From NCBI GenBank assembly GCA_001567275.1, contig LNBX01000048.1, positions 62,001-126,000 on the forward strand: a stretch of DNA of 64,000 bases, read 5' to 3'. The notes below the pieces were generated by a model. It ran no database searches. It was given only the letters and a program-made list of their open reading frames with translations, and was not told the origin of the DNA. Below are positions 1 through 64,000 of this stretch, in pieces; the first letter of the stretch is position 1, and every line of letters begins with the position of its first letter. This DNA is from Bacteroidetes bacterium OLB10. GTDB lineage: Bacteria; Bacteroidota; Bacteroidia; AKYH767-A; OLB10. The translations under genes were made by a program, and so were the position numbers.

Positions 1-419
1 ATGTGTTTGTAAAAATTGATAAAAAACAAAATCCAGGCAATAGCAATAGGAAGTGCCCAAACCGGATCGAACTCCCAATACTCTCTTCCACCGAAATGCT
101 TTGTAAAATAAGAAATGAAAATTCCGCTTATGGCAATCATCCAAAGAATCCATTGCGTTAATGCTATTGCATTATTCACCTTTTGTCCTGTAACTATCAT
201 TACACCGTTATACACACTTCCGGTTGCGCCAAGAAATATCCAGAACAATGCAGAGGATACATGCAATGGTCTCAATGAAATAAATCCTAAACTGTTTTTT
301 AAAAATTCAGGAGAGATATACACTACTGCTGCAAGGACTCCAAAAAGTAATCCTGCCAGCAACATGATAAGTGCTGAAATCAAAAAGAGATTACCTATAT
401 TCAGTTTATTTATACTCAT
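1..419 (-). CDS. norB: Nitric oxide reductase, NorB subunit (partial, N-terminal part)
   Basis: This is the first 139 codons of the catalytic haem-copper-type subunit that reduces 2 NO to N2O in the cytoplasmic membrane; the rest lies beyond the left edge. I translated the minus strand myself. Two membrane segments are visible (about residues 12-34 and 48-69). The second contains LRPLHVSSALFW, with the histidine expected to ligate low-spin haem b, a typical NorB sequence. Further on, REYWEFDPVWALP is also typical of the family. The ATG at 417-419 overlaps the end of norC by 14 bases, as in many translationally coupled norCB pairs. A quinol-type or other family member cannot be excluded without the C-terminal part, but the adjacent separate cytochrome c subunit favours cNOR. 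Confidence 0.85.
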   Translation of the reverse strand, partial: MSINKLNIGNLFLISALIMLLAGLLFGVLAAVVYISPEFLKNSLGFISLRPLHVSSALFWIFLGATGSVYNGVMIVTGQKVNNAIALTQWILWMIAISGIFISYFTKHFGGREYWEFDPVWALPIAIAWILFFINFYKH

Positions 420-828
420 CCTGTTCTATCATGCCAATGTTATTTGTTTTAAAAGCTCTTGGATCTGCTCTTCCGCTCAAATCAGTTGCTCTTAGAAATT
501 CTGCCAGCTTATGTATTTCATCATCCGTTAAATCAAATGCAGGCATTTGTTTAATTCCGGATTTGACCATTGCCTTAAGAAAGGGTTCTCCCCTTCCGGG
601 AGCTGACATAAAATTTGTGAGATCAGGTCCGAGATATCCTCCCAAACCATAGAACTGATGACAACTCTGACAATTATATTTTTGCCATACTAATCTTCCT
701 TCAGAAACAAGTTCTCTATTTAATCTTTTATCATACGCAGTGCTGAAAGGATGCAGATATATACTAAATGAATAAGCAAGAAACAGAGTGCTTAACATCA
801 GAAATATATGCCTGGCTTTAAACCTCAT
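406..828 (-). CDS. norC: Nitric oxide reductase, NorC cytochrome c subunit
   Basis: A 140-residue membrane-anchored monohaem cytochrome c that passes electrons to NorB. An N-terminal anchor covers about residues 7-25. The haem c site CQSCH is at 53-57, followed by YGLGGYLGPDLTN at 60-72, which is characteristic of NorC. KQMPAF at 93-98 supplies the likely axial Met95. The length is that of a minimal NorC. A GAAGG ribosome-binding site precedes the ATG. Only 16 bases separate it from the tyrosine phenol-lyase stop and it overlaps norB by 14 bases, so it is probably on the same transcript as both. Confidence 0.9.
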   Translation of the reverse strand: MRFKARHIFLMLSTLFLAYSFSIYLHPFSTAYDKRLNRELVSEGRLVWQKYNCQSCHQFYGLGGYLGPDLTNFMSAPGRGEPFLKAMVKSGIKQMPAFDLTDDEIHKLAEFLRATDLSGRADPRAFKTNNIGMIEQDEYK

Positions 829-844
829 ATTACCTTCGAGATAA

Positions 845-2230
845 TTATTTCAGTCTTTCAAACCTTGCCTGGAAGAAACGCAGATACTTTGGTTCATATA
901 CCATTTTAAGTCCTTTGATATATTTTCTTCTGTCATATACAGCAGCTGCTGATTCAGCAATAACATCCATGTGTGCCTGAGTATAAACCCTTCTTGGTAA
1001 AGTGAATCTGACAAGTTCGAGTTTGGGATAATAATTCTCGCCATTAGGTTTGCGTCCTGCTGAAACTATACCGCGCTCCATTGTGCGCACTCCCGAATCA
1101 ATATAAATTTCGGCTGCGAGCGTTTGAGCAGGAAACTGGTCCTGTGATAGATGAGGCAGAAAAGATTTGGCATCAACAAATATTCCATGACCACCGATAG
1201 GCTTTACAATTGGTATATTATACTCCATCATCTTATGACCAAGATATTCAACCTGCCCTACCCTTGCCTGCTGATGATTATCATCAAGACTTTCTACAAT
1301 ACCAACTGCAATTGCTTCCATATCACGGCCGGCTAAACCTCCGTAGGTATGCAAGCCTTCGTATACAACCACCATATTTCTTGCTTCTTCAAACACATCC
1401 CAATCGTTGATGGCAAGAAAACCTCCGATGTTTACCAATGCATCTTTTTTTGCACTCATTGTAGCACCATCTGTATAAGAGCAAATCTCTTTTACAATTT
1501 CGCGAATACTTTTCTTATTGTAGCCCTTTTCACGCTGCTGTATGAAATATGCATTCTCGCCAACACGTGTCATGTCATGAATAATGCGGATACCATGTTT
1601 TTTAGTATAAGCCCTCAGTTCTTTAAGGTTTGCCATACTGATTGGCTGACCTCCTGCCATATTTACATTAGTAGCTATGCATACATATGGAATTTTTTTA
1701 GCTCCATGTTTCTTTACCAGTTTGTCGAGTTTACTGATATCAACGTTGCCTTTAAATTGATGTTCGTTGAAAGGGTCATGAGCTTCATCAATGATAATAT
1801 CTGCAAATGTTCCACCTGCCAATTCCTGATGCAAACGTGTTGTTGTAAAATACATGTTACCAGGAACGATATCACCTTTCTTTATCAGAATTTGTGAGAG
1901 AATATTTTCGGCAGCGCGACCCTGATGAGTGGGAACTACATATTTGTATCCATAATACTTTTGAATAGCTTCTTCGAGAAGATAATAGCTTTTGCTTCCA
2001 GCATACGCTTCATCGCCAGTCATAAATGCACTCCATTGGCGGTCGCTCATTGAATTGGTACCGCTGTCTGTAAGCAAATCAATATAAACATCAGCTGAAT
2101 GAAGAAGAAAAGTATTGAAACCTGCTTCTTTAATTGCTTTGGTACGGTAAGGCTTGGTAGTCATTTTTAATAATTCTACCATTTTCATTTTATATGGTTC
2201 AGCCCATGAACGCTTTTTAATTATTGCCAT
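845..2230 (-). CDS. tpl: Tyrosine phenol-lyase (beta-tyrosinase)
   Basis: A 461-residue PLP enzyme of the tryptophanase/TPL family, predicted to split L-tyrosine into phenol, pyruvate and ammonia. The PLP lysine is Lys262 in MSAKKD. Tyr76 in EAYAGS matches the general acid Tyr71 of the Citrobacter enzyme. The phenol-lyase signature VRTMERGIVSAG at 381-392 carries Met384 and Arg386, the equivalents of Met379 and Arg381 that set specificity for tyrosine, where tryptophanase has VEIGS. The C-terminus LRFFQARF also follows TPL. It lies 27 bases after the tryptophanase gene. Assignment to TPL over tryptophanase rests on these specificity residues, judged by eye against known family sequences. Confidence 0.9.
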   Translation of the reverse strand: MAIIKKRSWAEPYKMKMVELLKMTTKPYRTKAIKEAGFNTFLLHSADVYIDLLTDSGTNSMSDRQWSAFMTGDEAYAGSKSYYLLEEAIQKYYGYKYVVPTHQGRAAENILSQILIKKGDIVPGNMYFTTTRLHQELAGGTFADIIIDEAHDPFNEHQFKGNVDISKLDKLVKKHGAKKIPYVCIATNVNMAGGQPISMANLKELRAYTKKHGIRIIHDMTRVGENAYFIQQREKGYNKKSIREIVKEICSYTDGATMSAKKDALVNIGGFLAINDWDVFEEARNMVVVYEGLHTYGGLAGRDMEAIAVGIVESLDDNHQQARVGQVEYLGHKMMEYNIPIVKPIGGHGIFVDAKSFLPHLSQDQFPAQTLAAEIYIDSGVRTMERGIVSAGRKPNGENYYPKLELVRFTLPRRVYTQAHMDVIAESAAAVYDRRKYIKGLKMVYEPKYLRFFQARFERLK

Positions 2231-2257
2231 TTTAAGAATTTTATTTTTTAGTGTATG

Positions 2258-3646
2258 TTATTTTAAATTTTTTTCGAGCAGTGCAGAGAAATGTCTTAGA
2301 AATGGAGGTTCATAGGTAATTTTATAACCGGTCTTTTGATTTCTTAACTCAAGAATATCATCAAATATGTCGAGAACATAATCAATATGACTTTGCGTGT
2401 AAACTCTTCGGGGAATTGCTAACCTGACCAACTCATTTATTGCAGGAATCATTTTACCGTTGACATCATTTTTTCCAAACATCAAACTTCCGATTTCAAC
2501 AGCACGAATTCCTCCTTTGATGTACAGATCACACACAAGAGCCTGTCCGGGAAATTGCTCTACCGGAATTTGATTATATAATTTCTTAGCATCTACATAA
2601 ACGGCATGACCACCAATTGGCCACACAACGGGAACTCCTTTACTTTTTAACCGTTCGCCCAGATAAGCAGTGCTCCTGATTCGATAATGCAAATAATCTT
2701 CGTCAAACACTTCAGTAAGACCAATTGCGAGGGCTTCCATATCGCGACCTGCAAGGCCACCATAAGTAGTGAATCCTTCGGAAATAATTAATAGGTTCTT
2801 ACATTTTACTGCCAGTTCTTCGTTGCGAACAGTGAGCAAACCTCCAATATTTACAATAGCATCTTTTTTGGCACTCATTACAAATGCATCACCAAGTCGG
2901 AGCATTTGTTTGGCAATTTCTTCGCATGATTTATTGCTAAATCCTTCTTCTCTGTGTTTGATGAAGTAAGCATTTTCGGCAATTCTGCAACCATCAATCA
3001 CAAGTAATAATCCATATTCGTCACAAATTTTACGTAATGCCTGAACATTAGCCATGCTTACAGGTTGCCCACCTGAAGAATTGTTTGTAACCGTAATTAT
3101 TACTGCAGCGATATTTTCTTTACCATGTTTTTTAATTAACTCCCTGAGTTTTTCAAGATGAATATTACCTTTGAAAGGAAGATCAGCTTCCGGGTCCTCA
3201 GCTTCCTCATAAACAATATCAATAGCAGTAGCACCGGTAAACTCAATGTTTGCACGAGTAGTATCAAAATGTGTGTTGCTGATAAAAACTTTTCCTTTAC
3301 CTCCGAGAATACCATAAAGGATTCTTTCGGCAGCACGACCCTGATGAGTTGGAAGTATGTAAGGCATCCCTGTAAGGTCCTTGACCACTTTCTCCAAATG
3401 CTCCCAACTTCTTGCACCTGCATAACTTTCATCTCCCATCATAATTCCGGCCCATTGTTTATCACTCATGGCACCTGTGCCGCTATCAGTTAGGAAGTCT
3501 ATAAAAACATCACTCGATTTTAGAAGAAATGGATTATAACCTGCTTTTTTTAATGCTTCTTTTCTGTATTCTTCGGTAGTTACTTTAAGAGGTTCTACCA
3601 TTTTAATTTTAAAAGGCTCTGTCAGAGTCCTCATTTTTTCACTCAT
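2258..3646 (-). CDS. tnaA: Tryptophanase
   Basis: A 462-residue PLP enzyme that converts L-tryptophan to indole, pyruvate and ammonia. The PLP lysine is Lys261 in MSAKKD; Tyr75 lies in ESYAGAR; the PLP-binding SGGQPVSMAN is at 191-200. The specificity loop reads IRAVEIGSLMFG (380-391) as in Escherichia coli TnaA, without the Met/Arg pair of tyrosine phenol-lyase, and the C-terminus has LRHFSA. It is the first gene of the tnaA-tpl-norCB run and has its own -7 element and palindrome upstream. I see no TnaC-like leader peptide with a Trp codon between promoter and start; the predicted leader is only about 18 bases long, so E. coli style attenuation is unlikely. Confidence 0.92.
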   Translation of the reverse strand: MSEKMRTLTEPFKIKMVEPLKVTTEEYRKEALKKAGYNPFLLKSSDVFIDFLTDSGTGAMSDKQWAGIMMGDESYAGARSWEHLEKVVKDLTGMPYILPTHQGRAAERILYGILGGKGKVFISNTHFDTTRANIEFTGATAIDIVYEEAEDPEADLPFKGNIHLEKLRELIKKHGKENIAAVIITVTNNSSGGQPVSMANVQALRKICDEYGLLLVIDGCRIAENAYFIKHREEGFSNKSCEEIAKQMLRLGDAFVMSAKKDAIVNIGGLLTVRNEELAVKCKNLLIISEGFTTYGGLAGRDMEALAIGLTEVFDEDYLHYRIRSTAYLGERLKSKGVPVVWPIGGHAVYVDAKKLYNQIPVEQFPGQALVCDLYIKGGIRAVEIGSLMFGKNDVNGKMIPAINELVRLAIPRRVYTQSHIDYVLDIFDDILELRNQKTGYKITYEPPFLRHFSALLEKNLK

Positions 3647-3668
3647 AATAACTTTAACTTATTTCGGA

Positions 3669-3676
3669 CAAAATTA
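3669..3676 (-). promoter_or_regulatory. -7 element of the tnaA-tpl-norCB promoter
   Basis: On the minus strand the sequence is TAATTTTG, a perfect match to the Bacteroidota -7 consensus TAnnTTTG. The start codon is 22 bases beyond it. No clear -33 TTTG is present at the usual spacing, which fits an activator-dependent promoter. Confidence 0.6.
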
Positions 3677-3698
3677 TCCTTAAAGAACCCATTCTTCT

Positions 3699-3714
3699 TA
3701 TGACGAAAGTCATA
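3699..3714. promoter_or_regulatory. CRP/FNR-like palindromic operator upstream of tnaA
   Basis: TATGAC-GAAA-GTCATA, two 6-base arms with a 4-base spacer. The core TGAC-N4-GTCA resembles half-sites of the CRP/FNR superfamily (for example TTGAC-N4-GTCAA). Its centre is about 42 bases before the transcription start predicted from the -7 element, the class II activator position. The binding protein is inferred, not seen. A near-identical core lies upstream of doxX at 39360-39371. Confidence 0.55.
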
Positions 3715-3884
3715 CTTTAGAGAAGCATTTCTCTTAATCCTTAAAATCAAGTAATTGCCGGGTAACCATCAGACTGATAATTCTCCTCTTTATTTGCACT
3801 AATAAAAGTGAGAGTGATGATGGATGAATTAATGTCAGAAATAAAAAAATCTGTTATACAGTTCACCCGATTACAGAAGTGAGC

Positions 3885-3925
3885 ATTATAAAAAAGAAAG
3901 CGGCTATCATCCTGATAGCCGCTTT
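3885..3925 (-). terminator. Rho-independent terminator of the coiled-coil gene
   Basis: A perfect 13-base-pair stem (3897-3909 with 3913-3925) with a 3-base TCC loop. On the minus strand it is followed by a run of six T residues. It begins 23 bases after the stop codon of the 3948-4841 gene. Confidence 0.85.
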
Positions 3926-3947
3926 AAAAAAATCATTCCTAAATAAT

Positions 3948-4841
3948 TTATCTCAGGATATACGATGTTGCCCCGCTAAGATTACCATCAATATAAACTT
4001 CAATAAGATAAGTTCCCGGGCCGAAGATTCTTTCAGGCTCTTCATAACTCATACAATTTTCCACATTCGCATTTTCGTAACGGAGAGAAGAAACAGAGGT
4101 ACACATCACTTCTTCACCACTAGGCAGAGTTATTGTTGTAGATCCTGATGAACGATTACCCATAACCTTTCCACCCGGTTCAATAATTCTCAGATAAACA
4201 TTTTTCTCCCCTGCTTTGGCAATTTTATTTTCGAGAACAGTGAAACATACATCCAATTTATTTGTACGCTTTGACAGAGCAGTAGAGGTATATTTTCCAT
4301 TACCTTTTTTCTTGAAAGATGAAATTTTAAAGTACTCTGATTTAAGTACAGACGCTGTATTTACAGTTGCCTCCAGGTTTTTTGACAGTGTTTCAACTGT
4401 TCCTGTAAGCTGGCTATTATCTTCTTTTAACTTCTGATTCTCTACCATGAGTGTATCTATCTTGTCAAGATATTCATCACGAAGTTTTTTCAAGGATTCA
4501 AGTTCAGCAAGTAACTTTTTGTTAAGCGTTGCAGAGTTAGACTCACTTCTGAGCAACTTCTGAATCCGTGTTTTTTGTTCATCTATTTTAGCGTTAGCTT
4601 CTACCAAAAGGCTATCTAAATTCTCATTTATCCCTTTGTACTTATTCAGCTCTTCAATTGTAGCACCCAGTTCTTTTTCAACATCAACCCTGGCAGTAAC
4701 CAGGCTATCGCGTGTTATTTCAAACACTTCAGTTGTTGTTTGATGATTGCGCCACTGATAGACATTAAAAAGTGCTGACAATACGAACAGTATTATCCAG
4801 ATTTTGCCTTTACTTTTATTTTCGGTATTTTGATTTTCCAT
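3948..4841 (-). CDS. Membrane-anchored coiled-coil protein of unknown function
   Basis: I do not recognise a named family. The protein has a short polar N-terminus, one membrane segment (WIILFVLSALFNVYQW, about residues 15-30 from the ATG), a long charged coiled coil (about 45-165, rich in Leu, Glu and Lys heptads) and a C-terminal beta-rich domain containing YLRIIEPGGKVMG and GTYLIEVYIDG. Proteins of this layout are common in Bacteroidota, often loosely labelled as chromosome-segregation-like, but nothing here supports that job. I chose the ATG at 4841 rather than a TTG 18 bases upstream because the -7 element at 4867-4874 leaves a normal short leader for the ATG. Monocistronic, with a strong terminator. 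Confidence 0.75.
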   Translation of the reverse strand: MENQNTENKSKGKIWIILFVLSALFNVYQWRNHQTTTEVFEITRDSLVTARVDVEKELGATIEELNKYKGINENLDSLLVEANAKIDEQKTRIQKLLRSESNSATLNKKLLAELESLKKLRDEYLDKIDTLMVENQKLKEDNSQLTGTVETLSKNLEATVNTASVLKSEYFKISSFKKKGNGKYTSTALSKRTNKLDVCFTVLENKIAKAGEKNVYLRIIEPGGKVMGNRSSGSTTITLPSGEEVMCTSVSSLRYENANVENCMSYEEPERIFGPGTYLIEVYIDGNLSGATSYILR

Positions 4842-4866
4842 TTGTAAAGTATTTTGCAATTTGTAA

Positions 4867-4874
4867 CAAAATTA
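4867..4874 (-). promoter_or_regulatory. -7 element of the coiled-coil gene
   Basis: TAATTTTG on the minus strand, a perfect TAnnTTTG match 25 bases before the ATG at 4841. No obvious -33 element. Confidence 0.5.
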
Positions 4875-4953
4875 CACTATCAAACTGACTTTGAACATTA
4901 TTTCTGATGAGTTTATCAACAATTATCAGATAGTTCAGAACACCAAATTCCGT

Positions 4954-5997
4954 TTATTGTAAAATTAGTCTTGCCTGCGGGGCCAAATCAAGGGTTGAAA
5001 AGTCGTTTTGGAGGTATTTAAAATAAGCAGCAATACAAATCATCCCTGCATTGTCGGTACAAAGGGATAATGGCGGGATATAAACATTCCAACCACTAAG
5101 TTCCGCTAATTTTTTTAGTTCATTCCTTAAGCCGCTATTGGCCGAAACCCCACCTGCAATAGCTATGTGCCTTATACCTGTCTGCTCGGCTGCTTTTCTT
5201 AGTTTTTTCAGCAAGGTTTGAATAATTGTTTTCTGAACTGATGCACATATATCGTAAAGGTTTTCCTGAATAAAATCAGCATCTTGTGCCAGCTGTTTTT
5301 TTAAAAAATAAAGCACAGCAGTTTTTAACCCACTAAACGAAAAATCAAGTCCAGGAATATTGGATTCAGGAAACTGAAAGCGATGAGCGTTGCCTTGACC
5401 TGAATACTTATCAATCAAAGGTCCACCCGGATAAGGCAGGTTAAGGACTTTGGCAATTTTATCAAAAGCTTCACCGGCAGCATCATCCAGCGTCTGTCCC
5501 AGTATCTGCATATTATCAGGAGCACTCACAAGAACTATCTGGGTGTGACCTCCGGAAACGGTTAGGCATAAGAATGGAAATTCAGGCGTTTTAGCATCAT
5601 CACTGTGTATTGCAAAATTCGCAAGCACATGTGCCTGCATGTGATTTACTTCAATGAGAGGCACTGACAACGCTGCCGATAACGATTTGGCAAAAGAAAC
5701 ACCAACCATCAAAGAGCCTATCAATCCGGGGCCGCGAGTTACTGCAACTGCATCAATTTCATTTTTTTTAATTCCGGCTTCCTTCAATGCCTGAGTAACC
5801 ACAGGAATAATATTTGCCTGATGCGCCCTGCTTGCCAACTCCGGTACTACACCACCATAAGCTTCGTGTATTTTCTGTCCTGCAATAATATTGGACAGGA
5901 TGCGCGTATTCTTAGAAACAGCAGCCGAAGTCTCATCGCATGAAGATTCTATACCTAATAGAATAATATCCTTTTTATTCATTCTGTCTTTAACCAT
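4954..5997 (-). CDS. tsaD: tRNA N6-adenosine threonylcarbamoyltransferase TsaD
   Basis: A 347-residue universal protein (Gcp/Kae1/Qri7) that transfers the threonylcarbamoyl group to A37 of ANN-reading tRNAs, working with TsaB and TsaE in the cytoplasm. Visible motifs: GIESSCDET at 15-23, metal-binding HMQAH at 119-123, VSGGHTQ at 148-154, the glycine-rich AGGVSANS, and the C-terminal TDNAGM with Asp315. An internal ATG at 5982 would give a 342-residue protein closer to the family's usual N-terminus; either start is possible. It faces away from the TamB-type gene and has its own -7 element. Confidence 0.95.
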   Translation of the reverse strand: MVKDRMNKKDIILLGIESSCDETSAAVSKNTRILSNIIAGQKIHEAYGGVVPELASRAHQANIIPVVTQALKEAGIKKNEIDAVAVTRGPGLIGSLMVGVSFAKSLSAALSVPLIEVNHMQAHVLANFAIHSDDAKTPEFPFLCLTVSGGHTQIVLVSAPDNMQILGQTLDDAAGEAFDKIAKVLNLPYPGGPLIDKYSGQGNAHRFQFPESNIPGLDFSFSGLKTAVLYFLKKQLAQDADFIQENLYDICASVQKTIIQTLLKKLRKAAEQTGIRHIAIAGGVSANSGLRNELKKLAELSGWNVYIPPLSLCTDNAGMICIAAYFKYLQNDFSTLDLAPQARLILQ

Positions 5998-6018
5998 TCC
6001 GGATATCTTAGCAAGTCA

Positions 6019-6026
6019 CAAAAATA
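6019..6026 (-). promoter_or_regulatory. -7 element of tsaD
   Basis: TATTTTTG on the minus strand, a perfect TAnnTTTG match 21 bases before the tsaD start at 5997. Confidence 0.5.
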
Positions 6027-6156
6027 AGTTAATTCTACGGCCTAAACAGCCTTTATCAACTTAAATAATTCGTGTAATTTTAGCCGCTTAACATTTCAGC
6101 CTATCAGAAAGTTTTTTAAAATATTTTTTATAGTCACAGGTACGTTATTACTACTG

Positions 6157-9100
6157 TTGGGTTTGCTTTCTATAAGCCTGAAATTTCAAAAAGTTCAATC
6201 GTTTGTAGTTAGCAAAGTAGCCTCTTATCTTTCTTCTGAATTAAACACAAAGGTTTCTGTAAAAGGTGTGAGGTTTGAATTGATAAAAAACTTTGTTCTT
6301 GATGGGGTTTACATAGAAGATACGGAACACGATACACTTTTGTACGCCAACACAATTTCAGCAACAGTTGCTTTTCAGACTCTGTTCGCTCACGACAAGA
6401 AACTTATTCTTGATAATGTTAATCTGAGTGATGCAAGGATTAATCTGAAAAAATCAAAAGAAACAAGGGACATGAATTTTCAGTTTATCATTGATTATTT
6501 CAGCAAACGCTCTGCCGATACTACTTCATCGCCATTTTATTTTGCCATTAATAAAATCAACATACAAAATGTGCATTTTACTTATCGTGATTTTAAATGG
6601 AATGATACCACTTCCTGCATAGACTTTGAAGACATAGATGTGCGTAATTTCAATGCAACAATTTATAATTTGCAACCGACAGACAGCGTAATAAAATTTT
6701 ATGGGACAAATATTTCGCTCGAAGAAAAATCAGGATTCAAACTGAATCATCTTTCCACCTATGCTGCCTTTTCAAATGACAGCATGAGTTTCAGTAAGAT
6801 TATAATACATACACCCTACTCGGATATTGATGCACCACATTACAGTATGAGTTATTCATCTATTCTGGATTTTGATGATTATATAAACAAGGTGTATATG
6901 AAAGGAGAGTTTACTGAAAGCCGAATTTCCTCAAACGACCTGCAATATTTTGCCAGTGAGCTAAGAGGTTTGGATAAATATGTAACTTTCAAAGGCTCGG
7001 CACATGGCACCGTAAGCAATCTGAAAACAAAACAACTTAGTATTGGGTATGGAAACGATACTCAATTTGAAGGAGATATAAGTATGAATGGTTTACCGGA
7101 TGTTAACACTACATTCCTAAATTTAAATATACGAAAACTGACTACGAGCAAACACGATGTTGAAAGCATTAAGATGTTTCCGTTTACAGATAATAAATTC
7201 ATTCAGTTGCCTGACAATCTCGCTGAATTAGGTAAAATAAAATACAAAGGAGTGTTTACAGGATTTTACAATGACTTTGTTTCGTATGGAAATATACAGA
7301 CTGCATTAGGTGATTTATCAACTGATATCAACCTGAAGTTCAACGAAGATATGGATAAGTCGTCTTATTCAGGAAAACTTACAGCAAATGATTTTGACAT
7401 TGGGAAATTCTGGAGATTAGGTTCTCAGGTTGGAACCATTTCATTTAATGCAGAATTAACAGGATCAGGATTTACTTCAGACAAAGTAGCAGCAAGGTTA
7501 AAAGGAACAGTTGATCACGTTACTTTAAATAATTACACATACAGCAATATCACAGTTGATGCCAATGTAGCTCGGAAATTATTCAATGGTATTCTAAATA
7601 TGCATGATGCGAATGCAACACTGGACTTCAAAGGAAGTGTTGATTTCCGAGAAAAACTTCCGTTTTTTGACTTTGCCGCATCAGTAAAAAATGCAGCTCT
7701 CAGCAAGTTAAAATTGTTCAATCGCGATTCCTCTGCATTGTTTTCGGCTGATGCAGACCTTAAAATGCATGGTCTGAATTTTGATGACTTTAATGGTGCT
7801 ATTCAACTTAAGAATATTTCCTATTCCGAAGAATATAAAACCGCTAATATCAATTCACTTAAAATAATTTCTATAAAAGACTCCGGTGAAAGATCAATTA
7901 AACTCAACTCTGATGTACTTGATTTTTCGCTGAACGGGAACTATACACTTACGAGGATTATTAATTCTGTTGGAGAGTTGCTGAATGTTTACCTTCCACC
8001 GTTCTTAGTAAATATCAAATCATCTGAAAAAAACCGAAATGATCAATTCAATTTTTCAGGCAAGGTCAAAGACATCAATCCGTTGCTGAATATTTTTGTA
8101 CCCGGATTAACGTTCAGCAATCAAACCACCTTTAATGGAAGTGTGAACAGAATTTCTGATCATATTTCATTGCAGATGGAATCGCCATGGACTAACTTTA
8201 ATAATCTTCAAAATAAAAATCTTAAAATAAATATTTTCACTTCTGATAAAAGACTGAATGCTGACATCATCTCAGATCAGTTAAGAATAAGTGACAGCCT
8301 TGTATTAAAAAATATTAAAATAGATTCTGACTCAAAAAAAAGCCGTTCTACAATTGCCGTGAGCATTGATAACGACTCTACATCAAACTCCAGGTTAAAA
8401 TTAAGTACAGAACAATTATTTTCTGAAGGACGAACAATTTTTCATTTTCTACCCTCCATAATATTAATTCAGGGCGAGAACTGGAACATCAATCCTGCCA
8501 ACGAAATTGTTTTTGACAGCACACAAATAAGTTTTGAGAATCTGTTTTTATCAAATCAGAATCAGTCAGTGCAACTCGGTGGCAAAATAAGTAAATCAAC
8601 TACCGATAAATTAAAATTAAGTTTATTTCAATTTAACACCAAAGTCCTCAGTCAGCTATTATCGCTTTATGATATAAAAATCAGTGGGATAGCTGATGGT
8701 GAACTATACTTTGCTTCACTCTATTCCAAACCGATTATAACCGGAAATGTGAAGGTTAAAGATTTTGAATTTAATGATGATTTACTTGGAGATGCAATTG
8801 CAAATATTGACTGGCTGACCGAAAAGAAAACCATGCACATTGAAGGCGCAATTGAGCAAAATGGAAGAAATTCAGCTGTGGTTACCGGCAATTATATTTT
8901 CAAACCTAAACATGATGAAATAGATTTTAATATTAAAACAGATAAACTCAGCATCTCTCCTCTGGAGCATTATTTCAGTGGCTTTGCAAGCAAGTTAAGA
9001 GGGCTTGCAACTGCTGAACTTCACTTATATGGAAAAGCAAATGAACCGTTGCTAACGGGTAAAGCCAGATTACAACGAGCTTCAATGGTAATTGATTTCT

Positions 9101-10518
9101 TGAATACACGTTACTCCGTAATGCCAGAACAGGAAATTATTTTTGATGAAAAATATTTTGGATTCAACGATGTTTTAATTTCTGATGATTTTAACAACAA
9201 AGGAAGTGTGAACGGAAAAATATTTCACAAAAACCTTAATGATTTTGTTTTTAATCTGCGAATTAATGCCAATAAACTTCAATGTCTGAATACAAATGCA
9301 TCACAAAATGAATTGTTTTATGGTAAAGCATTTGCAACCGGTTATGCTAAAATAATGGGAACTCCCAAGCTGATGAAAATGGAAATTGTAGCAAAATCTG
9401 AAGATGGAACACAAATATTTATTCCACTGTCGAACCCTGAAGAAATAACGCAAAGCAATTACATTACTTTTATTAATGTAGCTGATACGACTAAGCTGAC
9501 AACAGGAATTAAGAAAACAGAAATATCGGGAATAGATATGGATTTGCAGGTTGAAGCTACTCCGGAAGCAGAGATTCAATTAATTTTTGATTCTAAAATA
9601 GGTGATGTAATGAAAGGTAATGGCAATGGAAACATAAGAATGTTGCTCAATCCTGCAGGCGAATTTAAAATGTATGGAGATTATCATATACAATCAGGCG
9701 ACTATCTATTTACACTTCAGAATATTGTAAACAAACGTTTTAAAGTAAAAGATGGCGAAATACGATGGGCAGGGTCACCTTATGATGCCAATATTGATAT
9801 AACAGCAAAATATAATCTTCGGGCATCAACCTTTGAATTGATTCCCGATTCATCCAATCGCAACCGAGTGCCGGTGGAAGTAATTTTGCAATTGAAAAAT
9901 AATCTGATGAGCCCTGATGTACTCTTTGATATTAATGTCCCCAATGCAACTCCTGCAGTTCAAACAAGCCTGAGAAGTGTATTGGGTAACGAACGTGAGA
10001 TGAACCGGCAGGTTTTCAGTTTACTTGTACTGAACAGGTTTTCGGCTCCTGAAGGAAAAACAAGTGCCGATGAAACAGGCTCGGGAAATGCAGTGGGACA
10101 AAACCTAAGCGAATTTGTTTCGCAACAGTTATCTAACTGGGCATCGCAGCTGAGTGACAAATTTAATATTGGATTAAATTACCGTCCGGGTGACGCTTTA
10201 AATAAAGATGAGTTTGATGTATCTGTTTCGACAGAGTTATTTAAAAACAGAGTTGCGGTGGAAAGCAATGTTGGAGTTGCCAACAACAGCAATCAAACAT
10301 CAAACATCATTGGAGACTTTACTGTAGAATTTAAAATCAGCAAGGATGGAAATTTGCGTGCAAAGGCTTTTAACAAAACCAATACCAACAACTTGATTAA
10401 CAACCTGAACTCACAATACACTCAAGGCATTGGTGTTTTTTACAGAAAAGAATTTAATACGGTAAGCGATCTTGTTGAATCATTCAGAAGAAAACGTAAT
10501 GAAAAAACAAGCAATTAA
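6157..10518 (+). CDS. TamB-type translocation and assembly module protein (DUF490)
   Basis: A giant envelope protein of at least 1453 residues. TamB/AsmA-like proteins form long hydrophobic beta-grooves spanning the periplasm and are linked to outer-membrane protein insertion and phospholipid transport. The C-terminal third carries the DUF490/TamB domain, with MYGDYHIQSGDYLFTLQNIV and KDGEIRWAGSPYDANIDITA around residues 1170-1220 and NWASQLSDKFNIGLNYRPGD near 1328. The rest is repetitive beta-strand sequence typical of the family. The start is a problem: the given start is a TTG inside a membrane anchor, and the frame stays open upstream to 6046 encoding a good anchor (RKFFKIFFIVTGTLLLLL) but with no ATG, GTG or TTG. 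The true protein is probably about 18 residues longer. It ends overlapping the convergent gene by 4 bases. Confidence 0.88.
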   Translation: MGLLSISLKFQKVQSFVVSKVASYLSSELNTKVSVKGVRFELIKNFVLDGVYIEDTEHDTLLYANTISATVAFQTLFAHDKKLILDNVNLSDARINLKKSKETRDMNFQFIIDYFSKRSADTTSSPFYFAINKINIQNVHFTYRDFKWNDTTSCIDFEDIDVRNFNATIYNLQPTDSVIKFYGTNISLEEKSGFKLNHLSTYAAFSNDSMSFSKIIIHTPYSDIDAPHYSMSYSSILDFDDYINKVYMKGEFTESRISSNDLQYFASELRGLDKYVTFKGSAHGTVSNLKTKQLSIGYGNDTQFEGDISMNGLPDVNTTFLNLNIRKLTTSKHDVESIKMFPFTDNKFIQLPDNLAELGKIKYKGVFTGFYNDFVSYGNIQTALGDLSTDINLKFNEDMDKSSYSGKLTANDFDIGKFWRLGSQVGTISFNAELTGSGFTSDKVAARLKGTVDHVTLNNYTYSNITVDANVARKLFNGILNMHDANATLDFKGSVDFREKLPFFDFAASVKNAALSKLKLFNRDSSALFSADADLKMHGLNFDDFNGAIQLKNISYSEEYKTANINSLKIISIKDSGERSIKLNSDVLDFSLNGNYTLTRIINSVGELLNVYLPPFLVNIKSSEKNRNDQFNFSGKVKDINPLLNIFVPGLTFSNQTTFNGSVNRISDHISLQMESPWTNFNNLQNKNLKINIFTSDKRLNADIISDQLRISDSLVLKNIKIDSDSKKSRSTIAVSIDNDSTSNSRLKLSTEQLFSEGRTIFHFLPSIILIQGENWNINPANEIVFDSTQISFENLFLSNQNQSVQLGGKISKSTTDKLKLSLFQFNTKVLSQLLSLYDIKISGIADGELYFASLYSKPIITGNVKVKDFEFNDDLLGDAIANIDWLTEKKTMHIEGAIEQNGRNSAVVTGNYIFKPKHDEIDFNIKTDKLSISPLEHYFSGFASKLRGLATAELHLYGKANEPLLTGKARLQRASMVIDFLNTRYSVMPEQEIIFDEKYFGFNDVLISDDFNNKGSVNGKIFHKNLNDFVFNLRINANKLQCLNTNASQNELFYGKAFATGYAKIMGTPKLMKMEIVAKSEDGTQIFIPLSNPEEITQSNYITFINVADTTKLTTGIKKTEISGIDMDLQVEATPEAEIQLIFDSKIGDVMKGNGNGNIRMLLNPAGEFKMYGDYHIQSGDYLFTLQNIVNKRFKVKDGEIRWAGSPYDANIDITAKYNLRASTFELIPDSSNRNRVPVEVILQLKNNLMSPDVLFDINVPNATPAVQTSLRSVLGNEREMNRQVFSLLVLNRFSAPEGKTSADETGSGNAVGQNLSEFVSQQLSNWASQLSDKFNIGLNYRPGDALNKDEFDVSVSTELFKNRVAVESNVGVANNSNQTSNIIGDFTVEFKISKDGNLRAKAFNKTNTNNLINNLNSQYTQGIGVFYRKEFNTVSDLVESFRRKRNEKTSN

Positions 10519-11246
10519 ATTTCCATAATGGATGCACTGCCTCCTACCCAATCCATATTCTTATTCTGACTTACGCCAATCATTGCGCCTTTACTTAGTC
10601 GCGTAAGATTTAATACCAGTTGTGGTGCAGCATCATTATCAGGCCATATATAAAGCAACCTTACTTCAACCTTGGCATTGCCTGAAGGAGTAACAAGACA
10701 AGGCTCATACTTAACCTTTTTTTGTAATAAAAAATTCTTTCGATCTTCAGGTTTGATGGCATCAAGCATATCGGAAGTTACATCTATTACAACTCCACTT
10801 CCTGCAAATGAATACAGTGGTTTCAGAACATAATTCTCCAAATCGGAAGGCCACTGATTCAAATCACTTAAGAAACTGCAATCAGAAGCATATTTACTTT
10901 TGATGAAAGGCATACTATACTTACTAATCTTGAAAAACCAATTCGGGTGTCCGGCCCACTCCACTTCCACATCTTCAGTAAGGTTAAATGATCTTTTTAA
11001 ATCATTTCGTTGCAGCAACTCATCAAAAATAACTCTGTTATAAATTCTTTTAATCAGAATCTTACGGTTGTCTTTCTCATAATATAACAGGCGGTCTTCT
11101 TTAACTATTTTTGATATACATACAGGCTCAACACCGAGATGTGTTTTAGTTTCCCAGAAGTCAATCCATGTTTTTTGTTTCTCAGGCTCAATCTCAAGTA
11201 ATATCACGTTTTCAGGATCATGATTGCCAACAATTACTTTTCTCAT
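10515..11246 (-). CDS. ATP-grasp-like protein, C-terminal part (frameshifted gene)
   Basis: The C-terminal 243 residues of a protein whose N-terminal part is at 11321-11713. The visible sequence YVLKPLYSFAGSGVVIDV (about 139-156), followed by a strand with KVKYEP and a KVEVRLLYIW segment, resembles the nucleotide-binding core of ATP-grasp-like enzymes. I do not recognise a specific substrate. The frame remains open upstream of the ATG at 11246 and encodes VPEGFSHFFNGYNTKTHREL, which looks like genuine coding sequence, so this ATG is not the real start. Inserting one T at the T8 run (plus strand 11349-11356) fuses both parts into one 399-residue protein. Function is uncertain. Confidence 0.65.
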   Translation of the reverse strand: MRKVIVGNHDPENVILLEIEPEKQKTWIDFWETKTHLGVEPVCISKIVKEDRLLYYEKDNRKILIKRIYNRVIFDELLQRNDLKRSFNLTEDVEVEWAGHPNWFFKISKYSMPFIKSKYASDCSFLSDLNQWPSDLENYVLKPLYSFAGSGVVIDVTSDMLDAIKPEDRKNFLLQKKVKYEPCLVTPSGNAKVEVRLLYIWPDNDAAPQLVLNLTRLSKGAMIGVSQNKNMDWVGGSASIMEI

Positions 11247-11320
11247 CAGTTCGCGATGCGTTTTAGTATTATATCCGTTGAAGAAATGAGAGAATCCTTC
11301 AGGAACAAAAAAAATATTCC

Positions 11321-11713
11321 TTATACATGCGTGGCAATAAATCCTGCCAAAAAAAACAATGAAGCAAAACCTTGTAACTCTATCAACTGTGGCAGATAAT
11401 TACCTGAACTATCTTTTGTGATGGCAAAGTCAACTGCTATAAAATTGGGATGAACTGCCTCATTCGGGACAACCAAATCCTTTGGAATAGCCTTGTTACT
11501 CTGAGCTAAATATTCATCACTTAAAACATTTCTTAGAATATCATCACCTGCTTTTATCAGTTCCTCCTTCAGCAATTTTGGAATAAATACAGGAGTCTCT
11601 GCAATACGAAATTCTACTTTGCGGTTATACAGTTGATCAAAATAACTGAGAAACTGCTTATAAGTTTCTTCTTTAAACCCCAGGTTATATTCTGTACGAA
11701 TTTTCTCTATCAT
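11321..11713 (-). CDS. ATP-grasp-like protein, N-terminal part (frameshifted gene)
   Basis: The N-terminal 130 residues of the same gene as 10515-11246. It contains EAVHPNFIAVDFAI and LPQLIELQGFAS, a strand pattern that in homologues leads straight into the downstream part. After QGFASLFF the reading frame becomes AGFIATHV and stops, which looks like out-of-frame sequence following a homopolymer of eight T on the coding strand. I infer either a sequencing error or a recent pseudogene. The combined gene is 1199 bases, one short of a multiple of three. Confidence 0.6.
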   Translation of the reverse strand: MIEKIRTEYNLGFKEETYKQFLSYFDQLYNRKVEFRIAETPVFIPKLLKEELIKAGDDILRNVLSDEYLAQSNKAIPKDLVVPNEAVHPNFIAVDFAITKDSSGNYLPQLIELQGFASLFFLAGFIATHV

Positions 11714-11928
11714 ATCTTAATTCTTATCAAATGCAGGAGACAAATATAAATAGTCACGCAGATTTACTTTGATCTAATATTTGCATTTTATTTCACGATA
11801 ATGCTTGTGAGTTAGCTTATTAAACCAACCGGCTTATCTCCTTTACTGTAAATCCGGTATATGAATAAAATCATGGCTTTGCTCCCCGAAAATTCACTGT
11901 AAATTGTATTTTCGCAAAAATATAATTT

Positions 11929-13068
11929 ATGCTTTTTCAACTATCAGAGGAACATTTAATGATTCAAAAGGCTGCAAGAGATTTTGCACAAAACGAATTA
12001 TTACCGGGAGTTATTGAACGTGATGAACATCAGAAATTTCCTGCAGAACAGATAAAAAAATTAGGAGAGCTTGGCTTTTTGGGAATGATGGTAAGTCCAC
12101 AGTATGGTGGTGCCGGTCTGGATGCCATTTCGTATGTGCTGGCAATGGAAGAAATATCAAAAGTAGATGCCTCTGCTTCGGTAGTGATGAGTGTAAACAA
12201 TTCGTTGGTGTGTTGGGGTCTTGAAACCTTCGGTACTGAAGAACAGAAGAAAAAATATTTAGTTCCCCTGGCAAAAGGTGAAATCATAGGGGCATTCTGC
12301 CTGAGTGAACCTGAAGCGGGCAGTGATGCTACTTCGCAAAGAACAACAGCAATAGATAAAGGAGATCATTATTTACTGAACGGAACCAAAAACTGGATTA
12401 CAAACGGAAATACTGCAAGTGTTTATCTGGTAATGGCACAGACGGATGTGGCAAAAGGACATAAAGGAATTAACTGTCTGATAGTAGAAAAGGGAATGCC
12501 CGGTTTTGTTGTTGGACCAAAAGAAAACAAGTTAGGTATTCGCGGCAGTGATACTCACTCGCTGATGTTTACAGATGTGAAAGTACCGAAAGAAAATCGT
12601 ATTGGCGAAGATGGCTTCGGGTTTAAGTTTGCAATGAAAACTCTTTCGGGAGGCCGCATAGGAATAGCATCGCAGGCTTTGGGAATAGCATCTGGCGCTT
12701 ATGAACTTGCTCTTAAATATTCTAAGGAAAGAAAAGCATTTGGAAAAGAAATCAGTAAACATCAGGCTATACAATTTAAGTTAGCTGATATGGCTACTGA
12801 AATTGAAGCTGCACGATTGCTGTGTTTGAAAGCTGCATGGCTCAAGGATCAACATTTAAACTATGACCTTGCAGGAAGTATGGCAAAACTTTATGCATCA
12901 AAAGTTGCAATGGATACCACAGTTGAAGCAGTGCAGATTCACGGAGGTTATGGTTACGTGAAAGAGTTTCATGTTGAACGACTCATGCGTGATGCTAAGA
13001 TTACTCAGATTTACGAAGGAACATCTGAAGTGCAAAAAATAGTAATTTCAAGAGCGGTGACTGCTTAA
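11929..13068 (+). CDS. Acyl-CoA dehydrogenase (short-chain/butyryl-CoA type)
   Basis: A 379-residue flavoprotein catalysing alpha,beta-dehydrogenation of acyl-CoA, passing electrons to an electron-transfer flavoprotein. All domain landmarks are present: FAD-binding FCLSEPEAGSDA near 123-134, WITNG at 158-162, the arginine-containing KERKAFGKEI near 264-273, QIHGGYGY near 338-345 and catalytic Glu363 in QIYEGTSE. The position of the catalytic glutamate on this last loop is that of short-chain and butyryl-CoA dehydrogenases. Length is standard. Chain-length specificity is inferred from overall similarity only. The peptidase T gene follows after about 30 bases, so the two may be co-transcribed. 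Confidence 0.93.
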   Translation: MLFQLSEEHLMIQKAARDFAQNELLPGVIERDEHQKFPAEQIKKLGELGFLGMMVSPQYGGAGLDAISYVLAMEEISKVDASASVVMSVNNSLVCWGLETFGTEEQKKKYLVPLAKGEIIGAFCLSEPEAGSDATSQRTTAIDKGDHYLLNGTKNWITNGNTASVYLVMAQTDVAKGHKGINCLIVEKGMPGFVVGPKENKLGIRGSDTHSLMFTDVKVPKENRIGEDGFGFKFAMKTLSGGRIGIASQALGIASGAYELALKYSKERKAFGKEISKHQAIQFKLADMATEIEAARLLCLKAAWLKDQHLNYDLAGSMAKLYASKVAMDTTVEAVQIHGGYGYVKEFHVERLMRDAKITQIYEGTSEVQKIVISRAVTA

Positions 13069-13100
13069 ACAGGAGCAGCTATTTGCTAAAATTAAATATC

Positions 13101-14345
13101 ATGAAAGATTATACTCATTCAACCGCAGAGCGGATGATGCGTTATGCAAAAGTAGATACTACCTCTGACCCAAATTCAACATCACAACCAAGTACACTGA
13201 AACAACTTGATTTGAGTAAGTTGTTGGTCAATGAGCTAAAAGAATTGGACATTTTGGATGCATCACTTGATGAGTATGGTTATGTGTATGCAACCCTGAA
13301 AGGAAATAGTTCTAAAAAAGTTCCTGTCATTTGCTTTTGTTCGCATGTGGACACTGCACCTGACTGCAGTGGTACAAATGTGAAACCCATTTTACACAGC
13401 AAATGGGATGGCAGCGATATCATCTTACCTGATGACCCCACAGTAGTAATCAGCAAAAACAAGCATCCATATCTCAAAGAAAAAATCGGTGATGATATTA
13501 TTACTGCATCCGGATTGACTTTGTTGGGTGCTGATGACAAAGCTGGTGTTGCCATAATTATGGACTTTGTACAGTACATGAAACAACATTCTGAAATCAA
13601 GCATGGCGATATTCGAATTCTTTTTACCCCTGACGAAGAAGTCGGTAGAGGAGTAGATAAAGTTGATATGAAAAAACTGGGTGCCGAATATGGATATACC
13701 TTAGATGGAGGAGAGTGTGGTACCCTTGAAGGTGAAAACTTTTCTGCTGATGCATGTTCGGTAAAGTTCTATGGAATCAGTGCCCATCCGGGATATGCAA
13801 AAGGTAAAATGGTAAATGCACAGAAAGTATTGGCGCATTTTATCAGTTTATTGCCATCAGACAAACTGTGTCCTGAAGCTACTGAAGGTTACCAAGGGTT
13901 TGTTCATCCTGTAAGTATTTCAGGAGGGCTTGAAGAAGCAGAGGTGAAATTTATAATCCGCGATTTTGAAACTGCAAAACTTGCTGACCATGTAGCATTG
14001 TTAAATTCACTTGCGGAAACTACCATTCATAAATTCAAAGGCTCACGATTTGAAATAAAACGCACTGAACAATACAGAAATATGAAAGAAGTGCTGGATA
14101 AATATCCTTTGGTGATGGACCATGCCGAAGAAGCATATAAACGAAGCAGTATCAACTGCGAAAGAAAAAATATCAGAGGAGGAACGGATGGTTCAAGACT
14201 TTCGTTTATGGGAATGCCTTGTCCGAATATTTTTACCGGTGAAATGGGTATTCACAGCAAAGAAGAATACGTAAGTGTTCAGGATATGAACAAAGCTGTT
14301 GAAGTGCTGGTTAACCTTTCACAGATTTGGGAAGAAAATGCATAA
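13101..14345 (+). CDS. pepT: Peptidase T (tripeptide aminopeptidase)
   Basis: A 414-residue M20-family zinc peptidase that removes the N-terminal residue of tripeptides in the cytoplasm. Metal and catalytic residues visible: His82 and Asp84 in SHVDTAPD, the bridging Asp145 in LLGADDKAG, catalytic Glu179 and metal Glu180 in TPDEEVG, Asp202 in LDGGE, and His385 in MGIHSKEE. The PepT-specific RGGTDGSRLSFMGMPCPN motif is also present. I start at the ATG at 13101; a TTG 18 bases upstream is also open but would add six residues not expected in the family. Confidence 0.93.
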   Translation: MKDYTHSTAERMMRYAKVDTTSDPNSTSQPSTLKQLDLSKLLVNELKELDILDASLDEYGYVYATLKGNSSKKVPVICFCSHVDTAPDCSGTNVKPILHSKWDGSDIILPDDPTVVISKNKHPYLKEKIGDDIITASGLTLLGADDKAGVAIIMDFVQYMKQHSEIKHGDIRILFTPDEEVGRGVDKVDMKKLGAEYGYTLDGGECGTLEGENFSADACSVKFYGISAHPGYAKGKMVNAQKVLAHFISLLPSDKLCPEATEGYQGFVHPVSISGGLEEAEVKFIIRDFETAKLADHVALLNSLAETTIHKFKGSRFEIKRTEQYRNMKEVLDKYPLVMDHAEEAYKRSSINCERKNIRGGTDGSRLSFMGMPCPNIFTGEMGIHSKEEYVSVQDMNKAVEVLVNLSQIWEENA

Positions 14346-14355
14346 TGCGTTTTTT

Positions 14356-16332
14356 TCAGTAATGAAATAATTCCAACAATTGTTTTTTGAATCTGTCGCG
14401 GGGGAGGAAATTCCATTCTAATCCATGCGACATGGGTACCGGTGTATCAAGACTTCCACATCTTGCCACAGGAGCATCGAGATACTGAAAACATTCCTGA
14501 CCAATTACGGAAGCAATCTCTGCCCCTATTCCGCCAGTAAGCGTGTCTTCGTGAAAGACAATAACTTTTCCGGTGCGTTTTACTGAATCAAGCACCATGT
14601 CTTTATCCCATGGCAACAATGTTCGTAAGTCAATTAAGTCAGCATTTATCTCAGGAAATTCTTTTAGTGCCTCCAGTGCCCAGTGAACTCCCAAACCATA
14701 AGTTACAATGGTTATATCATCGCCCTGCTTTACCAAACTTCCTTTGCCAATTGGAATTGTAAAGTAATTATCACTCACCAATCCGTTCACACTTCTATAC
14801 AAAGCTTTATGTTCAAAATACATTACAGGATTGGGATCTTCGACAGCTGCATCCAAAAGTCCTTTGGCATCCTGTGGAAATGCGGGATAAACAATCTTTA
14901 ATCCGGGCACGTGAAAAAACCAGGCTTCTGTTGACTGCGAATGAAAAGGCCCTGCACCCACAGCTGCTCCTGTAGGCATTCTGACCACCACATCAGCATT
15001 TTGTCCCCATCGGTAATGAGTTTTAGCAAGATTATTTACTATCTGATTAAAACCACAGGTAACAAAATCGGCAAACTGCATTTCTACAATTGATTTGTAG
15101 CCATTAATAGAGAGACCTAAGCCGGCTCCTAATATGGCAGATTCCGTAATTGGTGTATTCCTGATTCGTGCTTTTCCAAACTCTTCAACAAATCCTTGTG
15201 TTGCTTTAAAAGCACCTCCATACTCAGCTATATCCTGTCCCATGATAACAAGATTTGAATGCTTTTGCATTGCCTGTCGCATTCCGTCAGAAATGGCATC
15301 GAGAAAACGTTTTTCTGTTTTTTTATCCGATGGATGAATAGCAGGAACTTCCTTTTGATAAAACATGTCTCTCAGTTCGAGTTGAGTGTCAACATCAGGA
15401 TCATTTTCTTTATATGTAATCTGAAGATGTTCTTCTATTTCTGCCTTAATCTTGCTGCGTATATCATCAACCTCTTGCTGTGTGATAATTTTGTTTTCAA
15501 GAAGATAATTTTCATAATTGGCAATCGGGTCTTTTTTGCCCCATTCATCAAACAGGTACTGCGGAACATATTTGGTTCCTGATGCTTCTTCGTGACCCCG
15601 CATACGGAAAGTGCGTGCTTCAAAAATTACCGGTCGTGGTTTTTGTCTGATATCTTTCAACAGCGTATTAAGGGTGTGATACACTTCGAGGATATTATTG
15701 CCATCTACACTAACACCTTCAATGCCGTAGCCAATACCTTTGTCGGCAAAACTCTTGCATCGAAACTGCTCTGATGAAGGTGTAGATAATCCATAACCAT
15801 TATTTTCAATCACAAAAATCACAGGCAAATCCCACACAGCAGCCACATTCACAGCTTCGTGAAAATCGCCCTCACTGGTACCTCCGTCACCAGAAAAGAC
15901 AATTGCTGCTTTACTATTTTGTTTAAGCACATTAGCTAATGCAATGCCATCAGCTATTCCGTTTTGGGGACCAAGATGTGAAATCATACCGATGATATGA
16001 TATTCCTGCGTGCCGAAATGAAATGAGCGGTCGCGACCTTTAGTGAAACCACCCGGTTTGCCCATCCATTGTGAAAAAAGACGGTGTAAGGGAATTTGCC
16101 GTACACTAAACACACCTAGATTGCGATGCATTGGTAAAATATACTCATCAGGTAAAGCAGCCATTGCAGCACCTACAGCCACAGCCTCCTGTCCGATTCC
16201 CGAAAACCACTTAGCAAGTTTTCCCTGCCTTAATAAAACCAACATTTTTTCCTCTATAATCCGTGGTCTTACCAGTTCAGAATAAAGTCTTATTAATAAT
16301 TCATCGGAATAGTCCTTTCTGTCGAATTGCAT
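14356..16332 (-). CDS. 2-oxoacid dehydrogenase E1, fused alpha and beta subunits
   Basis: A 658-residue thiamine-diphosphate enzyme, the decarboxylating E1 component of a branched-chain 2-oxoacid or pyruvate dehydrogenase complex. The alpha part (about 1-325) has the ThDP motif GDG at 148-150 through ENN at 176-178, and RMRGHEEASGTKYVP. The beta part (about 340-658) has QDIAEYGGAFKATQGF and DLRTLLPWDKD. Separate alpha and beta subunits are normal in many bacteria; the fusion is common in Bacteroidota. E2 and E3 genes are not in the window. The substrate cannot be settled from sequence by eye. A -7 element at 16355-16362 supports the start. Confidence 0.9.
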   Translation of the reverse strand: MQFDRKDYSDELLIRLYSELVRPRIIEEKMLVLLRQGKLAKWFSGIGQEAVAVGAAMAALPDEYILPMHRNLGVFSVRQIPLHRLFSQWMGKPGGFTKGRDRSFHFGTQEYHIIGMISHLGPQNGIADGIALANVLKQNSKAAIVFSGDGGTSEGDFHEAVNVAAVWDLPVIFVIENNGYGLSTPSSEQFRCKSFADKGIGYGIEGVSVDGNNILEVYHTLNTLLKDIRQKPRPVIFEARTFRMRGHEEASGTKYVPQYLFDEWGKKDPIANYENYLLENKIITQQEVDDIRSKIKAEIEEHLQITYKENDPDVDTQLELRDMFYQKEVPAIHPSDKKTEKRFLDAISDGMRQAMQKHSNLVIMGQDIAEYGGAFKATQGFVEEFGKARIRNTPITESAILGAGLGLSINGYKSIVEMQFADFVTCGFNQIVNNLAKTHYRWGQNADVVVRMPTGAAVGAGPFHSQSTEAWFFHVPGLKIVYPAFPQDAKGLLDAAVEDPNPVMYFEHKALYRSVNGLVSDNYFTIPIGKGSLVKQGDDITIVTYGLGVHWALEALKEFPEINADLIDLRTLLPWDKDMVLDSVKRTGKVIVFHEDTLTGGIGAEIASVIGQECFQYLDAPVARCGSLDTPVPMSHGLEWNFLPRDRFKKQLLELFHY

Positions 16333-16351
16333 GATTAAATTTAAAAAGCGA

Positions 16352-16382
16352 TTGCAAAAATAACTTTATTGGAGTAGTTTTG
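16352..16382 (+). promoter_or_regulatory. Promoter of the 41-residue membrane protein
   Basis: TTG at 16352-16354 and TAGTTTTG at 16375-16382, separated by 20 bases, match the Bacteroidota -33/-7 arrangement. The predicted transcript starts only a few bases before the ATG at 16393. It overlaps the oppositely directed E1 promoter. Confidence 0.6.
16355..16362 (-). promoter_or_regulatory. -7 element of the E1 gene
   Basis: TATTTTTG on the minus strand, a perfect TAnnTTTG match 22 bases before the E1 start at 16332. Confidence 0.5.
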
Positions 16383-16392
16383 TTGTAAGGTT

Positions 16393-16518
16393 ATGCAAGA
16401 AATTCTCATTGGTGTAATTGTAGGGTTGGCTGTGGCTTTTTTAATATCAAAATTCAGCAAGCCTCATGGTGGTTGTTCAAAATGTCAATCCAATAAACTG
16501 CCGGATAATCACAAATAA
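16393..16518 (+). CDS. Small cysteine-containing membrane protein (41 residues)
   Basis: A short gene I read directly from the sequence: 41 codons starting with ATG, preceded by AAGG. Residues 3-19 form one membrane helix (EILIGVIVGLAVAFLIS), followed by a short tail with GGCSKCQ (two cysteines two residues apart). This layout resembles the small FeoB-associated Cys-rich membrane proteins, but no feo gene is nearby, so function is unknown. Support for it being real: a full promoter match, a ribosome-binding site, a good membrane segment, and a hairpin terminator 16 bases downstream. Confidence 0.7.
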   Translation: MQEILIGVIVGLAVAFLISKFSKPHGGCSKCQSNKLPDNHK

Positions 16519-16534
16519 AATTTATTAAATAAAA

Positions 16535-16561
16535 AAAGAGGCCGATACACTCGACCTCTTT
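16535..16561. terminator. Bidirectional hairpin terminator
   Basis: AAAGAGG (16535-16541) pairs with CCTCTTT (16555-16561), extended inside by CGA/TCG around a TACAC loop. On the minus strand seven T residues follow, serving the lipoprotein gene at 16581-16847; on the plus strand it lies just after the 41-residue gene. Confidence 0.8.
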
Positions 16562-16580
16562 AATACAATTTTAAAAATTA

Positions 16581-16847
16581 TTAGTGCTGTGCGTTGTCTC
16601 CTGAAGTTTGAGTATTTTCAGGGGTAGTAGCAGCAGCAGGAGCTGCAGAATCAGTTGCAGCAGCTGCAGCAGTAGCTTCAGCAGCTTGCTTGTTAGCTTC
16701 TTCCTGAGCAGCCTGCATTTGTGCTTCAGCGTTAGCTATTGAATCCTGACGAGCTTTTTCAGCAGCAGCTTGTTCTTCTGCGCTTGGGCCACATGATACC
16801 AGAGTAAACATGCCAGCAACGGCCATTAATGTTAATAGTTTTTTCAT
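16581..16847 (-). CDS. Small alanine-rich lipoprotein
   Basis: An 88-residue protein with a lipoprotein signal: MKKLLTLM start, hydrophobic stretch, and lipobox LVSC at about residues 16-19. The mature part is almost wholly Ala, Glu, Gln and Thr, first helical (EEQAAAEKARQDSIANAEAQ) and then low-complexity. I recognise no domain; structurally it recalls small periplasmic helical lipoproteins. The frame is open nine codons further upstream, but the -7 element at 16877-16884 and the start of the signal peptide point to the ATG at 16847. Confidence 0.75.
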   Translation of the reverse strand: MKKLLTLMAVAGMFTLVSCGPSAEEQAAAEKARQDSIANAEAQMQAAQEEANKQAAEATAAAAATDSAAPAAATTPENTQTSGDNAQH

Positions 16848-16876
16848 CTTACAAAATTTGATATGATTTAACACAT

Positions 16877-16884
16877 CAAAAGTA
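16877..16884 (-). promoter_or_regulatory. -7 element of the small lipoprotein gene
   Basis: TACTTTTG on the minus strand, perfect TAnnTTTG, 29 bases before the ATG at 16847. Confidence 0.5.
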
Positions 16885-16951
16885 TTTCTGTTTTATTTTA
16901 CGAAGAAGAAAATTCTCCATTAAAAATGAAAAGTTTTGAACAACTTTATCA

Positions 16952-18733
16952 TCAATGAATTCCATGCATCATTTTGATAAGTTTGCGGTAAATAGCAAGG
17001 AGAATCAGCGCTCCGGCACCACTTAGCACAATAAACACACAGAAGAAAATAAATAAATTGTCAATCTGAACACCAAGGAACGATGGGATTTTACCTGCCG
17101 CCTTGGTTGCCTCACCGGCCCCGGGAGGAATTAGTGCACTGAGGGTTCCTGCAAACTTATTAGCTGCAGCATTTGCCAGGAACCATGTACCCATCAGTAG
17201 TGAAGACAATCTGATAGGTGCAAGTTTGCTCACCATACTTAATCCTATTGGTGATAAACAAAGTTCACCCATTGTGTGAACAATATATAATGCAAACAGC
17301 CAGAACATACTGATTTTAACTGAAGGATCAACACCATGAACTGCATAAGCAATAATCACAAATCCTAAAGAAACAAGAGCAAGACCCATTGCCATTTTTA
17401 ATGGTGAAGGAGGCTCCATTTTCATTTTGGAAAGTTTACCCCAAAGCATGGTAAACAGTGGAGCTAATACAATTATGGCAAGAGGATTTACTGACTGAAA
17501 CCATGAAGCCGGAAAATCATTTTTGGTAAAATCTGTTATAGTACCTGTGAAAGTAAGCACCAAAAGCGCAGCAATTCCTATTATCTGAATAGAAAGAATG
17601 ATCTTTTTGGACCACTCAAAAAACCAACCCAATGCTTTTGTCAGATAAAACACAAGTGCAGAAGCACCAATAAGAATAATGTATTTACTGATATGAATTT
17701 TTACCGCACGATCAACTTGCTCATCAGCAAAAATGGTAAGAGAAGCACCTGCCTGTTCAAAACAGGCCCAGAAGAAAATAACGAAAAATGCCAGTATGAA
17801 TATAACTGAAATACGTTGCCTCTCAACAGATGTCAGTGATTTATCGGTAAGAATAATAAGAGGCATGATAATCATAGAGGAGTAAATAAGATATCCGATT
17901 AAATCAAGATTAGCAATCGTATAAGCTGTAGATCCTTCAACAGCTACTGCGGCAGTTCCCGCAATAAGTTCTACTATTTTATGATAATTTAATAATGCAT
18001 AAATAAGCAGAGTTGACCCAATAATTACACCAAGAGTTTTCATATCCATACGCTGTTTTGGCATACCTAATGGCTTTCCTTCCGGATCAACTAAATGCTT
18101 ATTCTTTAAAAGCTCAAATGAAATAGTACTAACTACCATACCAATACCTGCAGCAAGAAAACCCCATTTAAATTCAGTAGGAATATGCTCACCGGAAGCA
18201 TCAAACACCTCTCCTAATCCACCACAGATAAGAGGTGAAAAGAATGCACCAAGATTGATTCCCATATAGAAAATAGTAAAAGCACCATCAATCCTGTGGT
18301 CGTTTTGAGGATAAAGTTGACCAACCATTGTAGAAATATTCGGTTTGAAAAATCCATTACCAATAATCAATAAAGTAAGGCCTACCCACATCATGGCAAC
18401 GGCTGCCTGACTTGCTTGTCCGGGAACTACTAAACCTCCACTGAAAAACAAACAAAACTGACCTAAGGCCATCAGAATTCCACCTACCAGAATACTTTTG
18501 CGGTTGCCCCAAAATTTATCTGAAATATAACCTCCCAATAGTGGGGTGAGATAAACCAATCCAGTAAAACTTCCATAAATATTTGAAGCAGATGCGGCAG
18601 ACAACAGCAACGCTTTTGTCATGTATAGAACAAAAATGGCTCTCATACCATAGTAGCTGAAACGCTCCCACATTTCAGTAAAAAACAATAGATATAGTCC
18701 CCGTGGGTGACCTTGCTGTGCTGTTTGACTCAT
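16952..18733 (-). CDS. Proton-dependent di/tripeptide transporter (POT/PTR2 family)
   Basis: A 593-residue inner-membrane symporter that imports di- and tripeptides with protons. The ExxERFxYYG motif at 20-29 (Glu20, Glu23, Arg24) couples protons and binds the peptide carboxylate, and the PTR2 signature FYMGINLG is at 155-162. GNGFFKPNIS at 125-134 is also a family hallmark. Many membrane segments follow, with the extra helices expected of bacterial POT members. Its peptide import would complement the nearby peptidase T, though the two are not in an operon. Confidence 0.93.
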   Translation of the reverse strand: MSQTAQQGHPRGLYLLFFTEMWERFSYYGMRAIFVLYMTKALLLSAASASNIYGSFTGLVYLTPLLGGYISDKFWGNRKSILVGGILMALGQFCLFFSGGLVVPGQASQAAVAMMWVGLTLLIIGNGFFKPNISTMVGQLYPQNDHRIDGAFTIFYMGINLGAFFSPLICGGLGEVFDASGEHIPTEFKWGFLAAGIGMVVSTISFELLKNKHLVDPEGKPLGMPKQRMDMKTLGVIIGSTLLIYALLNYHKIVELIAGTAAVAVEGSTAYTIANLDLIGYLIYSSMIIMPLIILTDKSLTSVERQRISVIFILAFFVIFFWACFEQAGASLTIFADEQVDRAVKIHISKYIILIGASALVFYLTKALGWFFEWSKKIILSIQIIGIAALLVLTFTGTITDFTKNDFPASWFQSVNPLAIIVLAPLFTMLWGKLSKMKMEPPSPLKMAMGLALVSLGFVIIAYAVHGVDPSVKISMFWLFALYIVHTMGELCLSPIGLSMVSKLAPIRLSSLLMGTWFLANAAANKFAGTLSALIPPGAGEATKAAGKIPSFLGVQIDNLFIFFCVFIVLSGAGALILLAIYRKLIKMMHGIH

Positions 18734-18818
18734 ATATCAGATTTAAATTTCGGAGGGCTAATGTAAATATTTTTTAATTGGAATGTGGAAACGGATTCCC
18801 GAATTTTAACATAAGAAG

Positions 18819-19865
18819 TTAAATTTCCAATGCGTCAATATCCATTAATTCAGTCTTATAATATTTCAAAGCCGAAATAAAATGCTCCACACATTCATCC
18901 ATGCTGCCATCAAAGCGGCCACCGGCTGCGTTGTGATGTCCTCCTCCGTTAAAAAATTTTTTTGCCATGTCACGAACCGAAAAGTTACCCTTTGAACGAA
19001 ATGATATTTTAACACCCCCATCCTCCTTTTCAGTAAAAAGAGCCGACATTTTAACTCCTTTGATATTTAATGGATAATTAACTATACCTTCTGTATCTCC
19101 GGTTTGATGGTTAAACTGATCCAATTCGGTAAGTGAAAGTGAAATATACGATGCATGAAAAGCATGAATCAATTGCATTTTGTCGCGTAAACAATATCCG
19201 AGGAAACGAATACGATCTTCAGTGAAAGTATCAGAAACGGATTCGTGAATTTTGACATGATCCATTCCTGTATCCATGAGAGCAGCCACAATGCGATGGG
19301 TATCTGCTGTCATTGATGAAAACCGGAAAGAACCGGTGTCTGTCATGATGCCTGTATAAAGACATTCCGCAACATCAGATTTCATTTTGTAATCGGACTT
19401 TAGTGCATAAATGAAATAATAAATCAGTTCGCAAGTGGCACAAGATTGCGGGAATGAAAACACATAATCTGCCTTAATCTGTGGTTCAATGTGGTGGTCA
19501 ATAACAACTTTTATAGCACTGTTGTCCATCATAATATGCTGCATAGCCTCTACCCTGCTCTGCTCATTAAAATCGAGACAAAAAATAATTTCAGCTTCGC
19601 GAAAATATTTTTCAGCCTGCTTTGGTTTATTTTCATAGTTTATCACCTTGTCATTACCCTTCATAAAACTGATGAACTCAGGATAATCACTCGGCACAAT
19701 AGCTTTTACTTTATGTTTTTGAGAAGTTAGAAAGTTATACAAACCCAAAAGTGAGCCTATAGCATCGCCATCCGGTTTATAATGTGTAGTTATAGCAATT
19801 TTGCGTGGTTCGGTTAAGAAGTTTTTTAACTCTTTTATGAGTGTCGGATTAAAAACAGGAATCAT
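18819..19865 (-). CDS. nrnA: DHH/DHHA1 phosphoesterase, NrnA type
   Basis: A 348-residue manganese enzyme. NrnA family members degrade short RNA oligonucleotides and pAp, and some act on cyclic-dinucleotide breakdown products. Metal ligands visible: His28, Asp32 and Asp34 in THYKPDGDAIG, Asp98, and the DHH motif at 123-125. The C-terminal DHHA1 domain has GGGHHNAAGG at 307-316, which binds the substrate phosphate. Length fits the family. Exact substrate preference (nanoRNA or pAp) is not readable. A -7 element upstream faces the opposite ndk promoter. Confidence 0.9.
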   Translation of the reverse strand: MIPVFNPTLIKELKNFLTEPRKIAITTHYKPDGDAIGSLLGLYNFLTSQKHKVKAIVPSDYPEFISFMKGNDKVINYENKPKQAEKYFREAEIIFCLDFNEQSRVEAMQHIMMDNSAIKVVIDHHIEPQIKADYVFSFPQSCATCELIYYFIYALKSDYKMKSDVAECLYTGIMTDTGSFRFSSMTADTHRIVAALMDTGMDHVKIHESVSDTFTEDRIRFLGYCLRDKMQLIHAFHASYISLSLTELDQFNHQTGDTEGIVNYPLNIKGVKMSALFTEKEDGGVKISFRSKGNFSVRDMAKKFFNGGGHHNAAGGRFDGSMDECVEHFISALKYYKTELMDIDALEI

Positions 19866-19888
19866 TCTTTAAGCTATTGGCATTTTTA

Positions 19889-19896
19889 CAAATGTA
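19889..19896 (-). promoter_or_regulatory. -7 element of the nrnA-type gene
   Basis: TACATTTG on the minus strand, perfect TAnnTTTG, 23 bases before the start at 19865. Confidence 0.5.
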
Positions 19897-19932
19897 TGCA
19901 TTTAATACTGTAGGACGCATAGTTAAATCACT

Positions 19933-19940
19933 TACTTTTG
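19933..19940 (+). promoter_or_regulatory. -7 element of ndk
   Basis: TACTTTTG, perfect TAnnTTTG, 34 bases before the ndk ATG at 19975. No clear -33 element. Confidence 0.5.
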
Positions 19941-19974
19941 CAGCCTCAAAAAATAAACGAAATAAATTCAAGAA

Positions 19975-20391
19975 ATGAGTACAATAACCTTCACAATGTT
20001 AAAGCCCGATGCAGTGGCCAATGGCTATACGGGTGCTATTCTGGATCACATTATTAAAGCAGGATTTAAGATTAAAGCTATGAAATACACCCGTTTAACA
20101 GCTGAAAGAGCCGGTGAATTTTATGCTATACACAAAGAAAGACCATTTTATAATGATCTGGTAAAATACATGTCATCAGGTCCTATTGTTGCAGCTGTTC
20201 TCGAAAAAGATAATGCTGTAGAAGATTTCAGAAAAACAATAGGTGCTACCGACCCTGCCAAGGCTGAGGCAGGCACCATCCGTAAACTATATGCAAAAAG
20301 CATTGAAGCAAATGCCGTACATGGTTCTGACAGTGATGCAAATGCCGCTATTGAAGCCGGATTCTTTTTTGCAATGACTGAAAGATTTTAA
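19975..20391 (+). CDS. ndk: Nucleoside diphosphate kinase
   Basis: A 138-residue enzyme that moves the gamma phosphate of ATP to other nucleoside diphosphates via a phosphohistidine. TMLKPDAV at 7-14 is the N-terminal signature and the catalytic histidine is His116 in NAVHGSDS. The length matches short bacterial Ndk. Monocistronic, with its own promoter element and a terminator 34 bases after the stop. Confidence 0.96.
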
Positions 20392-20424
20392 CCGGGAATC
20401 GGTCTTTGAAATGAATAAAAACTG

Positions 20425-20471
20425 AAAATCCTGCCGGAAAGAAAAAAATTTGAACTCTGGCAGGATTTTTT
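20425..20471 (+). terminator. Rho-independent terminator of ndk
   Basis: AAAATCCTGCC (20425-20435) pairs with GGCAGGATTTT (20459-20469), then further T residues. The loop is a purine-rich 23 bases. Confidence 0.75.
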
Positions 20472-20627
20472 CGTATCTTTACTTGAAATAAAAAATAAAA
20501 AAAATACGGACTACACAATAATAGAAGTATTGCACCGTTAATAATCTCAAAATAAAGTTTCACTTTTTAATTTAAACAGGAGGAAAAAATATAGCATAAA
20601 ACTCTACTTACACATTCAAACTGAAAA

Positions 20628-20633
20628 AAGGAG
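20628..20633 (+). promoter_or_regulatory. Shine-Dalgarno site of the ECF sigma gene
   Basis: AAGGAG six bases before the ATG at 20640. A strong purine site like this is unusual among the genes of this window and fixes the start. Confidence 0.6.
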
Positions 20634-20639
20634 TCTATT

Positions 20640-21224
20640 ATGCAAAAACCTGTTCTTACCGACCAGCAACTGGTCGAATTGTACCAACAAGGAAACGAAA
20701 ATTGCCTTACAATTTTAATTGAACGTCATCAGAAAAGAATTTTTTCTGCCATTCTTTTTTTGGTTAACGACCGTGAAACTGCTGAAGATATCTTTCAGGA
20801 TACCTTTGTTAAAGTTATCAATACTCTGAAACGAGGTGCTTACAATGAGGAAGGAAAATTTCTTCCATGGGTATTGCGCATTGGTCACAATCTGGTGATA
20901 GACCATTTCCGCAGAAACCAGCGTATGCCACTTGTGCATGACAAGGAAGATTATTCTATCATAGAGTCACTGAAACTTACTGATGAAAATGCACAGGATA
21001 AAATGATGAGAGAACAGATTTATAAAGAAGTGCGCCTGCTTGTGGAGGAACTGCCTTTTGAACAAAAAGAAGTGGTTATTCTGCGTCATTTTGCCGATAT
21101 GAGTTTTAAAGAAATTGCAGATGCCACAGGTGTAAGTATAAATACTGCTCTTGGTCGAATGAGATATGCACTTATCAACCTGCGTAAAATCATAGAAACC
21201 AAAAAACTGGTGCTGGTATCATAA
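20640..21224 (+). CDS. ECF-type RNA polymerase sigma factor
   Basis: A 194-residue sigma-70 family protein with only regions 2 and 4. Region 2 includes RETAEDIFQDTFVKVI (about 47-62) and HNLVIDHFRRN; region 4 has the helix-turn-helix MSFKEIADATGVSINTALGR (about 146-165). It is followed after about 50 bases by an 80-codon gene, the usual place of an anti-sigma partner, though that protein has no membrane segment. A leader of roughly 160-240 bases lies upstream of the start. Target promoters cannot be predicted. Confidence 0.9.
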   Translation: MQKPVLTDQQLVELYQQGNENCLTILIERHQKRIFSAILFLVNDRETAEDIFQDTFVKVINTLKRGAYNEEGKFLPWVLRIGHNLVIDHFRRNQRMPLVHDKEDYSIIESLKLTDENAQDKMMREQIYKEVRLLVEELPFEQKEVVILRHFADMSFKEIADATGVSINTALGRMRYALINLRKIIETKKLVLVS

Positions 21225-21275
21225 AAAAATGTGCAGTTATATACTATTCTGCAACAGGTAGCGTTATAAAGGCAA

Positions 21276-21518
21276 ATGAACAATTATTTGCCTATGTACG
21301 ACAACTTTACTCACAACCACTTAATTCTTTATTACTTCAACGAAACCGACCTCCCGGATACGGTAATCACACAACAGCATATTGATACATACCCTGAAGT
21401 GGAAGAAGAATATGATGCCATAGTAAAAACTATGGAGAAGATAGAACAGGCATTAGTAAGCCCTTCTCAGGAAAGTATTAATAAAATTCTTGCTTACAGC
21501 AAAGCTGTTTCAGGTTAA
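21276..21518 (+). CDS. Small acidic protein next to the ECF sigma factor
   Basis: An 80-residue protein with no recognised family. It is acidic, with YPEVEEEYDAIVKTMEKIEQAL (about 40-60) predicted helical, and has no signal or membrane segment. AAAGG lies four bases before the ATG at 21276, supporting it over the internal ATG at 21294. Its position directly after the sigma gene suggests a regulator of that sigma factor, but it lacks the zinc-finger His-Cys-Cys motif and transmembrane helix of classical anti-sigmas. Partner role is inference from context. Confidence 0.65.
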   Translation: MNNYLPMYDNFTHNHLILYYFNETDLPDTVITQQHIDTYPEVEEEYDAIVKTMEKIEQALVSPSQESINKILAYSKAVSG

Positions 21519-21559
21519 AGTAAATTATAAAGAGTTTCAGAAAAGTCACCCGTGGTGAT

Positions 21560-23281
21560 TTAAAAATAATTTACAATGCCAAAGTGTATCTTGGCACTGC
21601 GGAACTGAATTGGATTATTAAACTGTTTTCCTACTGCATAGTTTAATGAGAAAATGCCCAGTTTGGTTTCGAATGTAATGCCTGCACCAAAGCCAAGAGG
21701 CTTATCATATATATTTCCGCTGATGGTTTCTGATGCATAGTATGCCTGATTGTAAAAAATCTGAAGAAAAGAATTGCGGTCGAGAATATATCTGAACTCA
21801 GCTTTACCAATGTAATATTGAGTTGCATAAATTGATTCCTCATCAAAGCCTCGCAATGTTTTCAGTCCTCCTATTCTGTACTGTTCGTTTTGAAAAATAT
21901 TTTTTGAATTTAACCATGCTGCGCTCACCCCTGTATTAAGAACAAAACGATTGCCCACAGGAAAAAACAAATCTGCAACAAGTTCGGCCTGGTACGATTC
22001 GGAGTTAAGTTTTACATTGTTGTATAGTTCCTGATTGAGAGCTGAGTTCTTCAGGATTTTTTTTCTTCCTGCACCTGCTGTCACGTCAACTATGTATCCG
22101 GTAGTTGGGTTAAGTCTGTAATCAGTTTTTTCTCTTCGCAGATTGAGTCCATAAGTGGTGTTCACCATATCGTTAATCGGTGGCAATACAGTTGCATTCC
22201 TCAATGAAGAAGTTGATAGCAGAGATGATTTTTTATTGGTCACAAATAGTTTCAGATAGCTGTTGCCTCTGAGAAGATATTGAACTGCTCCACTCAGATT
22301 TACATCAATATAGGAAGTATCACGTTTGTAAATTGCAAGACCTCCTTCCACTCCAAATGGTGTAGAAAACAAAAAAGGATAATTTATTCTTGCACGCAAA
22401 TCCTGTGTATTTGCAACAGGTTGCTTCCAGTTGACTTCAAATTGTTCGCCACGCCCGAAAGCACTGATTAATTTAAGTCTTAAGTCGCCACTGAGTTTAA
22501 TTTTCCCTTTCTTATTATCATCCGGCAATAAACCAATTATACCATCGGCCTGTGAAGCTTTTCTGTTGTCCAACGACAATATGACAACGGCTTTCCCTCC
22601 TTCAAACGACACTACAAACGGTGCAGTTTCGTTCACCATAGGCAATTCTTTTAGCCGGGTTGAAATACTTCTGATGACAGACTCATTATACACGTCTCCG
22701 TTCCTTACGTTGATGTAATTCTGAAGATACACTCTGCTCAGTTTGGCATTACCTATGACGATTACACTGTCAATGGTTATCAGTTCATTTTTTTCAACAT
22801 GCATTTGCCCGGAAAGTGTATTGCCTTCCCATTTTCGGTTAATTAACTTTAACTCTGCAAAAGGATAGCCATGGTTTTCGTACCATGCAAGCAGCGATTT
22901 AAAAATTCCTGCATAATTTTCAGGAGTTATTCTGGTGTTCACCCATCGTTTTTCACTTCTGCCTGTTTCATTCCAAACTCTTTCGTCCACATTTCCGCGA
23001 CTTAATGATGCCCATTCAAAGCGTTCACCTGTAACAATAAATGCTCTTACTTTATGCTGATTAAATATTACACTATCTGCTGAAACAGCCAGATAACCAT
23101 CTGAACGCAGCTGAAATAGAAGTTTATTAATTTCCTTAACTACTTGTCCTGAATCTGCCAGGATTGTTTTATATTTTAAAGGAGGCAGTTTGTTACCGGC
23201 AACAGTAAGTTCATACTGCGCCAATGCCTGCACGGGTGTAGCAAGACTCAAAAGCAGAATAAATTTTATCAGATGCCTCAA
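21560..23281 (-). CDS. BamA/TamA-family outer-membrane protein
   Basis: A 573-residue Omp85-superfamily protein. A signal peptide covers about residues 1-21 (ending ALAQ). The N-terminal half contains POTRA-like modules (for example ITIDSVIVIGNAKLSRVYLQ, about 166-185), and the C-terminal half is a 16-strand-type barrel with the lid-lock motif LKTLRGFDE (about 462-470). It ends in an aromatic residue, as barrel proteins do. At half the size of the BamA at 41751-44249 it is more like TamA or a two-partner-type translocator; a TamA role with the TamB-type protein at 6157 is possible but unproven. Its start lies 3 bases past the ung stop, so the two are probably co-transcribed. Confidence 0.85.
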   Translation of the reverse strand: MRHLIKFILLLSLATPVQALAQYELTVAGNKLPPLKYKTILADSGQVVKEINKLLFQLRSDGYLAVSADSVIFNQHKVRAFIVTGERFEWASLSRGNVDERVWNETGRSEKRWVNTRITPENYAGIFKSLLAWYENHGYPFAELKLINRKWEGNTLSGQMHVEKNELITIDSVIVIGNAKLSRVYLQNYINVRNGDVYNESVIRSISTRLKELPMVNETAPFVVSFEGGKAVVILSLDNRKASQADGIIGLLPDDNKKGKIKLSGDLRLKLISAFGRGEQFEVNWKQPVANTQDLRARINYPFLFSTPFGVEGGLAIYKRDTSYIDVNLSGAVQYLLRGNSYLKLFVTNKKSSLLSTSSLRNATVLPPINDMVNTTYGLNLRREKTDYRLNPTTGYIVDVTAGAGRKKILKNSALNQELYNNVKLNSESYQAELVADLFFPVGNRFVLNTGVSAAWLNSKNIFQNEQYRIGGLKTLRGFDEESIYATQYYIGKAEFRYILDRNSFLQIFYNQAYYASETISGNIYDKPLGFGAGITFETKLGIFSLNYAVGKQFNNPIQFRSAKIHFGIVNYF

Positions 23282-23284
23282 TGA

Positions 23285-23968
23285 TCAGGTTTTGTTGATA
23301 TTCCAGTCAACAGGAGTTTTTCCTCCTGAGATTAATAACGCGTTTGCTTTTGAAAAATGTCGGCAACCGAAAAATCCCGTAACCGAAAAAGGTGAAGGAT
23401 GAGCTGCTTTCAGAATGTGATGTTTTGAAGTGTCAATTAATGATTCTTTAGCCTGAGCAAATCGGCCCCAGAGCAGAAAAACCAAACCATTGCATTGAAG
23501 TGACAACGTTTGAATCACAGCGTCAGTAAACTGCTCCCACCCGTGTCCGTTGTGTGATGCCGGTTGCCCTTGCCGAACTGTAAGAGTGGCATTGAGTAAG
23601 AACACACCCTGGTTTGCCCATTTTTCCAGATTGCCATGAATGGGAACAGGTATTCCCAAATCAGTATTCAGCTCTTTAAAAATATTAACTAATGAAGGTG
23701 GAGGTTTAATTCCGTCAGATACGGAGAAACAAAGTCCATTAGCCTGACCCGGGCCATGATATGGATCCTGACCAATTATCACCACTTTAACGTCTGAAAT
23801 GGGAGTATGATTAAATGCGCTGAAAATCTGATTCCCCGGAGGAAATATATCATACTTTCTTTTTTCTTCTATCAAAAATGCTTTTAGCTCCTGAAAATAG
23901 GGCATTCTGAACTGGTCAGCCAAAGCCTCCTTCCAACCCGGTTCTATTTTCACCTGTAATTCAGACAT
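23285..23968 (-). CDS. ung: Uracil-DNA glycosylase, family 1
   Basis: A 227-residue DNA repair enzyme that excises uracil from DNA. The water-activating motif GQDPYHGPGQANGL starts at 66 with Asp68 and His71; the second active-site motif HPSPFS begins at His190. GWEQFTD and LLWGRFA are also typical. Length equals standard Ung. The BamA/TamA-like gene follows after 3 bases. Confidence 0.96.
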   Translation of the reverse strand: MSELQVKIEPGWKEALADQFRMPYFQELKAFLIEEKRKYDIFPPGNQIFSAFNHTPISDVKVVIIGQDPYHGPGQANGLCFSVSDGIKPPPSLVNIFKELNTDLGIPVPIHGNLEKWANQGVFLLNATLTVRQGQPASHNGHGWEQFTDAVIQTLSLQCNGLVFLLWGRFAQAKESLIDTSKHHILKAAHPSPFSVTGFFGCRHFSKANALLISGGKTPVDWNINKT

Positions 23969-24135
23969 GGTAAAATCTTGAGGCAGCTAAATTACTTATT
24001 ACTGTAAATTCATCTTAGAAACTCCACATCATGCCACAAACCACCATACTGTTAATAAGTCATTTCTAATTTTTCTGTAATAACTCTGTAATTATCCCGT
24101 TTTTTATTTCTTTGCAACGCAAATACAATTAAATA

Positions 24136-24261
24136 ATGAAAAAGACACTTGCTGCTTTCCTGCTAATCGCCATGGTAATCGTTTTGAACTCTTGTAAAAG
24201 TCGCGAAAAATGCCCTGCTTATGGTAGTCATTCAACACCGGGCACACATCAACCTTCTTAA
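24136..24261 (+). CDS. Small lipoprotein (41 residues)
   Basis: A short gene read directly from the sequence. The ATG at 24136 opens a 41-codon frame with Lys-Lys start, hydrophobic core (LAAFLLIAMVIVL) and lipobox LNSC with Cys20. The mature peptide is only about 22 residues and polar, KSREKCPAYG and a His/Ser/Thr-rich tail. A weak -7-like TTTCTTTG lies upstream and a hairpin terminator follows. Tiny lipoproteins of this form are frequent and unstudied in Bacteroidota. Confidence 0.7.
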   Translation: MKKTLAAFLLIAMVIVLNSCKSREKCPAYGSHSTPGTHQPS

Positions 24262-24278
24262 TACTTTTAGGTCAGATT

Positions 24279-24309
24279 AAAGCAGCTGCCTTGAAGTGGC
24301 GGCTTTTTT
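24279..24309 (+). terminator. Hairpin terminator of the small lipoprotein gene
   Basis: AAAGC and an inner GCC pair with GGC and GCTTT around a TTGAAGT loop, followed by more T residues. The stem is imperfect, but it lies directly after the 24136-24261 gene. Confidence 0.6.
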
Positions 24310-24374
24310 ATTTCTTAATGTTGAGTTGGGCAGATTAAGGAAATATAAATAGAAAACTTTGCTTAAATCTCTTC

Positions 24375-25316
24375 TTAGCGTTCCAGGAAAACATCCATAT
24401 TTTTCACTTCTTCGCAAACCATTGCAATACCGTCAGGAAGGTTGATACGATGTTTCCATCCCAGCGAATGCAGTTTGCTTACATCAAGCAATTTACGAGG
24501 AGTACCGTCAGGTTTGGAAGTATCAAAAACCAAATCCCCTGTATAGCCAAGTGTGTTTTTAACAAGTAAAGCCAGTTCTTTGATACTGATATCCTCACCA
24601 GTTCCTATGTTGACGGTAGATCGGTCGCTGTAATTCTGCATCAGGAAAAAACATGCATCAGCCAGATCGTCCACATGCAAAAACTCCCTTCGTGGCGAAC
24701 CTGTTCCCCATATTTCTACTGAAGGAAGACTATTCTGTGATGCATCATAAAATTTACGAATCAATGCGGGCAATACATGTGAGTTTTTCAGATCATAATT
24801 ATCATTTGGTCCATACAAATTAGTTGGCATGGCCGAAATATAATCCACACCATACTGGTCACGAAAAGCTTCACACATTTTCAATCCTGCAATTTTTGCA
24901 AGCGCGTATGGTTCGTTAGTCGGCTCAAGCGGACCAGTAAGAAGATATTCCTCTTTGAGGGGCTGGGGCGCCAATTTTGGATAAATACAGGAAGAACCAA
25001 GAAACAATAACTTTTTTACCTTATGATCAAAAGAGCTTTTAATCACGTTACATTCTATGGCAAGATTCTCATAAATAAAATCAGCACGATAAGTATTATT
25101 GGCAACAATGCCTCCTACTTTGGCAGCAGCAAGAAAAACATATTCGGGCTTTTCCGATTTGAAAAAATCTTCAACAGCAGCCTGATTTCTCAGGTCAAGT
25201 TCTTTGGAGGTGCGGACAAGTATATTGGAGAATCCATCTTTTTCAAGTCTGCGAACAATGGCAGATCCCACCATTCCACGATGGCCTGCCACAAAAATTT
25301 TAGCACTCTTTTGCAT
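24375..25316 (-). CDS. fcl: GDP-L-fucose synthase
   Basis: A 313-residue short-chain dehydrogenase/reductase that epimerises and reduces GDP-4-keto-6-deoxymannose to GDP-L-fucose using NADPH. The nucleotide-binding motif GHRGMVG is at 11-17 and the catalytic triad is Ser108-Ser109 (GSSCIYP), Tyr137 and Lys141 (YALAK). [23 protein letters not shown] is split by family-typical residues for GDP-sugar binding. It follows gmd by 5 bases, giving the complete two-step pathway from GDP-mannose. Confidence 0.95.
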
Positions 25317-25321
25317 AGTAC

Positions 25322-26437
25322 TTACGCTTCGTGATAATTAATAATCTTATGTCCCCCTGCTCTGAGATATTGGTCGCGTTTGAAAAGTTCCAAATCACAA
25401 TGCATCATTTCTTTAACGATAGACTGCAGATTGTGTTTAGGTTCCCAACCCAATATTTTTTTTGCTTTAGAAGGATCGCCAATGAGTAATTCTACTTCTG
25501 AAGGACGATAATATTTAGGGTCAATACGCATAACCACATTGCCCTGTGGCAACTGATAAGCGGGATTATTACATTTTTTTACCACTGCTATTTCTTTCTC
25601 TTCAGAGCCACTGAATTCTATTTCAATTCCCACTTCTTTAAATGCAAGAATGATAAAATCACGTACCGTTGTAGTTACGCCTGTTGCCAGCACAAAGTCA
25701 TCAGGTTTATCCTGTTGAAGCATCAGCCACATTCCTTCTACATAATCTTTTGCATGACCCCAATCGCGTTTTGCATCAATATTTCCCATATAAACAGTAT
25801 CCTGCAATCCTAAGGCAATACGTGCTACTGCGCGGGTAACTTTACGGGTAACGAATGTTTCGCCACGCAATGGTGATTCGTGGTTGAATAAAATTCCGTT
25901 GGTTGCAAACATATTGTAAGCTTCGCGGTAGTTGACCATAATCCAGTATGCATAAAGTTTGGCAACAGCATAAGGTGAACGTGGATAAAAAGGGGTTGAC
26001 TCACGTTGAGGCACTTCCTGTACCAATCCATAAAGTTCACTTGTTGAAGCCTGATAAATGCGGCATTTATCTGTCATGCCCAGCATACGAACTGCTTCAA
26101 GAATACGCAAAGCGCCAATGCCATCTGCGTTGGCTGTATATTCAGGCATATCAAAACTTACACGTACATGGCTCATGGCACCAAGATTGTAAATTTCATC
26201 CGGTTGAACTTCCTGAATAATGCGGATAATGTTGGCAGAATCTGTAAGGTCGCCATAATGCAATTTGAATTTTACATTCTTCTCATGCATATCTTCATAT
26301 AGATGGTCAACCCTTTCGGTGTTAAAAAGCGAACTTCTGCGCTTAATGCCGTGAACTTCATAGCCCTTTTCTAAAAGTAATTCACTCAGGTAGGCGCCAT
26401 CCTGTCCGGTTACACCCGTGATTAAAGCTTTTTTCAT
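25322..26437 (-). CDS. gmd: GDP-mannose 4,6-dehydratase
   Basis: A 371-residue NADP-dependent dehydratase making GDP-4-keto-6-deoxy-D-mannose, the precursor of GDP-L-fucose. [10 protein letters not shown] starts at residue 8; [15 protein letters not shown] (34-48) is the Gmd tetramer/NADP segment; catalytic Thr132, Glu134, Tyr156 and Lys160 lie in STSELYG and SPYAVAK. Immediately upstream of fcl, so one operon for fucosylated surface polysaccharide, divergent from the export operon. Confidence 0.96.
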
Positions 26438-26542
26438 TGTTGATTTGAAATTAAAATACAGTTAACGAAAAGTGGTTCATTATAGTTACTTAATAAGTTA
26501 AAAAATTTCACTCATGCATTAAGATAAGCCGAGGTAATTTTT

Positions 26543-26550
26543 TAATTTTG
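26543..26550 (+). promoter_or_regulatory. -7 element of the polysaccharide operon
   Basis: TAATTTTG, perfect TAnnTTTG, leaving a leader of about 75 bases before the ATG at 26632. Confidence 0.5.
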
Positions 26551-26631
26551 TGCAAATTAAATAATTTTAAACCACCAACATCGAACCATTTACTGAATTT
26601 CACAGTATAAGCGGGTTCATACTATGACTAT

Positions 26632-28941
26632 ATGAATAATCAAAAAGTTGTTAAGAACCAATCAATTATTGATGCTAAGGATGTAAAAACCGCATTAAAT
26701 CTGGTGCTGAAGAATTGGTACTGGTTTCTGATTTTTATTTCCATGGGAGTAGCCGGAGGCATTTTCCTCTATTATAAAACCATCCGCATATATGGAGCTG
26801 AAGCCAAAGTATTAATCACTCCAACTAAGAATGCATTCAAAGATGCCCTTTCCACAAGTCTGCCAATGGGGCCAAACAAAGAAGAGGTGTCCAATGAAAT
26901 TGAGATACTTTCTTCTACCCGTTTAGTGAGTGAAGCCATTAATAAACTTAATCTTGATATTTCATATTATATCAAAGGCCGGTTGAAAACAGGAGAAGTG
27001 TATAAAGGCACACCTTTTAGTGTTGAAGGAAAAGTGCTTGATGAATCGTTTTATGGCACTCCGTTCAACATTCGCATCATTGACAAAAACTCTTATACGC
27101 TTGAAGTAAGTACTCCAACTTATTCCTTTAAAAAGACATTGAAGTTTGGTGAACCTGTTGTTACCGAAAAATTCAGCATTGTAGTTAACGGAAGAGAAGA
27201 TGCCATAGAACACAATCCGAAATTCAGTGAATTTCAGTATCTGTTTATAATAAATAATCACCGTTATTTAGTAAAAAAATATAAAGATGCATTGAGTCTG
27301 GAAAAGGATGAGGATGCATCCATAATTAATATCAGAATTGAAGATGAGGTAGAAGAAAAAGGAGTAGATTTTCTGGATACGCTAACCAAACTTTACATTA
27401 ATTATTCTATTGCAGTTGCAAGAGAAATCAATGAAAATTCACTTCGGTTTATTGAAGATCAACTGAAATATACCGAAGATCAGCTGAATGGAGTTGAAAC
27501 GAATCTGGTAGAATATCAGCAACAGAGCGGAGCAATTGATGTAACCAACCAGCAAAGTACGCTTGTAAAAGAAAAAATGGATCTTCAGGGAGAAAGAGCA
27601 AAACTTACAGCCCGACTCAGTTCTGTAGATTATGTTTACAATCAACTCACCAGTGGTGGAAGTGATTTTTCTACCCTTACACCGGCATTATATGCTGATC
27701 AGGGAAATCCGGGATTAGCATCAGCCTTTCAGGACTTAACGGCTCTGATGCAACGCAAAACAAATCTTTCCTTCAGCCTGACTCCCAACAGTCCGCAAAT
27801 GAAAGAAATTGATGGTCAGATTAACAAGGCTAAAGAAAATCTGATAGGCATTGTGATGAATATCAGAAAAGACTTGGTAATGCAGATAAATCTCATCTCT
27901 CAACGTGAAGGAAATTTTGCTGCATCACTCAACAGGATGCCATCCACCATTAAAGGTTTGAGCGATATTACAAGGAAGAAAGAGATCAATGAAAAAATGT
28001 ATCTGTTCCTCTTGGAGACAAGAGCTCAAACAGTTATTGCCAAAGCTGCTATAGTACCTGATAAATCTATTCTGGAACCGGCTTCCAGTATAGGACTACT
28101 AAAACCAATCAGAAACAAGATGTTGTTTACAGGTGTTGGCGTTGGTTTGGCTTTAGCTTTCCTTGTAATTTTCCTCAAGAGTATTTTCCTCAATTACATC
28201 TATACGAAAGAAGATCTTGCAGATATTACTCATCAACCAATTATTGGAGTTATCGGTAAAAGCCCTGAAGCCAAGAAGGACTATCTCGTGGTTCATTCTT
28301 CTCCGCAGTCGCTTACAGCAGAAGCATTCAGGGTTATTCGAACGAATCTTTCTTATTTTGCTCCTAAATCTGCTTCAAAAGTTATTCTGTTTACCTCTAC
28401 AATTTCAGGTGAAGGAAAGACATTCTGCGCTGTGAATACAGCAACTACATTGGCAAGAGCGAAGAAAAAGGTTGTTATTATTGACCTTGATTTGCACAAA
28501 CCCAAGCAGGCAACTGCCTGGAATATGACCAATGATACGGGCGTGACATCTTATCTGGTTGGTAAAGCCAATTTGAATGAAATCATTAAAGACACTCCTG
28601 TAGAAAACCTGAAAGTGATATTAAGTGGACCAAAATCTCCTAATGCATCTGAATTAATTTTAGATCCGATGATGGAACAACTCATTCAGGAACTGAAAGA
28701 ACATTTTGATTACATATTGCTTGACATGCCGCCTGTGGGATTACTGTCAGATGCACTGGTAATGATGAAGCAATCTGATTTGAATCTTTATATAACAAAA
28801 TCAGGCTACAGCAAGAAAGATTTTGTTGAGGTAGCACATCAGTTAATGGAGAAAAATAATATCAAGAGTCTGAGCTTTATCTTAAATGGTGTTAATCCTA
28901 AGAACATGCCGGTAGGCTATGGCGGAGCTTACTACAAATAA
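26632..28941 (+). CDS. Wzc-like polysaccharide co-polymerase and tyrosine kinase
   Basis: A 769-residue inner-membrane protein controlling chain length and export of surface polysaccharide. Wzz-type periplasmic domain between two membrane helices (about 33-52 and 504-526), with coiled-coil in between (for example QLKYTEDQLNGVETNLVEYQ). The cytoplasmic BY-kinase domain has Walker A' SGEGKT ending at Thr597 and Walker B LLDMPPVG near 697. The C-terminus has only a short tyrosine group (GYGGAYYK) instead of a long cluster, so autophosphorylation may be limited. It heads the operon and is 15 bases from the ABC gene. Confidence 0.92.
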   Translation: MNNQKVVKNQSIIDAKDVKTALNLVLKNWYWFLIFISMGVAGGIFLYYKTIRIYGAEAKVLITPTKNAFKDALSTSLPMGPNKEEVSNEIEILSSTRLVSEAINKLNLDISYYIKGRLKTGEVYKGTPFSVEGKVLDESFYGTPFNIRIIDKNSYTLEVSTPTYSFKKTLKFGEPVVTEKFSIVVNGREDAIEHNPKFSEFQYLFIINNHRYLVKKYKDALSLEKDEDASIINIRIEDEVEEKGVDFLDTLTKLYINYSIAVAREINENSLRFIEDQLKYTEDQLNGVETNLVEYQQQSGAIDVTNQQSTLVKEKMDLQGERAKLTARLSSVDYVYNQLTSGGSDFSTLTPALYADQGNPGLASAFQDLTALMQRKTNLSFSLTPNSPQMKEIDGQINKAKENLIGIVMNIRKDLVMQINLISQREGNFAASLNRMPSTIKGLSDITRKKEINEKMYLFLLETRAQTVIAKAAIVPDKSILEPASSIGLLKPIRNKMLFTGVGVGLALAFLVIFLKSIFLNYIYTKEDLADITHQPIIGVIGKSPEAKKDYLVVHSSPQSLTAEAFRVIRTNLSYFAPKSASKVILFTSTISGEGKTFCAVNTATTLARAKKKVVIIDLDLHKPKQATAWNMTNDTGVTSYLVGKANLNEIIKDTPVENLKVILSGPKSPNASELILDPMMEQLIQELKEHFDYILLDMPPVGLLSDALVMMKQSDLNLYITKSGYSKKDFVEVAHQLMEKNNIKSLSFILNGVNPKNMPVGYGGAYYK

Positions 28942-28956
28942 ACCTGAATCGCATTT

Positions 28957-30750
28957 ATGGCATTAAGCAAAAAAAATTATTCTTCCTCACAGGCTTTCAG
29001 GCAAACTTATCAGAGCCTTAAAGATCATCTTTCCTCATCACAAAAGAAAAAACTGAAGTGGATTGCTTTATTGATTTTTCTCTCAGCAGTATTGGATGTT
29101 TTTGGACTTGCATCTGTTTTGCCACTTGTAAAAATGGCTACTGAACCTCAGGTGATTCATACAAACAAATATTTCAGCATTGTGTATGACAACCTTCATT
29201 TCACCAGTGATAAAAATTTTATGGTATTTTTTATTGTGGTAATACTGTTATTCCAGTTCTTCAAAACAGGATTTGGAATTTTTGTAAATTACATTGAAGG
29301 GAAATTTATGGCAGATGTTGCCAATAATATTTCACGAAATCAGTTTTCAAAATATTTTTCTTTGTCTTATTTCAATTTCAACAGTGTAAAATCATCACGA
29401 ATAATCAATCACGTGCAACAAAATCCTGCTTCGTTTACGGCATGGGTAATGCTGCCTATACTCATGTTGTTTTCAGAGTCCATTATTCTGATATTTATTG
29501 TAACGCTTATTGCAGTATATAATCTGAAGTTATTTCTTTTTATACTGATGATTATAGGGCCTGCTTCATATCTGTTGTATAAATCTGTAAACACCAAGAA
29601 TGAGCAGATTGGCCGCGGACTGGATAAAATGTTTCCACAGGCACTGGCAGCTATCAATAATTCCATTATGGGTTTTGTTGACATTAAGCTGGCTAATAAA
29701 ATTGATTTTTACAGAGAGAAGTTTCTGAAATATCAGAAGGAATATCACAACCTCTCCATGAGTTCTATTGTCATCAATATGATTCCTTTCAGAGGTTATG
29801 AATTGGTGGCTATTTTGGGTATCGTTGTGATATTTGTTTACGCAATTTTTATTGAAGGCGGAAGTCAGGATGTGATAATGATGGTAGGTGCATTTGCTGC
29901 AGCAGCTTATCGTTTGATGCCTTCGCTAAACCGTATCATGAATGCCATTATGCAGGTCACCAAAAATCAGGTTGCCATAGAAAACCTGAATGAGTATAAC
30001 GAGCTTTATGTAAAACAATCGGTGATGAACCGCAATGTGCCTATCCCCTTCGAAAAAGAAATCACTTTTGAAAACATCAGCTTTACTTTTCCTAAATCCA
30101 AGGATCCTGTTCTTAAAAGTATTTCATTTACGGTAAAAAAGGGAGAGAAAGTTGGGTTTGTAGGAAGTTCAGGGTCAGGTAAAACTACACTGATGAATAT
30201 TCTGTTGCGTTTCTTTGATGAGGATAATGGCCGCATTTTAATTGACGGTCAGCCATTGAAAGAAGACAACCTGGAATACTGGCGAAGTATGATAGGCTAC
30301 GTGAAACAGGATATTTTTATGATAGATTCCAATATCATGGAAAATGTAGCCTTTGGAGAAGACAAAGTAGATAAACATCAACTTGACCTTGCTGTCAAAC
30401 AGGCATCGCTTGAAGATTTTGTAAAAACATTGCCTAAAGGTTATGATACAGAAGTTGGAGAAAGAGGATCACGCCTGTCAGGTGGACAACGTCAGCGAAT
30501 AGGCATTGCCCGTTCACTCTACCGAAATGCACAAATTCTTGTGTTTGATGAAGCAACCAGTGCTCTCGATACTCAAACAGAGCGTGAAGTAAGTGAGGCT
30601 ATTGACTCATTGTCTGACACCAATAAAACAATATTTATTATCGCCCATCGTATAACCACCCTTAAGAACTGTGACCGCATTTACGAACTGAAAAACGGAG
30701 AAATTTCCGGTGTTTATACTTACAATGAGCTGGTAGAAAAAGTTATTTAA
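28957..30750 (+). CDS. ABC transporter, fused permease and ATPase (MsbA-like)
   Basis: A 597-residue half transporter. The N-terminal membrane domain has six predicted helices (about 35-320). The nucleotide-binding domain has Walker A GSSGSGKTT (about 404-412), signature LSGGQRQR (about 507-514), Walker B ILVFDEATSALD and the switch IIAHR. By position it likely flips a lipid-linked glycan or polysaccharide intermediate. No Wzx flippase or Wzy polymerase is in the window, so its role in export may be central. It is followed after 9 bases by the toroid gene. Confidence 0.9.
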   Translation: MALSKKNYSSSQAFRQTYQSLKDHLSSSQKKKLKWIALLIFLSAVLDVFGLASVLPLVKMATEPQVIHTNKYFSIVYDNLHFTSDKNFMVFFIVVILLFQFFKTGFGIFVNYIEGKFMADVANNISRNQFSKYFSLSYFNFNSVKSSRIINHVQQNPASFTAWVMLPILMLFSESIILIFIVTLIAVYNLKLFLFILMIIGPASYLLYKSVNTKNEQIGRGLDKMFPQALAAINNSIMGFVDIKLANKIDFYREKFLKYQKEYHNLSMSSIVINMIPFRGYELVAILGIVVIFVYAIFIEGGSQDVIMMVGAFAAAAYRLMPSLNRIMNAIMQVTKNQVAIENLNEYNELYVKQSVMNRNVPIPFEKEITFENISFTFPKSKDPVLKSISFTVKKGEKVGFVGSSGSGKTTLMNILLRFFDEDNGRILIDGQPLKEDNLEYWRSMIGYVKQDIFMIDSNIMENVAFGEDKVDKHQLDLAVKQASLEDFVKTLPKGYDTEVGERGSRLSGGQRQRIGIARSLYRNAQILVFDEATSALDTQTEREVSEAIDSLSDTNKTIFIIAHRITTLKNCDRIYELKNGEISGVYTYNELVEKVI

Positions 30751-30759
30751 CTATCCGAC

Positions 30760-31047
30760 ATGATACGCAAATTAGTTTCTCAGCTACGAATGCGTTACCT
30801 GAACCTGCGGGCGCAGACTTCAGCAGTTGACTTATCGGATGACGAGCGATTAATTTTAGCTTTGAAATGGTTTCAGCAGACACTGTTACCCGGAGGCGGC
30901 AGTGCTGCCAAGTATTCCATGATGTTTAATAAATGGTTTCCCTCCTACCCCGAAACAACTGCTTTCTGGATAAACACACTCATCTATCTTCAACGAGAAA
31001 AAAAAAGAAATATTTTCAACTGTATTTGGAGAAAGACCAATTGTTGA
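30760..31047 (+). CDS. Alpha/alpha-toroid protein, N-terminal part (frameshifted gene)
   Basis: The first 95 residues of a protein that continues at 31055-31912. Segment PGGGSAAKYSMMFNKWFPSYPETTAFWINTLIYLQRE reads as helical repeats of a prenyltransferase/squalene-cyclase or glycosidase-like toroid (motif given here in part: PSYPETTAFW). After the A9 run at 30998-31006 the frame turns to RNIFNCIWRKTNC and stops. Removing one A gives KKEIFSTVFGERPIVDELVKW running directly into the next part, so the two are one gene of 383 residues. Confidence 0.65.
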   Translation: MIRKLVSQLRMRYLNLRAQTSAVDLSDDERLILALKWFQQTLLPGGGSAAKYSMMFNKWFPSYPETTAFWINTLIYLQREKKRNIFNCIWRKTNC

Positions 31048-31054
31048 TGAATTA

Positions 31055-31912
31055 GTGAAATGGTTGATGACCACACAACGCAAAGATGGAACATTTCCGG
31101 GTTCTTATGGTGATTATAAAAATCAACCTCCGCGTGTATTTAATAACGGACAAATCATTTTTGCTCTCATAGATTATTATGAGCATTTTGGAAATGAAAA
31201 ATGTTTAGAAGCAGCTATTCAAAGTGCTGATTGGATTCTGAAAGTGCAGGATGGTGATGGCGCCTGGCGACAATTTACATTAAACCAGTTAAGTTCCAAT
31301 ACACGAACTGCATGGGCATTAATCCGATTAGGAAAACTTACCGGTGAGAACAAATATTTACAAGCAGGCAAAGCCAACATCAACTTTGCATTGCAATTGC
31401 AGGACAAGAATGATTATTTCATTGACAATGGATTCAGTGAAAATGAAATACCAAGTACACATACCATCGGATATGCATTACGCGGAATTGTAGGCGCAGG
31501 AATAGATTTACAGGAAGATAACTGGATTAACGCTGCTGAACGAGCCTATCAGCGCATAATGCCTTTGGTTGGTAATGACGGGTTTTTAGCAGGTGAACTG
31601 GATGAAGAATGGAAATCGGATGCAACGTTCTGTTGTTTACCCGGAAATTGCCAGCTAAGCGTGGTTGGATTTGCTCTTGAATCACACACGCATCGTCAAG
31701 AATATGCATTAACTGCATCAAAATTATTGGACTATGTAAAGGGAAAACAATTATTATCACATTCGCCAATGGTAAACGGAGGTGTTTCGGGATCATGGCC
31801 GGTATCAGGCGGATATTGTTCGTATGATATTCCTAACTGGTCAGCCAGATTCTTTGTAGATGCACTCCTATTGGAGGAACAGTATATCAATAAACAGAAG
31901 AAAATATCCTAA
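31055..31912 (+). CDS. Alpha/alpha-toroid protein, C-terminal part (frameshifted gene)
   Basis: The remaining 285 residues of the gene beginning at 30760. Repeated helix pairs with aromatic/glycine loops (QRKDGTFPGSYG, QDGDGAWRQF, GVSGSWPVSGGY) indicate an (alpha/alpha)6 barrel such as those of terpene cyclases, uronyl epimerases or glycan-active enzymes. I cannot name the reaction; location in the polysaccharide operon suggests a glycan or lipid-glycan substrate. The ATG at 31055 is internal to the original frame. WecB starts about 40 bases later. Confidence 0.65.
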   Translation: MKWLMTTQRKDGTFPGSYGDYKNQPPRVFNNGQIIFALIDYYEHFGNEKCLEAAIQSADWILKVQDGDGAWRQFTLNQLSSNTRTAWALIRLGKLTGENKYLQAGKANINFALQLQDKNDYFIDNGFSENEIPSTHTIGYALRGIVGAGIDLQEDNWINAAERAYQRIMPLVGNDGFLAGELDEEWKSDATFCCLPGNCQLSVVGFALESHTHRQEYALTASKLLDYVKGKQLLSHSPMVNGGVSGSWPVSGGYCSYDIPNWSARFFVDALLLEEQYINKQKKIS

Positions 31913-31953
31913 CATATTTAAACAATAAACGTAAAAGGAGGCAAATAATAACA

Positions 31954-33081
31954 ATGAAAAGGATTTTAATAGTAGTAGGTACACGCCCCAACTTTATAAA
32001 AATTACACAATTCAAAAAAATCAATCATCAGATGGGCCTCCCATTTGACATTAAGATAGTTCATACCGGTCAGCATTACGACAGCAAAATGGCTGATATC
32101 TTTTTCGATCAGTTTGAACTCACTCCTGATTTCTGGCTCAATATTCCTGCAGGATCACCCAACTCACAGATGGCAGAAATCATGTTACGTCTGGAGAAAG
32201 TAATGATGGAATACAAACCTGATTTACTGATGGTAGTTGGCGATGTAAATTCTACATTTGCTGCTGCACTTACTGCCAATAAAATGAACACGAAAATTGC
32301 TCATATTGAAAGCGGGTTGCGAAGTAATGACAGAACCATGCCTGAAGAAATTAACCGTATTCTGACCGATGCAATTACAGACTATTTCTTTATTACCGAA
32401 GACAGCGGTCAGGAGAATTTAATTCTTGAAGGAAAAAAACCGCAGCAGATGTTTTTTGTGGGAAATACTATGATAGATACACTGGTTGCCTTTGATCATA
32501 AAATTCAACAGTCTGATATATTGAGTAAATTAAATATCTCTTCAAAAGAATTTGTGTTGATGACTATGCACCGTCCCGCAACTGTTGACTTTAAAGAAGG
32601 GCTGAAAAAATTATTTGATATTATCAGACTCATTACTAAAAATCACAAACTTGTTTTCCCGATACATCCACGCACAATGCACCGAATTGAAGAATTTGGA
32701 TTGCAGAATGAAATAAAAAATAATGACAAGCTGATATTGACTGAGCCGCTTGATTATTTTGCATTTCAGAAACTGATTCATGATTGTGCATATATTGTAA
32801 CAGATAGCGGAGGAATTCAGGAAGAAAGTACCTTCCGAAGAATTCCCTGCCTTACTTTAAGAGCCAATACTGAAAGGCCAAGTACGGTTGAGATTGGTTC
32901 CAATGAATTAATGCCATTTGACATACACGCCATTTCAAAGAAAATTAATTCCATTACGAATGGTAAATATAAAAAGGGAGCTATACCTCCGCTTTGGGAT
33001 GGAAAATCAACTCAACGCATTTTGAAACATTGTATTAATATACTTGATGTAAAGACCAGAATCACCTCACTTACTACATGA
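31954..33081 (+). CDS. wecB: UDP-N-acetylglucosamine 2-epimerase (non-hydrolysing)
   Basis: A 375-residue enzyme interconverting UDP-GlcNAc and UDP-ManNAc for surface glycans. VGTRPNFIK begins at residue 8, HTGQHYD at 38-44, VGDVNST near 93, HIESGLRS near 115, and the UDP-binding TDSGGIQEE (about 284-292) precedes RANTERP. One difference from many WecB proteins is the N-terminal RPNFIKI in place of RPEAIKM, which also occurs in bona fide epimerases. The stop overlaps the next start (ATGA), showing translational coupling. Confidence 0.93.
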   Translation: MKRILIVVGTRPNFIKITQFKKINHQMGLPFDIKIVHTGQHYDSKMADIFFDQFELTPDFWLNIPAGSPNSQMAEIMLRLEKVMMEYKPDLLMVVGDVNSTFAAALTANKMNTKIAHIESGLRSNDRTMPEEINRILTDAITDYFFITEDSGQENLILEGKKPQQMFFVGNTMIDTLVAFDHKIQQSDILSKLNISSKEFVLMTMHRPATVDFKEGLKKLFDIIRLITKNHKLVFPIHPRTMHRIEEFGLQNEIKNNDKLILTEPLDYFAFQKLIHDCAYIVTDSGGIQEESTFRRIPCLTLRANTERPSTVEIGSNELMPFDIHAISKKINSITNGKYKKGAIPPLWDGKSTQRILKHCINILDVKTRITSLTT

Positions 33082-35294
33082 AACAATTATCCTGGCTTAA
33101 CCCCAAAGACTCAGAACTGCTTTCCGGATTGAATAATAATTCTCCTTTTCAATTCTTACCCGGATTCAGTAAAATCTATAAAGAATATTCCGGAGAAAAA
33201 GTTTTTTTGATTTACTCTGAGAATCTGAAGGCATTTTTACCAATTCGTTTATTCACTTCTCATTTCATTAAGTTCATACAAATATTGCATGCACCTATTC
33301 GTGACAATAAGGAACTTAATTCAGAAGAACAACTGCAGTTTTTTAATGAGTTTATTGAATATTGCAAGACCAACAATTTGTGCGAGCGACTGGTACAACC
33401 ACATCCCTATGGAATTTTAAGTGCTATTCCTAATGGATCAAAATATTGCGAGTTCGGAACTTATATTACAGACCTGGCAACAAAATCTGATGAAGAAATC
33501 TTTAAACAGTTTCATCCTAAATATCAAAAGGCAATACATCATACTGAAAAATCCGGTGGTGTAGTAAAATTCGGCATAGAAGTATTAGAGGATTTCTATA
33601 AATGCTATGAGCATACCATGCGCAAAGCCGGTGCGATTTCAGAAAACATCCAGTATTTTAAAGCTTATTGTAAATATCTTGGTTCCGAAAATGCAACTCC
33701 TGCTGTAGTTTATGATAATGGAAATCCTGTGGGTGGAATTTTTGTCGTTCACACAAATTATTCTGCATTATGTACACATGCAGGAAGTATGGGCGATACC
33801 AAGTTGTATGGCTCAATGAAATATTTACACTTTGAAATGATGAAAAGAATGAAATCACTCGGTGTAAAGAAATATGATTTGGTCGGAGTACGAATAGGTA
33901 ATAATGATCCTGCTTTAGAAGGTATCTTTCGTTTTAAAAAAGGTTTTGGAGGGGAGTTGAAAAAAGGATATCTATGGAAGATTGATATTGATCCGCTTAA
34001 GACAAGAGTTTATGATTTCCTTCTTAAATTAAGACATCCGGGCAATCTGTATAAAGACATCATTGATCAGGTTAATTTATCTTCATCAAGAGGAATGCAC
34101 ATTTTAATCATTCCATCCTGGTATAAATCTATTACAGAGCCTGTGCTGGGAACTTTTTTTGAAGAGCAGGCGCGCACCTTAATGAAAGCAGGTCATAAAG
34201 TGGGAATCATTTATCCTCAGTTTGCCTCTGTAAGCTCCCTGTTTCAAAAAAAGGATGAGATCGTGAGTTTTGTTGATGACAACGGGCTGCCTACATACTC
34301 TATGGTACATCAGGCATACATTCCGAAAATGCGTAAACTAAGTTACAGAATTTTCAATGAAGCCGTACAGCGTATTTACAATAAATATACTCAAAAGTAT
34401 GGTATTCCTGACATCATACATGCCCACAGTATTTTTCATGGAGGTATGGCAGGCTATTATATTGCAAAGAAAAACCATCTCCCATTTGTCATAACTGAGC
34501 ATCTGACCTCATTTATGACCGGTGATATTAGCCATCCTGAAGATATTGAACTATCCGGTGAGATTTTTTGTAATGCTGATGCCGCATTAATTGTAAGTAA
34601 GAATTTCAAAAATGATATTGAAAATTCCTTACATCTGAGAAATGATACGTTTAAAGTAATTCCTAATCTGGTTGCTGATATTTTCTTTGATGATTTTAAA
34701 ATCAAAACATATCAGAATGGAGAGACTTTTGTCTTTTTCACCAATTCGTTTCTTCTGCCCAGAAAAAATCACAAACTTATTTTCAATGCACTTGAAGTAT
34801 TATTAAAAAAAGGAGTTAAGAACTTTGAGTTAAGAGTTGGAGGTGATGGCCCGTTAAGAAACTCCTTACAAACAATAGTTAAAGATTGCGGCCTTGACAA
34901 TTACGTAAAATTTTTAGGTGCACTGAACAGGCAGCAAGTTAAGACAGAAGCTTCCAATTGCCACTGCTTTTTGCTGACAAGTACCTACGAAACATTCGGA
35001 GTAGTACTTATTGAAAGCCTTGCCTCAGGGCGTCCTGTTATTACAACAGACTCTGGTGGACCAAGAGATTTTATCAATAGCACCAATGGAATCATCCTGA
35101 AAGAGCAAACCCCGGAATGTTTAGCTGAAGCTATGATTCAAATGATGCAGAATTATAAGAATTATAATCAGGAGCAACTTTCAAAAGATTGCCGGCAATT
35201 ATTTTCAGAACAAAAAATTGAAGGCGACATTGAACAAATGTATCGTAAAGTATTAGCTGAGTTCCCCAATAAAACACGTATTGTTTCCAAATAA
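33078..35294 (+). CDS. Fusion of FemAB-like acyltransferase and GT4 glycosyltransferase
   Basis: A 738-residue two-domain protein. Residues 1-339 are a FemAB/GNAT-fold protein: HPKYQKAIHHTEKSGG near 150 and KKYDLVGVRIGNNDPALEGI near 275 match the XrtA-associated/FemX-like group that attaches amino-acyl or acyl groups to lipid-linked sugars. Residues 340-738 form a complete GT4 transferase: N-terminal MHILIIPSWY, HAHSIFHGG, and C-terminal STYETFGVVLIESLASGRPV with the donor-binding glutamates. The join is at Met340 (34095), immediately preceded by AAGAGGA, so it looks like two genes merged in frame. It overlaps wecB by 4 bases and the deacetylase by 1. Confidence 0.85.
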   Translation: MKQLSWLNPKDSELLSGLNNNSPFQFLPGFSKIYKEYSGEKVFLIYSENLKAFLPIRLFTSHFIKFIQILHAPIRDNKELNSEEQLQFFNEFIEYCKTNNLCERLVQPHPYGILSAIPNGSKYCEFGTYITDLATKSDEEIFKQFHPKYQKAIHHTEKSGGVVKFGIEVLEDFYKCYEHTMRKAGAISENIQYFKAYCKYLGSENATPAVVYDNGNPVGGIFVVHTNYSALCTHAGSMGDTKLYGSMKYLHFEMMKRMKSLGVKKYDLVGVRIGNNDPALEGIFRFKKGFGGELKKGYLWKIDIDPLKTRVYDFLLKLRHPGNLYKDIIDQVNLSSSRGMHILIIPSWYKSITEPVLGTFFEEQARTLMKAGHKVGIIYPQFASVSSLFQKKDEIVSFVDDNGLPTYSMVHQAYIPKMRKLSYRIFNEAVQRIYNKYTQKYGIPDIIHAHSIFHGGMAGYYIAKKNHLPFVITEHLTSFMTGDISHPEDIELSGEIFCNADAALIVSKNFKNDIENSLHLRNDTFKVIPNLVADIFFDDFKIKTYQNGETFVFFTNSFLLPRKNHKLIFNALEVLLKKGVKNFELRVGGDGPLRNSLQTIVKDCGLDNYVKFLGALNRQQVKTEASNCHCFLLTSTYETFGVVLIESLASGRPVITTDSGGPRDFINSTNGIILKEQTPECLAEAMIQMMQNYKNYNQEQLSKDCRQLFSEQKIEGDIEQMYRKVLAEFPNKTRIVSK

Positions 35295-36346
35295 TGAGTA
35301 AGCAGAAGAAACAGGTTCTGATTACCTTCGATTATGAGTTATTTCTCGGCAACCGAAGTGGTTCAGTGGATGATTGTTTAATCAAACCTACCAATCAAAT
35401 TCTAGATGTCATAGAAAAACACGGTGAACGAGCTATATTCTTTATAGATACCACTCACCTGCTTACTCTTGAGAAATATGCAGAAAAATATGATGCATGC
35501 TCTAATGATTTGGAAACAGTTTCTGCACATATTGCGTCCATAAGCAAAAGAGGACATGAAATTTTTCCTCACCTGCATCCTCACTGGCTGGATGCAGAAT
35601 ACCTGCCACAAACAAATGAATGGAAACTAACCGACACTGATAAATACAGATTTTTTCATTTGAACGAAAACGAAAGAGAGTTGATATTTACAGGATCGGT
35701 AGAGTTGCTAAACAAATTTATTAAACCACACAATCCCGAATATATACTAGATGGATATCGAGCAGGAGGATGGTGTATTCAGCCATTTTCAGCATTTGAG
35801 CCGTATTTTAAAAAACATAAAATAAAATACGACTTCAGCGTGCTTGGCAAATTTTATTTGTTTAGCAATGCGCAGTATTTTGATTTCTCTGAAGCACCTG
35901 AAAAATCGGTTTATCATTTTCAGAATGATATTGTAAAAGAAAACGACAAAGGATTATTCACGGAGTTAAATATATCTTCTGTTTTTATTCCAAAGAATGT
36001 TCAGTTCTTAAACAAAATTTTTCAGAAGTTCTACTTTAAACTTACCGGAGATCATAGCTTCAACCGTGGAGAGGGACAAATTGCAGTGAAGATAGACCCT
36101 TCGATTGTGAAGCCAACGACTCATGGATATGATATTTTAAATTCGAACTGGGAGCGTGTGGCTATTGAATTAATGTCGCAGATAAAAATGCCTGTATATA
36201 AGAAGTTTATTCAAGAACAGGATTATATGCATTTTATATCACATCCTAAAATGCTGACTCAACACAACATCAGAATGTTTGATAATTTTTTATCCTATGC
36301 GGGCAGCAGATATGAAATAGAAACCGATTTCCGTAAAATGGTCTGA
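35294..36346 (+). CDS. NodB-type polysaccharide deacetylase
   Basis: A 350-residue protein of the polysaccharide deacetylase fold (CE4-like). The metal/catalytic motifs are Asp13 in TFDYE (motif 1), His88 with HLHPH at 93-97 (motif 2) and YRAGGW at 155-160 (motif 3, Arg156). A late HFISHPKML near 331 supplies the final histidine motif. No signal peptide, so it probably acts in the cytoplasm on a lipid-linked or nucleotide intermediate, as in XrtA-type polysaccharide loci. It starts on the last base of the FemAB-GT4 gene and is the last gene of the operon. Confidence 0.88.
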   Translation: MSKQKKQVLITFDYELFLGNRSGSVDDCLIKPTNQILDVIEKHGERAIFFIDTTHLLTLEKYAEKYDACSNDLETVSAHIASISKRGHEIFPHLHPHWLDAEYLPQTNEWKLTDTDKYRFFHLNENERELIFTGSVELLNKFIKPHNPEYILDGYRAGGWCIQPFSAFEPYFKKHKIKYDFSVLGKFYLFSNAQYFDFSEAPEKSVYHFQNDIVKENDKGLFTELNISSVFIPKNVQFLNKIFQKFYFKLTGDHSFNRGEGQIAVKIDPSIVKPTTHGYDILNSNWERVAIELMSQIKMPVYKKFIQEQDYMHFISHPKMLTQHNIRMFDNFLSYAGSRYEIETDFRKMV

Positions 36347-36381
36347 GGATATTTTTACTTCAGATATTTGTAATTGTTTGT

Positions 36382-36389
36382 TATATTTG
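36382..36389 (+). promoter_or_regulatory. -7 element of the SPOR gene
   Basis: TATATTTG, perfect TAnnTTTG, 21 bases before the ATG at 36410. Confidence 0.55.
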
Positions 36390-36409
36390 CCCATGTAAAA
36401 TCCTGACGG

Positions 36410-37603
36410 ATGAAGATTGGCAATTATATCAACGACCTCCTGCATTATCACGACTGTGTGATAGTTCCGGATTTTGGCGGATTTGTAACCCGCTATCAAA
36501 GTGCTGCCATTCATCCTGTTCAGCATTTGTTTACACCACCATCCAAATCAGTTGCATTTAACAGTGAACTAACCACTAACGATGGTCTATTGGCTAATTA
36601 TATTTGTTCACGGCTGTTGTTGACTTATCCGGATGCATGTAAAATAATCAATGATTTTGTAATGACCTGCAAAACACAACTTGACAACAACCAGCGACTG
36701 GTGATTGACAATGTTGGTGAATTGTTTTACGATGTTGAAAAGAATCTTCAGTTCACACCAAAAGGCCAGCAGAATTTTCTTCTTGATTCGTTTGGATTGG
36801 CACCTGTACAGTCGCCAGCAATACAACGTGAAAAATCTTTTGATATATTCGACAACCAGGATGCTTCAGTAGTTCCTGCAGAGAAGCATAAAAACTATCT
36901 TAAGCCACTGTTAAGAATAACAGCAGTTACAGGGATTGCAGCATTGGTGGCATTTGCTTATTTCAATCCATTTATATCTTCTAAAATATCAAAAGGTATT
37001 GCAAGTATAATACCGGTAGTTAGTCGTTCTTCTGATAATACACCGGCCAATGAAACTAAAAAAGTTAACCTGCCTGTTAAAGAAGAATTACGTCAGTCAG
37101 AGTTAAATCCTGATAAAAATATTTACGAAGAAGGAGCAGAAACCTCTGCAAAGATTCCTGAAAACAGCCCTTCCGCTGAAACAGTTGTTTCCACAACTCA
37201 GTTACCTGCACAAAGTGTTGCAAGTGAAAATAGTTCAACTCCCATTACAGAAAATAAGCCGGAGAATACGTTGAGCGTACAAGAACCTCTATCCTCCCCT
37301 GCTGTTGCTGTTACTTCTCCTGCACCGGTTGAAAATGCATCGGTTTCGAACAGCGATAAGGTTTATTTTATTATCGGAGGTTGTTTTTCTGTATATGAAA
37401 ACGCTCAAAAACTGAACTCAGAATTACAGAGTAAAGGTTATACATCTTCCCTCATAGGTAAAAACAAAAACGGTTTGGAAATGGTTGCTGTGACTTATTT
37501 TGCGACACTTTCAGAAGCAGAAGCAGGTATCCAAAAAATCAAAAACGAAGGTTATGCTGATGTTTGGATTTACAAAGGCAAACAAACTCGCATTTCAAAT
37601 TAA
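36410..37603 (+). CDS. HU-CCDC81 and SPOR domain protein
   Basis: A 397-residue cell-envelope protein of a kind typical for Bacteroidota. Residues 1-130 carry the paired HU-CCDC81 domains (IGNYINDLLHYHDCVIVPDFGGFV). A membrane segment lies at about 165-185. A Pro/Ser/Thr-rich linker follows, then a C-terminal SPOR domain (about 312-390; YFIIGGCFSVYENAQKLNSE) that binds denuded peptidoglycan at division sites. The topology implies a cytoplasmic HU-like part linked through the membrane to the septal wall. Monocistronic. Confidence 0.88.
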   Translation: MKIGNYINDLLHYHDCVIVPDFGGFVTRYQSAAIHPVQHLFTPPSKSVAFNSELTTNDGLLANYICSRLLLTYPDACKIINDFVMTCKTQLDNNQRLVIDNVGELFYDVEKNLQFTPKGQQNFLLDSFGLAPVQSPAIQREKSFDIFDNQDASVVPAEKHKNYLKPLLRITAVTGIAALVAFAYFNPFISSKISKGIASIIPVVSRSSDNTPANETKKVNLPVKEELRQSELNPDKNIYEEGAETSAKIPENSPSAETVVSTTQLPAQSVASENSSTPITENKPENTLSVQEPLSSPAVAVTSPAPVENASVSNSDKVYFIIGGCFSVYENAQKLNSELQSKGYTSSLIGKNKNGLEMVAVTYFATLSEAEAGIQKIKNEGYADVWIYKGKQTRISN

Positions 37604-37671
37604 TTTTTCCTTCCCATATTTAAATAAATACGAGCCCTCTAATCAATGGCACTTAAAGGTCATTGGGTAAT

Positions 37672-37704
37672 ATTTATCTGAGATAAATAAATTGATTTCA
37701 ATTT
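37672..37704. repeat. Two adjacent palindromes downstream of the SPOR gene
   Basis: ATTTATCT-G-AGATAAAT (37672-37688) directly followed by AAATTGA-TT-TCAATTT (37689-37704). Neither has a T run for termination. They lie just before the tRNA-Asp terminator and their role is unknown. Confidence 0.5.
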
Positions 37705-37712
37705 GTCAAAAA

Positions 37713-37737
37713 AACAGCTCCTTTGAATGGAGCTGTT
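37713..37737 (-). terminator. Rho-independent terminator of tRNA-Asp
   Basis: AACAGCTCC (37713-37721) pairs perfectly with GGAGCTGTT (37729-37737). On the minus strand a run of T follows (TTTTTTGACAAA), nine bases after the tRNA. Confidence 0.8.
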
Positions 37738-37746
37738 ATAAATCAG

Positions 37747-37820
37747 CGGTCTGGACGGGACTCGAACCCGCGACCCCATGCGTGACAGGCATGTATTCTA
37801 ACCAGCTGAACTACCAGACC
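37747..37820 (-). tRNA. tRNA-Asp (anticodon GTC)
   Basis: Read on the minus strand: acceptor stem GGTCTGG/CCAGACC, D-arm with AGCTGGTTAGA, anticodon loop CTGTCAC giving GTC, T-arm GGGTTCGAGTCCC, and discriminator G, as expected for tRNA-Asp. CCA is not encoded. It has its own promoter element and terminator. Confidence 0.96.
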
Positions 37821-37836
37821 TGATTTTTAAGAGGCG

Positions 37837-37844
37837 CAAAGATA
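37837..37844 (-). promoter_or_regulatory. -7 element of tRNA-Asp
   Basis: TATCTTTG on the minus strand, perfect TAnnTTTG, 16 bases before the tRNA 5' end. A TTG lies about 15 bases further upstream. Confidence 0.55.
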
Positions 37845-38030
37845 TATTTTTTTATTTATCAATAAAACTCTTTTTCTTAAAAAAATTCGTCCTAAATGCC
37901 ACTTACAGATTCATTCTGAACAGATTATTCAATGACTGAAGCTACCGGGAGCATCTGCATAATGATTCGAAGGCTATACAACACCCTACGAAAACCCTAA
38001 AAGAACTTTTAAATTATGTTGGCCCTGACA

Positions 38031-38579
38031 CTAGAAAAGTGAATCGTGCTCATGCACAACCAACAGAGGAACCTTGGTATTGAACGATACTTTCTTTGAC
38101 AGGCTTGGCTGATACAAATCCTTAAACAGGTTTCTGTGTCGTGTAAACATCACCAAGGCATCTGCCTTATATTTCTTTAAAAAGAAATCTATACCTTCCT
38201 TCACTGAAATATCAGTACACACAAAACCTGACTGTTTAGGATATTTTACTTTCTTTCTCACAAGAGCTCTGATTTTCTTAACATCAACATCATCACCTGA
38301 GAGTGTCGTTTTATCTACGTATAAAAACAGCAATTCACTGTTAAAGACCTTAGCTAAAGGTATTACAACCTTTACTCTGTCCAAATTATCATCAGACAGG
38401 TCAGTTGCATACACCATTTTTCTCAGTCCTGAAAACTTTGCCCCCCGAGGTATCAAAAACACAGGACAGGGAGCATTTTTAGTTACTCTGGCAGCATTAC
38501 TTCCGATGAGTATTCGCTCTGCAGCACCGGTACCTGTTGTACCCATTACAATTAAATCAGCTTTTTTCTCGGCAGCCAC
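38031..38579 (-). CDS. Universal stress protein, C-terminal part (frameshifted gene)
   Basis: The larger part (182 residues) of a two-domain UspA protein. LIVMGTTGTGAAERILIGSNAARVTKNAPCPVFLIP is split here as the ATP-binding G-x2-G-x9-G-S/T pattern (MGTTGTG, LIGSNA). A second Usp fold follows, starting RKMVYATDLSDDNL, with a degenerate nucleotide motif. The frame is open upstream of 38579 and reads FKDKFSNIKVELVLQQGLAS. Deleting one base in the A6T6 run at 38652-38663 joins it to the 38650-38877 fragment to give 281 residues, the usual length of tandem Usp proteins. Confidence 0.75.
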   Translation of the reverse strand: MAAEKKADLIVMGTTGTGAAERILIGSNAARVTKNAPCPVFLIPRGAKFSGLRKMVYATDLSDDNLDRVKVVIPLAKVFNSELLFLYVDKTTLSGDDVDVKKIRALVRKKVKYPKQSGFVCTDISVKEGIDFFLKKYKADALVMFTRHRNLFKDLYQPSLSKKVSFNTKVPLLVVHEHDSLF

Positions 38580-38649
38580 CTCATTGATTCTGGCTGATGC
38601 AAGTCCTTGTTGAAGGACTAATTCAACTTTGATGTTACTAAACTTATCT

Positions 38650-38877
38650 TTAAAAAATTTTTTCTTTAAACTTTCTCAGTTTTTCAGCAGCTGCATCGTG
38701 CAGTATTTTAAAATCATACTGCATGGTTACAAACGTTACATCCGTGTAAAGTATTGGTGTTTCGAATGTGTGCAAGAGTAGCAATTTTGCATTTAATTTC
38801 AATGCCATTTCAGCAGCATAAGCTACTGCATGAGTTGCATTTTTTGAAAAATCTGTCGGACAAAGAATTGATTTCAT
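38650..38877 (-). CDS. Universal stress protein, N-terminal part (frameshifted gene)
   Basis: The first 75 residues of the tandem UspA protein continued at 38031-38579. KSILCPTDFSKNATHAVAYA is the Usp N-terminal strand and first helix with the conserved Asp8. It stops after KEKIF at the A6T6 run. It lies 11 bases after the doxX stop, so it is transcribed with doxX and would be under the same CRP/FNR-like operator. Confidence 0.75.
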   Translation of the reverse strand: MKSILCPTDFSKNATHAVAYAAEMALKLNAKLLLLHTFETPILYTDVTFVTMQYDFKILHDAAAEKLRKFKEKIF

Positions 38878-38888
38878 ACGTAAGTTGT

Positions 38889-39311
38889 TTAATAAATATT
38901 AAAATAATAATCAAGTGAATAAATATTCCATGAAATTGGGGCAATCATAAGAAATATCAACAGTGCAAATCGGGGAAAGAAGTACTGCATATCCCACATA
39001 GGGCGAGCTATACTGAAAGCTATTGCGGCACCAATAAGATTTAGCCCAAGTATTGCCAATACCGGTTGCATGAACAGTCCCGGCAGCAGTAATATTCCAC
39101 CTAAGAACTCAATCCAGGAAGAAATAAAAATAGAAGGTTTTATCAATAGACCAGGAATACCACGCCTGACTAACTCAGGTTTGTAAACAGATTCTACACC
39201 GGAGATTTTAAACTTAAATAATTTGTCATATCCCTGAAACAGGAATAACACTCCTAATAATATTCTGCTCAATAACACTGCGAATGCTTCCCACTCTAAT
39301 ATCTGATTCAT
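38889..39311 (-). CDS. DoxX-family membrane protein
   Basis: A 140-residue inner-membrane protein with four predicted helices (about 8-27, 58-75, 80-100, 110-130). LSRILLGVLFLFQGYDKLF at the N-terminus is the typical DoxX start. DoxX-like proteins are tied to redox stress and quinone-linked sulfur metabolism in some bacteria, but this group has no settled function. First gene of a doxX-usp pair with a palindromic operator. Confidence 0.8.
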   Translation of the reverse strand: MNQILEWEAFAVLLSRILLGVLFLFQGYDKLFKFKISGVESVYKPELVRRGIPGLLIKPSIFISSWIEFLGGILLLPGLFMQPVLAILGLNLIGAAIAFSIARPMWDMQYFFPRFALLIFLMIAPISWNIYSLDYYFNIY

Positions 39312-39328
39312 ACATCTCTATTTCATTA

Positions 39329-39336
39329 CAAAATAA
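39329..39336 (-). promoter_or_regulatory. Probable -7 element of doxX-usp
   Basis: TTATTTTG on the minus strand, seven of eight positions like TAnnTTTG, 17 bases before the doxX start. Weak on its own; its distance of 23 bases from the palindrome matches the tnaA promoter (24). Confidence 0.4.
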
Positions 39337-39359
39337 ACATATTATATTCCGAAATACTG

Positions 39360-39371
39360 TGACTTTTGTCA
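39360..39371. promoter_or_regulatory. CRP/FNR-like palindromic operator upstream of doxX
   Basis: TGAC-TTTT-GTCA, within GTGACTTTTGTCAA. Same core as the tnaA site at 3699-3714 and centred about 41 bases before the predicted doxX transcription start. It may also affect the divergent YitT gene, whose predicted start is about 75 bases from its centre. Confidence 0.5.
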
Positions 39372-39427
39372 ATCAAGAAAAAGAATCTTCGTCATCAAAA
39401 TTAAATTACAATAAGAAAATAAAATAG

Positions 39428-39435
39428 TAGATTTG
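39428..39435 (+). promoter_or_regulatory. -7 element of the YitT gene
   Basis: TAGATTTG, perfect TAnnTTTG. It overlaps a TTG at 39433 that could otherwise be taken as the start, so the ATG at 39451 is preferred, with a short leader. Confidence 0.5.
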
Positions 39436-39450
39436 CATGAATCTGAATCT

Positions 39451-40425
39451 ATGTTTGAATACATTTTAGATAAGTTTTTTCATTTCAGGCGTGATTCCAA
39501 CGGCAACAGAAAGACACGTTCGCGTTATGTAGTAGCTCACGATTATTTCCGATTCAGGATTGCTCTCCGACAAACATTATTGTCATTTGTATTTATATCA
39601 TTGGGAGTGCTTTCAGCCGGGTTTGGTTTACGGGGATTTTTATTGCCTAACAAATTTATAGATGGAGGTGTAACCGGCATATCACTGCTCGTAAGCTTAA
39701 AAACGGCAATAGATGTCTCTATTCTGATAGTAGTAATCAATATCCCTTTTCTGATACTGGCTTACCGTCAGATTGATTTAAAATTTTTTGTTAAGAGTAT
39801 TGTAGCGATTATATGTCTTGCTCTTGCAGTACATTATATTCCTTACCCAATCGTAACCAATGACAAATTGTTGGTTTCAATATTCGGTGGATTTTTTCTG
39901 GGTATGGGAATTGGATTTGCCATAAGAGGTGGTTCCGTACTTGACGGAACTGAAGTTCTTGCAATTTACATAGGACGAAAGTCAGGCCTATCCATAGGCG
40001 AAATTATTTTTGCTTTTAACATTGTAATTTTCAGTTTTGCTGCATTTCTCATATCCATTGAAGTTGCATTATACTCTGTACTTATATACATGGCTGCATC
40101 ACGAACGGTTGATTTTATTGTTGAAGGAGTAGAAGAATATACCGGAGTCACAATCATCTCATCTCATGGTGAGGAAATACGCAGGCTAATTACTGAAAAA
40201 CTAAATATGGGTGTAACCATATACAGCGGTAAAAGAGGCTATGGCAAAAACGGCCACAATCTTTCAGAGATAGAAATACTATATACCGTTATCACAAGGC
40301 TTGAAGTAAACAAACTGAAAGTAGAAATTGAACATATAGACCCTCACGCTTTTATCATAATGAATACGGTAAGAGATACAAAAGGTGGTATGATAAAAAA
40401 GAGAACTGTGAAAGATTTTAAATAA
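39451..40425 (+). CDS. YitT-family membrane protein
   Basis: A 324-residue protein from the ATG at 39451 with five or six membrane helices (DUF161) and a soluble C-terminal DUF2179 domain containing GVTIYSGKRGYGKNGHNL and HAFIIMNTV. GGVTGISLL and GGSVLDGTEVLAIYIGRKSG are family signatures with the DUF161 inverted repeat. Transport substrate is unknown. Divergent from doxX and ending at a hairpin shared with the ompH gene. Confidence 0.88.
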   Translation: MFEYILDKFFHFRRDSNGNRKTRSRYVVAHDYFRFRIALRQTLLSFVFISLGVLSAGFGLRGFLLPNKFIDGGVTGISLLVSLKTAIDVSILIVVINIPFLILAYRQIDLKFFVKSIVAIICLALAVHYIPYPIVTNDKLLVSIFGGFFLGMGIGFAIRGGSVLDGTEVLAIYIGRKSGLSIGEIIFAFNIVIFSFAAFLISIEVALYSVLIYMAASRTVDFIVEGVEEYTGVTIISSHGEEIRRLITEKLNMGVTIYSGKRGYGKNGHNLSEIEILYTVITRLEVNKLKVEIEHIDPHAFIIMNTVRDTKGGMIKKRTVKDFK

Positions 40426-40429
40426 AAAA

Positions 40430-40452
40430 AGGCATCCGGTTCAGGGATGCCT
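40430..40452 (-). terminator. Hairpin terminator between the YitT and ompH genes
   Basis: AGGCATCC (40430-40437) pairs with GGATGCCT (40445-40452). On the minus strand seven T residues follow, ending the ompH operon; the plus strand gene stops five bases before it. Confidence 0.8.
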
Positions 40453-40475
40453 CTTGTGGTTTTAATCAATCCGTA

Positions 40476-40985
40476 TTATTTCAACTTCAGTTTTTCTTTT
40501 ACCAATGGCATGATATCGTCAGAATCGTTGCTGTAAAGCAATACTCCTACTCCTGAATCAAATACATAGGTATATCCTTTTTCTTTAGCAACTGATTTAA
40601 TGGCTTCTTCAGCCTTTTTGATGATTGGTGAATATACTTCTTCCTTCTTTTTCTGTACAGATGATTGTGCAGATTCCTGGAAATCCTGAATTCTATCGCC
40701 TAAATCATGTATTTCTTTCTCTTTAGCCTTGCGAATAGGATCAGCCATTGATGCTGATTTCTCCTGATAATCTGCAATCTTCGAATCGTATTCTGCAGAC
40801 ATTGTTTTCATCTGATTTTGTAATGTTTCTCCAAATTTCTGTAAAGTGCTGTCAGCCACTTTTGTTTCAGGCATCATACTCAGCAACTGAGTGGAATTGA
40901 TATGTCCTAATTTTATCTGAGCATTTACCACCATCGAGCTGCAAGCCAATAAGCCTGCAAATAATAATTTAACCGGTTTTGTCAT
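40476..40985 (-). CDS. OmpH/Skp-family periplasmic chaperone (second copy)
   Basis: A 169-residue Skp-like protein that escorts unfolded outer-membrane proteins through the periplasm. Signal peptide to about residue 22 (VNAQ), then IKLGHINSTQLL, a long helical hairpin (about 50-125) and YVFDSGVGVLLYSN at the end, the small beta-body that forms the trimer. It lies 35 bases after the first OmpH gene, to which it is paralogous, and both follow bamA. Confidence 0.9.
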   Translation of the reverse strand: MTKPVKLLFAGLLACSSMVVNAQIKLGHINSTQLLSMMPETKVADSTLQKFGETLQNQMKTMSAEYDSKIADYQEKSASMADPIRKAKEKEIHDLGDRIQDFQESAQSSVQKKKEEVYSPIIKKAEEAIKSVAKEKGYTYVFDSGVGVLLYSNDSDDIMPLVKEKLKLK

Positions 40986-41020
40986 GATTAACTTTTATGA
41001 GTATTTATTTTTAATAATAT

Positions 41021-41644
41021 TTATTTTCCTTCCGTTGGTCTTTGAGGCGCATCCTGTTGGCTACCGCCTGTTGTTTTAGTGCCACTGCCACTACCTGACG
41101 AACTGCCACCAACACTTCCTTCAGTAACCTTTGCTTTGTATCCCATTGCTTTCAGTATTTCATCGCTTTTATCGTATTTAGGATTTGTATAAAGCATAAT
41201 TAAGTCGCTTGATTTGTCAAAAATTACTGCGTAACTCTGATCAACAGCCATTTTCTTAACTGCATTGTAAATTTTATCCTGAATAGGTTTTACGAGTTCT
41301 TGTTTCTTCTTAAACAATTCTCCTTCGTAACCAAACTTAGCTTTCTGAAACTCTTTCACATCTTTTTCTTTATTGGTTATTTCAGCTTCGCGTTTACGTT
41401 TCATGTCTTCGGTAAGAAGAATCTGTTCAGCCTGATAATCTTTATATAATTTATCTATTGCTGCATATTTAGTTTCAATTTCCTTTTGCCAGTTCACTGA
41501 AATCTGATCCAGTTGTTGCATAGCAGCTTTGTATTCAGGAATATTCTCCAGAATATACTCTGTGTTTACATAAGCATATTTTTGTGCCAGAGCGGAAATT
41601 GCAGTGCCGGCAACTAATGATAAAACAAGAATGACCTTTTTCAT
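41021..41644 (-). CDS. OmpH/Skp-family periplasmic chaperone (first copy)
   Basis: A 207-residue Skp-like chaperone. Signal peptide MKKVILVLSLVAGTAISALA then QKYAYVNTEYILENIPEYKAA, coiled-coil arms, and IFDKSSDLIMLYTN. A C-terminal tail rich in Gly, Ser and Thr (SVGGSSSGSGSGTKTTGG) is unusual for Skp and absent from the second copy. The frame is open 30 codons further, but the signal peptide and the -7 element at 41668-41675 fix the start at 41644. Confidence 0.9.
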   Translation of the reverse strand: MKKVILVLSLVAGTAISALAQKYAYVNTEYILENIPEYKAAMQQLDQISVNWQKEIETKYAAIDKLYKDYQAEQILLTEDMKRKREAEITNKEKDVKEFQKAKFGYEGELFKKKQELVKPIQDKIYNAVKKMAVDQSYAVIFDKSSDLIMLYTNPKYDKSDEILKAMGYKAKVTEGSVGGSSSGSGSGTKTTGGSQQDAPQRPTEGK

Positions 41645-41667
41645 AATACTCTTATTTTTAAAGTTTG

Positions 41668-41675
41668 CAAAGATA
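41668..41675 (-). promoter_or_regulatory. Internal -7 element ahead of the ompH pair
   Basis: TATCTTTG on the minus strand, perfect TAnnTTTG, 23 bases before the ATG at 41644. It would let the chaperones be transcribed independently of bamA. Confidence 0.5.
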
Positions 41676-41750
41676 TAATTTTCGCTTAAAGTATCACTAA
41701 ATACCGTACCAATTAATCCTGAAGCAGTGAACAACGGATGAATGCATTTA

Positions 41751-44249
41751 TCAGAATTGCTGCCCTATGACAAATGAGAAACGACCAATACCGGTACGAG
41801 AATCATCAGGCTGTGGGTCGAGGCGCCAGCCATAATCCAGCCCCAGCAGACCAAACATAGGCAGGAAGACACGCAAGCCTACACCTGTAGAACGTTTTAT
41901 GCTGAACGGAGCAAACTCTCGAAAAGTGCTCCATGTATTTCCTCCTTCAAAAAATCCGAGAACAAAAATTGTTGCACTTGGATTTAAAGATACAGGGTAG
42001 CGTATTTCAGTTACAAATTTGTCGAATATGGTTCCACCAACTGTATTGCCTAAGTTGTCTGTTGGTGTGAGAGCATAGTTTTCGTAACCACGCAATGCAA
42101 TAATTTCACGACCGTCAAGTGCATAACCTGACAAACCATCACCTCCAAGATAAAATCTTTCGAATGGCGACTGACCGATGGTGCGGTTGTAGAAACCAAG
42201 GAATCCAAACTGAAGTTTGTTGTACATTACCAGATTACCCAGCAGTTTGGTGTACCAGCCCACACTGTACTTCCATTTATGATACTCAATCCACTTGTAT
42301 TTTTCTCTTGAATCGAGGTTGGTGTAATCTTTATTATTAAATGCTGAATAAGGTGGAGTTAATTGCAGTGAGAAACTTATCTCAGAACCTTTTCTTGGAT
42401 AAATTGGCTGATCAACACTGCTACGTGTTAGATTTAGTTCAAATGATATATTGTTGGAAGTACCGTCTGTAAAAAGAAAAGTTGACTTATAATTCTTCAG
42501 CGTATAAAGCTGGTAATTCACCCCTGTATAAAGCATAAAATAATCGTCAGGCCATTTTAGTCTGCGCTGTAAACCAACTGTAGCTCCGGATATGGTAATA
42601 GCCTGTCTGTTGTCATTGCTTTTCTTCAGTCCGTTTGTTTGCAATGAATGATAAAGCGAAACGGTAAGAGCATTGGGTTTCTTGCCACCAAGCCATGGCT
42701 CAGTAAATGATGCATTGTATGACTGATAATAGATACCATTGGTAGTAGCTCTAACACTCAGTCTTTGTCCGTCACCTGCAGGAAGAGGTCTCCATGCTTT
42801 GCTGTTAAAAATGTTGCGGGCAGAAAAATTGTTGAATGTAACACCTAGTGTACCTACAATCTGATTGGCACCCCAACCTCCCGATAATTCCACCTGATCA
42901 TTGGGGCGTTCTTCTACTTCATACTCTATGTCCACCGTTCCATCCACAGGGTTTGGTTTTGGATTCACTCCCATTTTTTCAGGGTTGAAATATCCTAACT
43001 GCGACAATTCGCGCTGCGTTCTGATGATATCACTACGACTGAAAAGTTCTCCGGGTTTGGTACGTATTTCACGCATAATAACACGGTCGTTGGTCTTTGT
43101 GTTTCCTTTAACAGTAACATGGTTAATACGGGCTTGTTTGCCTTCGTAAATACGCATTTCAAGATCTATAGAATCATTTTCGGCAGAAACTTCTACGGGA
43201 TCAATATTAAAAAACAGGTATCCGTCATCCATATAAAGTGAAGTGATGTCGCGGCTGCTTTCACTCATGTATAAAGCACTTTCAAGTCGTTTTGCATTAT
43301 ACACATCGCCTGATTTTATTCCCAATACCTTACTAAGTTCAGCGGATGTATATTTAGTGTTGCCGAGCCAGGTGATATTACGGAAATAATAACGGTCGCC
43401 TTCATCAACTTTAATATCAATATCAATTCTTCTTTTGTTATAAGCATAAACCGAGTCTGACAATATACGTGCATCACGATATCCCTTCTCATTATATTTA
43501 GAAATCAGATTTGCTTTATCCTCTGCATACTTATCATCATCATACTTTTTAGAGTTGAAAAAGTAACGCCATGTATTTTCGCGGGTTCCTTTCATGGCGC
43601 GTTTCAGTTTCACGGCAGAAACTTCTTTATTGCCGATAATATGTATGCGATGAATTTTAATTCTGTTACCTTTATTTACATCAATAAACAAAACTTCACT
43701 GTTAATTTCGCTGGTATCAGGAACTGTTCGGAGATTTACCTGTGCATTTAAGAAACCTTTCTCTCTGTAAAATGCAAGAACATCAGATTTTACTCCCTGA
43801 AGTGCATTATCCGAAAGTACCTTTCCCTTGGTAATGTGCATTTTTTCGCGCAGTTTATCTGCATGTCCTTTTCTTACACCATTAAATGCAAATTTGCTCA
43901 GGCGTGGTTTTTCCTGAAGCTGCAAATCAATAAAAATAAGATTACCCTGAATACGTGTGGCCACAATCTTAATGTCAGTAAGCAAACCCTGTTTCCAGAG
44001 GTTTTCTATTGCTTTAGAAAATTTTTCTCCGGGCACTTTTACCTTCTCCCCAACACTTAGACCTGAAAGAATTTTAAGTGCATTTTTATCAAGGTAGGTA
44101 ATGCCACTCACTGTTATTGCTCCAATTTCATATTCCTTTGGATTACCGTAATCAATATTTATGGAGTCGGCACCGAGAGAAACCTGAGCAGTTGATGCTT
44201 TAACTATAAATAATAACAAAAAGAAAAAAAGTGCAATTTTTTTAAGCAT
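41751..44249 (-). CDS. bamA: Outer-membrane assembly factor BamA
   Basis: An 832-residue Omp85 protein that inserts barrel proteins into the outer membrane. Signal peptide to about residue 21, five POTRA domains (for example IGAITVSGITYLDKNALKIL, HRIHIIGNKEVSAVKLKRAM, NHVTVKGNTKTNDRVIMREI) and a C-terminal barrel with ALRGYENY as the lid-lock motif and a terminal Phe (IGQQF). Length fits Bacteroidota BamA. It overlaps the end of uppS by 8 bases and is followed by the two Skp-like chaperones, a common functional cluster. Confidence 0.95.
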   Translation of the reverse strand: MLKKIALFFFLLLFIVKASTAQVSLGADSINIDYGNPKEYEIGAITVSGITYLDKNALKILSGLSVGEKVKVPGEKFSKAIENLWKQGLLTDIKIVATRIQGNLIFIDLQLQEKPRLSKFAFNGVRKGHADKLREKMHITKGKVLSDNALQGVKSDVLAFYREKGFLNAQVNLRTVPDTSEINSEVLFIDVNKGNRIKIHRIHIIGNKEVSAVKLKRAMKGTRENTWRYFFNSKKYDDDKYAEDKANLISKYNEKGYRDARILSDSVYAYNKRRIDIDIKVDEGDRYYFRNITWLGNTKYTSAELSKVLGIKSGDVYNAKRLESALYMSESSRDITSLYMDDGYLFFNIDPVEVSAENDSIDLEMRIYEGKQARINHVTVKGNTKTNDRVIMREIRTKPGELFSRSDIIRTQRELSQLGYFNPEKMGVNPKPNPVDGTVDIEYEVEERPNDQVELSGGWGANQIVGTLGVTFNNFSARNIFNSKAWRPLPAGDGQRLSVRATTNGIYYQSYNASFTEPWLGGKKPNALTVSLYHSLQTNGLKKSNDNRQAITISGATVGLQRRLKWPDDYFMLYTGVNYQLYTLKNYKSTFLFTDGTSNNISFELNLTRSSVDQPIYPRKGSEISFSLQLTPPYSAFNNKDYTNLDSREKYKWIEYHKWKYSVGWYTKLLGNLVMYNKLQFGFLGFYNRTIGQSPFERFYLGGDGLSGYALDGREIIALRGYENYALTPTDNLGNTVGGTIFDKFVTEIRYPVSLNPSATIFVLGFFEGGNTWSTFREFAPFSIKRSTGVGLRVFLPMFGLLGLDYGWRLDPQPDDSRTGIGRFSFVIGQQF

Positions 44250-44994
44250 GTCCGGTAGCTGTTGATTCGTTTACACCGCCAAATCTGCGATCGCGGTTTT
44301 GATAATTTACAATGGCTTCATAAAGATCCTCACGTCTGAAATCAGGCCACAATTTTGAGGTAAAATAAAATTCGCTGTAGGCAATTTGCCAGAGGAGGAA
44401 ATTACTGATGCGGTATTCTCCACTTGTGCGAATGAGCAGTTCAGGGTCGGGAATACCTGCTGTTGAAAGATATTTTTCAAAAAGGCTGTCGTTAATGTTG
44501 TCGGGTGATATTTTTCCAGCTTTAATATCAATGGCCATATTTTTGATGGCATGTGTTATTTCCCAACGTGCACTGTAGCTCAATGCCAGAGTCAGGGTCA
44601 TTCTGTTGTTGGCATCGGTTTTTTGCATTGCTTCCTGAAGATTTTTATAACAGCGTCCTGGAAGACTTTCGAGATCGCCAATGGCATTGAGACGAATATT
44701 GTTGTCCATAAGCGTTTTAGTTTCCTTATGGATGGTGTTGATGAGCAATTCCATCAAGGCATTGACTTCTAACTTAGGGCGATTCCAGTTTTCGGTGCTG
44801 AAGGCATAAAGAGTCATATACTTTATCCCCAGTTCTGCACCAGCCTCTACAGTATCGCGAACAGCAGCCACACCATTCTGATGTCCAAAGACCCTGAGTT
44901 TACCCTGTTTCTTTGCCCAACGGCCATTACCATCCATAATGATTGCTATATGGCTTGGCAACCTGTTGAGGTCTATCTGTTCTTTAAATCCCAT
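44242..44994 (-). CDS. uppS: Isoprenyl transferase (undecaprenyl diphosphate synthase)
   Basis: A 250-residue cis-prenyltransferase making the C55 lipid carrier used for peptidoglycan and surface glycans. The pyrophosphate-binding motif IIMDGNGRWAK holds Asp21; HQNG and FSTENWNRP follow; the C-terminal half has PELLIRTSGEYRISNFLLWQ and Mg-binding acidic residues. First gene of uppS-bamA-ompH-ompH, with a -7 element 18 bases upstream. Confidence 0.95.
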   Translation of the reverse strand: MGFKEQIDLNRLPSHIAIIMDGNGRWAKKQGKLRVFGHQNGVAAVRDTVEAGAELGIKYMTLYAFSTENWNRPKLEVNALMELLINTIHKETKTLMDNNIRLNAIGDLESLPGRCYKNLQEAMQKTDANNRMTLTLALSYSARWEITHAIKNMAIDIKAGKISPDNINDSLFEKYLSTAGIPDPELLIRTSGEYRISNFLLWQIAYSEFYFTSKLWPDFRREDLYEAIVNYQNRDRRFGGVNESTATGHA

Positions 44995-45329
44995 TTACCT
45001 GAAACGAAGGCGCAAATTTAGAATTTTACCCGAACTGAAAGACTGTCTTAAAACTAAGTATTCCCATGTTTTTATTGCTCATGGAATTTTCAGCAGATTG
45101 ATGCATTATTAAGCAGATTTGAGTCGTTAAAACTGCATTTCTCTGTCCTTCGCTTTCAAACAATAACATTAAACTTCAAATAATGAGGAGGTTTTATAAC
45201 AAATCAAAAAAATATCATCGCTCCCTCCTTGTTGAAGTTTTAACGAAAGTGTCGCATAATTATTTCAACTATACTTTTAATGCGTCTTTATTCTAATTCG
45301 TTCAACCTGCTACAAGAAACCATCCGACA
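44995..45329. other. Long non-coding gap with nested inverted repeat
   Basis: The longest gap without a gene. It holds the uppS promoter at its left end and a nested inverted repeat at 45171-45240: AAACTTCAA (45171-45179) pairs with TTGAAGTTT (45232-45240), and inside it AGGAGG (45186-45191) with CCTCCT (45224-45229). A 37-codon frame from the ATG at 45183 on the plus strand runs through it but lacks convincing protein features. It may be a 3' structure of cphA transcripts or a small RNA. Confidence 0.5.
45013..45020 (-). promoter_or_regulatory. -7 element of uppS
   Basis: TAAATTTG on the minus strand, perfect TAnnTTTG, 18 bases before the uppS start. Confidence 0.55.
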
Positions 45330-47978
45330 TTACCTCTGATTAGGAATATCTTCAGGAGTCATTTCAAATTTATCTTCCTTCTCCTTGTATTTCATTATCT
45401 GGTCGAGTGCATCAGGTATCACATCACTGCATATCACAATGAAGGAGCCTTTCTTACCGTTTTGGATTGCATGGTCAATTGCTTCTCGCTCCAAAGGAAT
45501 TACCGTTACTTTCATCTCAGGATTTACATTTTTTATTCCTTCGAGCATGAGGTCAATAATTTCCTGTTCTGTTCGTCCGCGAAGATTCCTGTCCTGACGG
45601 ATGATGATTTCATCAAACATTTTGGCAGCAAGTGTACCGAGTGAAATGATATCTTCATCGCGCCTGTCGCCTACACCTGCAATTACACCTACCTTGGGTT
45701 TTGCCTCCACTTTTTCGAGGAATCTGGAGATAGCCTGGAAACCTGCAGGGTTATGTGCATAATCAACCATAACAGTAAACTTGCGGAACTGGAAGATATT
45801 CATACGTCCCGGAGTCTGCACCGGTGAAGGAATAAACGTTTCGAGTGCCAAACGAATATCTTCCATCTTGAAGTTGCGGATAAATGCGGCAAGTATAGTA
45901 GGAAGTATATTCTGAATCATAAATACTGCCTTGCCTGAAAAAGTAAGAGGTATATTGATAACCTTATGCACACGCAACTTCCATGTTCCTTTACAAATGG
46001 TAACATAGCCATTTTCAAGAATGGCAGCAAGGCCTCCGTTTTCGCAATGTTTTTTAATAAGCGCATTATTCTCGTCAAGACTGAAATATGCAACGTTACA
46101 ATCGAGGTTGCGTGCCATAGATGCAACAAGTTCATCATCTGCATTGAGTATTGCATAGCCATTTGGTAAAACGCTCTCAGGTACCACTGCTTTCACCTTG
46201 GCCATTTCGTCTAAGGTATTAATGCCTTTAAGTCCGAGGTGGTCAGCAGCTACATTGGTAACAATAGCAATATCGCAATTATGGAATCCAAGACCTGCAC
46301 GCAAAATTCCTCCTCGTGCCGTTTCGAGCACAGCAAAGTCAACAGTAGGATCTTTCAGAACAAATTCGGCACTCTGCGGTCCGGTACAGTCGCCACGTTG
46401 CAACATTTCATGCTGAATATAAATTCCATCAGTAGTAGTGAATCCAACTTTATGTCCACATGTTTTAGCAATGTGAGCCATCAGGCGTGTGGTAGTGGTT
46501 TTGCCATTGGTTCCGGTAACAGCAATGATGGGAATACGATAGGCAGTGCCCGGAGGATAAAGCATATCCACCACAGGTTCGGCAACATTGCGTGGCAAAC
46601 CATCTGTAGGAGCAATGTGCATACGGAAACCGGGTGCTGCATTTACTTCTAGTACTGCTCCGCCAATCTCAGTGAGCGGTTCGCTGATATCGGGAGTCAT
46701 AATATCAATTCCGCAAATATCGAGACCAATAATTCGGGCAATACGCTCGCACATGAACACATTATACGGATGAACAATATCAGTAACATCAGTGGCCGTG
46801 CCACCGGTGCTGAGGTTAGCAGTACGTTTCAGAAAAAGCTCCTCCCCTTTTTTGAGTACACTCTGCAGGGTGAGATTTTTCTCAAGTAAAATGTTTTCTG
46901 TCATCTCGTCCACCTTAATGGCAGTAAGTACTTTTTCGTGACCATAGCCTCTTCGCGGGTCTTCGTTTACCTGATCAATGAGTTGCTGAATAGTGCTTTT
47001 GCCATCTCCTGTAACAGCAGCAGGTTTACGCTGAGCTGCACAAATAAATTTATAGTTGATAACCAAAATACGATGATCATAACCGGTGATATATTTTTCG
47101 ACTATAACAGAACGTGATATTTTTTTTGCGATAGCAAGTGCTTCCACAGCCTGCTCAGAATTGCGTATGTTGATGGTTGCCCCTCTGCCGTGGTTGCCAC
47201 TAAGAGGCTTAATTACGAGAGGAAACCCTAAATCTTCAATTGCATCTTTTAGTCCTTCCTCATCGCGAACAATTTTTCCTTTAGGAACAGGGATAGACTG
47301 TGCCTCGAGGAGATTTTTGGTATCTTCCTTGTCGCATGCAATTTCAACAGCTATGCTGCTGGTGGTGCTGGCTACTGTTGCCTGTATTCTTCGCTGATTG
47401 ATGCCATAGCCAAGTTGCACGAGTGAATGACGGTTAAGTCGTATCCATGGAATACCTCTTGAGGCAGCCACATCAACAATAGAACCTGTACTAGGTCCAA
47501 GTCGTTCGTCTTCGCGAATTTCGCGAAGTTGCTGAATGTCGTCAGCCAAATCATATTCTTTATTATCAACCAAAGCCTGAGCAATACGTACAGCTGCACG
47601 GGCTGCATAAACTCCTGCTTTCTCTTCGATATAAGAAAACACCACATGATACACTCCATGTTCGCCTGCGCCACGCGTACGGCCAAAACCGGTATCCATT
47701 CCCGCCAGCGTCTGAAGTTCGAGAGCAATATGCTCAATGACGTGGCCCATCCAAGTTCCCTCTTCTACACGGTGAAAAAAACCACCTTCGTAATCTTCGC
47801 TGCAACGATGCGAATACATGGAAGGAAACATGGCTTTCAATCTCTCTAAAAATCCCGGAATCTTATCTGTAGGTTTCTCCTCCAGTTCTTCCAGATCGAG
47901 CTTCATTACAATCAGTTTATGTCTTCTGATGCTCCAAAAGTTTGGCCCACGCATGGGGCGAATCTCTAGTACCCTCAT
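45330..47978 (-). CDS. cphA: Cyanophycin synthetase
   Basis: An 882-residue enzyme that polymerises aspartate and arginine into cyanophycin, a nitrogen and energy store, using ATP. The N-terminal domain begins MRVLEIRPMRGPNFWSIRRH as in CphA1. The ATP-grasp domain (about 165-480) has KPLSGNHGRGATINI and EVNAAPGFRMH; the Mur-ligase-like domain (about 485-870) has P-loop GTNGKTTT near 490 and VMVDYAHNPAGF. All three domains are complete, so activity is likely. No cyanophycinase is in the window. The start codon abuts the T run of a hairpin that also holds its promoter. Confidence 0.93.
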   Translation of the reverse strand: MRVLEIRPMRGPNFWSIRRHKLIVMKLDLEELEEKPTDKIPGFLERLKAMFPSMYSHRCSEDYEGGFFHRVEEGTWMGHVIEHIALELQTLAGMDTGFGRTRGAGEHGVYHVVFSYIEEKAGVYAARAAVRIAQALVDNKEYDLADDIQQLREIREDERLGPSTGSIVDVAASRGIPWIRLNRHSLVQLGYGINQRRIQATVASTTSSIAVEIACDKEDTKNLLEAQSIPVPKGKIVRDEEGLKDAIEDLGFPLVIKPLSGNHGRGATINIRNSEQAVEALAIAKKISRSVIVEKYITGYDHRILVINYKFICAAQRKPAAVTGDGKSTIQQLIDQVNEDPRRGYGHEKVLTAIKVDEMTENILLEKNLTLQSVLKKGEELFLKRTANLSTGGTATDVTDIVHPYNVFMCERIARIIGLDICGIDIMTPDISEPLTEIGGAVLEVNAAPGFRMHIAPTDGLPRNVAEPVVDMLYPPGTAYRIPIIAVTGTNGKTTTTRLMAHIAKTCGHKVGFTTTDGIYIQHEMLQRGDCTGPQSAEFVLKDPTVDFAVLETARGGILRAGLGFHNCDIAIVTNVAADHLGLKGINTLDEMAKVKAVVPESVLPNGYAILNADDELVASMARNLDCNVAYFSLDENNALIKKHCENGGLAAILENGYVTICKGTWKLRVHKVINIPLTFSGKAVFMIQNILPTILAAFIRNFKMEDIRLALETFIPSPVQTPGRMNIFQFRKFTVMVDYAHNPAGFQAISRFLEKVEAKPKVGVIAGVGDRRDEDIISLGTLAAKMFDEIIIRQDRNLRGRTEQEIIDLMLEGIKNVNPEMKVTVIPLEREAIDHAIQNGKKGSFIVICSDVIPDALDQIMKYKEKEDKFEMTPEDIPNQR

Positions 47979-48036
47979 AAAAAAAAACGTTTGGTTATGG
48001 CACGAATATAAATGATTCGTACGAAACCAAACGTTT
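47979..48036 (-). terminator. Terminator of the CUB-repeat gene
   Basis: On the minus strand AAACGTTTGGTT (48036-48025) pairs perfectly with AACCAAACGTTT (47996-47985), with an inner ACGAAT/ATTCGT stem, followed by a T9 run ending at the cphA start codon. It lies 17 bases after the CUB-repeat stop. Confidence 0.8.
48003..48031 (-). promoter_or_regulatory. cphA promoter inside the terminator hairpin
   Basis: TTTG (48031-48028) and TATATTCG (48010-48003) on the minus strand, 17 bases apart, match the -33 and -7 elements with one mismatch. The first sits in the outer stem arm and the second mostly in the loop. Confidence 0.5.
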
Positions 48037-48053
48037 CATGAAGTCCGTTTTAC

Positions 48054-51000
48054 TTACTGAATAATAAGTTTTTTCATTATTGAACCATTCATTGAAGAAA
48101 TTTTAACCAGATAAAGGCCGGGTGCATAGGTGAGTTGTACATTTAAAAATTTATCCCGTGTATTGAATTTTTGAAGCAGCTTGCCTGACACTTCCATTAT
48201 TTCTATTATCGCATCATTATTACTCAGAGCACTTAAGTCAATCTGAATGTTGTGCGATGCAGGATTCGGATAAACGGAAACCTGATTCAGGAGTGCTTCT
48301 GTTTCATTTACACCTGTGTAATAACAATTACTGCTTGAACTGATTGCTGCCACCCATCCTGTTGAGGTAAAACCATTGCTTGTGATAATCTGAAAAGTAA
48401 GGCTGCCATCAACAGCTGTAGATGTAAAACTTGTGTCTGTTGCATCAGCTTTAAGAACAGCCAACAAAGGCGCATTGGTTGAATTGCCATTGAAGATTCT
48501 GATGGAATCGGAACTGTTGTAATTATAGAAGTAATTAAAGTTAACCGTTAAGTAAGAATTGGACTGTTGCGGTGTAACAGTTATCACATCATTTGTATTA
48601 TCGTTATAATTAATATCAGGACCACCATTATCCATTAAAAAACCGTTATCTGAATTGTAATTTCCTGTCATAGAAAAAATTTTGGGTGCTGCATTCACCG
48701 TAATATAACCTGACCACCCAGATTGATTAAATCCACTGCTTGTGACGGTTTGAATAGTCAGACATCCGGTGGGATGTGTTGAAACAATGGTTCCGTAACC
48801 ACCATCACTTCCCAACTTTGCAATAACGGGGTCGGTAACTGAAGGCCCATTATGCACTTCTATATAATCATTATTGTCGTAATGTTTAAATCGTGAAAAC
48901 ATAATACTCACTTTATCACCTACATTCGATGGCCGCAAACAGGTTATCGTGTTTTCATTATCGGTATAGTTTGCATGAGGCCCACCTTGATCGTAAAATG
49001 TTTTTGGCTCATTGATGGTGTAAGTGCCGGGCATTGAAATAACTTCAGGTAACGAATCAGTATTCAATATTGCTGCCCATCCTAAGGAATTAGAACCATT
49101 ATCAGAAACAAATTTTACAGTTAAACTTCCAGTGGGGTTAGAAGCTGAAGCTTTAATAGAACCATGACCTGTACGATTATTTAATACTGCAATGATGGGG
49201 TCGGTTATGGATGGCCCGTCATGTATTTCTAAAAAATCATTAGCATTATAAGTACTCACGAAAACAAACTTAAGTGAAGCTTTATCCTGTGCAGAAACCG
49301 GAGTAAACGTAAATATATGATTATACTGATCGGTATAATTACCACCATTACCACCGGCATCCATAAATATACCCTCATTAGCTACATACGTACCCGGTAA
49401 TGAAAATACCTGAGGAATAACTGTTGTTGATATATATGCAGCCCATCCGCCTCTGTTAGATCCTCCATTAGAAACAAACCGAAAGGTGAGGCAACCTGCA
49501 CTGTTGGTAGCTTTAAGTGTGCCATAGGCTGCCCTGTTATAAAGCTTGCCAAGCATAGGAGCCGTAAATACATTGTCACCATCATACACTTCAAGGTAGT
49601 CATCAATACTGTAAGTATCAAAATACGTAAAAGATACACTAAGTTTTTCATTTGAATTTACAGGAAAGAAAGTAACCACACTGCTCAAACCTGAGTTGTC
49701 GGAATAGTTGGCATTTGGCCCTCCGTTATCGTAAAAATATGCAGAAGAAGTTGTGTAGTTTGCCGAAGTATTTAAAGGCATGTTGTAACTCTGAATACCG
49801 GAAGAACAATTCACTGTAGCAAACCAACCGATATTATTTCCGCTGGTATTCGAAACAAACTTAAAAGTTAAACTACCTGTTGCATGTGTTGACTCCAATG
49901 AAAAAGAATTCAGGGTACCGGTATAACTTCCCAATAAAGTGCTGTTGGTATCAGGTCCGTCATATACATACAGATAATCATTTGCTGATAATACAAATGA
50001 ATGAAATGTAATATTCAGTTTATCGGTAGCACTTGAAGGGAAAAGTGTTGTTACACAATTTTTAGCGTTGGCATAGTTATCAACCGTTCCGCCATTATCA
50101 TAAAACCGTGCAAAGCAGTTTACCACAAAACTCTGATTGGCTAACATGGTTATTTCTTCTGCAGTAGTATGGGTTGTAACCGATGCTATCCATCCCGGTG
50201 CGCTTCCTGATGCATTGGTTACAAACCTGAATGTAAGCGCGCCTGTTGCATTGGATGCATGAACTGTTCCCGTATTAAGTCCGGTAATTACAGCCATTGG
50301 CGTACCGTTTACATTATCGGCATCAAAAACCTCGAGATAATCTCCTGAGGCAATATCACACTCATGAAATGTAACAGAAATCTTTTCGCCAGCACTTTTA
50401 GGTAATATGGTAGTTACAGTGGAGTTGGCTCCTGCCGGGTAATCATTGAACGCGCCACCACTGTCGAAAAAACGACCTGTAGAAATATTATAGACACCAT
50501 TGGCCATAGTAGTTATGTCTTCGGGATGATAATTAGTAATAATGGAGGCTGTCCAACCTGCCTCATTAACTGATGCATTTGAAGTAAACACAAAAGTGAG
50601 CGAACCATCGGCCGCTGATGAAGTAACTGTTCCATAATTTACTGCTGAGCCTGTAATCTGACCGATTGGGTTTACGCCTGCTGCTGAGCCATCAAAAATG
50701 GTTAGGATATCGCCCTGACTAATATTGCATTCATTAAAAACCACACTTATTTTATCACCGGGATTTTCAGGAAAAATAGTAGTAGTAACATTTGCATTGT
50801 TTTCGTAATTATTGTTTGGGCCGCCACTGTCGAAAAAACGACCACCGGAAGAGTACCATTTTCCGGAAGCTATCATGGTAATATCATCGGGCAGGGTATC
50901 TAATGTAACTGAAGCAAACCATCCCTCGGCATTTGATGTATTATTGGAGTGGAATAATAAAGTAAGGCTGCCATCAGCAGCCGTTGATTTAATGCTACCA

Positions 51001-51323
51001 TATTTAATGCCACCGGACAATTCCTTAATCAAAGGTGCTGCTACGGAATTGCCATCGTAAACGCGCAGATAGTCATTGATATTCTCTACATCAAACTTAT
51101 GGAATGTAATACAAATTTTTGCATTGGGTAGATTCGCAGGCGGATATATGATAAGAGTATCCTGCAGGTTATTTGCATAATTATTTGCAGGTCCTCCCTG
51201 ATCGTATAAGTTAGCTAAACATGTATAAACAACACCTGAGTGCATATTAATACCATTGCCACAAAGGGCAGGTAATGTAAACCAACAACACAATGTTGCT
51301 AAGAGTAAGAGTTGCTTTTTCAT
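48054..51323 (-). CDS. Secreted protein with eight CUB-like repeats and T9SS sorting domain
   Basis: A 1089-residue surface or secreted protein. Signal peptide to about residue 21, then eight CUB-like modules of roughly 115-125 residues. Each opens with a YDxGGPxxNY block (LYDQGGPANNY, FFDSGGPNNNY, FYDNGGPNANY and so on), continues with DYLxVYDG, and ends with GSLTFxFVSN and GWxAxV. The C-terminal 80 residues (SVYPNPASHNIQIDLS to the terminal KKLIIQ) form a type A T9SS sorting signal. CUB modules bind calcium and partners such as glycans or proteins; an adhesion or matrix role is inferred. Repeats vary, so they are old duplications. A terminator follows. Confidence 0.88.
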   Translation of the reverse strand: MKKQLLLLATLCCWFTLPALCGNGINMHSGVVYTCLANLYDQGGPANNYANNLQDTLIIYPPANLPNAKICITFHKFDVENINDYLRVYDGNSVAAPLIKELSGGIKYGSIKSTAADGSLTLLFHSNNTSNAEGWFASVTLDTLPDDITMIASGKWYSSGGRFFDSGGPNNNYENNANVTTTIFPENPGDKISVVFNECNISQGDILTIFDGSAAGVNPIGQITGSAVNYGTVTSSAADGSLTFVFTSNASVNEAGWTASIITNYHPEDITTMANGVYNISTGRFFDSGGAFNDYPAGANSTVTTILPKSAGEKISVTFHECDIASGDYLEVFDADNVNGTPMAVITGLNTGTVHASNATGALTFRFVTNASGSAPGWIASVTTHTTAEEITMLANQSFVVNCFARFYDNGGTVDNYANAKNCVTTLFPSSATDKLNITFHSFVLSANDYLYVYDGPDTNSTLLGSYTGTLNSFSLESTHATGSLTFKFVSNTSGNNIGWFATVNCSSGIQSYNMPLNTSANYTTSSAYFYDNGGPNANYSDNSGLSSVVTFFPVNSNEKLSVSFTYFDTYSIDDYLEVYDGDNVFTAPMLGKLYNRAAYGTLKATNSAGCLTFRFVSNGGSNRGGWAAYISTTVIPQVFSLPGTYVANEGIFMDAGGNGGNYTDQYNHIFTFTPVSAQDKASLKFVFVSTYNANDFLEIHDGPSITDPIIAVLNNRTGHGSIKASASNPTGSLTVKFVSDNGSNSLGWAAILNTDSLPEVISMPGTYTINEPKTFYDQGGPHANYTDNENTITCLRPSNVGDKVSIMFSRFKHYDNNDYIEVHNGPSVTDPVIAKLGSDGGYGTIVSTHPTGCLTIQTVTSSGFNQSGWSGYITVNAAPKIFSMTGNYNSDNGFLMDNGGPDINYNDNTNDVITVTPQQSNSYLTVNFNYFYNYNSSDSIRIFNGNSTNAPLLAVLKADATDTSFTSTAVDGSLTFQIITSNGFTSTGWVAAISSSSNCYYTGVNETEALLNQVSVYPNPASHNIQIDLSALSNNDAIIEIMEVSGKLLQKFNTRDKFLNVQLTYAPGLYLVKISSMNGSIMKKLIIQ

Positions 51324-51394
51324 TTTGATATATTTTAATTGATTTAGAGTTGTACTTTATTTCAGAGGGTTAGCTTTAAGTTAAATCAAAGGAA

Positions 51395-51991
51395 TCACTT
51401 CAATGATGAGGTATATTTTCTTGACAGTTCTTCTAAGGGTGTCACTTTATTTTTAACCTTATAGCTTTTATCCAGTACATAATGTGAATTCTTCCACACA
51501 TACACCGGGAAATCAAATCCCGGACCTCCTACCTGAATTGCAGGCAATTCACTGTTGCCATCATAAATTAATTCGGGAATACCGGGCAGCGACAAAACTG
51601 ATTCGTATTTACTATTTCCGTCTTTCATCAACAGCGTAAATCCCTGCCCCGTATTGCCGTATAAGAACATACTAAAGGTGATGATAAATATTTCTTCCTT
51701 CTTGTCATTATTCATATCCAAAGGCATCAGTTGCACCTCTGCATCCTCCCCTTCCATCTGAAACCTGCCAGTTTCATTATTTATTTTCAATCCGGATATT
51801 TCTACTACCTGATTCTTTTCATCAGGTGTCAGGGTTGTCTCAACACCACTAAACATCATCTGTGCTTCCATAGTATTTGTAAGCACCTCCTGCGGTTGCC
51901 TGTCTTCTTCCTTGGAATGGCATCCATTAGCCAACCAGCAGATGGCTCCGGTCATAAGTATGCTTATGATTGATTTAAGATATTTGTTCAT
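51395..51991 (-). CDS. Lipoprotein of unknown function
   Basis: A 198-residue protein with a lipoprotein signal and lipobox ANGC (Cys24). The mature part contains DMNNDKKEEIFIITFSMFLYGNTG (about 93-115), a pattern of acidic Asn/Asp loops like those in FG-GAP-type proteins. I recognise no family. It lies 4 bases after the stop of the 51996-53063 gene and is probably co-transcribed. Confidence 0.7.
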   Translation of the reverse strand: MNKYLKSIISILMTGAICWLANGCHSKEEDRQPQEVLTNTMEAQMMFSGVETTLTPDEKNQVVEISGLKINNETGRFQMEGEDAEVQLMPLDMNNDKKEEIFIITFSMFLYGNTGQGFTLLMKDGNSKYESVLSLPGIPELIYDGNSELPAIQVGGPGFDFPVYVWKNSHYVLDKSYKVKNKVTPLEELSRKYTSSLK

Positions 51992-51995
51992 TGTA

Positions 51996-53063
51996 TTATT
52001 TATTTACAGTAATATTGTTCTTAAGAGAAAAGTCATAGAGTTTGAGAGAGGACTTTTGGTCGCTGCTTTTATTGTAGTAAAAAGCATATTCACCAGCAGG
52101 CAAGTCATTTTCAAAATAAACCTTATACAGGCGATCTGAAACTTTTTTAATCTTAAATTCAATTACCCCTTTGGCAAACCCCTCTTCTTCAGAAAATGCT
52201 GATCTGCGTGCAATTTGTATTTCGCGACCGCTTTTATTTTGTGTTGCCTTTACCAAAACAAATTCTTTAGGACTTGCCACACCTTCTCCGGTACTTTCTT
52301 TTACCTGATTTACATCCTTTCCCGACAGAGAAAGGTAGAAATAAAATACAGGGCGCTCGTCTTCGATTGTTGTGCTGGAGTGTGCACCTGCAAGACCAAC
52401 CCGTGTGCTGATACCCGAAATTCCACCTGAGTAATGATTACCGATTGACTCGCCAAAACCACCTTTTTTAGTTTGATTGGTTGTTGTAGGCTCAATCATT
52501 ATGTAATCTACCTTGGGTGTAAACTGCTCATAATATATTCCGGGTTCAGACAGGTTTAAAGGTGGCTTAATATCTTCGGGATGTGGTTTGTGAGTGGCTG
52601 TTTTATTTTCAGTTCTGGCAGATGCTGAAGGTGTACTCATCATTACTTTAATTACTGACTCCGGAACTTCAGCAGATTTCAGTGTTATTAATGCATCGGT
52701 TGAAGTGTTAAAATTACAAGGCGACAATGAGATTTTTTTCAGGATGAGATCTTTACTTATTTTTCCGGTGTTCAGCTTCATCACATCTTCGTTTTTCATA
52801 AGTGGAAGATCCCTGCAGGCAAGCAACATTTCTTTTAAAATATTGTCAGGAACTTTCTGTCCTTTTAATTCAATTAGTTTCTCTGAAGACAAATCAAAGG
52901 CGTTTGCAGAGCTTTTTATTTTGTTAATGATAAGAGAGCCTGAAACTTTGGCCTGAGTGAGCGAAACAATACTTTCGTTGGTAAGTGTTTCCTGAGCTTT
53001 GACACTTGATGTAAAACATGACAGGAACAGACTTAAGCAGGTAATGGATACAATTCTGAACAT
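51996..53063 (-). CDS. Exported protein with duplicated helical repeat
   Basis: A 355-residue protein with signal peptide MFRIVSITCLSLFLSCFTSSVKA. Residues about 25-130 contain two copies of a roughly 54-residue unit (NESIVSLTQAKVSGSLIINKI and NEDVMKLNTGKISKDLILKKI), each followed by a second short helix pair with LITLKSAEVPESVIKVMM-like sequence. The C-terminal half is beta-rich with FVLVKATQNKSGREIQIAR and DLPAGEYAFYYN. I cannot name its function. The open frame reaches 53111, but the -7 element at 53080-53087 and the signal peptide support 53063. Confidence 0.7.
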   Translation of the reverse strand: MFRIVSITCLSLFLSCFTSSVKAQETLTNESIVSLTQAKVSGSLIINKIKSSANAFDLSSEKLIELKGQKVPDNILKEMLLACRDLPLMKNEDVMKLNTGKISKDLILKKISLSPCNFNTSTDALITLKSAEVPESVIKVMMSTPSASARTENKTATHKPHPEDIKPPLNLSEPGIYYEQFTPKVDYIMIEPTTTNQTKKGGFGESIGNHYSGGISGISTRVGLAGAHSSTTIEDERPVFYFYLSLSGKDVNQVKESTGEGVASPKEFVLVKATQNKSGREIQIARRSAFSEEEGFAKGVIEFKIKKVSDRLYKVYFENDLPAGEYAFYYNKSSDQKSSLKLYDFSLKNNITVNK

Positions 53064-53079
53064 AATTTTATTTTTTTTC

Positions 53080-53087
53080 CAAATGTA
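53080..53087 (-). promoter_or_regulatory. -7 element of the duplicated-repeat gene
   Basis: TACATTTG on the minus strand, perfect TAnnTTTG, 16 bases before the ATG at 53063. Confidence 0.5.
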
Positions 53088-53177
53088 AGGTGGCACTCCC
53101 GGCCCCAACAAGCAACATTTATCAGAAGCCGCATGCCAATGAGTATTTGCAGGCTTTCATTTATTAAATGCAATTCA

Positions 53178-53185
53178 TAGATTTG
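53178..53185 (+). promoter_or_regulatory. -7 element of the histidine kinase gene
   Basis: TAGATTTG, perfect TAnnTTTG, 20 bases before the ATG at 53206. Confidence 0.55.
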
Positions 53186-53205
53186 ACCTGTAAAACCAAA
53201 TCATC

Positions 53206-55287
53206 ATGAGAATCCTGATACTAATCCTCTTAGGTATAGTAACCTCTATTGCTAATGGCGAGCACAATGTATTAGATTCACTGCTGAAGCAGGCACAGCA
53301 ATACCGCGTGGAAGACACCAACCGTGCTTCTGTTCTGAACCAACTTTCCATAGAACTTAGTAATTCTGATTTTGAAAAAGGAATGGCGTATGCTGATAGC
53401 TCCATTTCACTTTGTAAGCGGATTAATTCAGATATAAAACTGGCAACTGCCTATTATGCCAAAGCACGCAACTTAAGTTCTGATGGGCAGGACTCTCTGG
53501 CAATAGCTAATTATCAAATTGCTTACGACCTCAATAAGAAAATCGGTAAAGAGCTGGCATGCGGTACCATGTTACAGAATATGGGAATTTCGTTCTATAA
53601 CCTTTCGTATTATAAAAAGGCAACTGAAATGCACACCAAAGCTCTTGCTATTTTTAAAAAACTGAAAAATGAAAAGGGAACGTCTGCTGCGCTTAACAGC
53701 CTTGGTATTGTTGCCATGGAATTATCCGACTACTCTCATGCTATCGAATACTATTTCGAAAGCCTTGATTTGGCAAAACGTAATAACGATTCAGTAGTAA
53801 TTGCTAATGCCCTAATGAATATCGGCATTGTATATAAAAACTTAAGCGATTTAAACAAAGCTATAACGTATATGAATAATGCGTTGCGGATATATCAACA
53901 GCAAAGCAATGACCTTTACATCGCTAAAGCTTTTAATAATATTGCTAATGTTTATGGCGAAATGAAACAACCTGGTAAATCATTGGAATATTATCAGAAG
54001 GCTCTTGAAATAAATAAGCAATCAGATTATGAATACGGCATTGCAAGCAATTATATCAATATGGGAATAGAGCTACGTCAGCTAAACCGATATACTGAAG
54101 CATATAATGCTCTTGATAAAGCAGGTAGCATTTTTCGCAAAATTGATGACAAAAATAATTATGGTATATCGCTGAAAACAAAAGCCGCACTTCTGTTGGC
54201 TGCACCCGATTCTGTTTTCCCATCCTTGGGGATTTCTGTTTCACAACGAAATTCAGTCAGTAAAAACTTACTCCATGAGGCACAAAATATTTTTTCAGAA
54301 ACCGGTGACTATGCTTCACTATCAGATGTGAGTGATGACCTTTGCAATATGTTCGAAAAAAGTGGCGACTATAAAAATGCCTTAGAACTATATAAGCAGC
54401 GTGTTGCCTATCGCGATTGTGTGTTGATTGATGAAAATAAAATAGAAGTTGAAAAACTTGAGATGAAATACGACTATGCCACACGTGAACAGGAATTAAA
54501 AGTTGCCAATATTCAAAAACAGGCTGAACTTAAAAGTGAACAACTGAAAAGGAAATACACCTTAGCAGGAGGTATTGCACTCATGTTGATTTCGGGTGGA
54601 TTTTTTGTTTCATATAAAAGAAGAAAGGATGCCTTGCATAAACGAAAAGAAGCTGAGTTAAATACCGAAAGAATTGAATCGGAATTAAAAGCATTACGAC
54701 TTCAGATGAACCCACACTTTATGTTCAACTCACTTAACTCCATCACTAATTTTATTGATCAACATAAAACGCAAACTGCATCAGACTATTCGGTAAAATT
54801 CGCAAAACTGATGCGCATGGTTCTCGAAAATTCAGAAAATCCGGAAGTGCCATTGGCAGACGAACTTCAATCTACTGAGCTTTATTTATCGCTTGAAGCA
54901 ATCCGTCTAAAGCCTAAACTCACTTATTCCATAGATATTGAATCTTCACTGGATGCAGAAAATATTATGATACCATCCATGCTGCTGCAGCCCTTTGTCG
55001 AAAACAGTATTATACATGGCATCACACCCTTGAGTGACGGAGGTATTATTTCTATTTCCATCAGGCAACAGGAACAATGGCTGTACATAACTATTGATGA
55101 TAATGGCGCGGGTATTTCACCCGATAAACCTGCTTTGACAGAAAGAAAATCAATGGCAATAAAAATCAGTAATGAAAGAATAGCACTGTTTAATGAAAGA
55201 CATCAAACACATGCTTCTATTGAATATGTACAACTCAACCCGGGTACAAGGGTTGTAATTAAAATACCTCTTACTTTACAATTCTGA
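53206..55287 (+). CDS. TPR sensor histidine kinase (LytS/YehU type)
   Basis: A 693-residue membrane sensor. Signal/anchor at the N-terminus, about eight tetratricopeptide repeats between residues 30 and 360 forming the periplasmic sensor, a coiled coil, one membrane helix at about 450-470, then the His_kinase domain with phospho-acceptor His504 in QMNPHFMFNSLNS and an HATPase with LLQPFVENSIIHG (about 595-607) and DDNGAGI (about 630). The LytTR response regulator follows after 15 bases; the two form a complete two-component pair. The signal sensed is unknown. Confidence 0.92.
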   Translation: MRILILILLGIVTSIANGEHNVLDSLLKQAQQYRVEDTNRASVLNQLSIELSNSDFEKGMAYADSSISLCKRINSDIKLATAYYAKARNLSSDGQDSLAIANYQIAYDLNKKIGKELACGTMLQNMGISFYNLSYYKKATEMHTKALAIFKKLKNEKGTSAALNSLGIVAMELSDYSHAIEYYFESLDLAKRNNDSVVIANALMNIGIVYKNLSDLNKAITYMNNALRIYQQQSNDLYIAKAFNNIANVYGEMKQPGKSLEYYQKALEINKQSDYEYGIASNYINMGIELRQLNRYTEAYNALDKAGSIFRKIDDKNNYGISLKTKAALLLAAPDSVFPSLGISVSQRNSVSKNLLHEAQNIFSETGDYASLSDVSDDLCNMFEKSGDYKNALELYKQRVAYRDCVLIDENKIEVEKLEMKYDYATREQELKVANIQKQAELKSEQLKRKYTLAGGIALMLISGGFFVSYKRRKDALHKRKEAELNTERIESELKALRLQMNPHFMFNSLNSITNFIDQHKTQTASDYSVKFAKLMRMVLENSENPEVPLADELQSTELYLSLEAIRLKPKLTYSIDIESSLDAENIMIPSMLLQPFVENSIIHGITPLSDGGIISISIRQQEQWLYITIDDNGAGISPDKPALTERKSMAIKISNERIALFNERHQTHASIEYVQLNPGTRVVIKIPLTLQF

Positions 55288-55302
55288 TAACAAATATATA
55301 AG

Positions 55303-56046
55303 ATGATTAAAGCTGTAATTATTGATGACGAACAACATTGCATTGACAGACTATGCAACCTGTTGCCTGAAATAAAAAATCCGGTGATTCAACTGTCAGG
55401 TACAGCACAAACAGTTGATGAAGGTATATCATTAATAAGCAAACATCATCCACAATTGGTTTTTTTAGATGTTCAGATTGCTGATAAAACCGGTTTCGAT
55501 TTATTGAAAGCGATTCCTGATGCTCAATTTCAGGTAATTTTTACAACTGCTCATGACAGGTATGCGCTGCAGGCATTTAGATTTTGTGCACTTGATTATT
55601 TGCTCAAGCCTGTTGATGCTGATGAATTGCAAGCGGCTTTGTTGAAAGTTAATGCTTCAAAAAATAACTCTGTTATCAGCGAACAAATTTCAGAACTGCT
55701 AAAAGGTGTTGGTACAAAGCCGCGTAAAATTGGTGTACCCACGCTTAACGGAATCGTTTTTGTACCGGTATCCGAAATTATACGTTGTCATGCTGACGGA
55801 AATTATACAGAGTTGCATTTGGCAGGTAAAAAACAAATGGTGGTTTCAAAGACATTGAAAGAATTCGAAAATCTCTTGGCTGATTATTCCTTTTTCAGGG
55901 TTCATCACTCCGACCTAGTAAATCTTGATTATGTAAAAAGTTATAACAAAGGTAAAGGTGGATATTTGATGTTAGACGATAATTCATCAGTAGAAGTATC
56001 CTCTCGCAGGAAAGAAGAACTGCTGAAAAAATTAGGAAGCATGTAA
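55303..56046 (+). CDS. LytTR-type response regulator
   Basis: A 247-residue regulator. The receiver domain has IIDDE at 6-10, phospho-acceptor Asp56 in VFLDVQI, and Lys102 in LLKPVD. The C-terminal LytTR DNA-binding domain (about 145-245) has IRCHADGNYTELHL and FFRVHHSDLVNLDYVKSY. Pairs with the upstream kinase. Targets are not evident; the neighbouring envelope genes read away from it. Confidence 0.93.
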   Translation: MIKAVIIDDEQHCIDRLCNLLPEIKNPVIQLSGTAQTVDEGISLISKHHPQLVFLDVQIADKTGFDLLKAIPDAQFQVIFTTAHDRYALQAFRFCALDYLLKPVDADELQAALLKVNASKNNSVISEQISELLKGVGTKPRKIGVPTLNGIVFVPVSEIIRCHADGNYTELHLAGKKQMVVSKTLKEFENLLADYSFFRVHHSDLVNLDYVKSYNKGKGGYLMLDDNSSVEVSSRRKEELLKKLGSM

Positions 56047-56093
56047 ATGTTGAACCTGTTAAATAACTATTTTTCGGCATTTCGTATTTAAAG

Positions 56094-57443
56094 ATGTTGG
56101 AATTACCTGCTGATTTTTTATCAATGCTTCCGCTTTCGGAAGAAGAGAAAGAGAAGTTTGTTCTTTCTTTAAATGAACCGTCTGTATCTTCTATACGTAA
56201 AAATCCACTAAAGAAAGTAACCTTACCTGAGGGCAATCCTGTTGCATGGAGTCGCTATGGATATTATCTGCCGCAGCGTCCAGTGTTTACATTAGATCCA
56301 TTATTTCATTCAGGTGCATATTACGTGCAGGAAGCGAGCAGCATGTTTATAGAACAGGTCATCATGCAACTGTCGTTGGATGAAAAACCAATTCGCATAC
56401 TTGATGCCTGTGCATCACCGGGAGGCAAAACCACCCATTTGCTTTCGCTGCTGCATAGGGAGTCATTGATTGTTGCCAATGAATCTATCCGCTCGCGCCA
56501 ACAGGCATTGATACATAATGTGTGCAAATGGGGATACAACAATATAGTAGTTACACAAACCGATGTAAGCCGTTTTGCATCATTAGCAGGATATTTTGAT
56601 GTGATACTTTGTGATGCTCCCTGCTCAGGCGAGGGATTGTTCCGGAAAGATACGCAAGCTACAAAATTGTGGAGCAAAGAAAATGTGATGCACTGTGCAT
56701 TGCGCCAACAACGGATAGTTAATGATTTGTGGCCTGCACTAAAGCAAGGAGGCTTATTTATTTATTCAACTTGCACTTACAACGAAGAAGAAAACGAAAA
56801 AAATATTTCACATTTTGTGAATGAGCTGGATGCTGATTGCATAAAACTGTATATTGAAAATTTTAACGGTGTGAAAGAACATATCCAAGATAAAGTAATC
56901 ACTTATCGTTTTTCACCTCACAAAATACAAGGAGAAGGTTTTACTTTAAGCGTACTTCGCAAAAACAACAGCGAAGAAAAATCTCTGTACAACAAAAGCA
57001 GCAAGGTTGAGGAAGTCAATGCGAATATCCGTAAACAGGCAGGCAACTATATTCTTAATGCTGATGAGTCTTATTTTTTTATGCATCAGCAGTCTGTACG
57101 ATTTTTTCCTCTTTCGCTGAAAAGGGATTTGGCATTACTCACCGGAATGAATATTACACATGCAGGCACAGCCATTGCCACCATCAAAGGTAAAGACTGG
57201 ATTCCCTCAGTGGAACTGGCATTGTCCACAGCACTCAATACTGACGTTAACACGGAAGCGGTTGACAAGGAAACTGCATTACGTTTGCTCAAAGGCGATA
57301 CACAACTTGAAACTGCTCATCCTGAAGGATACATACTGGTAACTTATCAGCAATTACCACTCATGTTTGTTAAAAAAACAGGCAGACGCATCAACCATCT
57401 TTATCCGCGGGAGTGGTATATTCGCATGAAGCTTGAACAATGA
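56094..57443 (+). CDS. RsmB/RsmF-family rRNA cytosine-C5 methyltransferase
   Basis: A 449-residue SAM-dependent methyltransferase, most like RsmF, which modifies C1407 of 16S rRNA. SAM motif DACASPGGKT at 104-113; catalytic Cys227 in STCTYNEEEN and assisting Cys177 in DAPCSGEG. The C-terminal region with an EGYILVTYQQLPLMFVKKTG segment is a PUA-like RNA-binding domain. It begins about 50 bases after the response regulator. Confidence 0.9.
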   Translation: MLELPADFLSMLPLSEEEKEKFVLSLNEPSVSSIRKNPLKKVTLPEGNPVAWSRYGYYLPQRPVFTLDPLFHSGAYYVQEASSMFIEQVIMQLSLDEKPIRILDACASPGGKTTHLLSLLHRESLIVANESIRSRQQALIHNVCKWGYNNIVVTQTDVSRFASLAGYFDVILCDAPCSGEGLFRKDTQATKLWSKENVMHCALRQQRIVNDLWPALKQGGLFIYSTCTYNEEENEKNISHFVNELDADCIKLYIENFNGVKEHIQDKVITYRFSPHKIQGEGFTLSVLRKNNSEEKSLYNKSSKVEEVNANIRKQAGNYILNADESYFFMHQQSVRFFPLSLKRDLALLTGMNITHAGTAIATIKGKDWIPSVELALSTALNTDVNTEAVDKETALRLLKGDTQLETAHPEGYILVTYQQLPLMFVKKTGRRINHLYPREWYIRMKLEQ

Positions 57444-57471
57444 TTTACACATAAGTTAAAAATCTGCACAG

Positions 57472-58773
57472 GTGAATCAGAAGAAAAAAGATAAAAAGGT
57501 AATTATTAGAAAAGAAGAAACACCTAAGGGAACCGAAACCCGTAAACTCATAAGGTGGCTTTCCTTATTGCTACCGGTGCTGGCATTTGCGCTGTACGCC
57601 AATACTCTTGGCAGCGATTACACCGTTGATGACGGAACCGTCATGCAGAATAATAAAATTGTAAAGAAAGGAGTAAGCGCCATCCCTGAAATACTTACCA
57701 CCCCCTATCGCAAAGGATTCTGGGACAGAAATGAGAGTTTGTACAGACCATTATCAGTAGTGATGTTTGCAATAGAATGGCAATTAGCTCCCGAAAATCC
57801 CATGCCGGGCCATATCATCAATGTGGCGCTTTATATGCTGACTGCATTTTTACTGTTTCGGTTTTTGTTGCTGTTGTTTAACCAAAATATACTTTTAGCT
57901 TTCAGTGTTGCACTGTTGTATATTGTGCATCCCATACACACCGAAGTGGTTGCCAATATCAAAAGCCGCGATGAAATATTATGCTTTCTGTTTATCATAC
58001 TTTCCTTCCATCAGTTTTTGAAAGGGTTGCAAAACAATAAACTTTCACATCATGTATATGCAGCTGTGTTTTTCTTTTTGTCACTCATGTCAAAGGAAAG
58101 TTCTATTACCTGTGTGGCTATATTTCCGCTGCTTGCGTATTTTGTTCAGTCGAAGAAACCGTTAGAGAGTCTTCGTTCTTCCATCATTGTCTGGTGTGCA
58201 GCACTTGTTTATTTAGGAGTCAGATTTATGGTGCTTAAGGGAGTTACCAACTTTACGGAAATTCTGCCAATCAACAACTCACTTGTAAATGCTACAACAA
58301 TTACTGACAGGCTTGCTACAGCCATTATGATATTAGGCAAATATTTATGGCTTCTTATAATACCTCAACCTCTCTCTTTTGATTACTCTTTCAACACTTT
58401 TCCGATAGTTGGTTTAGGAAACGTGCGTTCATTGGCAGCATTATTGGCTTATTTGATTATTGGCATCTATGCTATACGCAGTTTTGCAAAACGTAATCTG
58501 GCTGGCTTCGGGTTGGCATTTTTATTAATCACCCTCAGCATTGTAAGCAATATATTTTTCCTGATAGAGTCGGTAATGGCTGAACGATTTACCTATCTGC
58601 CTTCGCTGGGAATATGCATTGCAGGAGTTGTGTTGTTAGCTCAATGGCTTAAAGTACAATACAAAGGAAGCAACTTCGTAAATGTGTCGTCCGTAATTTC
58701 TTCCAACAAAACTTTTTTTTGTTATTTTATTTTCTATTTCGTTTTTATACTCTGTAAAAACCATAGCACGTAA
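57472..58773 (+). CDS. GT-C glycosyltransferase with TPR tail, N-terminal part (frameshifted gene)
   Basis: The membrane part (433 residues) of a TMTC-like protein. GTG start. Eight or more predicted helices; the first loop has YTVDDGTVM, with acidic residues placed as in GT-C mannosyltransferases, and HPIHTEVVANIKSRDE is the DUF1736/TMTC motif. After the T8 run at 58713-58720 the frame becomes CYFIFYFVFILCKNHST and ends. Removing one T gives FSISFLYSVKTIARNFDWKN, the usual continuation. Likely a membrane O-glycosyltransferase, by analogy. Confidence 0.75.
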   Translation: MNQKKKDKKVIIRKEETPKGTETRKLIRWLSLLLPVLAFALYANTLGSDYTVDDGTVMQNNKIVKKGVSAIPEILTTPYRKGFWDRNESLYRPLSVVMFAIEWQLAPENPMPGHIINVALYMLTAFLLFRFLLLLFNQNILLAFSVALLYIVHPIHTEVVANIKSRDEILCFLFIILSFHQFLKGLQNNKLSHHVYAAVFFFLSLMSKESSITCVAIFPLLAYFVQSKKPLESLRSSIIVWCAALVYLGVRFMVLKGVTNFTEILPINNSLVNATTITDRLATAIMILGKYLWLLIIPQPLSFDYSFNTFPIVGLGNVRSLAALLAYLIIGIYAIRSFAKRNLAGFGLAFLLITLSIVSNIFFLIESVMAERFTYLPSLGICIAGVVLLAQWLKVQYKGSNFVNVSSVISSNKTFFCYFIFYFVFILCKNHST

Positions 58774-58801
58774 CTTCGACTGGAAAAACAATCTTACATT
58801 A

Positions 58802-59578
58802 TTGGCTACAGATGTAAAAACCTGCCCTGAGAGTGCTCGCATACGCTATGCCTACGGAAGTGCCATACTGATAGAGCAGGCTCTTAAAGAAAAAGACCAT
58901 GATAAAAAAATGAACCTGCTTGACAGAAGCATTGAGCAACTGGAAAAAGGTGTTGCCATACTGCCAACTTACTCAGAAGCATATTACCATCTGGGAATTG
59001 CTTATAAAGAACGAGAAAATTATCCAAAAGCCATTGCTGCTTTTGAGCAGGCAGCAAAACATAAAACCTTTACCGACCCGCAGTTTTTTGTGTCATGGGG
59101 TGTAGCATGTGGCAAAGCAGGAATGTATGATCAAAGTATAAAAGCCCTGAATCATGCTATTGACCTTGATCCTAAAACAACGGATGCTTACTTGAATCTT
59201 GGTGTATTTTATGATGAGATGAAAAGGTATGATGATGCCATCAGCAGCCTGAAAACTGCACTTAAACTCGATTCATCCTCGTACAATGCTTGTTACAACA
59301 TGGGTAATACGTATGCACATAAAAATAATTTTACTGAAGCCATTAAATGGTATAAAAAAACACTGGAGCTGAATCCATCCAACGAAGATGCTGTGAATAA
59401 TATTGGCAACAGCTATGCTGCCATGCAGGATTACACCAATGCCATTATCTATTTCCGAAAAGCAATAGAAATAAATCCATCCAATTCAAAAGCGCTGAAC
59501 AACCTTGGCATAACTCTGATTATGACAGGAAACAGAGAGGAAGGAGAAAAGTATGTGCAACAGGCCAGACAGCATTGA
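58802..59578 (+). CDS. GT-C glycosyltransferase with TPR tail, C-terminal part (frameshifted gene)
   Basis: The last 258 residues of the gene from 57472. It contains about six tetratricopeptide repeats (AYYHLGIAYKERENYPKAI, AYLNLGVFYDEMKRYDDAI, ACYNMGNTYAHKNNFTEAI, AVNNIGNSYAAMQDYTNAI, ALNNLGITL). The TTG at 58802 is not a genuine start, since the frame is open upstream with good coding sequence. The joined protein has 701 residues, the length expected of this family. Confidence 0.7.
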   Translation: MATDVKTCPESARIRYAYGSAILIEQALKEKDHDKKMNLLDRSIEQLEKGVAILPTYSEAYYHLGIAYKERENYPKAIAAFEQAAKHKTFTDPQFFVSWGVACGKAGMYDQSIKALNHAIDLDPKTTDAYLNLGVFYDEMKRYDDAISSLKTALKLDSSSYNACYNMGNTYAHKNNFTEAIKWYKKTLELNPSNEDAVNNIGNSYAAMQDYTNAIIYFRKAIEINPSNSKALNNLGITLIMTGNREEGEKYVQQARQH

Positions 59579-59639
59579 CAAATTGTGCCCGTTTCTTAGA
59601 GAAAAATCTTATTTACAAACGAATGGCTTAAGCCCTGTT

Positions 59640-60254
59640 TCAGCTCAACTGCCTTTCATATTTTCCATCAGGCAACTTCGTAAATCCCAGAAGGGTTATA
59701 AATTTTGCATGACCGGGGTGTGTTACTTTATCATAGCTGATTTTTTTCACACCCTGTGCAAGAAGTTTTTCCTTTTCCTGACCAAAAATAAACCGGCCTA
59801 CTTTATAATCTCTGTATTTGGGTATGGTATAATTTATCAGCACGTTTGCCTCTCCTTCACCCTTCATTCTGAAGATAAATAAATTGGCAACAGTGAGGTC
59901 GCGCAAGGTAACAAAAGCTTTATCTGTTGAATCGGGCTGATGTGTAAAATTCGGAAAATAAGATTCAATATCTTTTTTATTACGTTTGATAAAACATGAA
60001 ATCAGCTCATCATGAGTGCCTATCTGTAATAAATCGAAAGCCTCCTGTATCTTATACAAACGAACCATCTGGATGATATTTATGACAAGCAAAATACCAT
60101 TTGCAATAACTACAGGCATGGCATCAATCATTAACCCGTAAATAATAAAAGTTACCTGCCCGCCAAGGCTATACCATCTGAACTTAAAAGCACTGGAGAC
60201 TACCAGTGAGGCAGCAAGAAAAGCTGATGCAAGATAACCTATGAATAATGCCAA
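59640..60254 (-). CDS. YgjV-family membrane protein
   Basis: A 204-residue protein with three membrane helices in the first 80 residues (FIGYLASAFLAASLVVSSAF, SLGGQVTFIIYGL, PVVIANGILLVINIIQ), matching the YgjV family, plus a soluble C-terminal domain (about 85-204) ending GHAKFITLLGFTKLPDG. The C-terminal part resembles a GNAT-like acetyltransferase fold, which would be an unusual extension. Translation starts with TTG at 60254, as no ATG lies before the first helix. Function unknown. Confidence 0.75.
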   Translation of the reverse strand: MALFIGYLASAFLAASLVVSSAFKFRWYSLGGQVTFIIYGLMIDAMPVVIANGILLVINIIQMVRLYKIQEAFDLLQIGTHDELISCFIKRNKKDIESYFPNFTHQPDSTDKAFVTLRDLTVANLFIFRMKGEGEANVLINYTIPKYRDYKVGRFIFGQEKEKLLAQGVKKISYDKVTHPGHAKFITLLGFTKLPDGKYERQLS

Positions 60255-60380
60255 GAGATTCTTACTTTATTTAAATGCAAATACCAATAAAATTTTCTGT
60301 AATAAAAACCGAGTGTATTCAGTGTATTAAAACAATAAAACACTGAAAAAAAACAATACTAAAAATAAAGTTATCAATCC

Positions 60381-61418
60381 TTATTTTATATCCCACACTT
60401 CACTTCCTTTGAGAAGTTTATCAAGGTTTCCTTTGCCTTTAGCAGCAATAACCTGATTCACCTGGTCTTCCATCACATCTTCGTAGCATGGTCTGTCTTC
60501 TTCGTAAAACACTCCAAACGGACGAGGATAATGGCCTTCTTTTTCAGGACTATCGAAGAAGCGAGAAAGAATTCCTGCTTTCACACGATCGGATGTATCA
60601 TGAACCCAAATATCATTTATGCTGTTGCCATTTTCATTGATATTTACAACCACAGGTTTGAATCCATCGAGCTTAATTCCTAACTCATTATTCTGTCCAA
60701 ACAACAATGGCTTGCCACTTTCAACAAACAGTGCTTCCTGTTTTTTGGTAGCTTTTTCAGTAAACATTTCGAAAGTGCCATCATTAAACACATTGCAGTT
60801 CTGATATATTTCAAGGAATGAAGTTCCTTTGTGTGCAGCTGATTTGCGAAGCATATCTTTAAGATGCACAGGATCTCTGTCCATACTGCGTGCAATGAAT
60901 GTTCCATCGGCACCCATAGCAAGTGCAATAGGGTTGAACGGATGGTCAATAGAACCGTATGGTGTTGACTTGGTAACTTTTCCTTCTTCGGATGTTGGAG
61001 AGTACTGACCCTTTGTCAATCCATAAATCTGGTTGTTAAAAAGAAGCACATTTACATTGAGGTTTCTTCGCATGAGGTGAATGAAATGGTTTCCACCAAT
61101 TGACATAGAGTCACCATCACCTGTAACAATCCAAACACTGAGGTCCTTGCGTGTTGCTCTTAATCCGCTTGCAATGGCAGTAGCCCGTCCGTGAATGGAG
61201 TGCATGCCATACGTTTCCATATAATACGGAAAGCGTGATGAGCAACCGATACCGGAGATAAAAACAAATTTCTCACGCGGTATTCCAAGTTCCGGAATAA
61301 CGGTTTGCACTTGTTTTAATATAGAATAATCACCGCATCCGGGGCACCATCTTACTTCCTGATCGGTAACGAGTTCTTTTGAGGTAAATAATGGAGCCGA
61401 AGTTGTTGCTGTATCCAT
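60381..61418 (-). CDS. korB: 2-oxoacid:ferredoxin oxidoreductase, beta subunit
   Basis: A 345-residue thiamine-diphosphate subunit. WCPGCGDYS at 24-32 provides two cysteines, with a third at Cys59 in GIGCSSR, for the proximal FeS cluster. VTGDGDSMSIGGNH and LLFNNQIYGLTKGQ form the ThDP/Mg site. Together with the alpha subunit it decarboxylates a 2-oxoacid, most likely 2-oxoglutarate, and reduces ferredoxin. It lies 45 bases after korA. No separate ferredoxin (delta) subunit is present. Confidence 0.93.
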   Translation of the reverse strand: MDTATTSAPLFTSKELVTDQEVRWCPGCGDYSILKQVQTVIPELGIPREKFVFISGIGCSSRFPYYMETYGMHSIHGRATAIASGLRATRKDLSVWIVTGDGDSMSIGGNHFIHLMRRNLNVNVLLFNNQIYGLTKGQYSPTSEEGKVTKSTPYGSIDHPFNPIALAMGADGTFIARSMDRDPVHLKDMLRKSAAHKGTSFLEIYQNCNVFNDGTFEMFTEKATKKQEALFVESGKPLLFGQNNELGIKLDGFKPVVVNINENGNSINDIWVHDTSDRVKAGILSRFFDSPEKEGHYPRPFGVFYEEDRPCYEDVMEDQVNQVIAAKGKGNLDKLLKGSEVWDIK

Positions 61419-61463
61419 GTTTGTTTTTATTAATTCAGTTAAATAATTTTTATAACGTACTGC

Positions 61464-63305
61464 CTATTTACACAGTTCAACGATTTTATCTTTAATTTCA
61501 CCTGCAGAGAAAGGAATACCCATGATTTTATTTAATCCAATAGCAGGGACAAAGTATTTATCGCGTAAAACTTTCAGCAACTGTCCTGTATTCATTTCAG
61601 GAATCAATACTTTATCGTAGTTAAACAACATTTCACCTAAATTCTTAGGGAAAGGTTTCAGGTAAGTAATTTGCGCATGTGCTACATCATATCCCTCGCT
61701 GCGAGCCATTTTACAGGCAGTTTTTATAGCACCATAAGTACTTCCCCATCCTACCACAAGCAGTTTACCTTTTTCAGGTCCTGAATCAAGTGTTTGTTGA
61801 GGAATATAATCAGCAATTTTTTCAACCTTGGATTCGCGCATACGCACCATGAACTGATGGTTATCGCTGTCGTAGCTGATGTTGCCTGTTTCGTGTTGCT
61901 TTTCTAATCCGCCAATTCTGTGCTCTAATCCTTTGGTTCCGGGTAAAGCCCATGGGCGTGAAAGTTTTTCATCTCTTTTATATGGCAGAAAATGCTCACC
62001 GTTTTTCTCTGTAGCAAATTTTACATCAATTTTCTTTAAGTCTGCTGATGTAGGATACTGCCATGGCTCTGCACCATTAGCTATATATCCATCCGAAAGC
62101 ATCATTACCGGAGTCATGTGTTCAAGCGCTATGCGGCACGCTTCGAATGCAGTATAAAAACAATTTCCGGGAGAATAAGCAGCAATCACCGGCATTGGTG
62201 CCTCACCGTTTCTTCCGTATAAAGCCTGAAGTAAATCACTTTGTTCTGTTTTTGTTGGCAAACCGGTAGAAGGTCCTCCTCGCTGCACATTGATAACTAC
62301 CAATGGAATCTCGAGCATGATGGCCAAACCCATTGCTTCACCTTTGAGCGCAATACCAGGTCCTGACGAAGTAGTTACAGCGAGTGATCCTCCGAAAGAT
62401 GCACCAATAGCTGTACAAATTCCTGCAATTTCGTCTTCAGCCTGAAATGTTTTTACACCGAAAGATTTATGTTTTGACAATTCGTGCAATATATCAGATG
62501 CCGGAGTTATAGGATAAGTTCCAACAAATAATGGAATACCTGCCTGATGGGAAGCAGCTACCAATCCGATAGCAGTTGCCTGATTGCCCATGATGTTGCG
62601 ATAAGAACCTGTGGCCATTTTTGCAGGCTGCACCTGATATCTGGTTCTGAAAGTTTCAGTTGTATCGCCATAGTTGTATCCTGCTCTAAGCACTTTCAGG
62701 TTGGCATCGAGTATAGCAGGCTTCTTACCGAATTTATCCTCGAGAAATTTAATGGTAATGTCCAATGAACGGTTATACATCCAGTATAAGAATCCAAGAA
62801 CAAACATGTTCTTGGCACGGTCAATTTCTTTGGTACCAAGACCTGAATCCACCAGAGCAGCACGGGTCATTTTGGTCACGTCCATGGTGATTACATTAAA
62901 CTTTCCTAATGTATCATCTTCCAAAGGACTTTTACCATCAGGATAATTGGCAAGACGTAAATTTTTAGGATCGAAACCATCGCTGTTGGCTATGATAATT
63001 CCGCCTTCTTTCAGATTCTTAAGATTAGCTTTCAATGCTGCAGCATTCATTGCCACCAGCACATCACATTTATCTCCGGGAGTATAAATATTTACACTGC
63101 CAAAATGTAATTGATAACCTGATACACCTGCAAGTGTGCCTTGAGGTGCACGAATTTCTGCCGGAAAATCGGGAAAAGTACTCAGATCGTTACCAAAAAG
63201 TGCAGCAGTATTGGTAAACTGTGTACCCGTAAGCTGCATACCATCACCTGAATCACCTGCAAATTTTATTATAACCTGCTCTAAAACTTCATTCTGTTTT
63301 TCCAT
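61464..63305 (-). CDS. korA: 2-oxoacid:ferredoxin oxidoreductase, alpha subunit (gamma-alpha fusion)
   Basis: A 613-residue subunit in which the gamma domain (about 1-185, [16 protein letters not shown] near the start) is fused to the pyrimidine-binding alpha domain ([15 protein letters not shown] about 263-277, [16 protein letters not shown]) and a C-terminal transketolase-like domain. This arrangement is usual for KorA of Bacteroidota. First gene of korA-korB, with its own -7 element. It provides an oxygen-sensitive link between the TCA cycle and ferredoxin. Confidence 0.93.
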
Positions 63306-63328
63306 TATAACAACAAATTTTTCAAATA

Positions 63329-63336
63329 CAAAAGTA
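63329..63336 (-). promoter_or_regulatory. -7 element of korA-korB
   Basis: TACTTTTG on the minus strand, perfect TAnnTTTG, 23 bases before the korA start. Confidence 0.55.
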
Positions 63337-63395
63337 TAATATTAAGCGATAAGTTTTAGCTATTATTCTGACAATTTATAAACTGCTTTTCACAG

Positions 63396-64000
63396 CTAAA
63401 ACCGGTATCCTATAGAAAAGCTAAGCAATTGATAGAAGCCCACATAAAATGTCTCTGACCTGGTATCGGAATTGCCCTCTATCACAGGAATGTCATTTAC
63501 TTTTTTAAAATTAAAGTGATACAAAGCAGGTGCAATTTTAGTTGAAAACACAAACCTGTCGAACGGCACATAATAACAGCCCAAAACAACTGCTATTCCT
63601 GTATTATGATAATTGCGCAAAGCACCGTTATCATACGCTCTTTTATTTACTATATGAAACAAGGTTGAACCATATAACAATCCAAATACAGGTTTGGTAG
63701 AACCCGCCAGAAAACCTGCATGAAAACCATAACGGGTAACACCATCCTTAGCTGGAAACAAAAAGTTGATACCTGCCAGTGCACGAACTCTTTCACCGGC
63801 AACAATAGAATAAGTAATACTTTCATGCATCAAAAATTCCTGCCCCTGAGGTTTATTTATGTAAGGAATGATTCTGCTTACTGTGATATCAATGCCGTTA
63901 TACCGTTGCTTATGGTGTCCGTTAATACGCTGTGCCTGCAGATTAAGTGGAATACTTAACCACAAAAACATACCTGCCAAAACCAAGCTGATGAAATTCA
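63396..64000 (-). CDS. Exported protein of unknown function (5' end at window edge)
   Basis: About 200 residues with a signal peptide ending NLQAQ. The frame is open to the right edge, where the last two bases read TG on the minus strand followed by AAT-TTC-ATC-AGC-TTG; the likely start ATG or GTG therefore has its first base just outside the window. The mature protein alternates hydrophobic and polar residues and contains HAGFLAGSTKPVFGLLYG and FYQLLSFSIGYRF, ending in an aromatic residue, which suggests a small outer-membrane beta-barrel. No family recognised. Confidence 0.7.
   Translation of the reverse strand, partial: NFISLVLAGMFLWLSIPLNLQAQRINGHHKQRYNGIDITVSRIIPYINKPQGQEFLMHESITYSIVAGERVRALAGINFLFPAKDGVTRYGFHAGFLAGSTKPVFGLLYGSTLFHIVNKRAYDNGALRNYHNTGIAVVLGCYYVPFDRFVFSTKIAPALYHFNFKKVNDIPVIEGNSDTRSETFYVGFYQLLSFSIGYRF

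Follow-up and report, generated by a model that had tools for sequence, protein, structure and literature searches.

The psc1 locus of Rubrivivax gelatinosus, an exopolysaccharide (EPS) locus of the XrtA/PEP-CTERM type, is described in excerpts of its report as an almost consecutive series of genes for a tyrosine kinase, an ATPase, a UDP-GlcNAc 2-epimerase, a PEP-CTERM deacetylase, a FemAB-related protein and a group-1 glycosyltransferase (PMC3684757). In Caulobacter, HfsK is a putative acyltransferase; among proteins of known structure its closest homologues are Fem proteins, and the excerpted account suggests that it might acylate amines exposed by HfsH (PMC5362036). The locus analysed here lies in a window of 64,000 nucleotides from Bacteroidetes bacterium OLB10 and shares with psc1, as far as the excerpts describe the latter, the set of kinase, UDP-GlcNAc 2-epimerase, deacetylase-like, FemAB and glycosyltransferase genes. 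The features concerned are as follows (positions of the window, all on the + strand):

26632-28941, +: Wzc-like chain-length determinant with ATPase domain (Pfam Wzz and AAA_31; gene order in relatives)
28957-30750, +: ABC transporter with fused membrane and ATPase domains, candidate glycolipid flippase (Pfam ABC_tran and ABC_membrane; gene order in relatives)
30760-31912, +: toroid-fold (GH127/terpene-cyclase-like) gene, frameshifted in the window and in one frame in three congeners
31954-33081, +: WecB, non-hydrolysing UDP-GlcNAc 2-epimerase (TIGR00236, 314.1 bits against an equivalog cutoff of 210.15)
33078-34076, +: FemABX-type acyltransferase domain, residues 1-333 of the fusion (Pfam, PDB profile matches, invariant residues)
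34077-34094, +: linker codons 334-339, LSSSRG (alignment with split relatives)
34095-35294, +: GT4 glycosyltransferase domain, residues 340-738, and stop codon (Pfam pair, E-x7-E)
35294-36346, +: polysaccharide-deacetylase-like (NodB-like) protein (weak PF01522 score, relatives, motifs)

The fused frame and its operon

A single open frame runs on the + strand from the ATG at 33078 to the TAA at 35294 and comprises 738 codons (738 aa). Its first half matches the Pfam family FemAB (PF02388) with 53.0 bits at a cutoff of 24, the best stretch being residues 215-295, and also Acetyltransf_6 at residues 166-274. The family profile of this half matches FemX chains in the PDB (E 2.4e-17 to 3.4e-12) as well as an aminoacyl-tRNA-dependent peptide synthase, a significant match that places it among the FemABX proteins; F286, K287, F290 and G291 are invariant in all 25 rows of the FemAB family alignment. 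The second half is a complete member of GT4, with (i) Glyco_transf_4 on the N-terminal side (358-532); (ii) Glycos_transf_1 on the C-terminal side (546-697, 105.9 bits); and (iii) an E-x7-E pair (E299 and E307 in domain numbering), invariant in 16 of 16 rows, which we take to be a motif with a catalytic role. An earlier note made from the sequence had described the frame as an in-frame fusion of a FemAB-like acyltransferase and a GT4 enzyme, and the one 738-aa frame with both sets of Pfam domains bears this out.

The GT4 part begins at Met340 (codon 34095-34097), with the heptamer AAGAGGA immediately 5' of it. Where split relatives have a stop codon and a spacer, the alignment shows the linker of the fusion. 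The near-invariant tail DIIDQ (window 34056-34070, residues 327-331 of the fusion) lies at the C-terminal end of this FemAB subfamily: in all 23 split FemAB sequences examined it, or a near variant, stands at a distance of 2 to 13 residues from the stop, and it is retained in the fusion, where GT4 starts nine residues past it. That so conserved a C-terminus tolerates an addition of 399 residues suggests that this end docks locally or faces a partner. The AlphaFold model of the fusion had a mean pLDDT of 39.2, with four rows as input (the window, its fused relative and two separate genes of a split relative), a value too low for the model to be used, also for the two GNAT-like subdomains of the FemABX fold.

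The stop codon of wecB overlaps the ATG of the fusion (ATGA, 33078-33081), and the stop of the fusion overlaps the ATG of the deacetylase-like gene (TAATG, 35292-35296), so these three genes are probably translationally coupled. Across the family, and with some variation, the genes keep the order Wzc, ABC transporter, toroid protein, WecB, FemAB, GT4 and deacetylase-like protein; the fusion sits in a conserved exopolysaccharide operon. In one genus (g5) and some others this GT4 is missing beside FemAB, and FemAB and deacetylase stand with a GT2 enzyme instead. The toroid-fold gene differs from that of three congeners by one base in an A run near 30998-31007, either a real pseudogene or an assembly error. 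Divergent from the operon, at 24375-26437 on the - strand, are genes for a GDP-mannose 4,6-dehydratase and an epimerase/dehydratase, which may supply GDP-fucose.

Origin and maintenance of the join

Four genomes were compared within the genus of the window (G000, the window's own genome, and G001 to G003); all genomes examined are draft assemblies. The fusion, which had been proposed as something to look for in other genomes, is present in G001, a second species of the genus, in an identical layout at 93% identity and with no internal stop; at the nucleotide level the two differ clearly, with 92% identity in GT4 and 87% in FemAB. The congeners G003 (78%) and G002 (64%) carry FemAB and GT4 as two genes. 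Across the family the two genes lie side by side in ten genomes, fused in G000 and G001 and split in eight (G002, G003, G006, G008, G011, G012, G015 and G016). These eight keep a stop between them, in agreement with the proposal that the parts are former neighbours that fused. The earlier note had weighed a genuine fusion against relatives uniformly split; most are indeed split, and the fused G001 makes the join young and lineage-specific, not false. In trees G000 and G001 group together, followed by the split G003 and then G002, with support of 100/99 for GT4 and 91/86 for FemAB. Both remaining congeners and another six genomes of the family are split, so the sequences compared indicate a single, recent and lineage-specific fusion event in the ancestor shared by two species of one Bacteroidota genus.

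An assembly or sequencing error that deleted a stop codon would produce the same frame, and the draft assemblies, together with a one-base homopolymer frameshift about 3 kb upstream of the join, give some reason to consider it. The join, however, recurs in a second, clearly divergent assembly, and the spacing speaks against a simple error. An in-frame stop lies one to three codons ahead of the GT4 start in G002, G008 and G011, and FemAB and GT4 are in different reading frames in G003, G006 and G015. The stretch between the GATCAR codons and the GT4 start measures 24 nt in the two fused genomes and 14-18 nt in G003, G002, G008, G011 and G015. With 6-10 nt more than in these five split relatives, the join required several bases inserted or replaced, not one missing or miscalled base. 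With the shared join, the spacer lengths and the divergence of the two assemblies, an indel artefact has a negligible probability, and the frame at 33078-35294 is a true FemAB-GT4 fusion. The caution about indels, raised because of frameshifts elsewhere in the window, applies to the toroid-fold gene at 30760-31912 and not to the join.

Beyond these two species, the 20 FemAB matches of a 395-genome class sample include no FemAB-GT4 fusion, and neither do four distant FemAB matches of a 395-genome phylum sample, the latter judged by open-frame length only. Scans of viral contigs with the GT4 and FemAB profiles gave no relatives, and the titles and abstracts of the open-licence PMC literature searched hold no description of a FemAB-glycosyltransferase fusion. 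Several long GT4 frames proved, by domain scan, to be of other kinds and free of FemAB: GT4 with a methyltransferase in G255 and G122, and GT4 with an extension matching no family in G338. In G085 two GT4 stretches lie within one frame, again without FemAB, and an apparent FemAB-GT4 overlap in G408 is an ordinary GT4 of 392 aa.

Purifying selection acts on both halves. In the comparison of G000 with G001, dN is about 0.058 and dS 0.57-0.63 in FemAB (dN/dS about 0.1), and dN is about 0.015 and dS 0.40-0.43 in GT4 (dN/dS about 0.04). The eight-residue linker, codons 332-339, shows one synonymous and zero nonsynonymous differences, the latter having a neutral probability of 6e-4 to 2e-5 at the gene's own dS. 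This conservation could alternatively reflect an initiation signal at Met340, so that it does not by itself prove a single product.

Such a signal would fit a fusion that is a near-neutral read-through, with translation initiating or reinitiating at Met340 and GT4 made mainly as a separate protein. This methionine is the ancestral start, the N-terminus of GT4 is canonical, and the 24 nucleotides of the join are conserved. Against this stands the purine run itself. The earlier note's AAGAGGA does not survive as a relic ribosome-binding site: it abuts the ATG directly, a spacing unusable for a Shine-Dalgarno element; Shine-Dalgarno-like tetramers occur upstream of one of the 26 window genes examined; and the split congeners have AAAAGCT or TTTTTT at this position. 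The linker has also gained no stop or frameshift, which is weak evidence by itself (P 0.19-0.32). Separate production of GT4 is on balance unlikely.

The deacetylase-like partner and other fusions

The putative deacetylase encoded after the fusion scores 19.3 bits against PF01522, below the cutoff of 23.1. Ten of the 26 members of its family match PF01522 at E <= 0.01 (best 2.6e-6), and three match TIGR03006, the deacetylase of the XrtA system. D13 is present in all 26 and H93 with H97 in 25, the exception being the row from G005; the window's protein keeps all three and thus the conserved Asp and HxxxH pattern, residues that presumably form a metal site. Drawn from a weak Pfam score, relatives and conserved motifs, the assignment as a deacetylase is weaker than those of WecB, GT4 and FemAB. 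An AlphaFold model from three rows had a mean pLDDT of 32.8, too low to be of use.

This protein accompanies FemAB widely. In the class sample (FemAB profile E <= 1e-30, deacetylase profile E <= 1e-40) FemAB occurs in 20 of the 395 genomes, the deacetylase in 51 and both in 19, with a Fisher p of 8e-18 that is uncorrected for phylogeny and comes from profiles partly built from the same genomes. Among genomes outside the profile-building, FemAB is found in five (G086, G185, G232, G243 and G275), and four of these also carry the deacetylase (p 2.6e-4, likewise phylogeny-uncorrected); FemAB and deacetylase are direct neighbours in G232, G243 and G275 and both at contig starts in G086, and in G185 the deacetylase profile has no match at E <= 1e-40. 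The deacetylase gene beside FemAB in G232 (L135:3605-4809) appears split over two frames in the assembly. At nine FemAB loci from other families, WecB is nearby in all nine and the deacetylase in seven.

Within the family, with the deacetylase counted at an identity of at least 40% (the G018 copy is cut by a contig end), 19 of 24 genomes have both genes and three have neither (G004, G017 and G005, where the deacetylase copy is degenerate), giving a Fisher value of 0.0076, uncorrected for phylogeny. G009 has an intact deacetylase and no FemAB; G023 has FemAB and only a 31%-identical deacetylase paralogue. In G008 and G015 the deacetylase is on a different contig. A strict rule by which loss of FemAB leads to decay of the deacetylase fits G005 and is contradicted by G009.

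The same components are also merged in other combinations, known from single draft genomes or a few relatives. In G005 (L046:9242-11383), a genome with no FemAB match, the orthologous GT4 is fused to the deacetylase-like domain in a protein of 713 aa, and this domain has lost H93, H97 and the SHPK motif. Deacetylase-GT2 fusions of 696-707 aa occur in four genomes of one genus, G007, G022, G014 and G020 (L054:10584-12698, L056:1369-3483, L057:6752-8842, L059:11576-13699); the deacetylase and GT2 genes are separate neighbours in G021, of the same genus, and in G013, G019 and G009. In another family, a different, unrelated-looking GT4 is fused before an intact deacetylase-like domain in proteins of 772-785 aa (G334, G392 and G081; L121:2470-4788, L120:11464-13815, L129:11169-13526). 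The merging of FemAB, GT4, GT2 and deacetylase in differing pairs is the main ground for thinking that they act together. It is conceivable, if rather doubtful, that in these Bacteroidota the enzymes for sugar addition, N-deacetylation and N-acylation are physically assembled into one multienzyme unit, four kinds of fusion joining different pairs of its members, and that its product, an exopolysaccharide whose mannosamine-type sugar is N-acylated or N-aminoacylated, is made in a channelled reaction.

Proposed function and comparison with known systems

The best explanation, to which a probability of about 0.55 is given, is a genuine recent fusion in a conserved exopolysaccharide operon that would serve ManNAc transfer, deacetylation and re-acylation. 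The gene for a FemABX-type acyltransferase would have become continuous with the downstream GT4 gene through loss of a stop codon and a small insertion. WecB would make UDP-ManNAc, and the GT4 half may transfer this N-acetylhexosamine, on the cytoplasmic side, to a lipid-linked oligosaccharide. The N-acetyl group would then be stripped off by the deacetylase-like protein, the product of the next gene, and the freed amine could receive another acyl or aminoacyl group from the FemAB half; the ABC transporter would flip the product afterwards. A fusion of transferase and modifier would hold both in a fixed ratio and close together. The earlier idea of one enzyme that adds a sugar and an acyl or aminoacyl group to the same lipid-linked intermediate is plausible but incomplete, because the deacetylase, FemAB's usual partner, would be needed first to free the amine.

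FemABX relatives differ in donor, and within the best explanation the FemAB half may be an N-acyltransferase whose donor is acyl-CoA or acyl carrier protein and not aminoacyl-tRNA, which may also be true of proteins of the HfsK type. The authors of the HfsK study, in the excerpted text, propose acylation of a polysaccharide and leave the donor open (PMC5362036); the aminoacyl-tRNA-dependent peptide synthase and FemX among the profile matches point the other way, and this donor is given slightly less than an even chance. The FemX proteins, among the closest solved structures by sequence, also raise the prospect that the FemAB half serves peptidoglycan cross-bridge synthesis on lipid II, its location in a polysaccharide operon being incidental. 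This role is very improbable: WecB and the deacetylase-like protein accompany FemAB across the class, FemAB is here fused to a GT4, and its presence in so few of the class genomes is unlike that of a core cell-wall gene.

As an event, this true and lineage-specific fusion is ordinary, and its operon is of a known type; the fusion is informative through its partners and the other fusions. The FemAB-GT4 join, the near-constant deacetylase-like partner and the repeated fusions point to an N-acyl group swap on a freshly added aminosugar, and the fusion offers one polypeptide for testing this reaction.

The window's FemAB is a relative of the FemX/FemA aminoacyltransferases by sequence profile, including the FK..FG region, but unlike them it stands in an exopolysaccharide context and is fused to a GT4. 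With the XrtA system the locus shares the matches of its deacetylase family to TIGR03006. Its FemAB, in contrast, reaches 42.8 bits against TIGR03019 (XrtA FemAB), where the cutoff is 260.35, and the window's genome (96% complete) has 0 matches to the exosortase family PF09721. Since no exosortase was found and FemAB falls far below that cutoff, the locus is not assigned to the XrtA system, although by analogy it may work like an XrtA-type EPS locus. Unlike in psc1, as excerpts of its report present it, FemAB and glycosyltransferase are fused in the window and the deacetylase comes after them. A further likeness is to the Caulobacter holdfast enzymes HfsH (a deacetylase) and HfsK (a FemAB/GNAT-like N-acyltransferase), a pair whose proposed substrates, in the excerpted accounts, are the same sugars, lipid-linked or in the polymer (PMC5362036, PMC6372794). 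According to these excerpts the C-terminus of HfsK is important, and the C-terminal tail of the window's FemAB is conserved, a comparison made by description; the excerpts describe no fusion of the Caulobacter enzymes, whereas the window's FemAB is fused (PMC5362036, PMC6372794). Exopolysaccharide loci of bacteria as unlike as Rubrivivax, Caulobacter and the Bacteroidota lineage of the window contain FemAB-like proteins with putative reactions.

Follow-up and report, generated by a model that had tools for sequence, protein, structure and literature searches.

The palindrome between the divergent doxX and yitT genes of Bacteroidetes bacterium OLB10 is, very probably, a genuine on-switch site, predicted to act at a fixed distance from the doxX-usp promoter, and the genes that share it very probably form a regulon of low-oxygen respiration, nitric-oxide removal, and copper and sulfur handling common to many relatives. 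The best overall explanation, to which we assign a probability of about 0.6, is that the palindrome would be a class II operator of a low-oxygen/NO regulon common in Bacteroidia, controlled by a protein that fuses a receiver to a CRP-type DNA-binding domain and is served by a FixL-like kinase. A sequence-only reading of the window (the whole 64,000-nt stretch of contig LNBX01000048.1, positions 62,001 to 126,000) had proposed that two of its promoters share a CRP/FNR-type regulon with fixed geometry. That proposal was supported and enlarged by the spacing peak, the cross-genome counts, and the footprint described below, and its regulator was refined.

The putative operator, TGACTTTTGTCA at 39360-39371 (TTGACAAAAGTCAC in its extended form on the doxX strand), is an exact TGAC-N4-GTCA match, a dyad of two TGA-type half sites with a spacer inside the 4-6 bp range of class II sites; one half is GTGAC. 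As claimed from the sequence alone, it stands 23 nt from a doxX -7-like element, TTATTTTG (39329-39336, minus strand), with one mismatch to TAnnTTTG. The doxX gene (38889-39311, minus strand) encodes a 140-aa membrane protein of the DoxX family (PF07681, E 2.6e-8). The yitT-family gene on the other side (39433-40425, plus strand; PF02588 and PF10035) has its own perfect -7, TAGATTTG at 39428-39435, with 56 nt separating it from the palindrome. As this distance was variable (56, 54, and 55 nt across three genomes) and too long, the palindrome was rejected as a class II site for yitT. The universal stress protein gene usp (38031-38877, minus strand; PF00582, E 2.2e-23 on its 3' part) lies in two frames, broken after 75 residues. 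Compared with the intact 281-aa homolog in a same-genus genome (G023), it differs in length by 1 base, in an A-rich run, and its remainder is well conserved, so the split would be due either to an error in the assembly or to a break that arose very recently.

The second putative operator copy lies upstream of tnaA at 3701-3712 (TGACTTTCGTCA on the tnaA strand, 3712-3701), 24 nt from a -7 element, TAATTTTG (3669-3676, minus strand), without mismatches to TAnnTTTG. The near-identical geometry noted earlier for this promoter was confirmed, and G023 keeps the site at the same N24 spacing. The first gene of the apparent operon encodes a tryptophanase-type lyase (tnaA, 2258-3646, minus strand; NF009709, 689 bits, cut-off 285), which scored below the cut-offs of the TnaA equivalog profiles. 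It is followed by genes for a tyrosine phenol-lyase (845-2230, minus strand; TIGR02618, 738.5 bits, cut-off 720.7) and a norC-like cytochrome c (406-828, minus strand; PF13442, E 2.6e-11), and, just outside the window, by a 448-aa norB-like gene (L358:4074-5420); we take the last two to be norC and norB by eye. All four frames are on one strand, overlapping or close, and aromatic amino-acid lyases together with an NO reductase make an apparently unusual operon. The gene classes named beforehand (NO reduction, aromatic amino-acid breakdown, DoxX, and Usp) agreed with this gene order and with the occurrence of the doxX-usp site in related genera.

The window holds only these two palindromes, as had been stated, vs 0.58 expected. 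Since at least two copies arose in 12 of 100 shuffles, the pair is not significant when taken alone. Genome-wide, TGAC-N4-GTCA was rarer than its reversed control (26 vs 85 copies), and enrichment of the palindrome by itself was rejected. The sequence-only reading had held that chance-level occurrence throughout the genome without promoter bias would count against a regulon; the palindrome was indeed not over-represented, and only its placement was. Five of the 26 copies were placed as in a promoter, with a -7-like element (no more than one mismatch) at N23 or N24, and a sixth copy with such an element lay inside a 538-aa frame. An exact NAnnTTTG at N23 accompanied three of the 26, with tnaA exact at N24 and doxX at N23 with one mismatch.

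The coupled pattern of palindrome and -7 at N23/N24, with the same pattern read backwards as control, gave 4 exact matches vs 0 in the OLB10 genome, 48 vs 3 in 24 family genomes (present in 21 of the 24), and 372 vs 52 in 247 Bacteroidia genomes. When the gap was left free from 8 to 37 in the family genomes, 41 of the 98 matches listed fell at N23 and 7 at N24, the remaining 50 being spread over 28 other spacings at around 1.8 per spacing. At the family level, chance is excluded for the coupled pattern, and what is remarkable is the placement of the palindrome at a fixed -7 distance, not its abundance. Class II activators sit near -41.5, and promoters of Bacteroidota have -7/-33 elements; the N23 peak corresponds to such a fixed position, as measured to the -7 element rather than to a mapped start. 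The next highest spacing was a minor peak at N36 (8 matches), some of it due to repeats or to a second -7 of one site. Enlarging the regulon of the OLB10 genome by allowing two mismatches was rejected, as the counts fell below those of the controls (102 vs 149 at N23, 126 vs 176 at N24), making weak sites indistinguishable from noise.

Besides doxX-usp and tnaA, the OLB10 genome carries a coupled site before genes for MbnP and an MbnH/MauG-type di-heme enzyme, and further sites before a metallo-beta-lactamase/rhodanese gene divergent from a ccoI-like ATPase gene and before an OsmC-led sulfur operon, the last with a GTGAC half as at doxX. One-mismatch sites precede a sucA-like gene and, at C5:21655, an operon with two further MbnP-like genes. 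In the latter region (L231:2177-5000) the site is followed by a small Cys-containing protein, a 321-aa protein, and the two MbnP-like genes, a probable copper operon driven by that site. Among 29 family loci (L089-L117), four had peroxidase-like genes downstream of the site, six had the gene for an unknown protein of 133-145 aa, with ccoI divergent from it in four of these, and three had rhodanese genes, with ccoI divergent in one; tnaA-, MbnP-, OsmC-, TauE-, Ric-, and YceI-like genes occurred in single cases. L101 and L104 were doubtful, no suitable downstream gene was found in L100, L114, and L116, and the rest had other functions. Names given here by eye (Ric/ScdA, YceI, TauE, sucA, hemA, hemN, and cytochrome c peroxidase) are presumed. 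The target list is of the kind expected of an FNR or FixK protein. The 133-145-aa protein (L175:7537-7938), whose gene carries the site in several genomes, matched no Pfam family and had homologs in 21 of 80 loci that contain the candidate regulator gene, near that gene and ccoI.

The OLB10 genome encodes four HTH_Crp_2 proteins. The most likely regulator among them is a 352-aa protein with receiver, cNMP, and HTH_Crp_2 domains in one chain (G000:C13:69196-70251, G000 being this genome), paired with a FixL-like PAS histidine kinase (G000:C24:102953-104182). This pair is favored because the two genes are usually adjacent, because sites cluster around the fusion gene, and because presence of the fusion correlates with site number. 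A PAS histidine kinase gene was the direct neighbor of the fusion gene in 72 of the 80 loci. The 1.35 Mb around these loci contained 21 sites vs 0 for the control, 20 of them at N23, where around 1 would be expected at the rate seen class-wide in genomes with the fusion. These sites included those of ccoN (four), ccoI, ccoG, hemN, hemA (three), doxX, Hsp20, the 133-145-aa protein, and the fusion gene itself (L297); one lay inside a fusion frame (L351), and no informative gene was found for L281, L285, and both L287 sites. The fusion occurs in every family genome except G013 (23 of 24) and in 124 of the 247 class genomes, and the mean number of sites per genome was 2.19 with it and 0.81 without it (controls 0.24 and 0.18), as raw counts over genomes that ignore kinship. 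In the OLB10 genome the kinase and fusion genes are unlinked, and no site with a -7 was found beside or before either.

Features of the fusion protein were consistent with this assignment. In FNR and CRP, a Glu and an Arg of the recognition helix read the TGA core. The corresponding helix of the fusion, TATESLIR, was nearly invariant in 22 sequences (ESLIR fully so) and keeps both residues without the CRP Arg that contacts the outer G, which would fit the variable outer base of the box. Of the four conserved cysteines of an Fe-S FNR there was no counterpart, only Cys51, in the receiver, being invariant among the 22 fusion proteins. In place of the RSA of the cAMP-CRP phosphate-binding cassette, with its Arg, the fusion has ESA, as judged by eye. 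Lacking both the Fe-S cysteine set and the cAMP Arg, the fusion should receive its signal from the kinase. The FNR-type regulator of the sequence-only reading stood as far as the CRP/FNR superfamily is concerned; it is probably not a classical Fe-S FNR, rather the receiver-CRP fusion with its FixL-like kinase and perhaps a second CRP protein.

The PAS domain of the kinase resembles the heme domains of FixL (E 4e-12) and DosP (E 2e-12). In those two proteins a His ligates the heme; the aligned His is present in 57 of the 74 kinases compared, the OLB10 kinase among them. The distal Arg of FixL is absent from the OLB10 kinase in the alignment. In this kinase (L242:1486-2739), position 65 of the alignment is a His and position 81 a Met; each is conserved in 57 of the 74 kinases, and the two possibly form a heme pair.

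The fusion is not the sole reader of the box, as the 60 genomes that have only a second CRP-family protein (the C45 type; 209 aa, G000:C45:57947-58573 in OLB10) still had 1.30 sites on average vs 0.17 for the control. Across the 247 genomes, the mean was 0.35 with neither protein (n=63), 1.74 with the fusion only (n=35), and 2.37 with both (n=89), with controls of 0.17-0.26. The simplest reading is probably that the two proteins share the box, with the fusion as the likelier regulator of the two. That the C45-type protein would be the main reader, sulfur- or redox-linked and with doxX-usp in its regulon, we regard as unlikely. Its gene adjoins the OsmC/rhodanese operon, and in six genomes (G000, G023, G130, G182, G239, and G158) a site is found no more than about 80 bp past the gene; in the OLB10 genome it is directly beside a site, unlike the fusion and kinase genes. 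Its helix SSREVISR, which we take to be CRP-like, would favor GTGAC halves such as those at the doxX and OsmC sites. However, the 35 genomes with the fusion and without the C45 type retained their 1.74 sites vs 0.26 for the control; the cco, hem, and doxX sites cluster around the fusion gene; and at the doxX sites of G011, G012, and L288 the final bases are GTCAT rather than GTCAC. The base after GTCA was C in 13 of 41 C45-only and 1 of 13 fusion-only sites among the 150 matches listed of 372, without clean separation, and as a marker of the acting regulator it is suggestive only.

A classical Fe-S FNR-like protein (G000:C34, 237 aa, N-terminal CITCKIRECSILNEC) is a much poorer candidate, and we consider it very unlikely to read the box. 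Its best NCBIfam matches are FnrL and Fnr (E around 1e-23), it has N-terminal cysteines, and its gene is next to a cytochrome oxidase cluster, yet it falls below all NCBIfam cut-offs and no exact site lies near its gene. Among the CRP-family proteins fetched, its closest homologs (51-94%) occur in two other family genomes only, with two more at around 30%, whereas sites extend to 21 of the 24 family genomes and persist at the same genes in relatives seemingly without a C34-type protein. In its locus (L235:9852-12554), the Fnr-like protein with its N-terminal Cys cluster is encoded between cytochrome oxidase genes and a gene for a hemerythrin-like protein. Support of the kind found for the fusion and the C45 type was absent for this protein and for the fourth HTH_Crp_2 protein (C39, 218 aa).

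At the doxX-usp promoter, G000, G023, and G022 have the same N23 site. The two relatives, whose DoxX proteins are the closest found (87% identity in G023, 69% in G022), keep ATTGAC(A/G)AAAGTCAC and the 23-nt gap despite changed surroundings. The lack of genome-wide enrichment, the shuffled windows, and the imperfect -7 might suggest that the palindrome matches by chance in AT-rich promoter DNA. This reading is highly improbable and already largely refuted by the footprint, 14 of 15 columns being identical in the three same-genus genomes vs 44 of 104 in the remaining sequence from the yitT -7 to the doxX start, at constant N23, and by recurrence of the site before doxX in other genera. In G011 and G012, with DoxX only 36-38% identical, a one-mismatch form of the palindrome, TTGATATCTGTCAT, stands 23 nt from a perfect -7 before a doxX-usp pair, and doxX with a site was also found in a Sphingobacteriaceae MAG (L288). 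The doxX gene of G021 has a two-mismatch site at N22 and that of G015 a weak site. No such site was found near the start of 8 of the 15 doxX genes examined (G016, G002, G014, G019, G018, G017, G001, and G020; the start itself was missed by the script in G019). The site is therefore tied to doxX-usp in several genera, not to every doxX. The imperfect doxX -7 had been thought to make this site weaker than that of tnaA; the one mismatch is real, and it weakens the site little, given that the site stays conserved while the -7 changes.

The observed sites, spacing, conservation, target genes, and gene linkage are consistent with a circuit in which binding, phosphorylation, heme or oxygen sensing, and the direction of regulation would be as follows. 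Low oxygen or NO would alter the PAS domain of the FixL-like kinase, which would then phosphorylate the receiver of the fusion. The CRP-type part of the fusion, a CRP/FNR-superfamily activator, would bind TGAC-N4-GTCA as a dimer; at doxX-usp it would sit around 40 bp upstream of the start, in the class II position, replacing the -33 element and recruiting RNA polymerase to the weak -7. Such a circuit would amount to a FixL-FixJ-FixK pathway in which a single protein combines FixJ and FixK.

The FixK box is TTGAT-N4-ATCAA, in contrast to the nTGAC-N4-GTCAn found here. In the excerpted text of PMC4999443, FixK and FNR regulons containing cco, hemA, and hemN are established, and the FixL-FixJ-FixK system of rhizobia and Caulobacterales resembles ours in its PAS sensor kinase, receiver, and CRP/FNR-type DNA binding, and in its cco, hemN, and hemA targets. 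In our relatives, ccoI, ccoN, ccoG, hemN, and hemA carried the site (the hem genes by eye). In that system, however, FixJ carries an HTH output of its own and FixK is a second protein, whereas here the receiver and CRP-type domains share a single 352-aa protein without a FixJ-type output domain, and the OLB10 kinase differs from FixL in lacking the distal Arg. The FNR regulons of Proteobacteria have a dyad with a 4-bp spacer near -41.5, respiratory and NO genes, and Usp targets, all of which are paralleled here; the differences are the missing Fe-S cysteine set of the fusion, an inner base of C rather than T in the box, and the Bacteroidota -7 promoter.

Within Bacteroidota, HcpR of Bacteroides and Porphyromonas is described in the portion of PMC13370916 drawn on here as a CRP-family regulator of nitrosative-stress genes; it is likened to our system by protein type, not by box, and differs in being a heme-binding one-component protein. 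Crp BT4338 of Bacteroides, likewise a CRP-family global regulator, differs in its 22-bp motif (wwwTATGTTnTAnAACATAwww) and its sugar genes (PMC3878776, in excerpt), and the consulted part of a 2021 metatranscriptome study assigned Bacteroidota CRP/FNR homologs only loosely to MalR (PMC8510549). Neither this box nor a receiver-CRP protein regulating cbb3 in Bacteroidota was found described in the open-licence literature searched, and this absence is weak evidence that the box and the cbb3 role of the fusion are new.

For the wider group, we tentatively suggest, at slightly less than even odds, that in around half of the sampled Bacteroidia the main low-oxygen/NO switch may be a one-protein FixJ-FixK served by a heme-PAS kinase. 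It would read TGAC-N4-GTCA at exactly 23 nt from the -7 and share this box with a second CRP regulator of sulfur and copper genes. Low-oxygen switching in Bacteroidota outside the gut genera seems poorly described, and the question becomes directly testable with an exactly spaced motif, a list of targets, and a named pair of regulators. DoxX, Usp, MbnP, and the 133-145-aa unknown protein would thereby gain a physiological setting.
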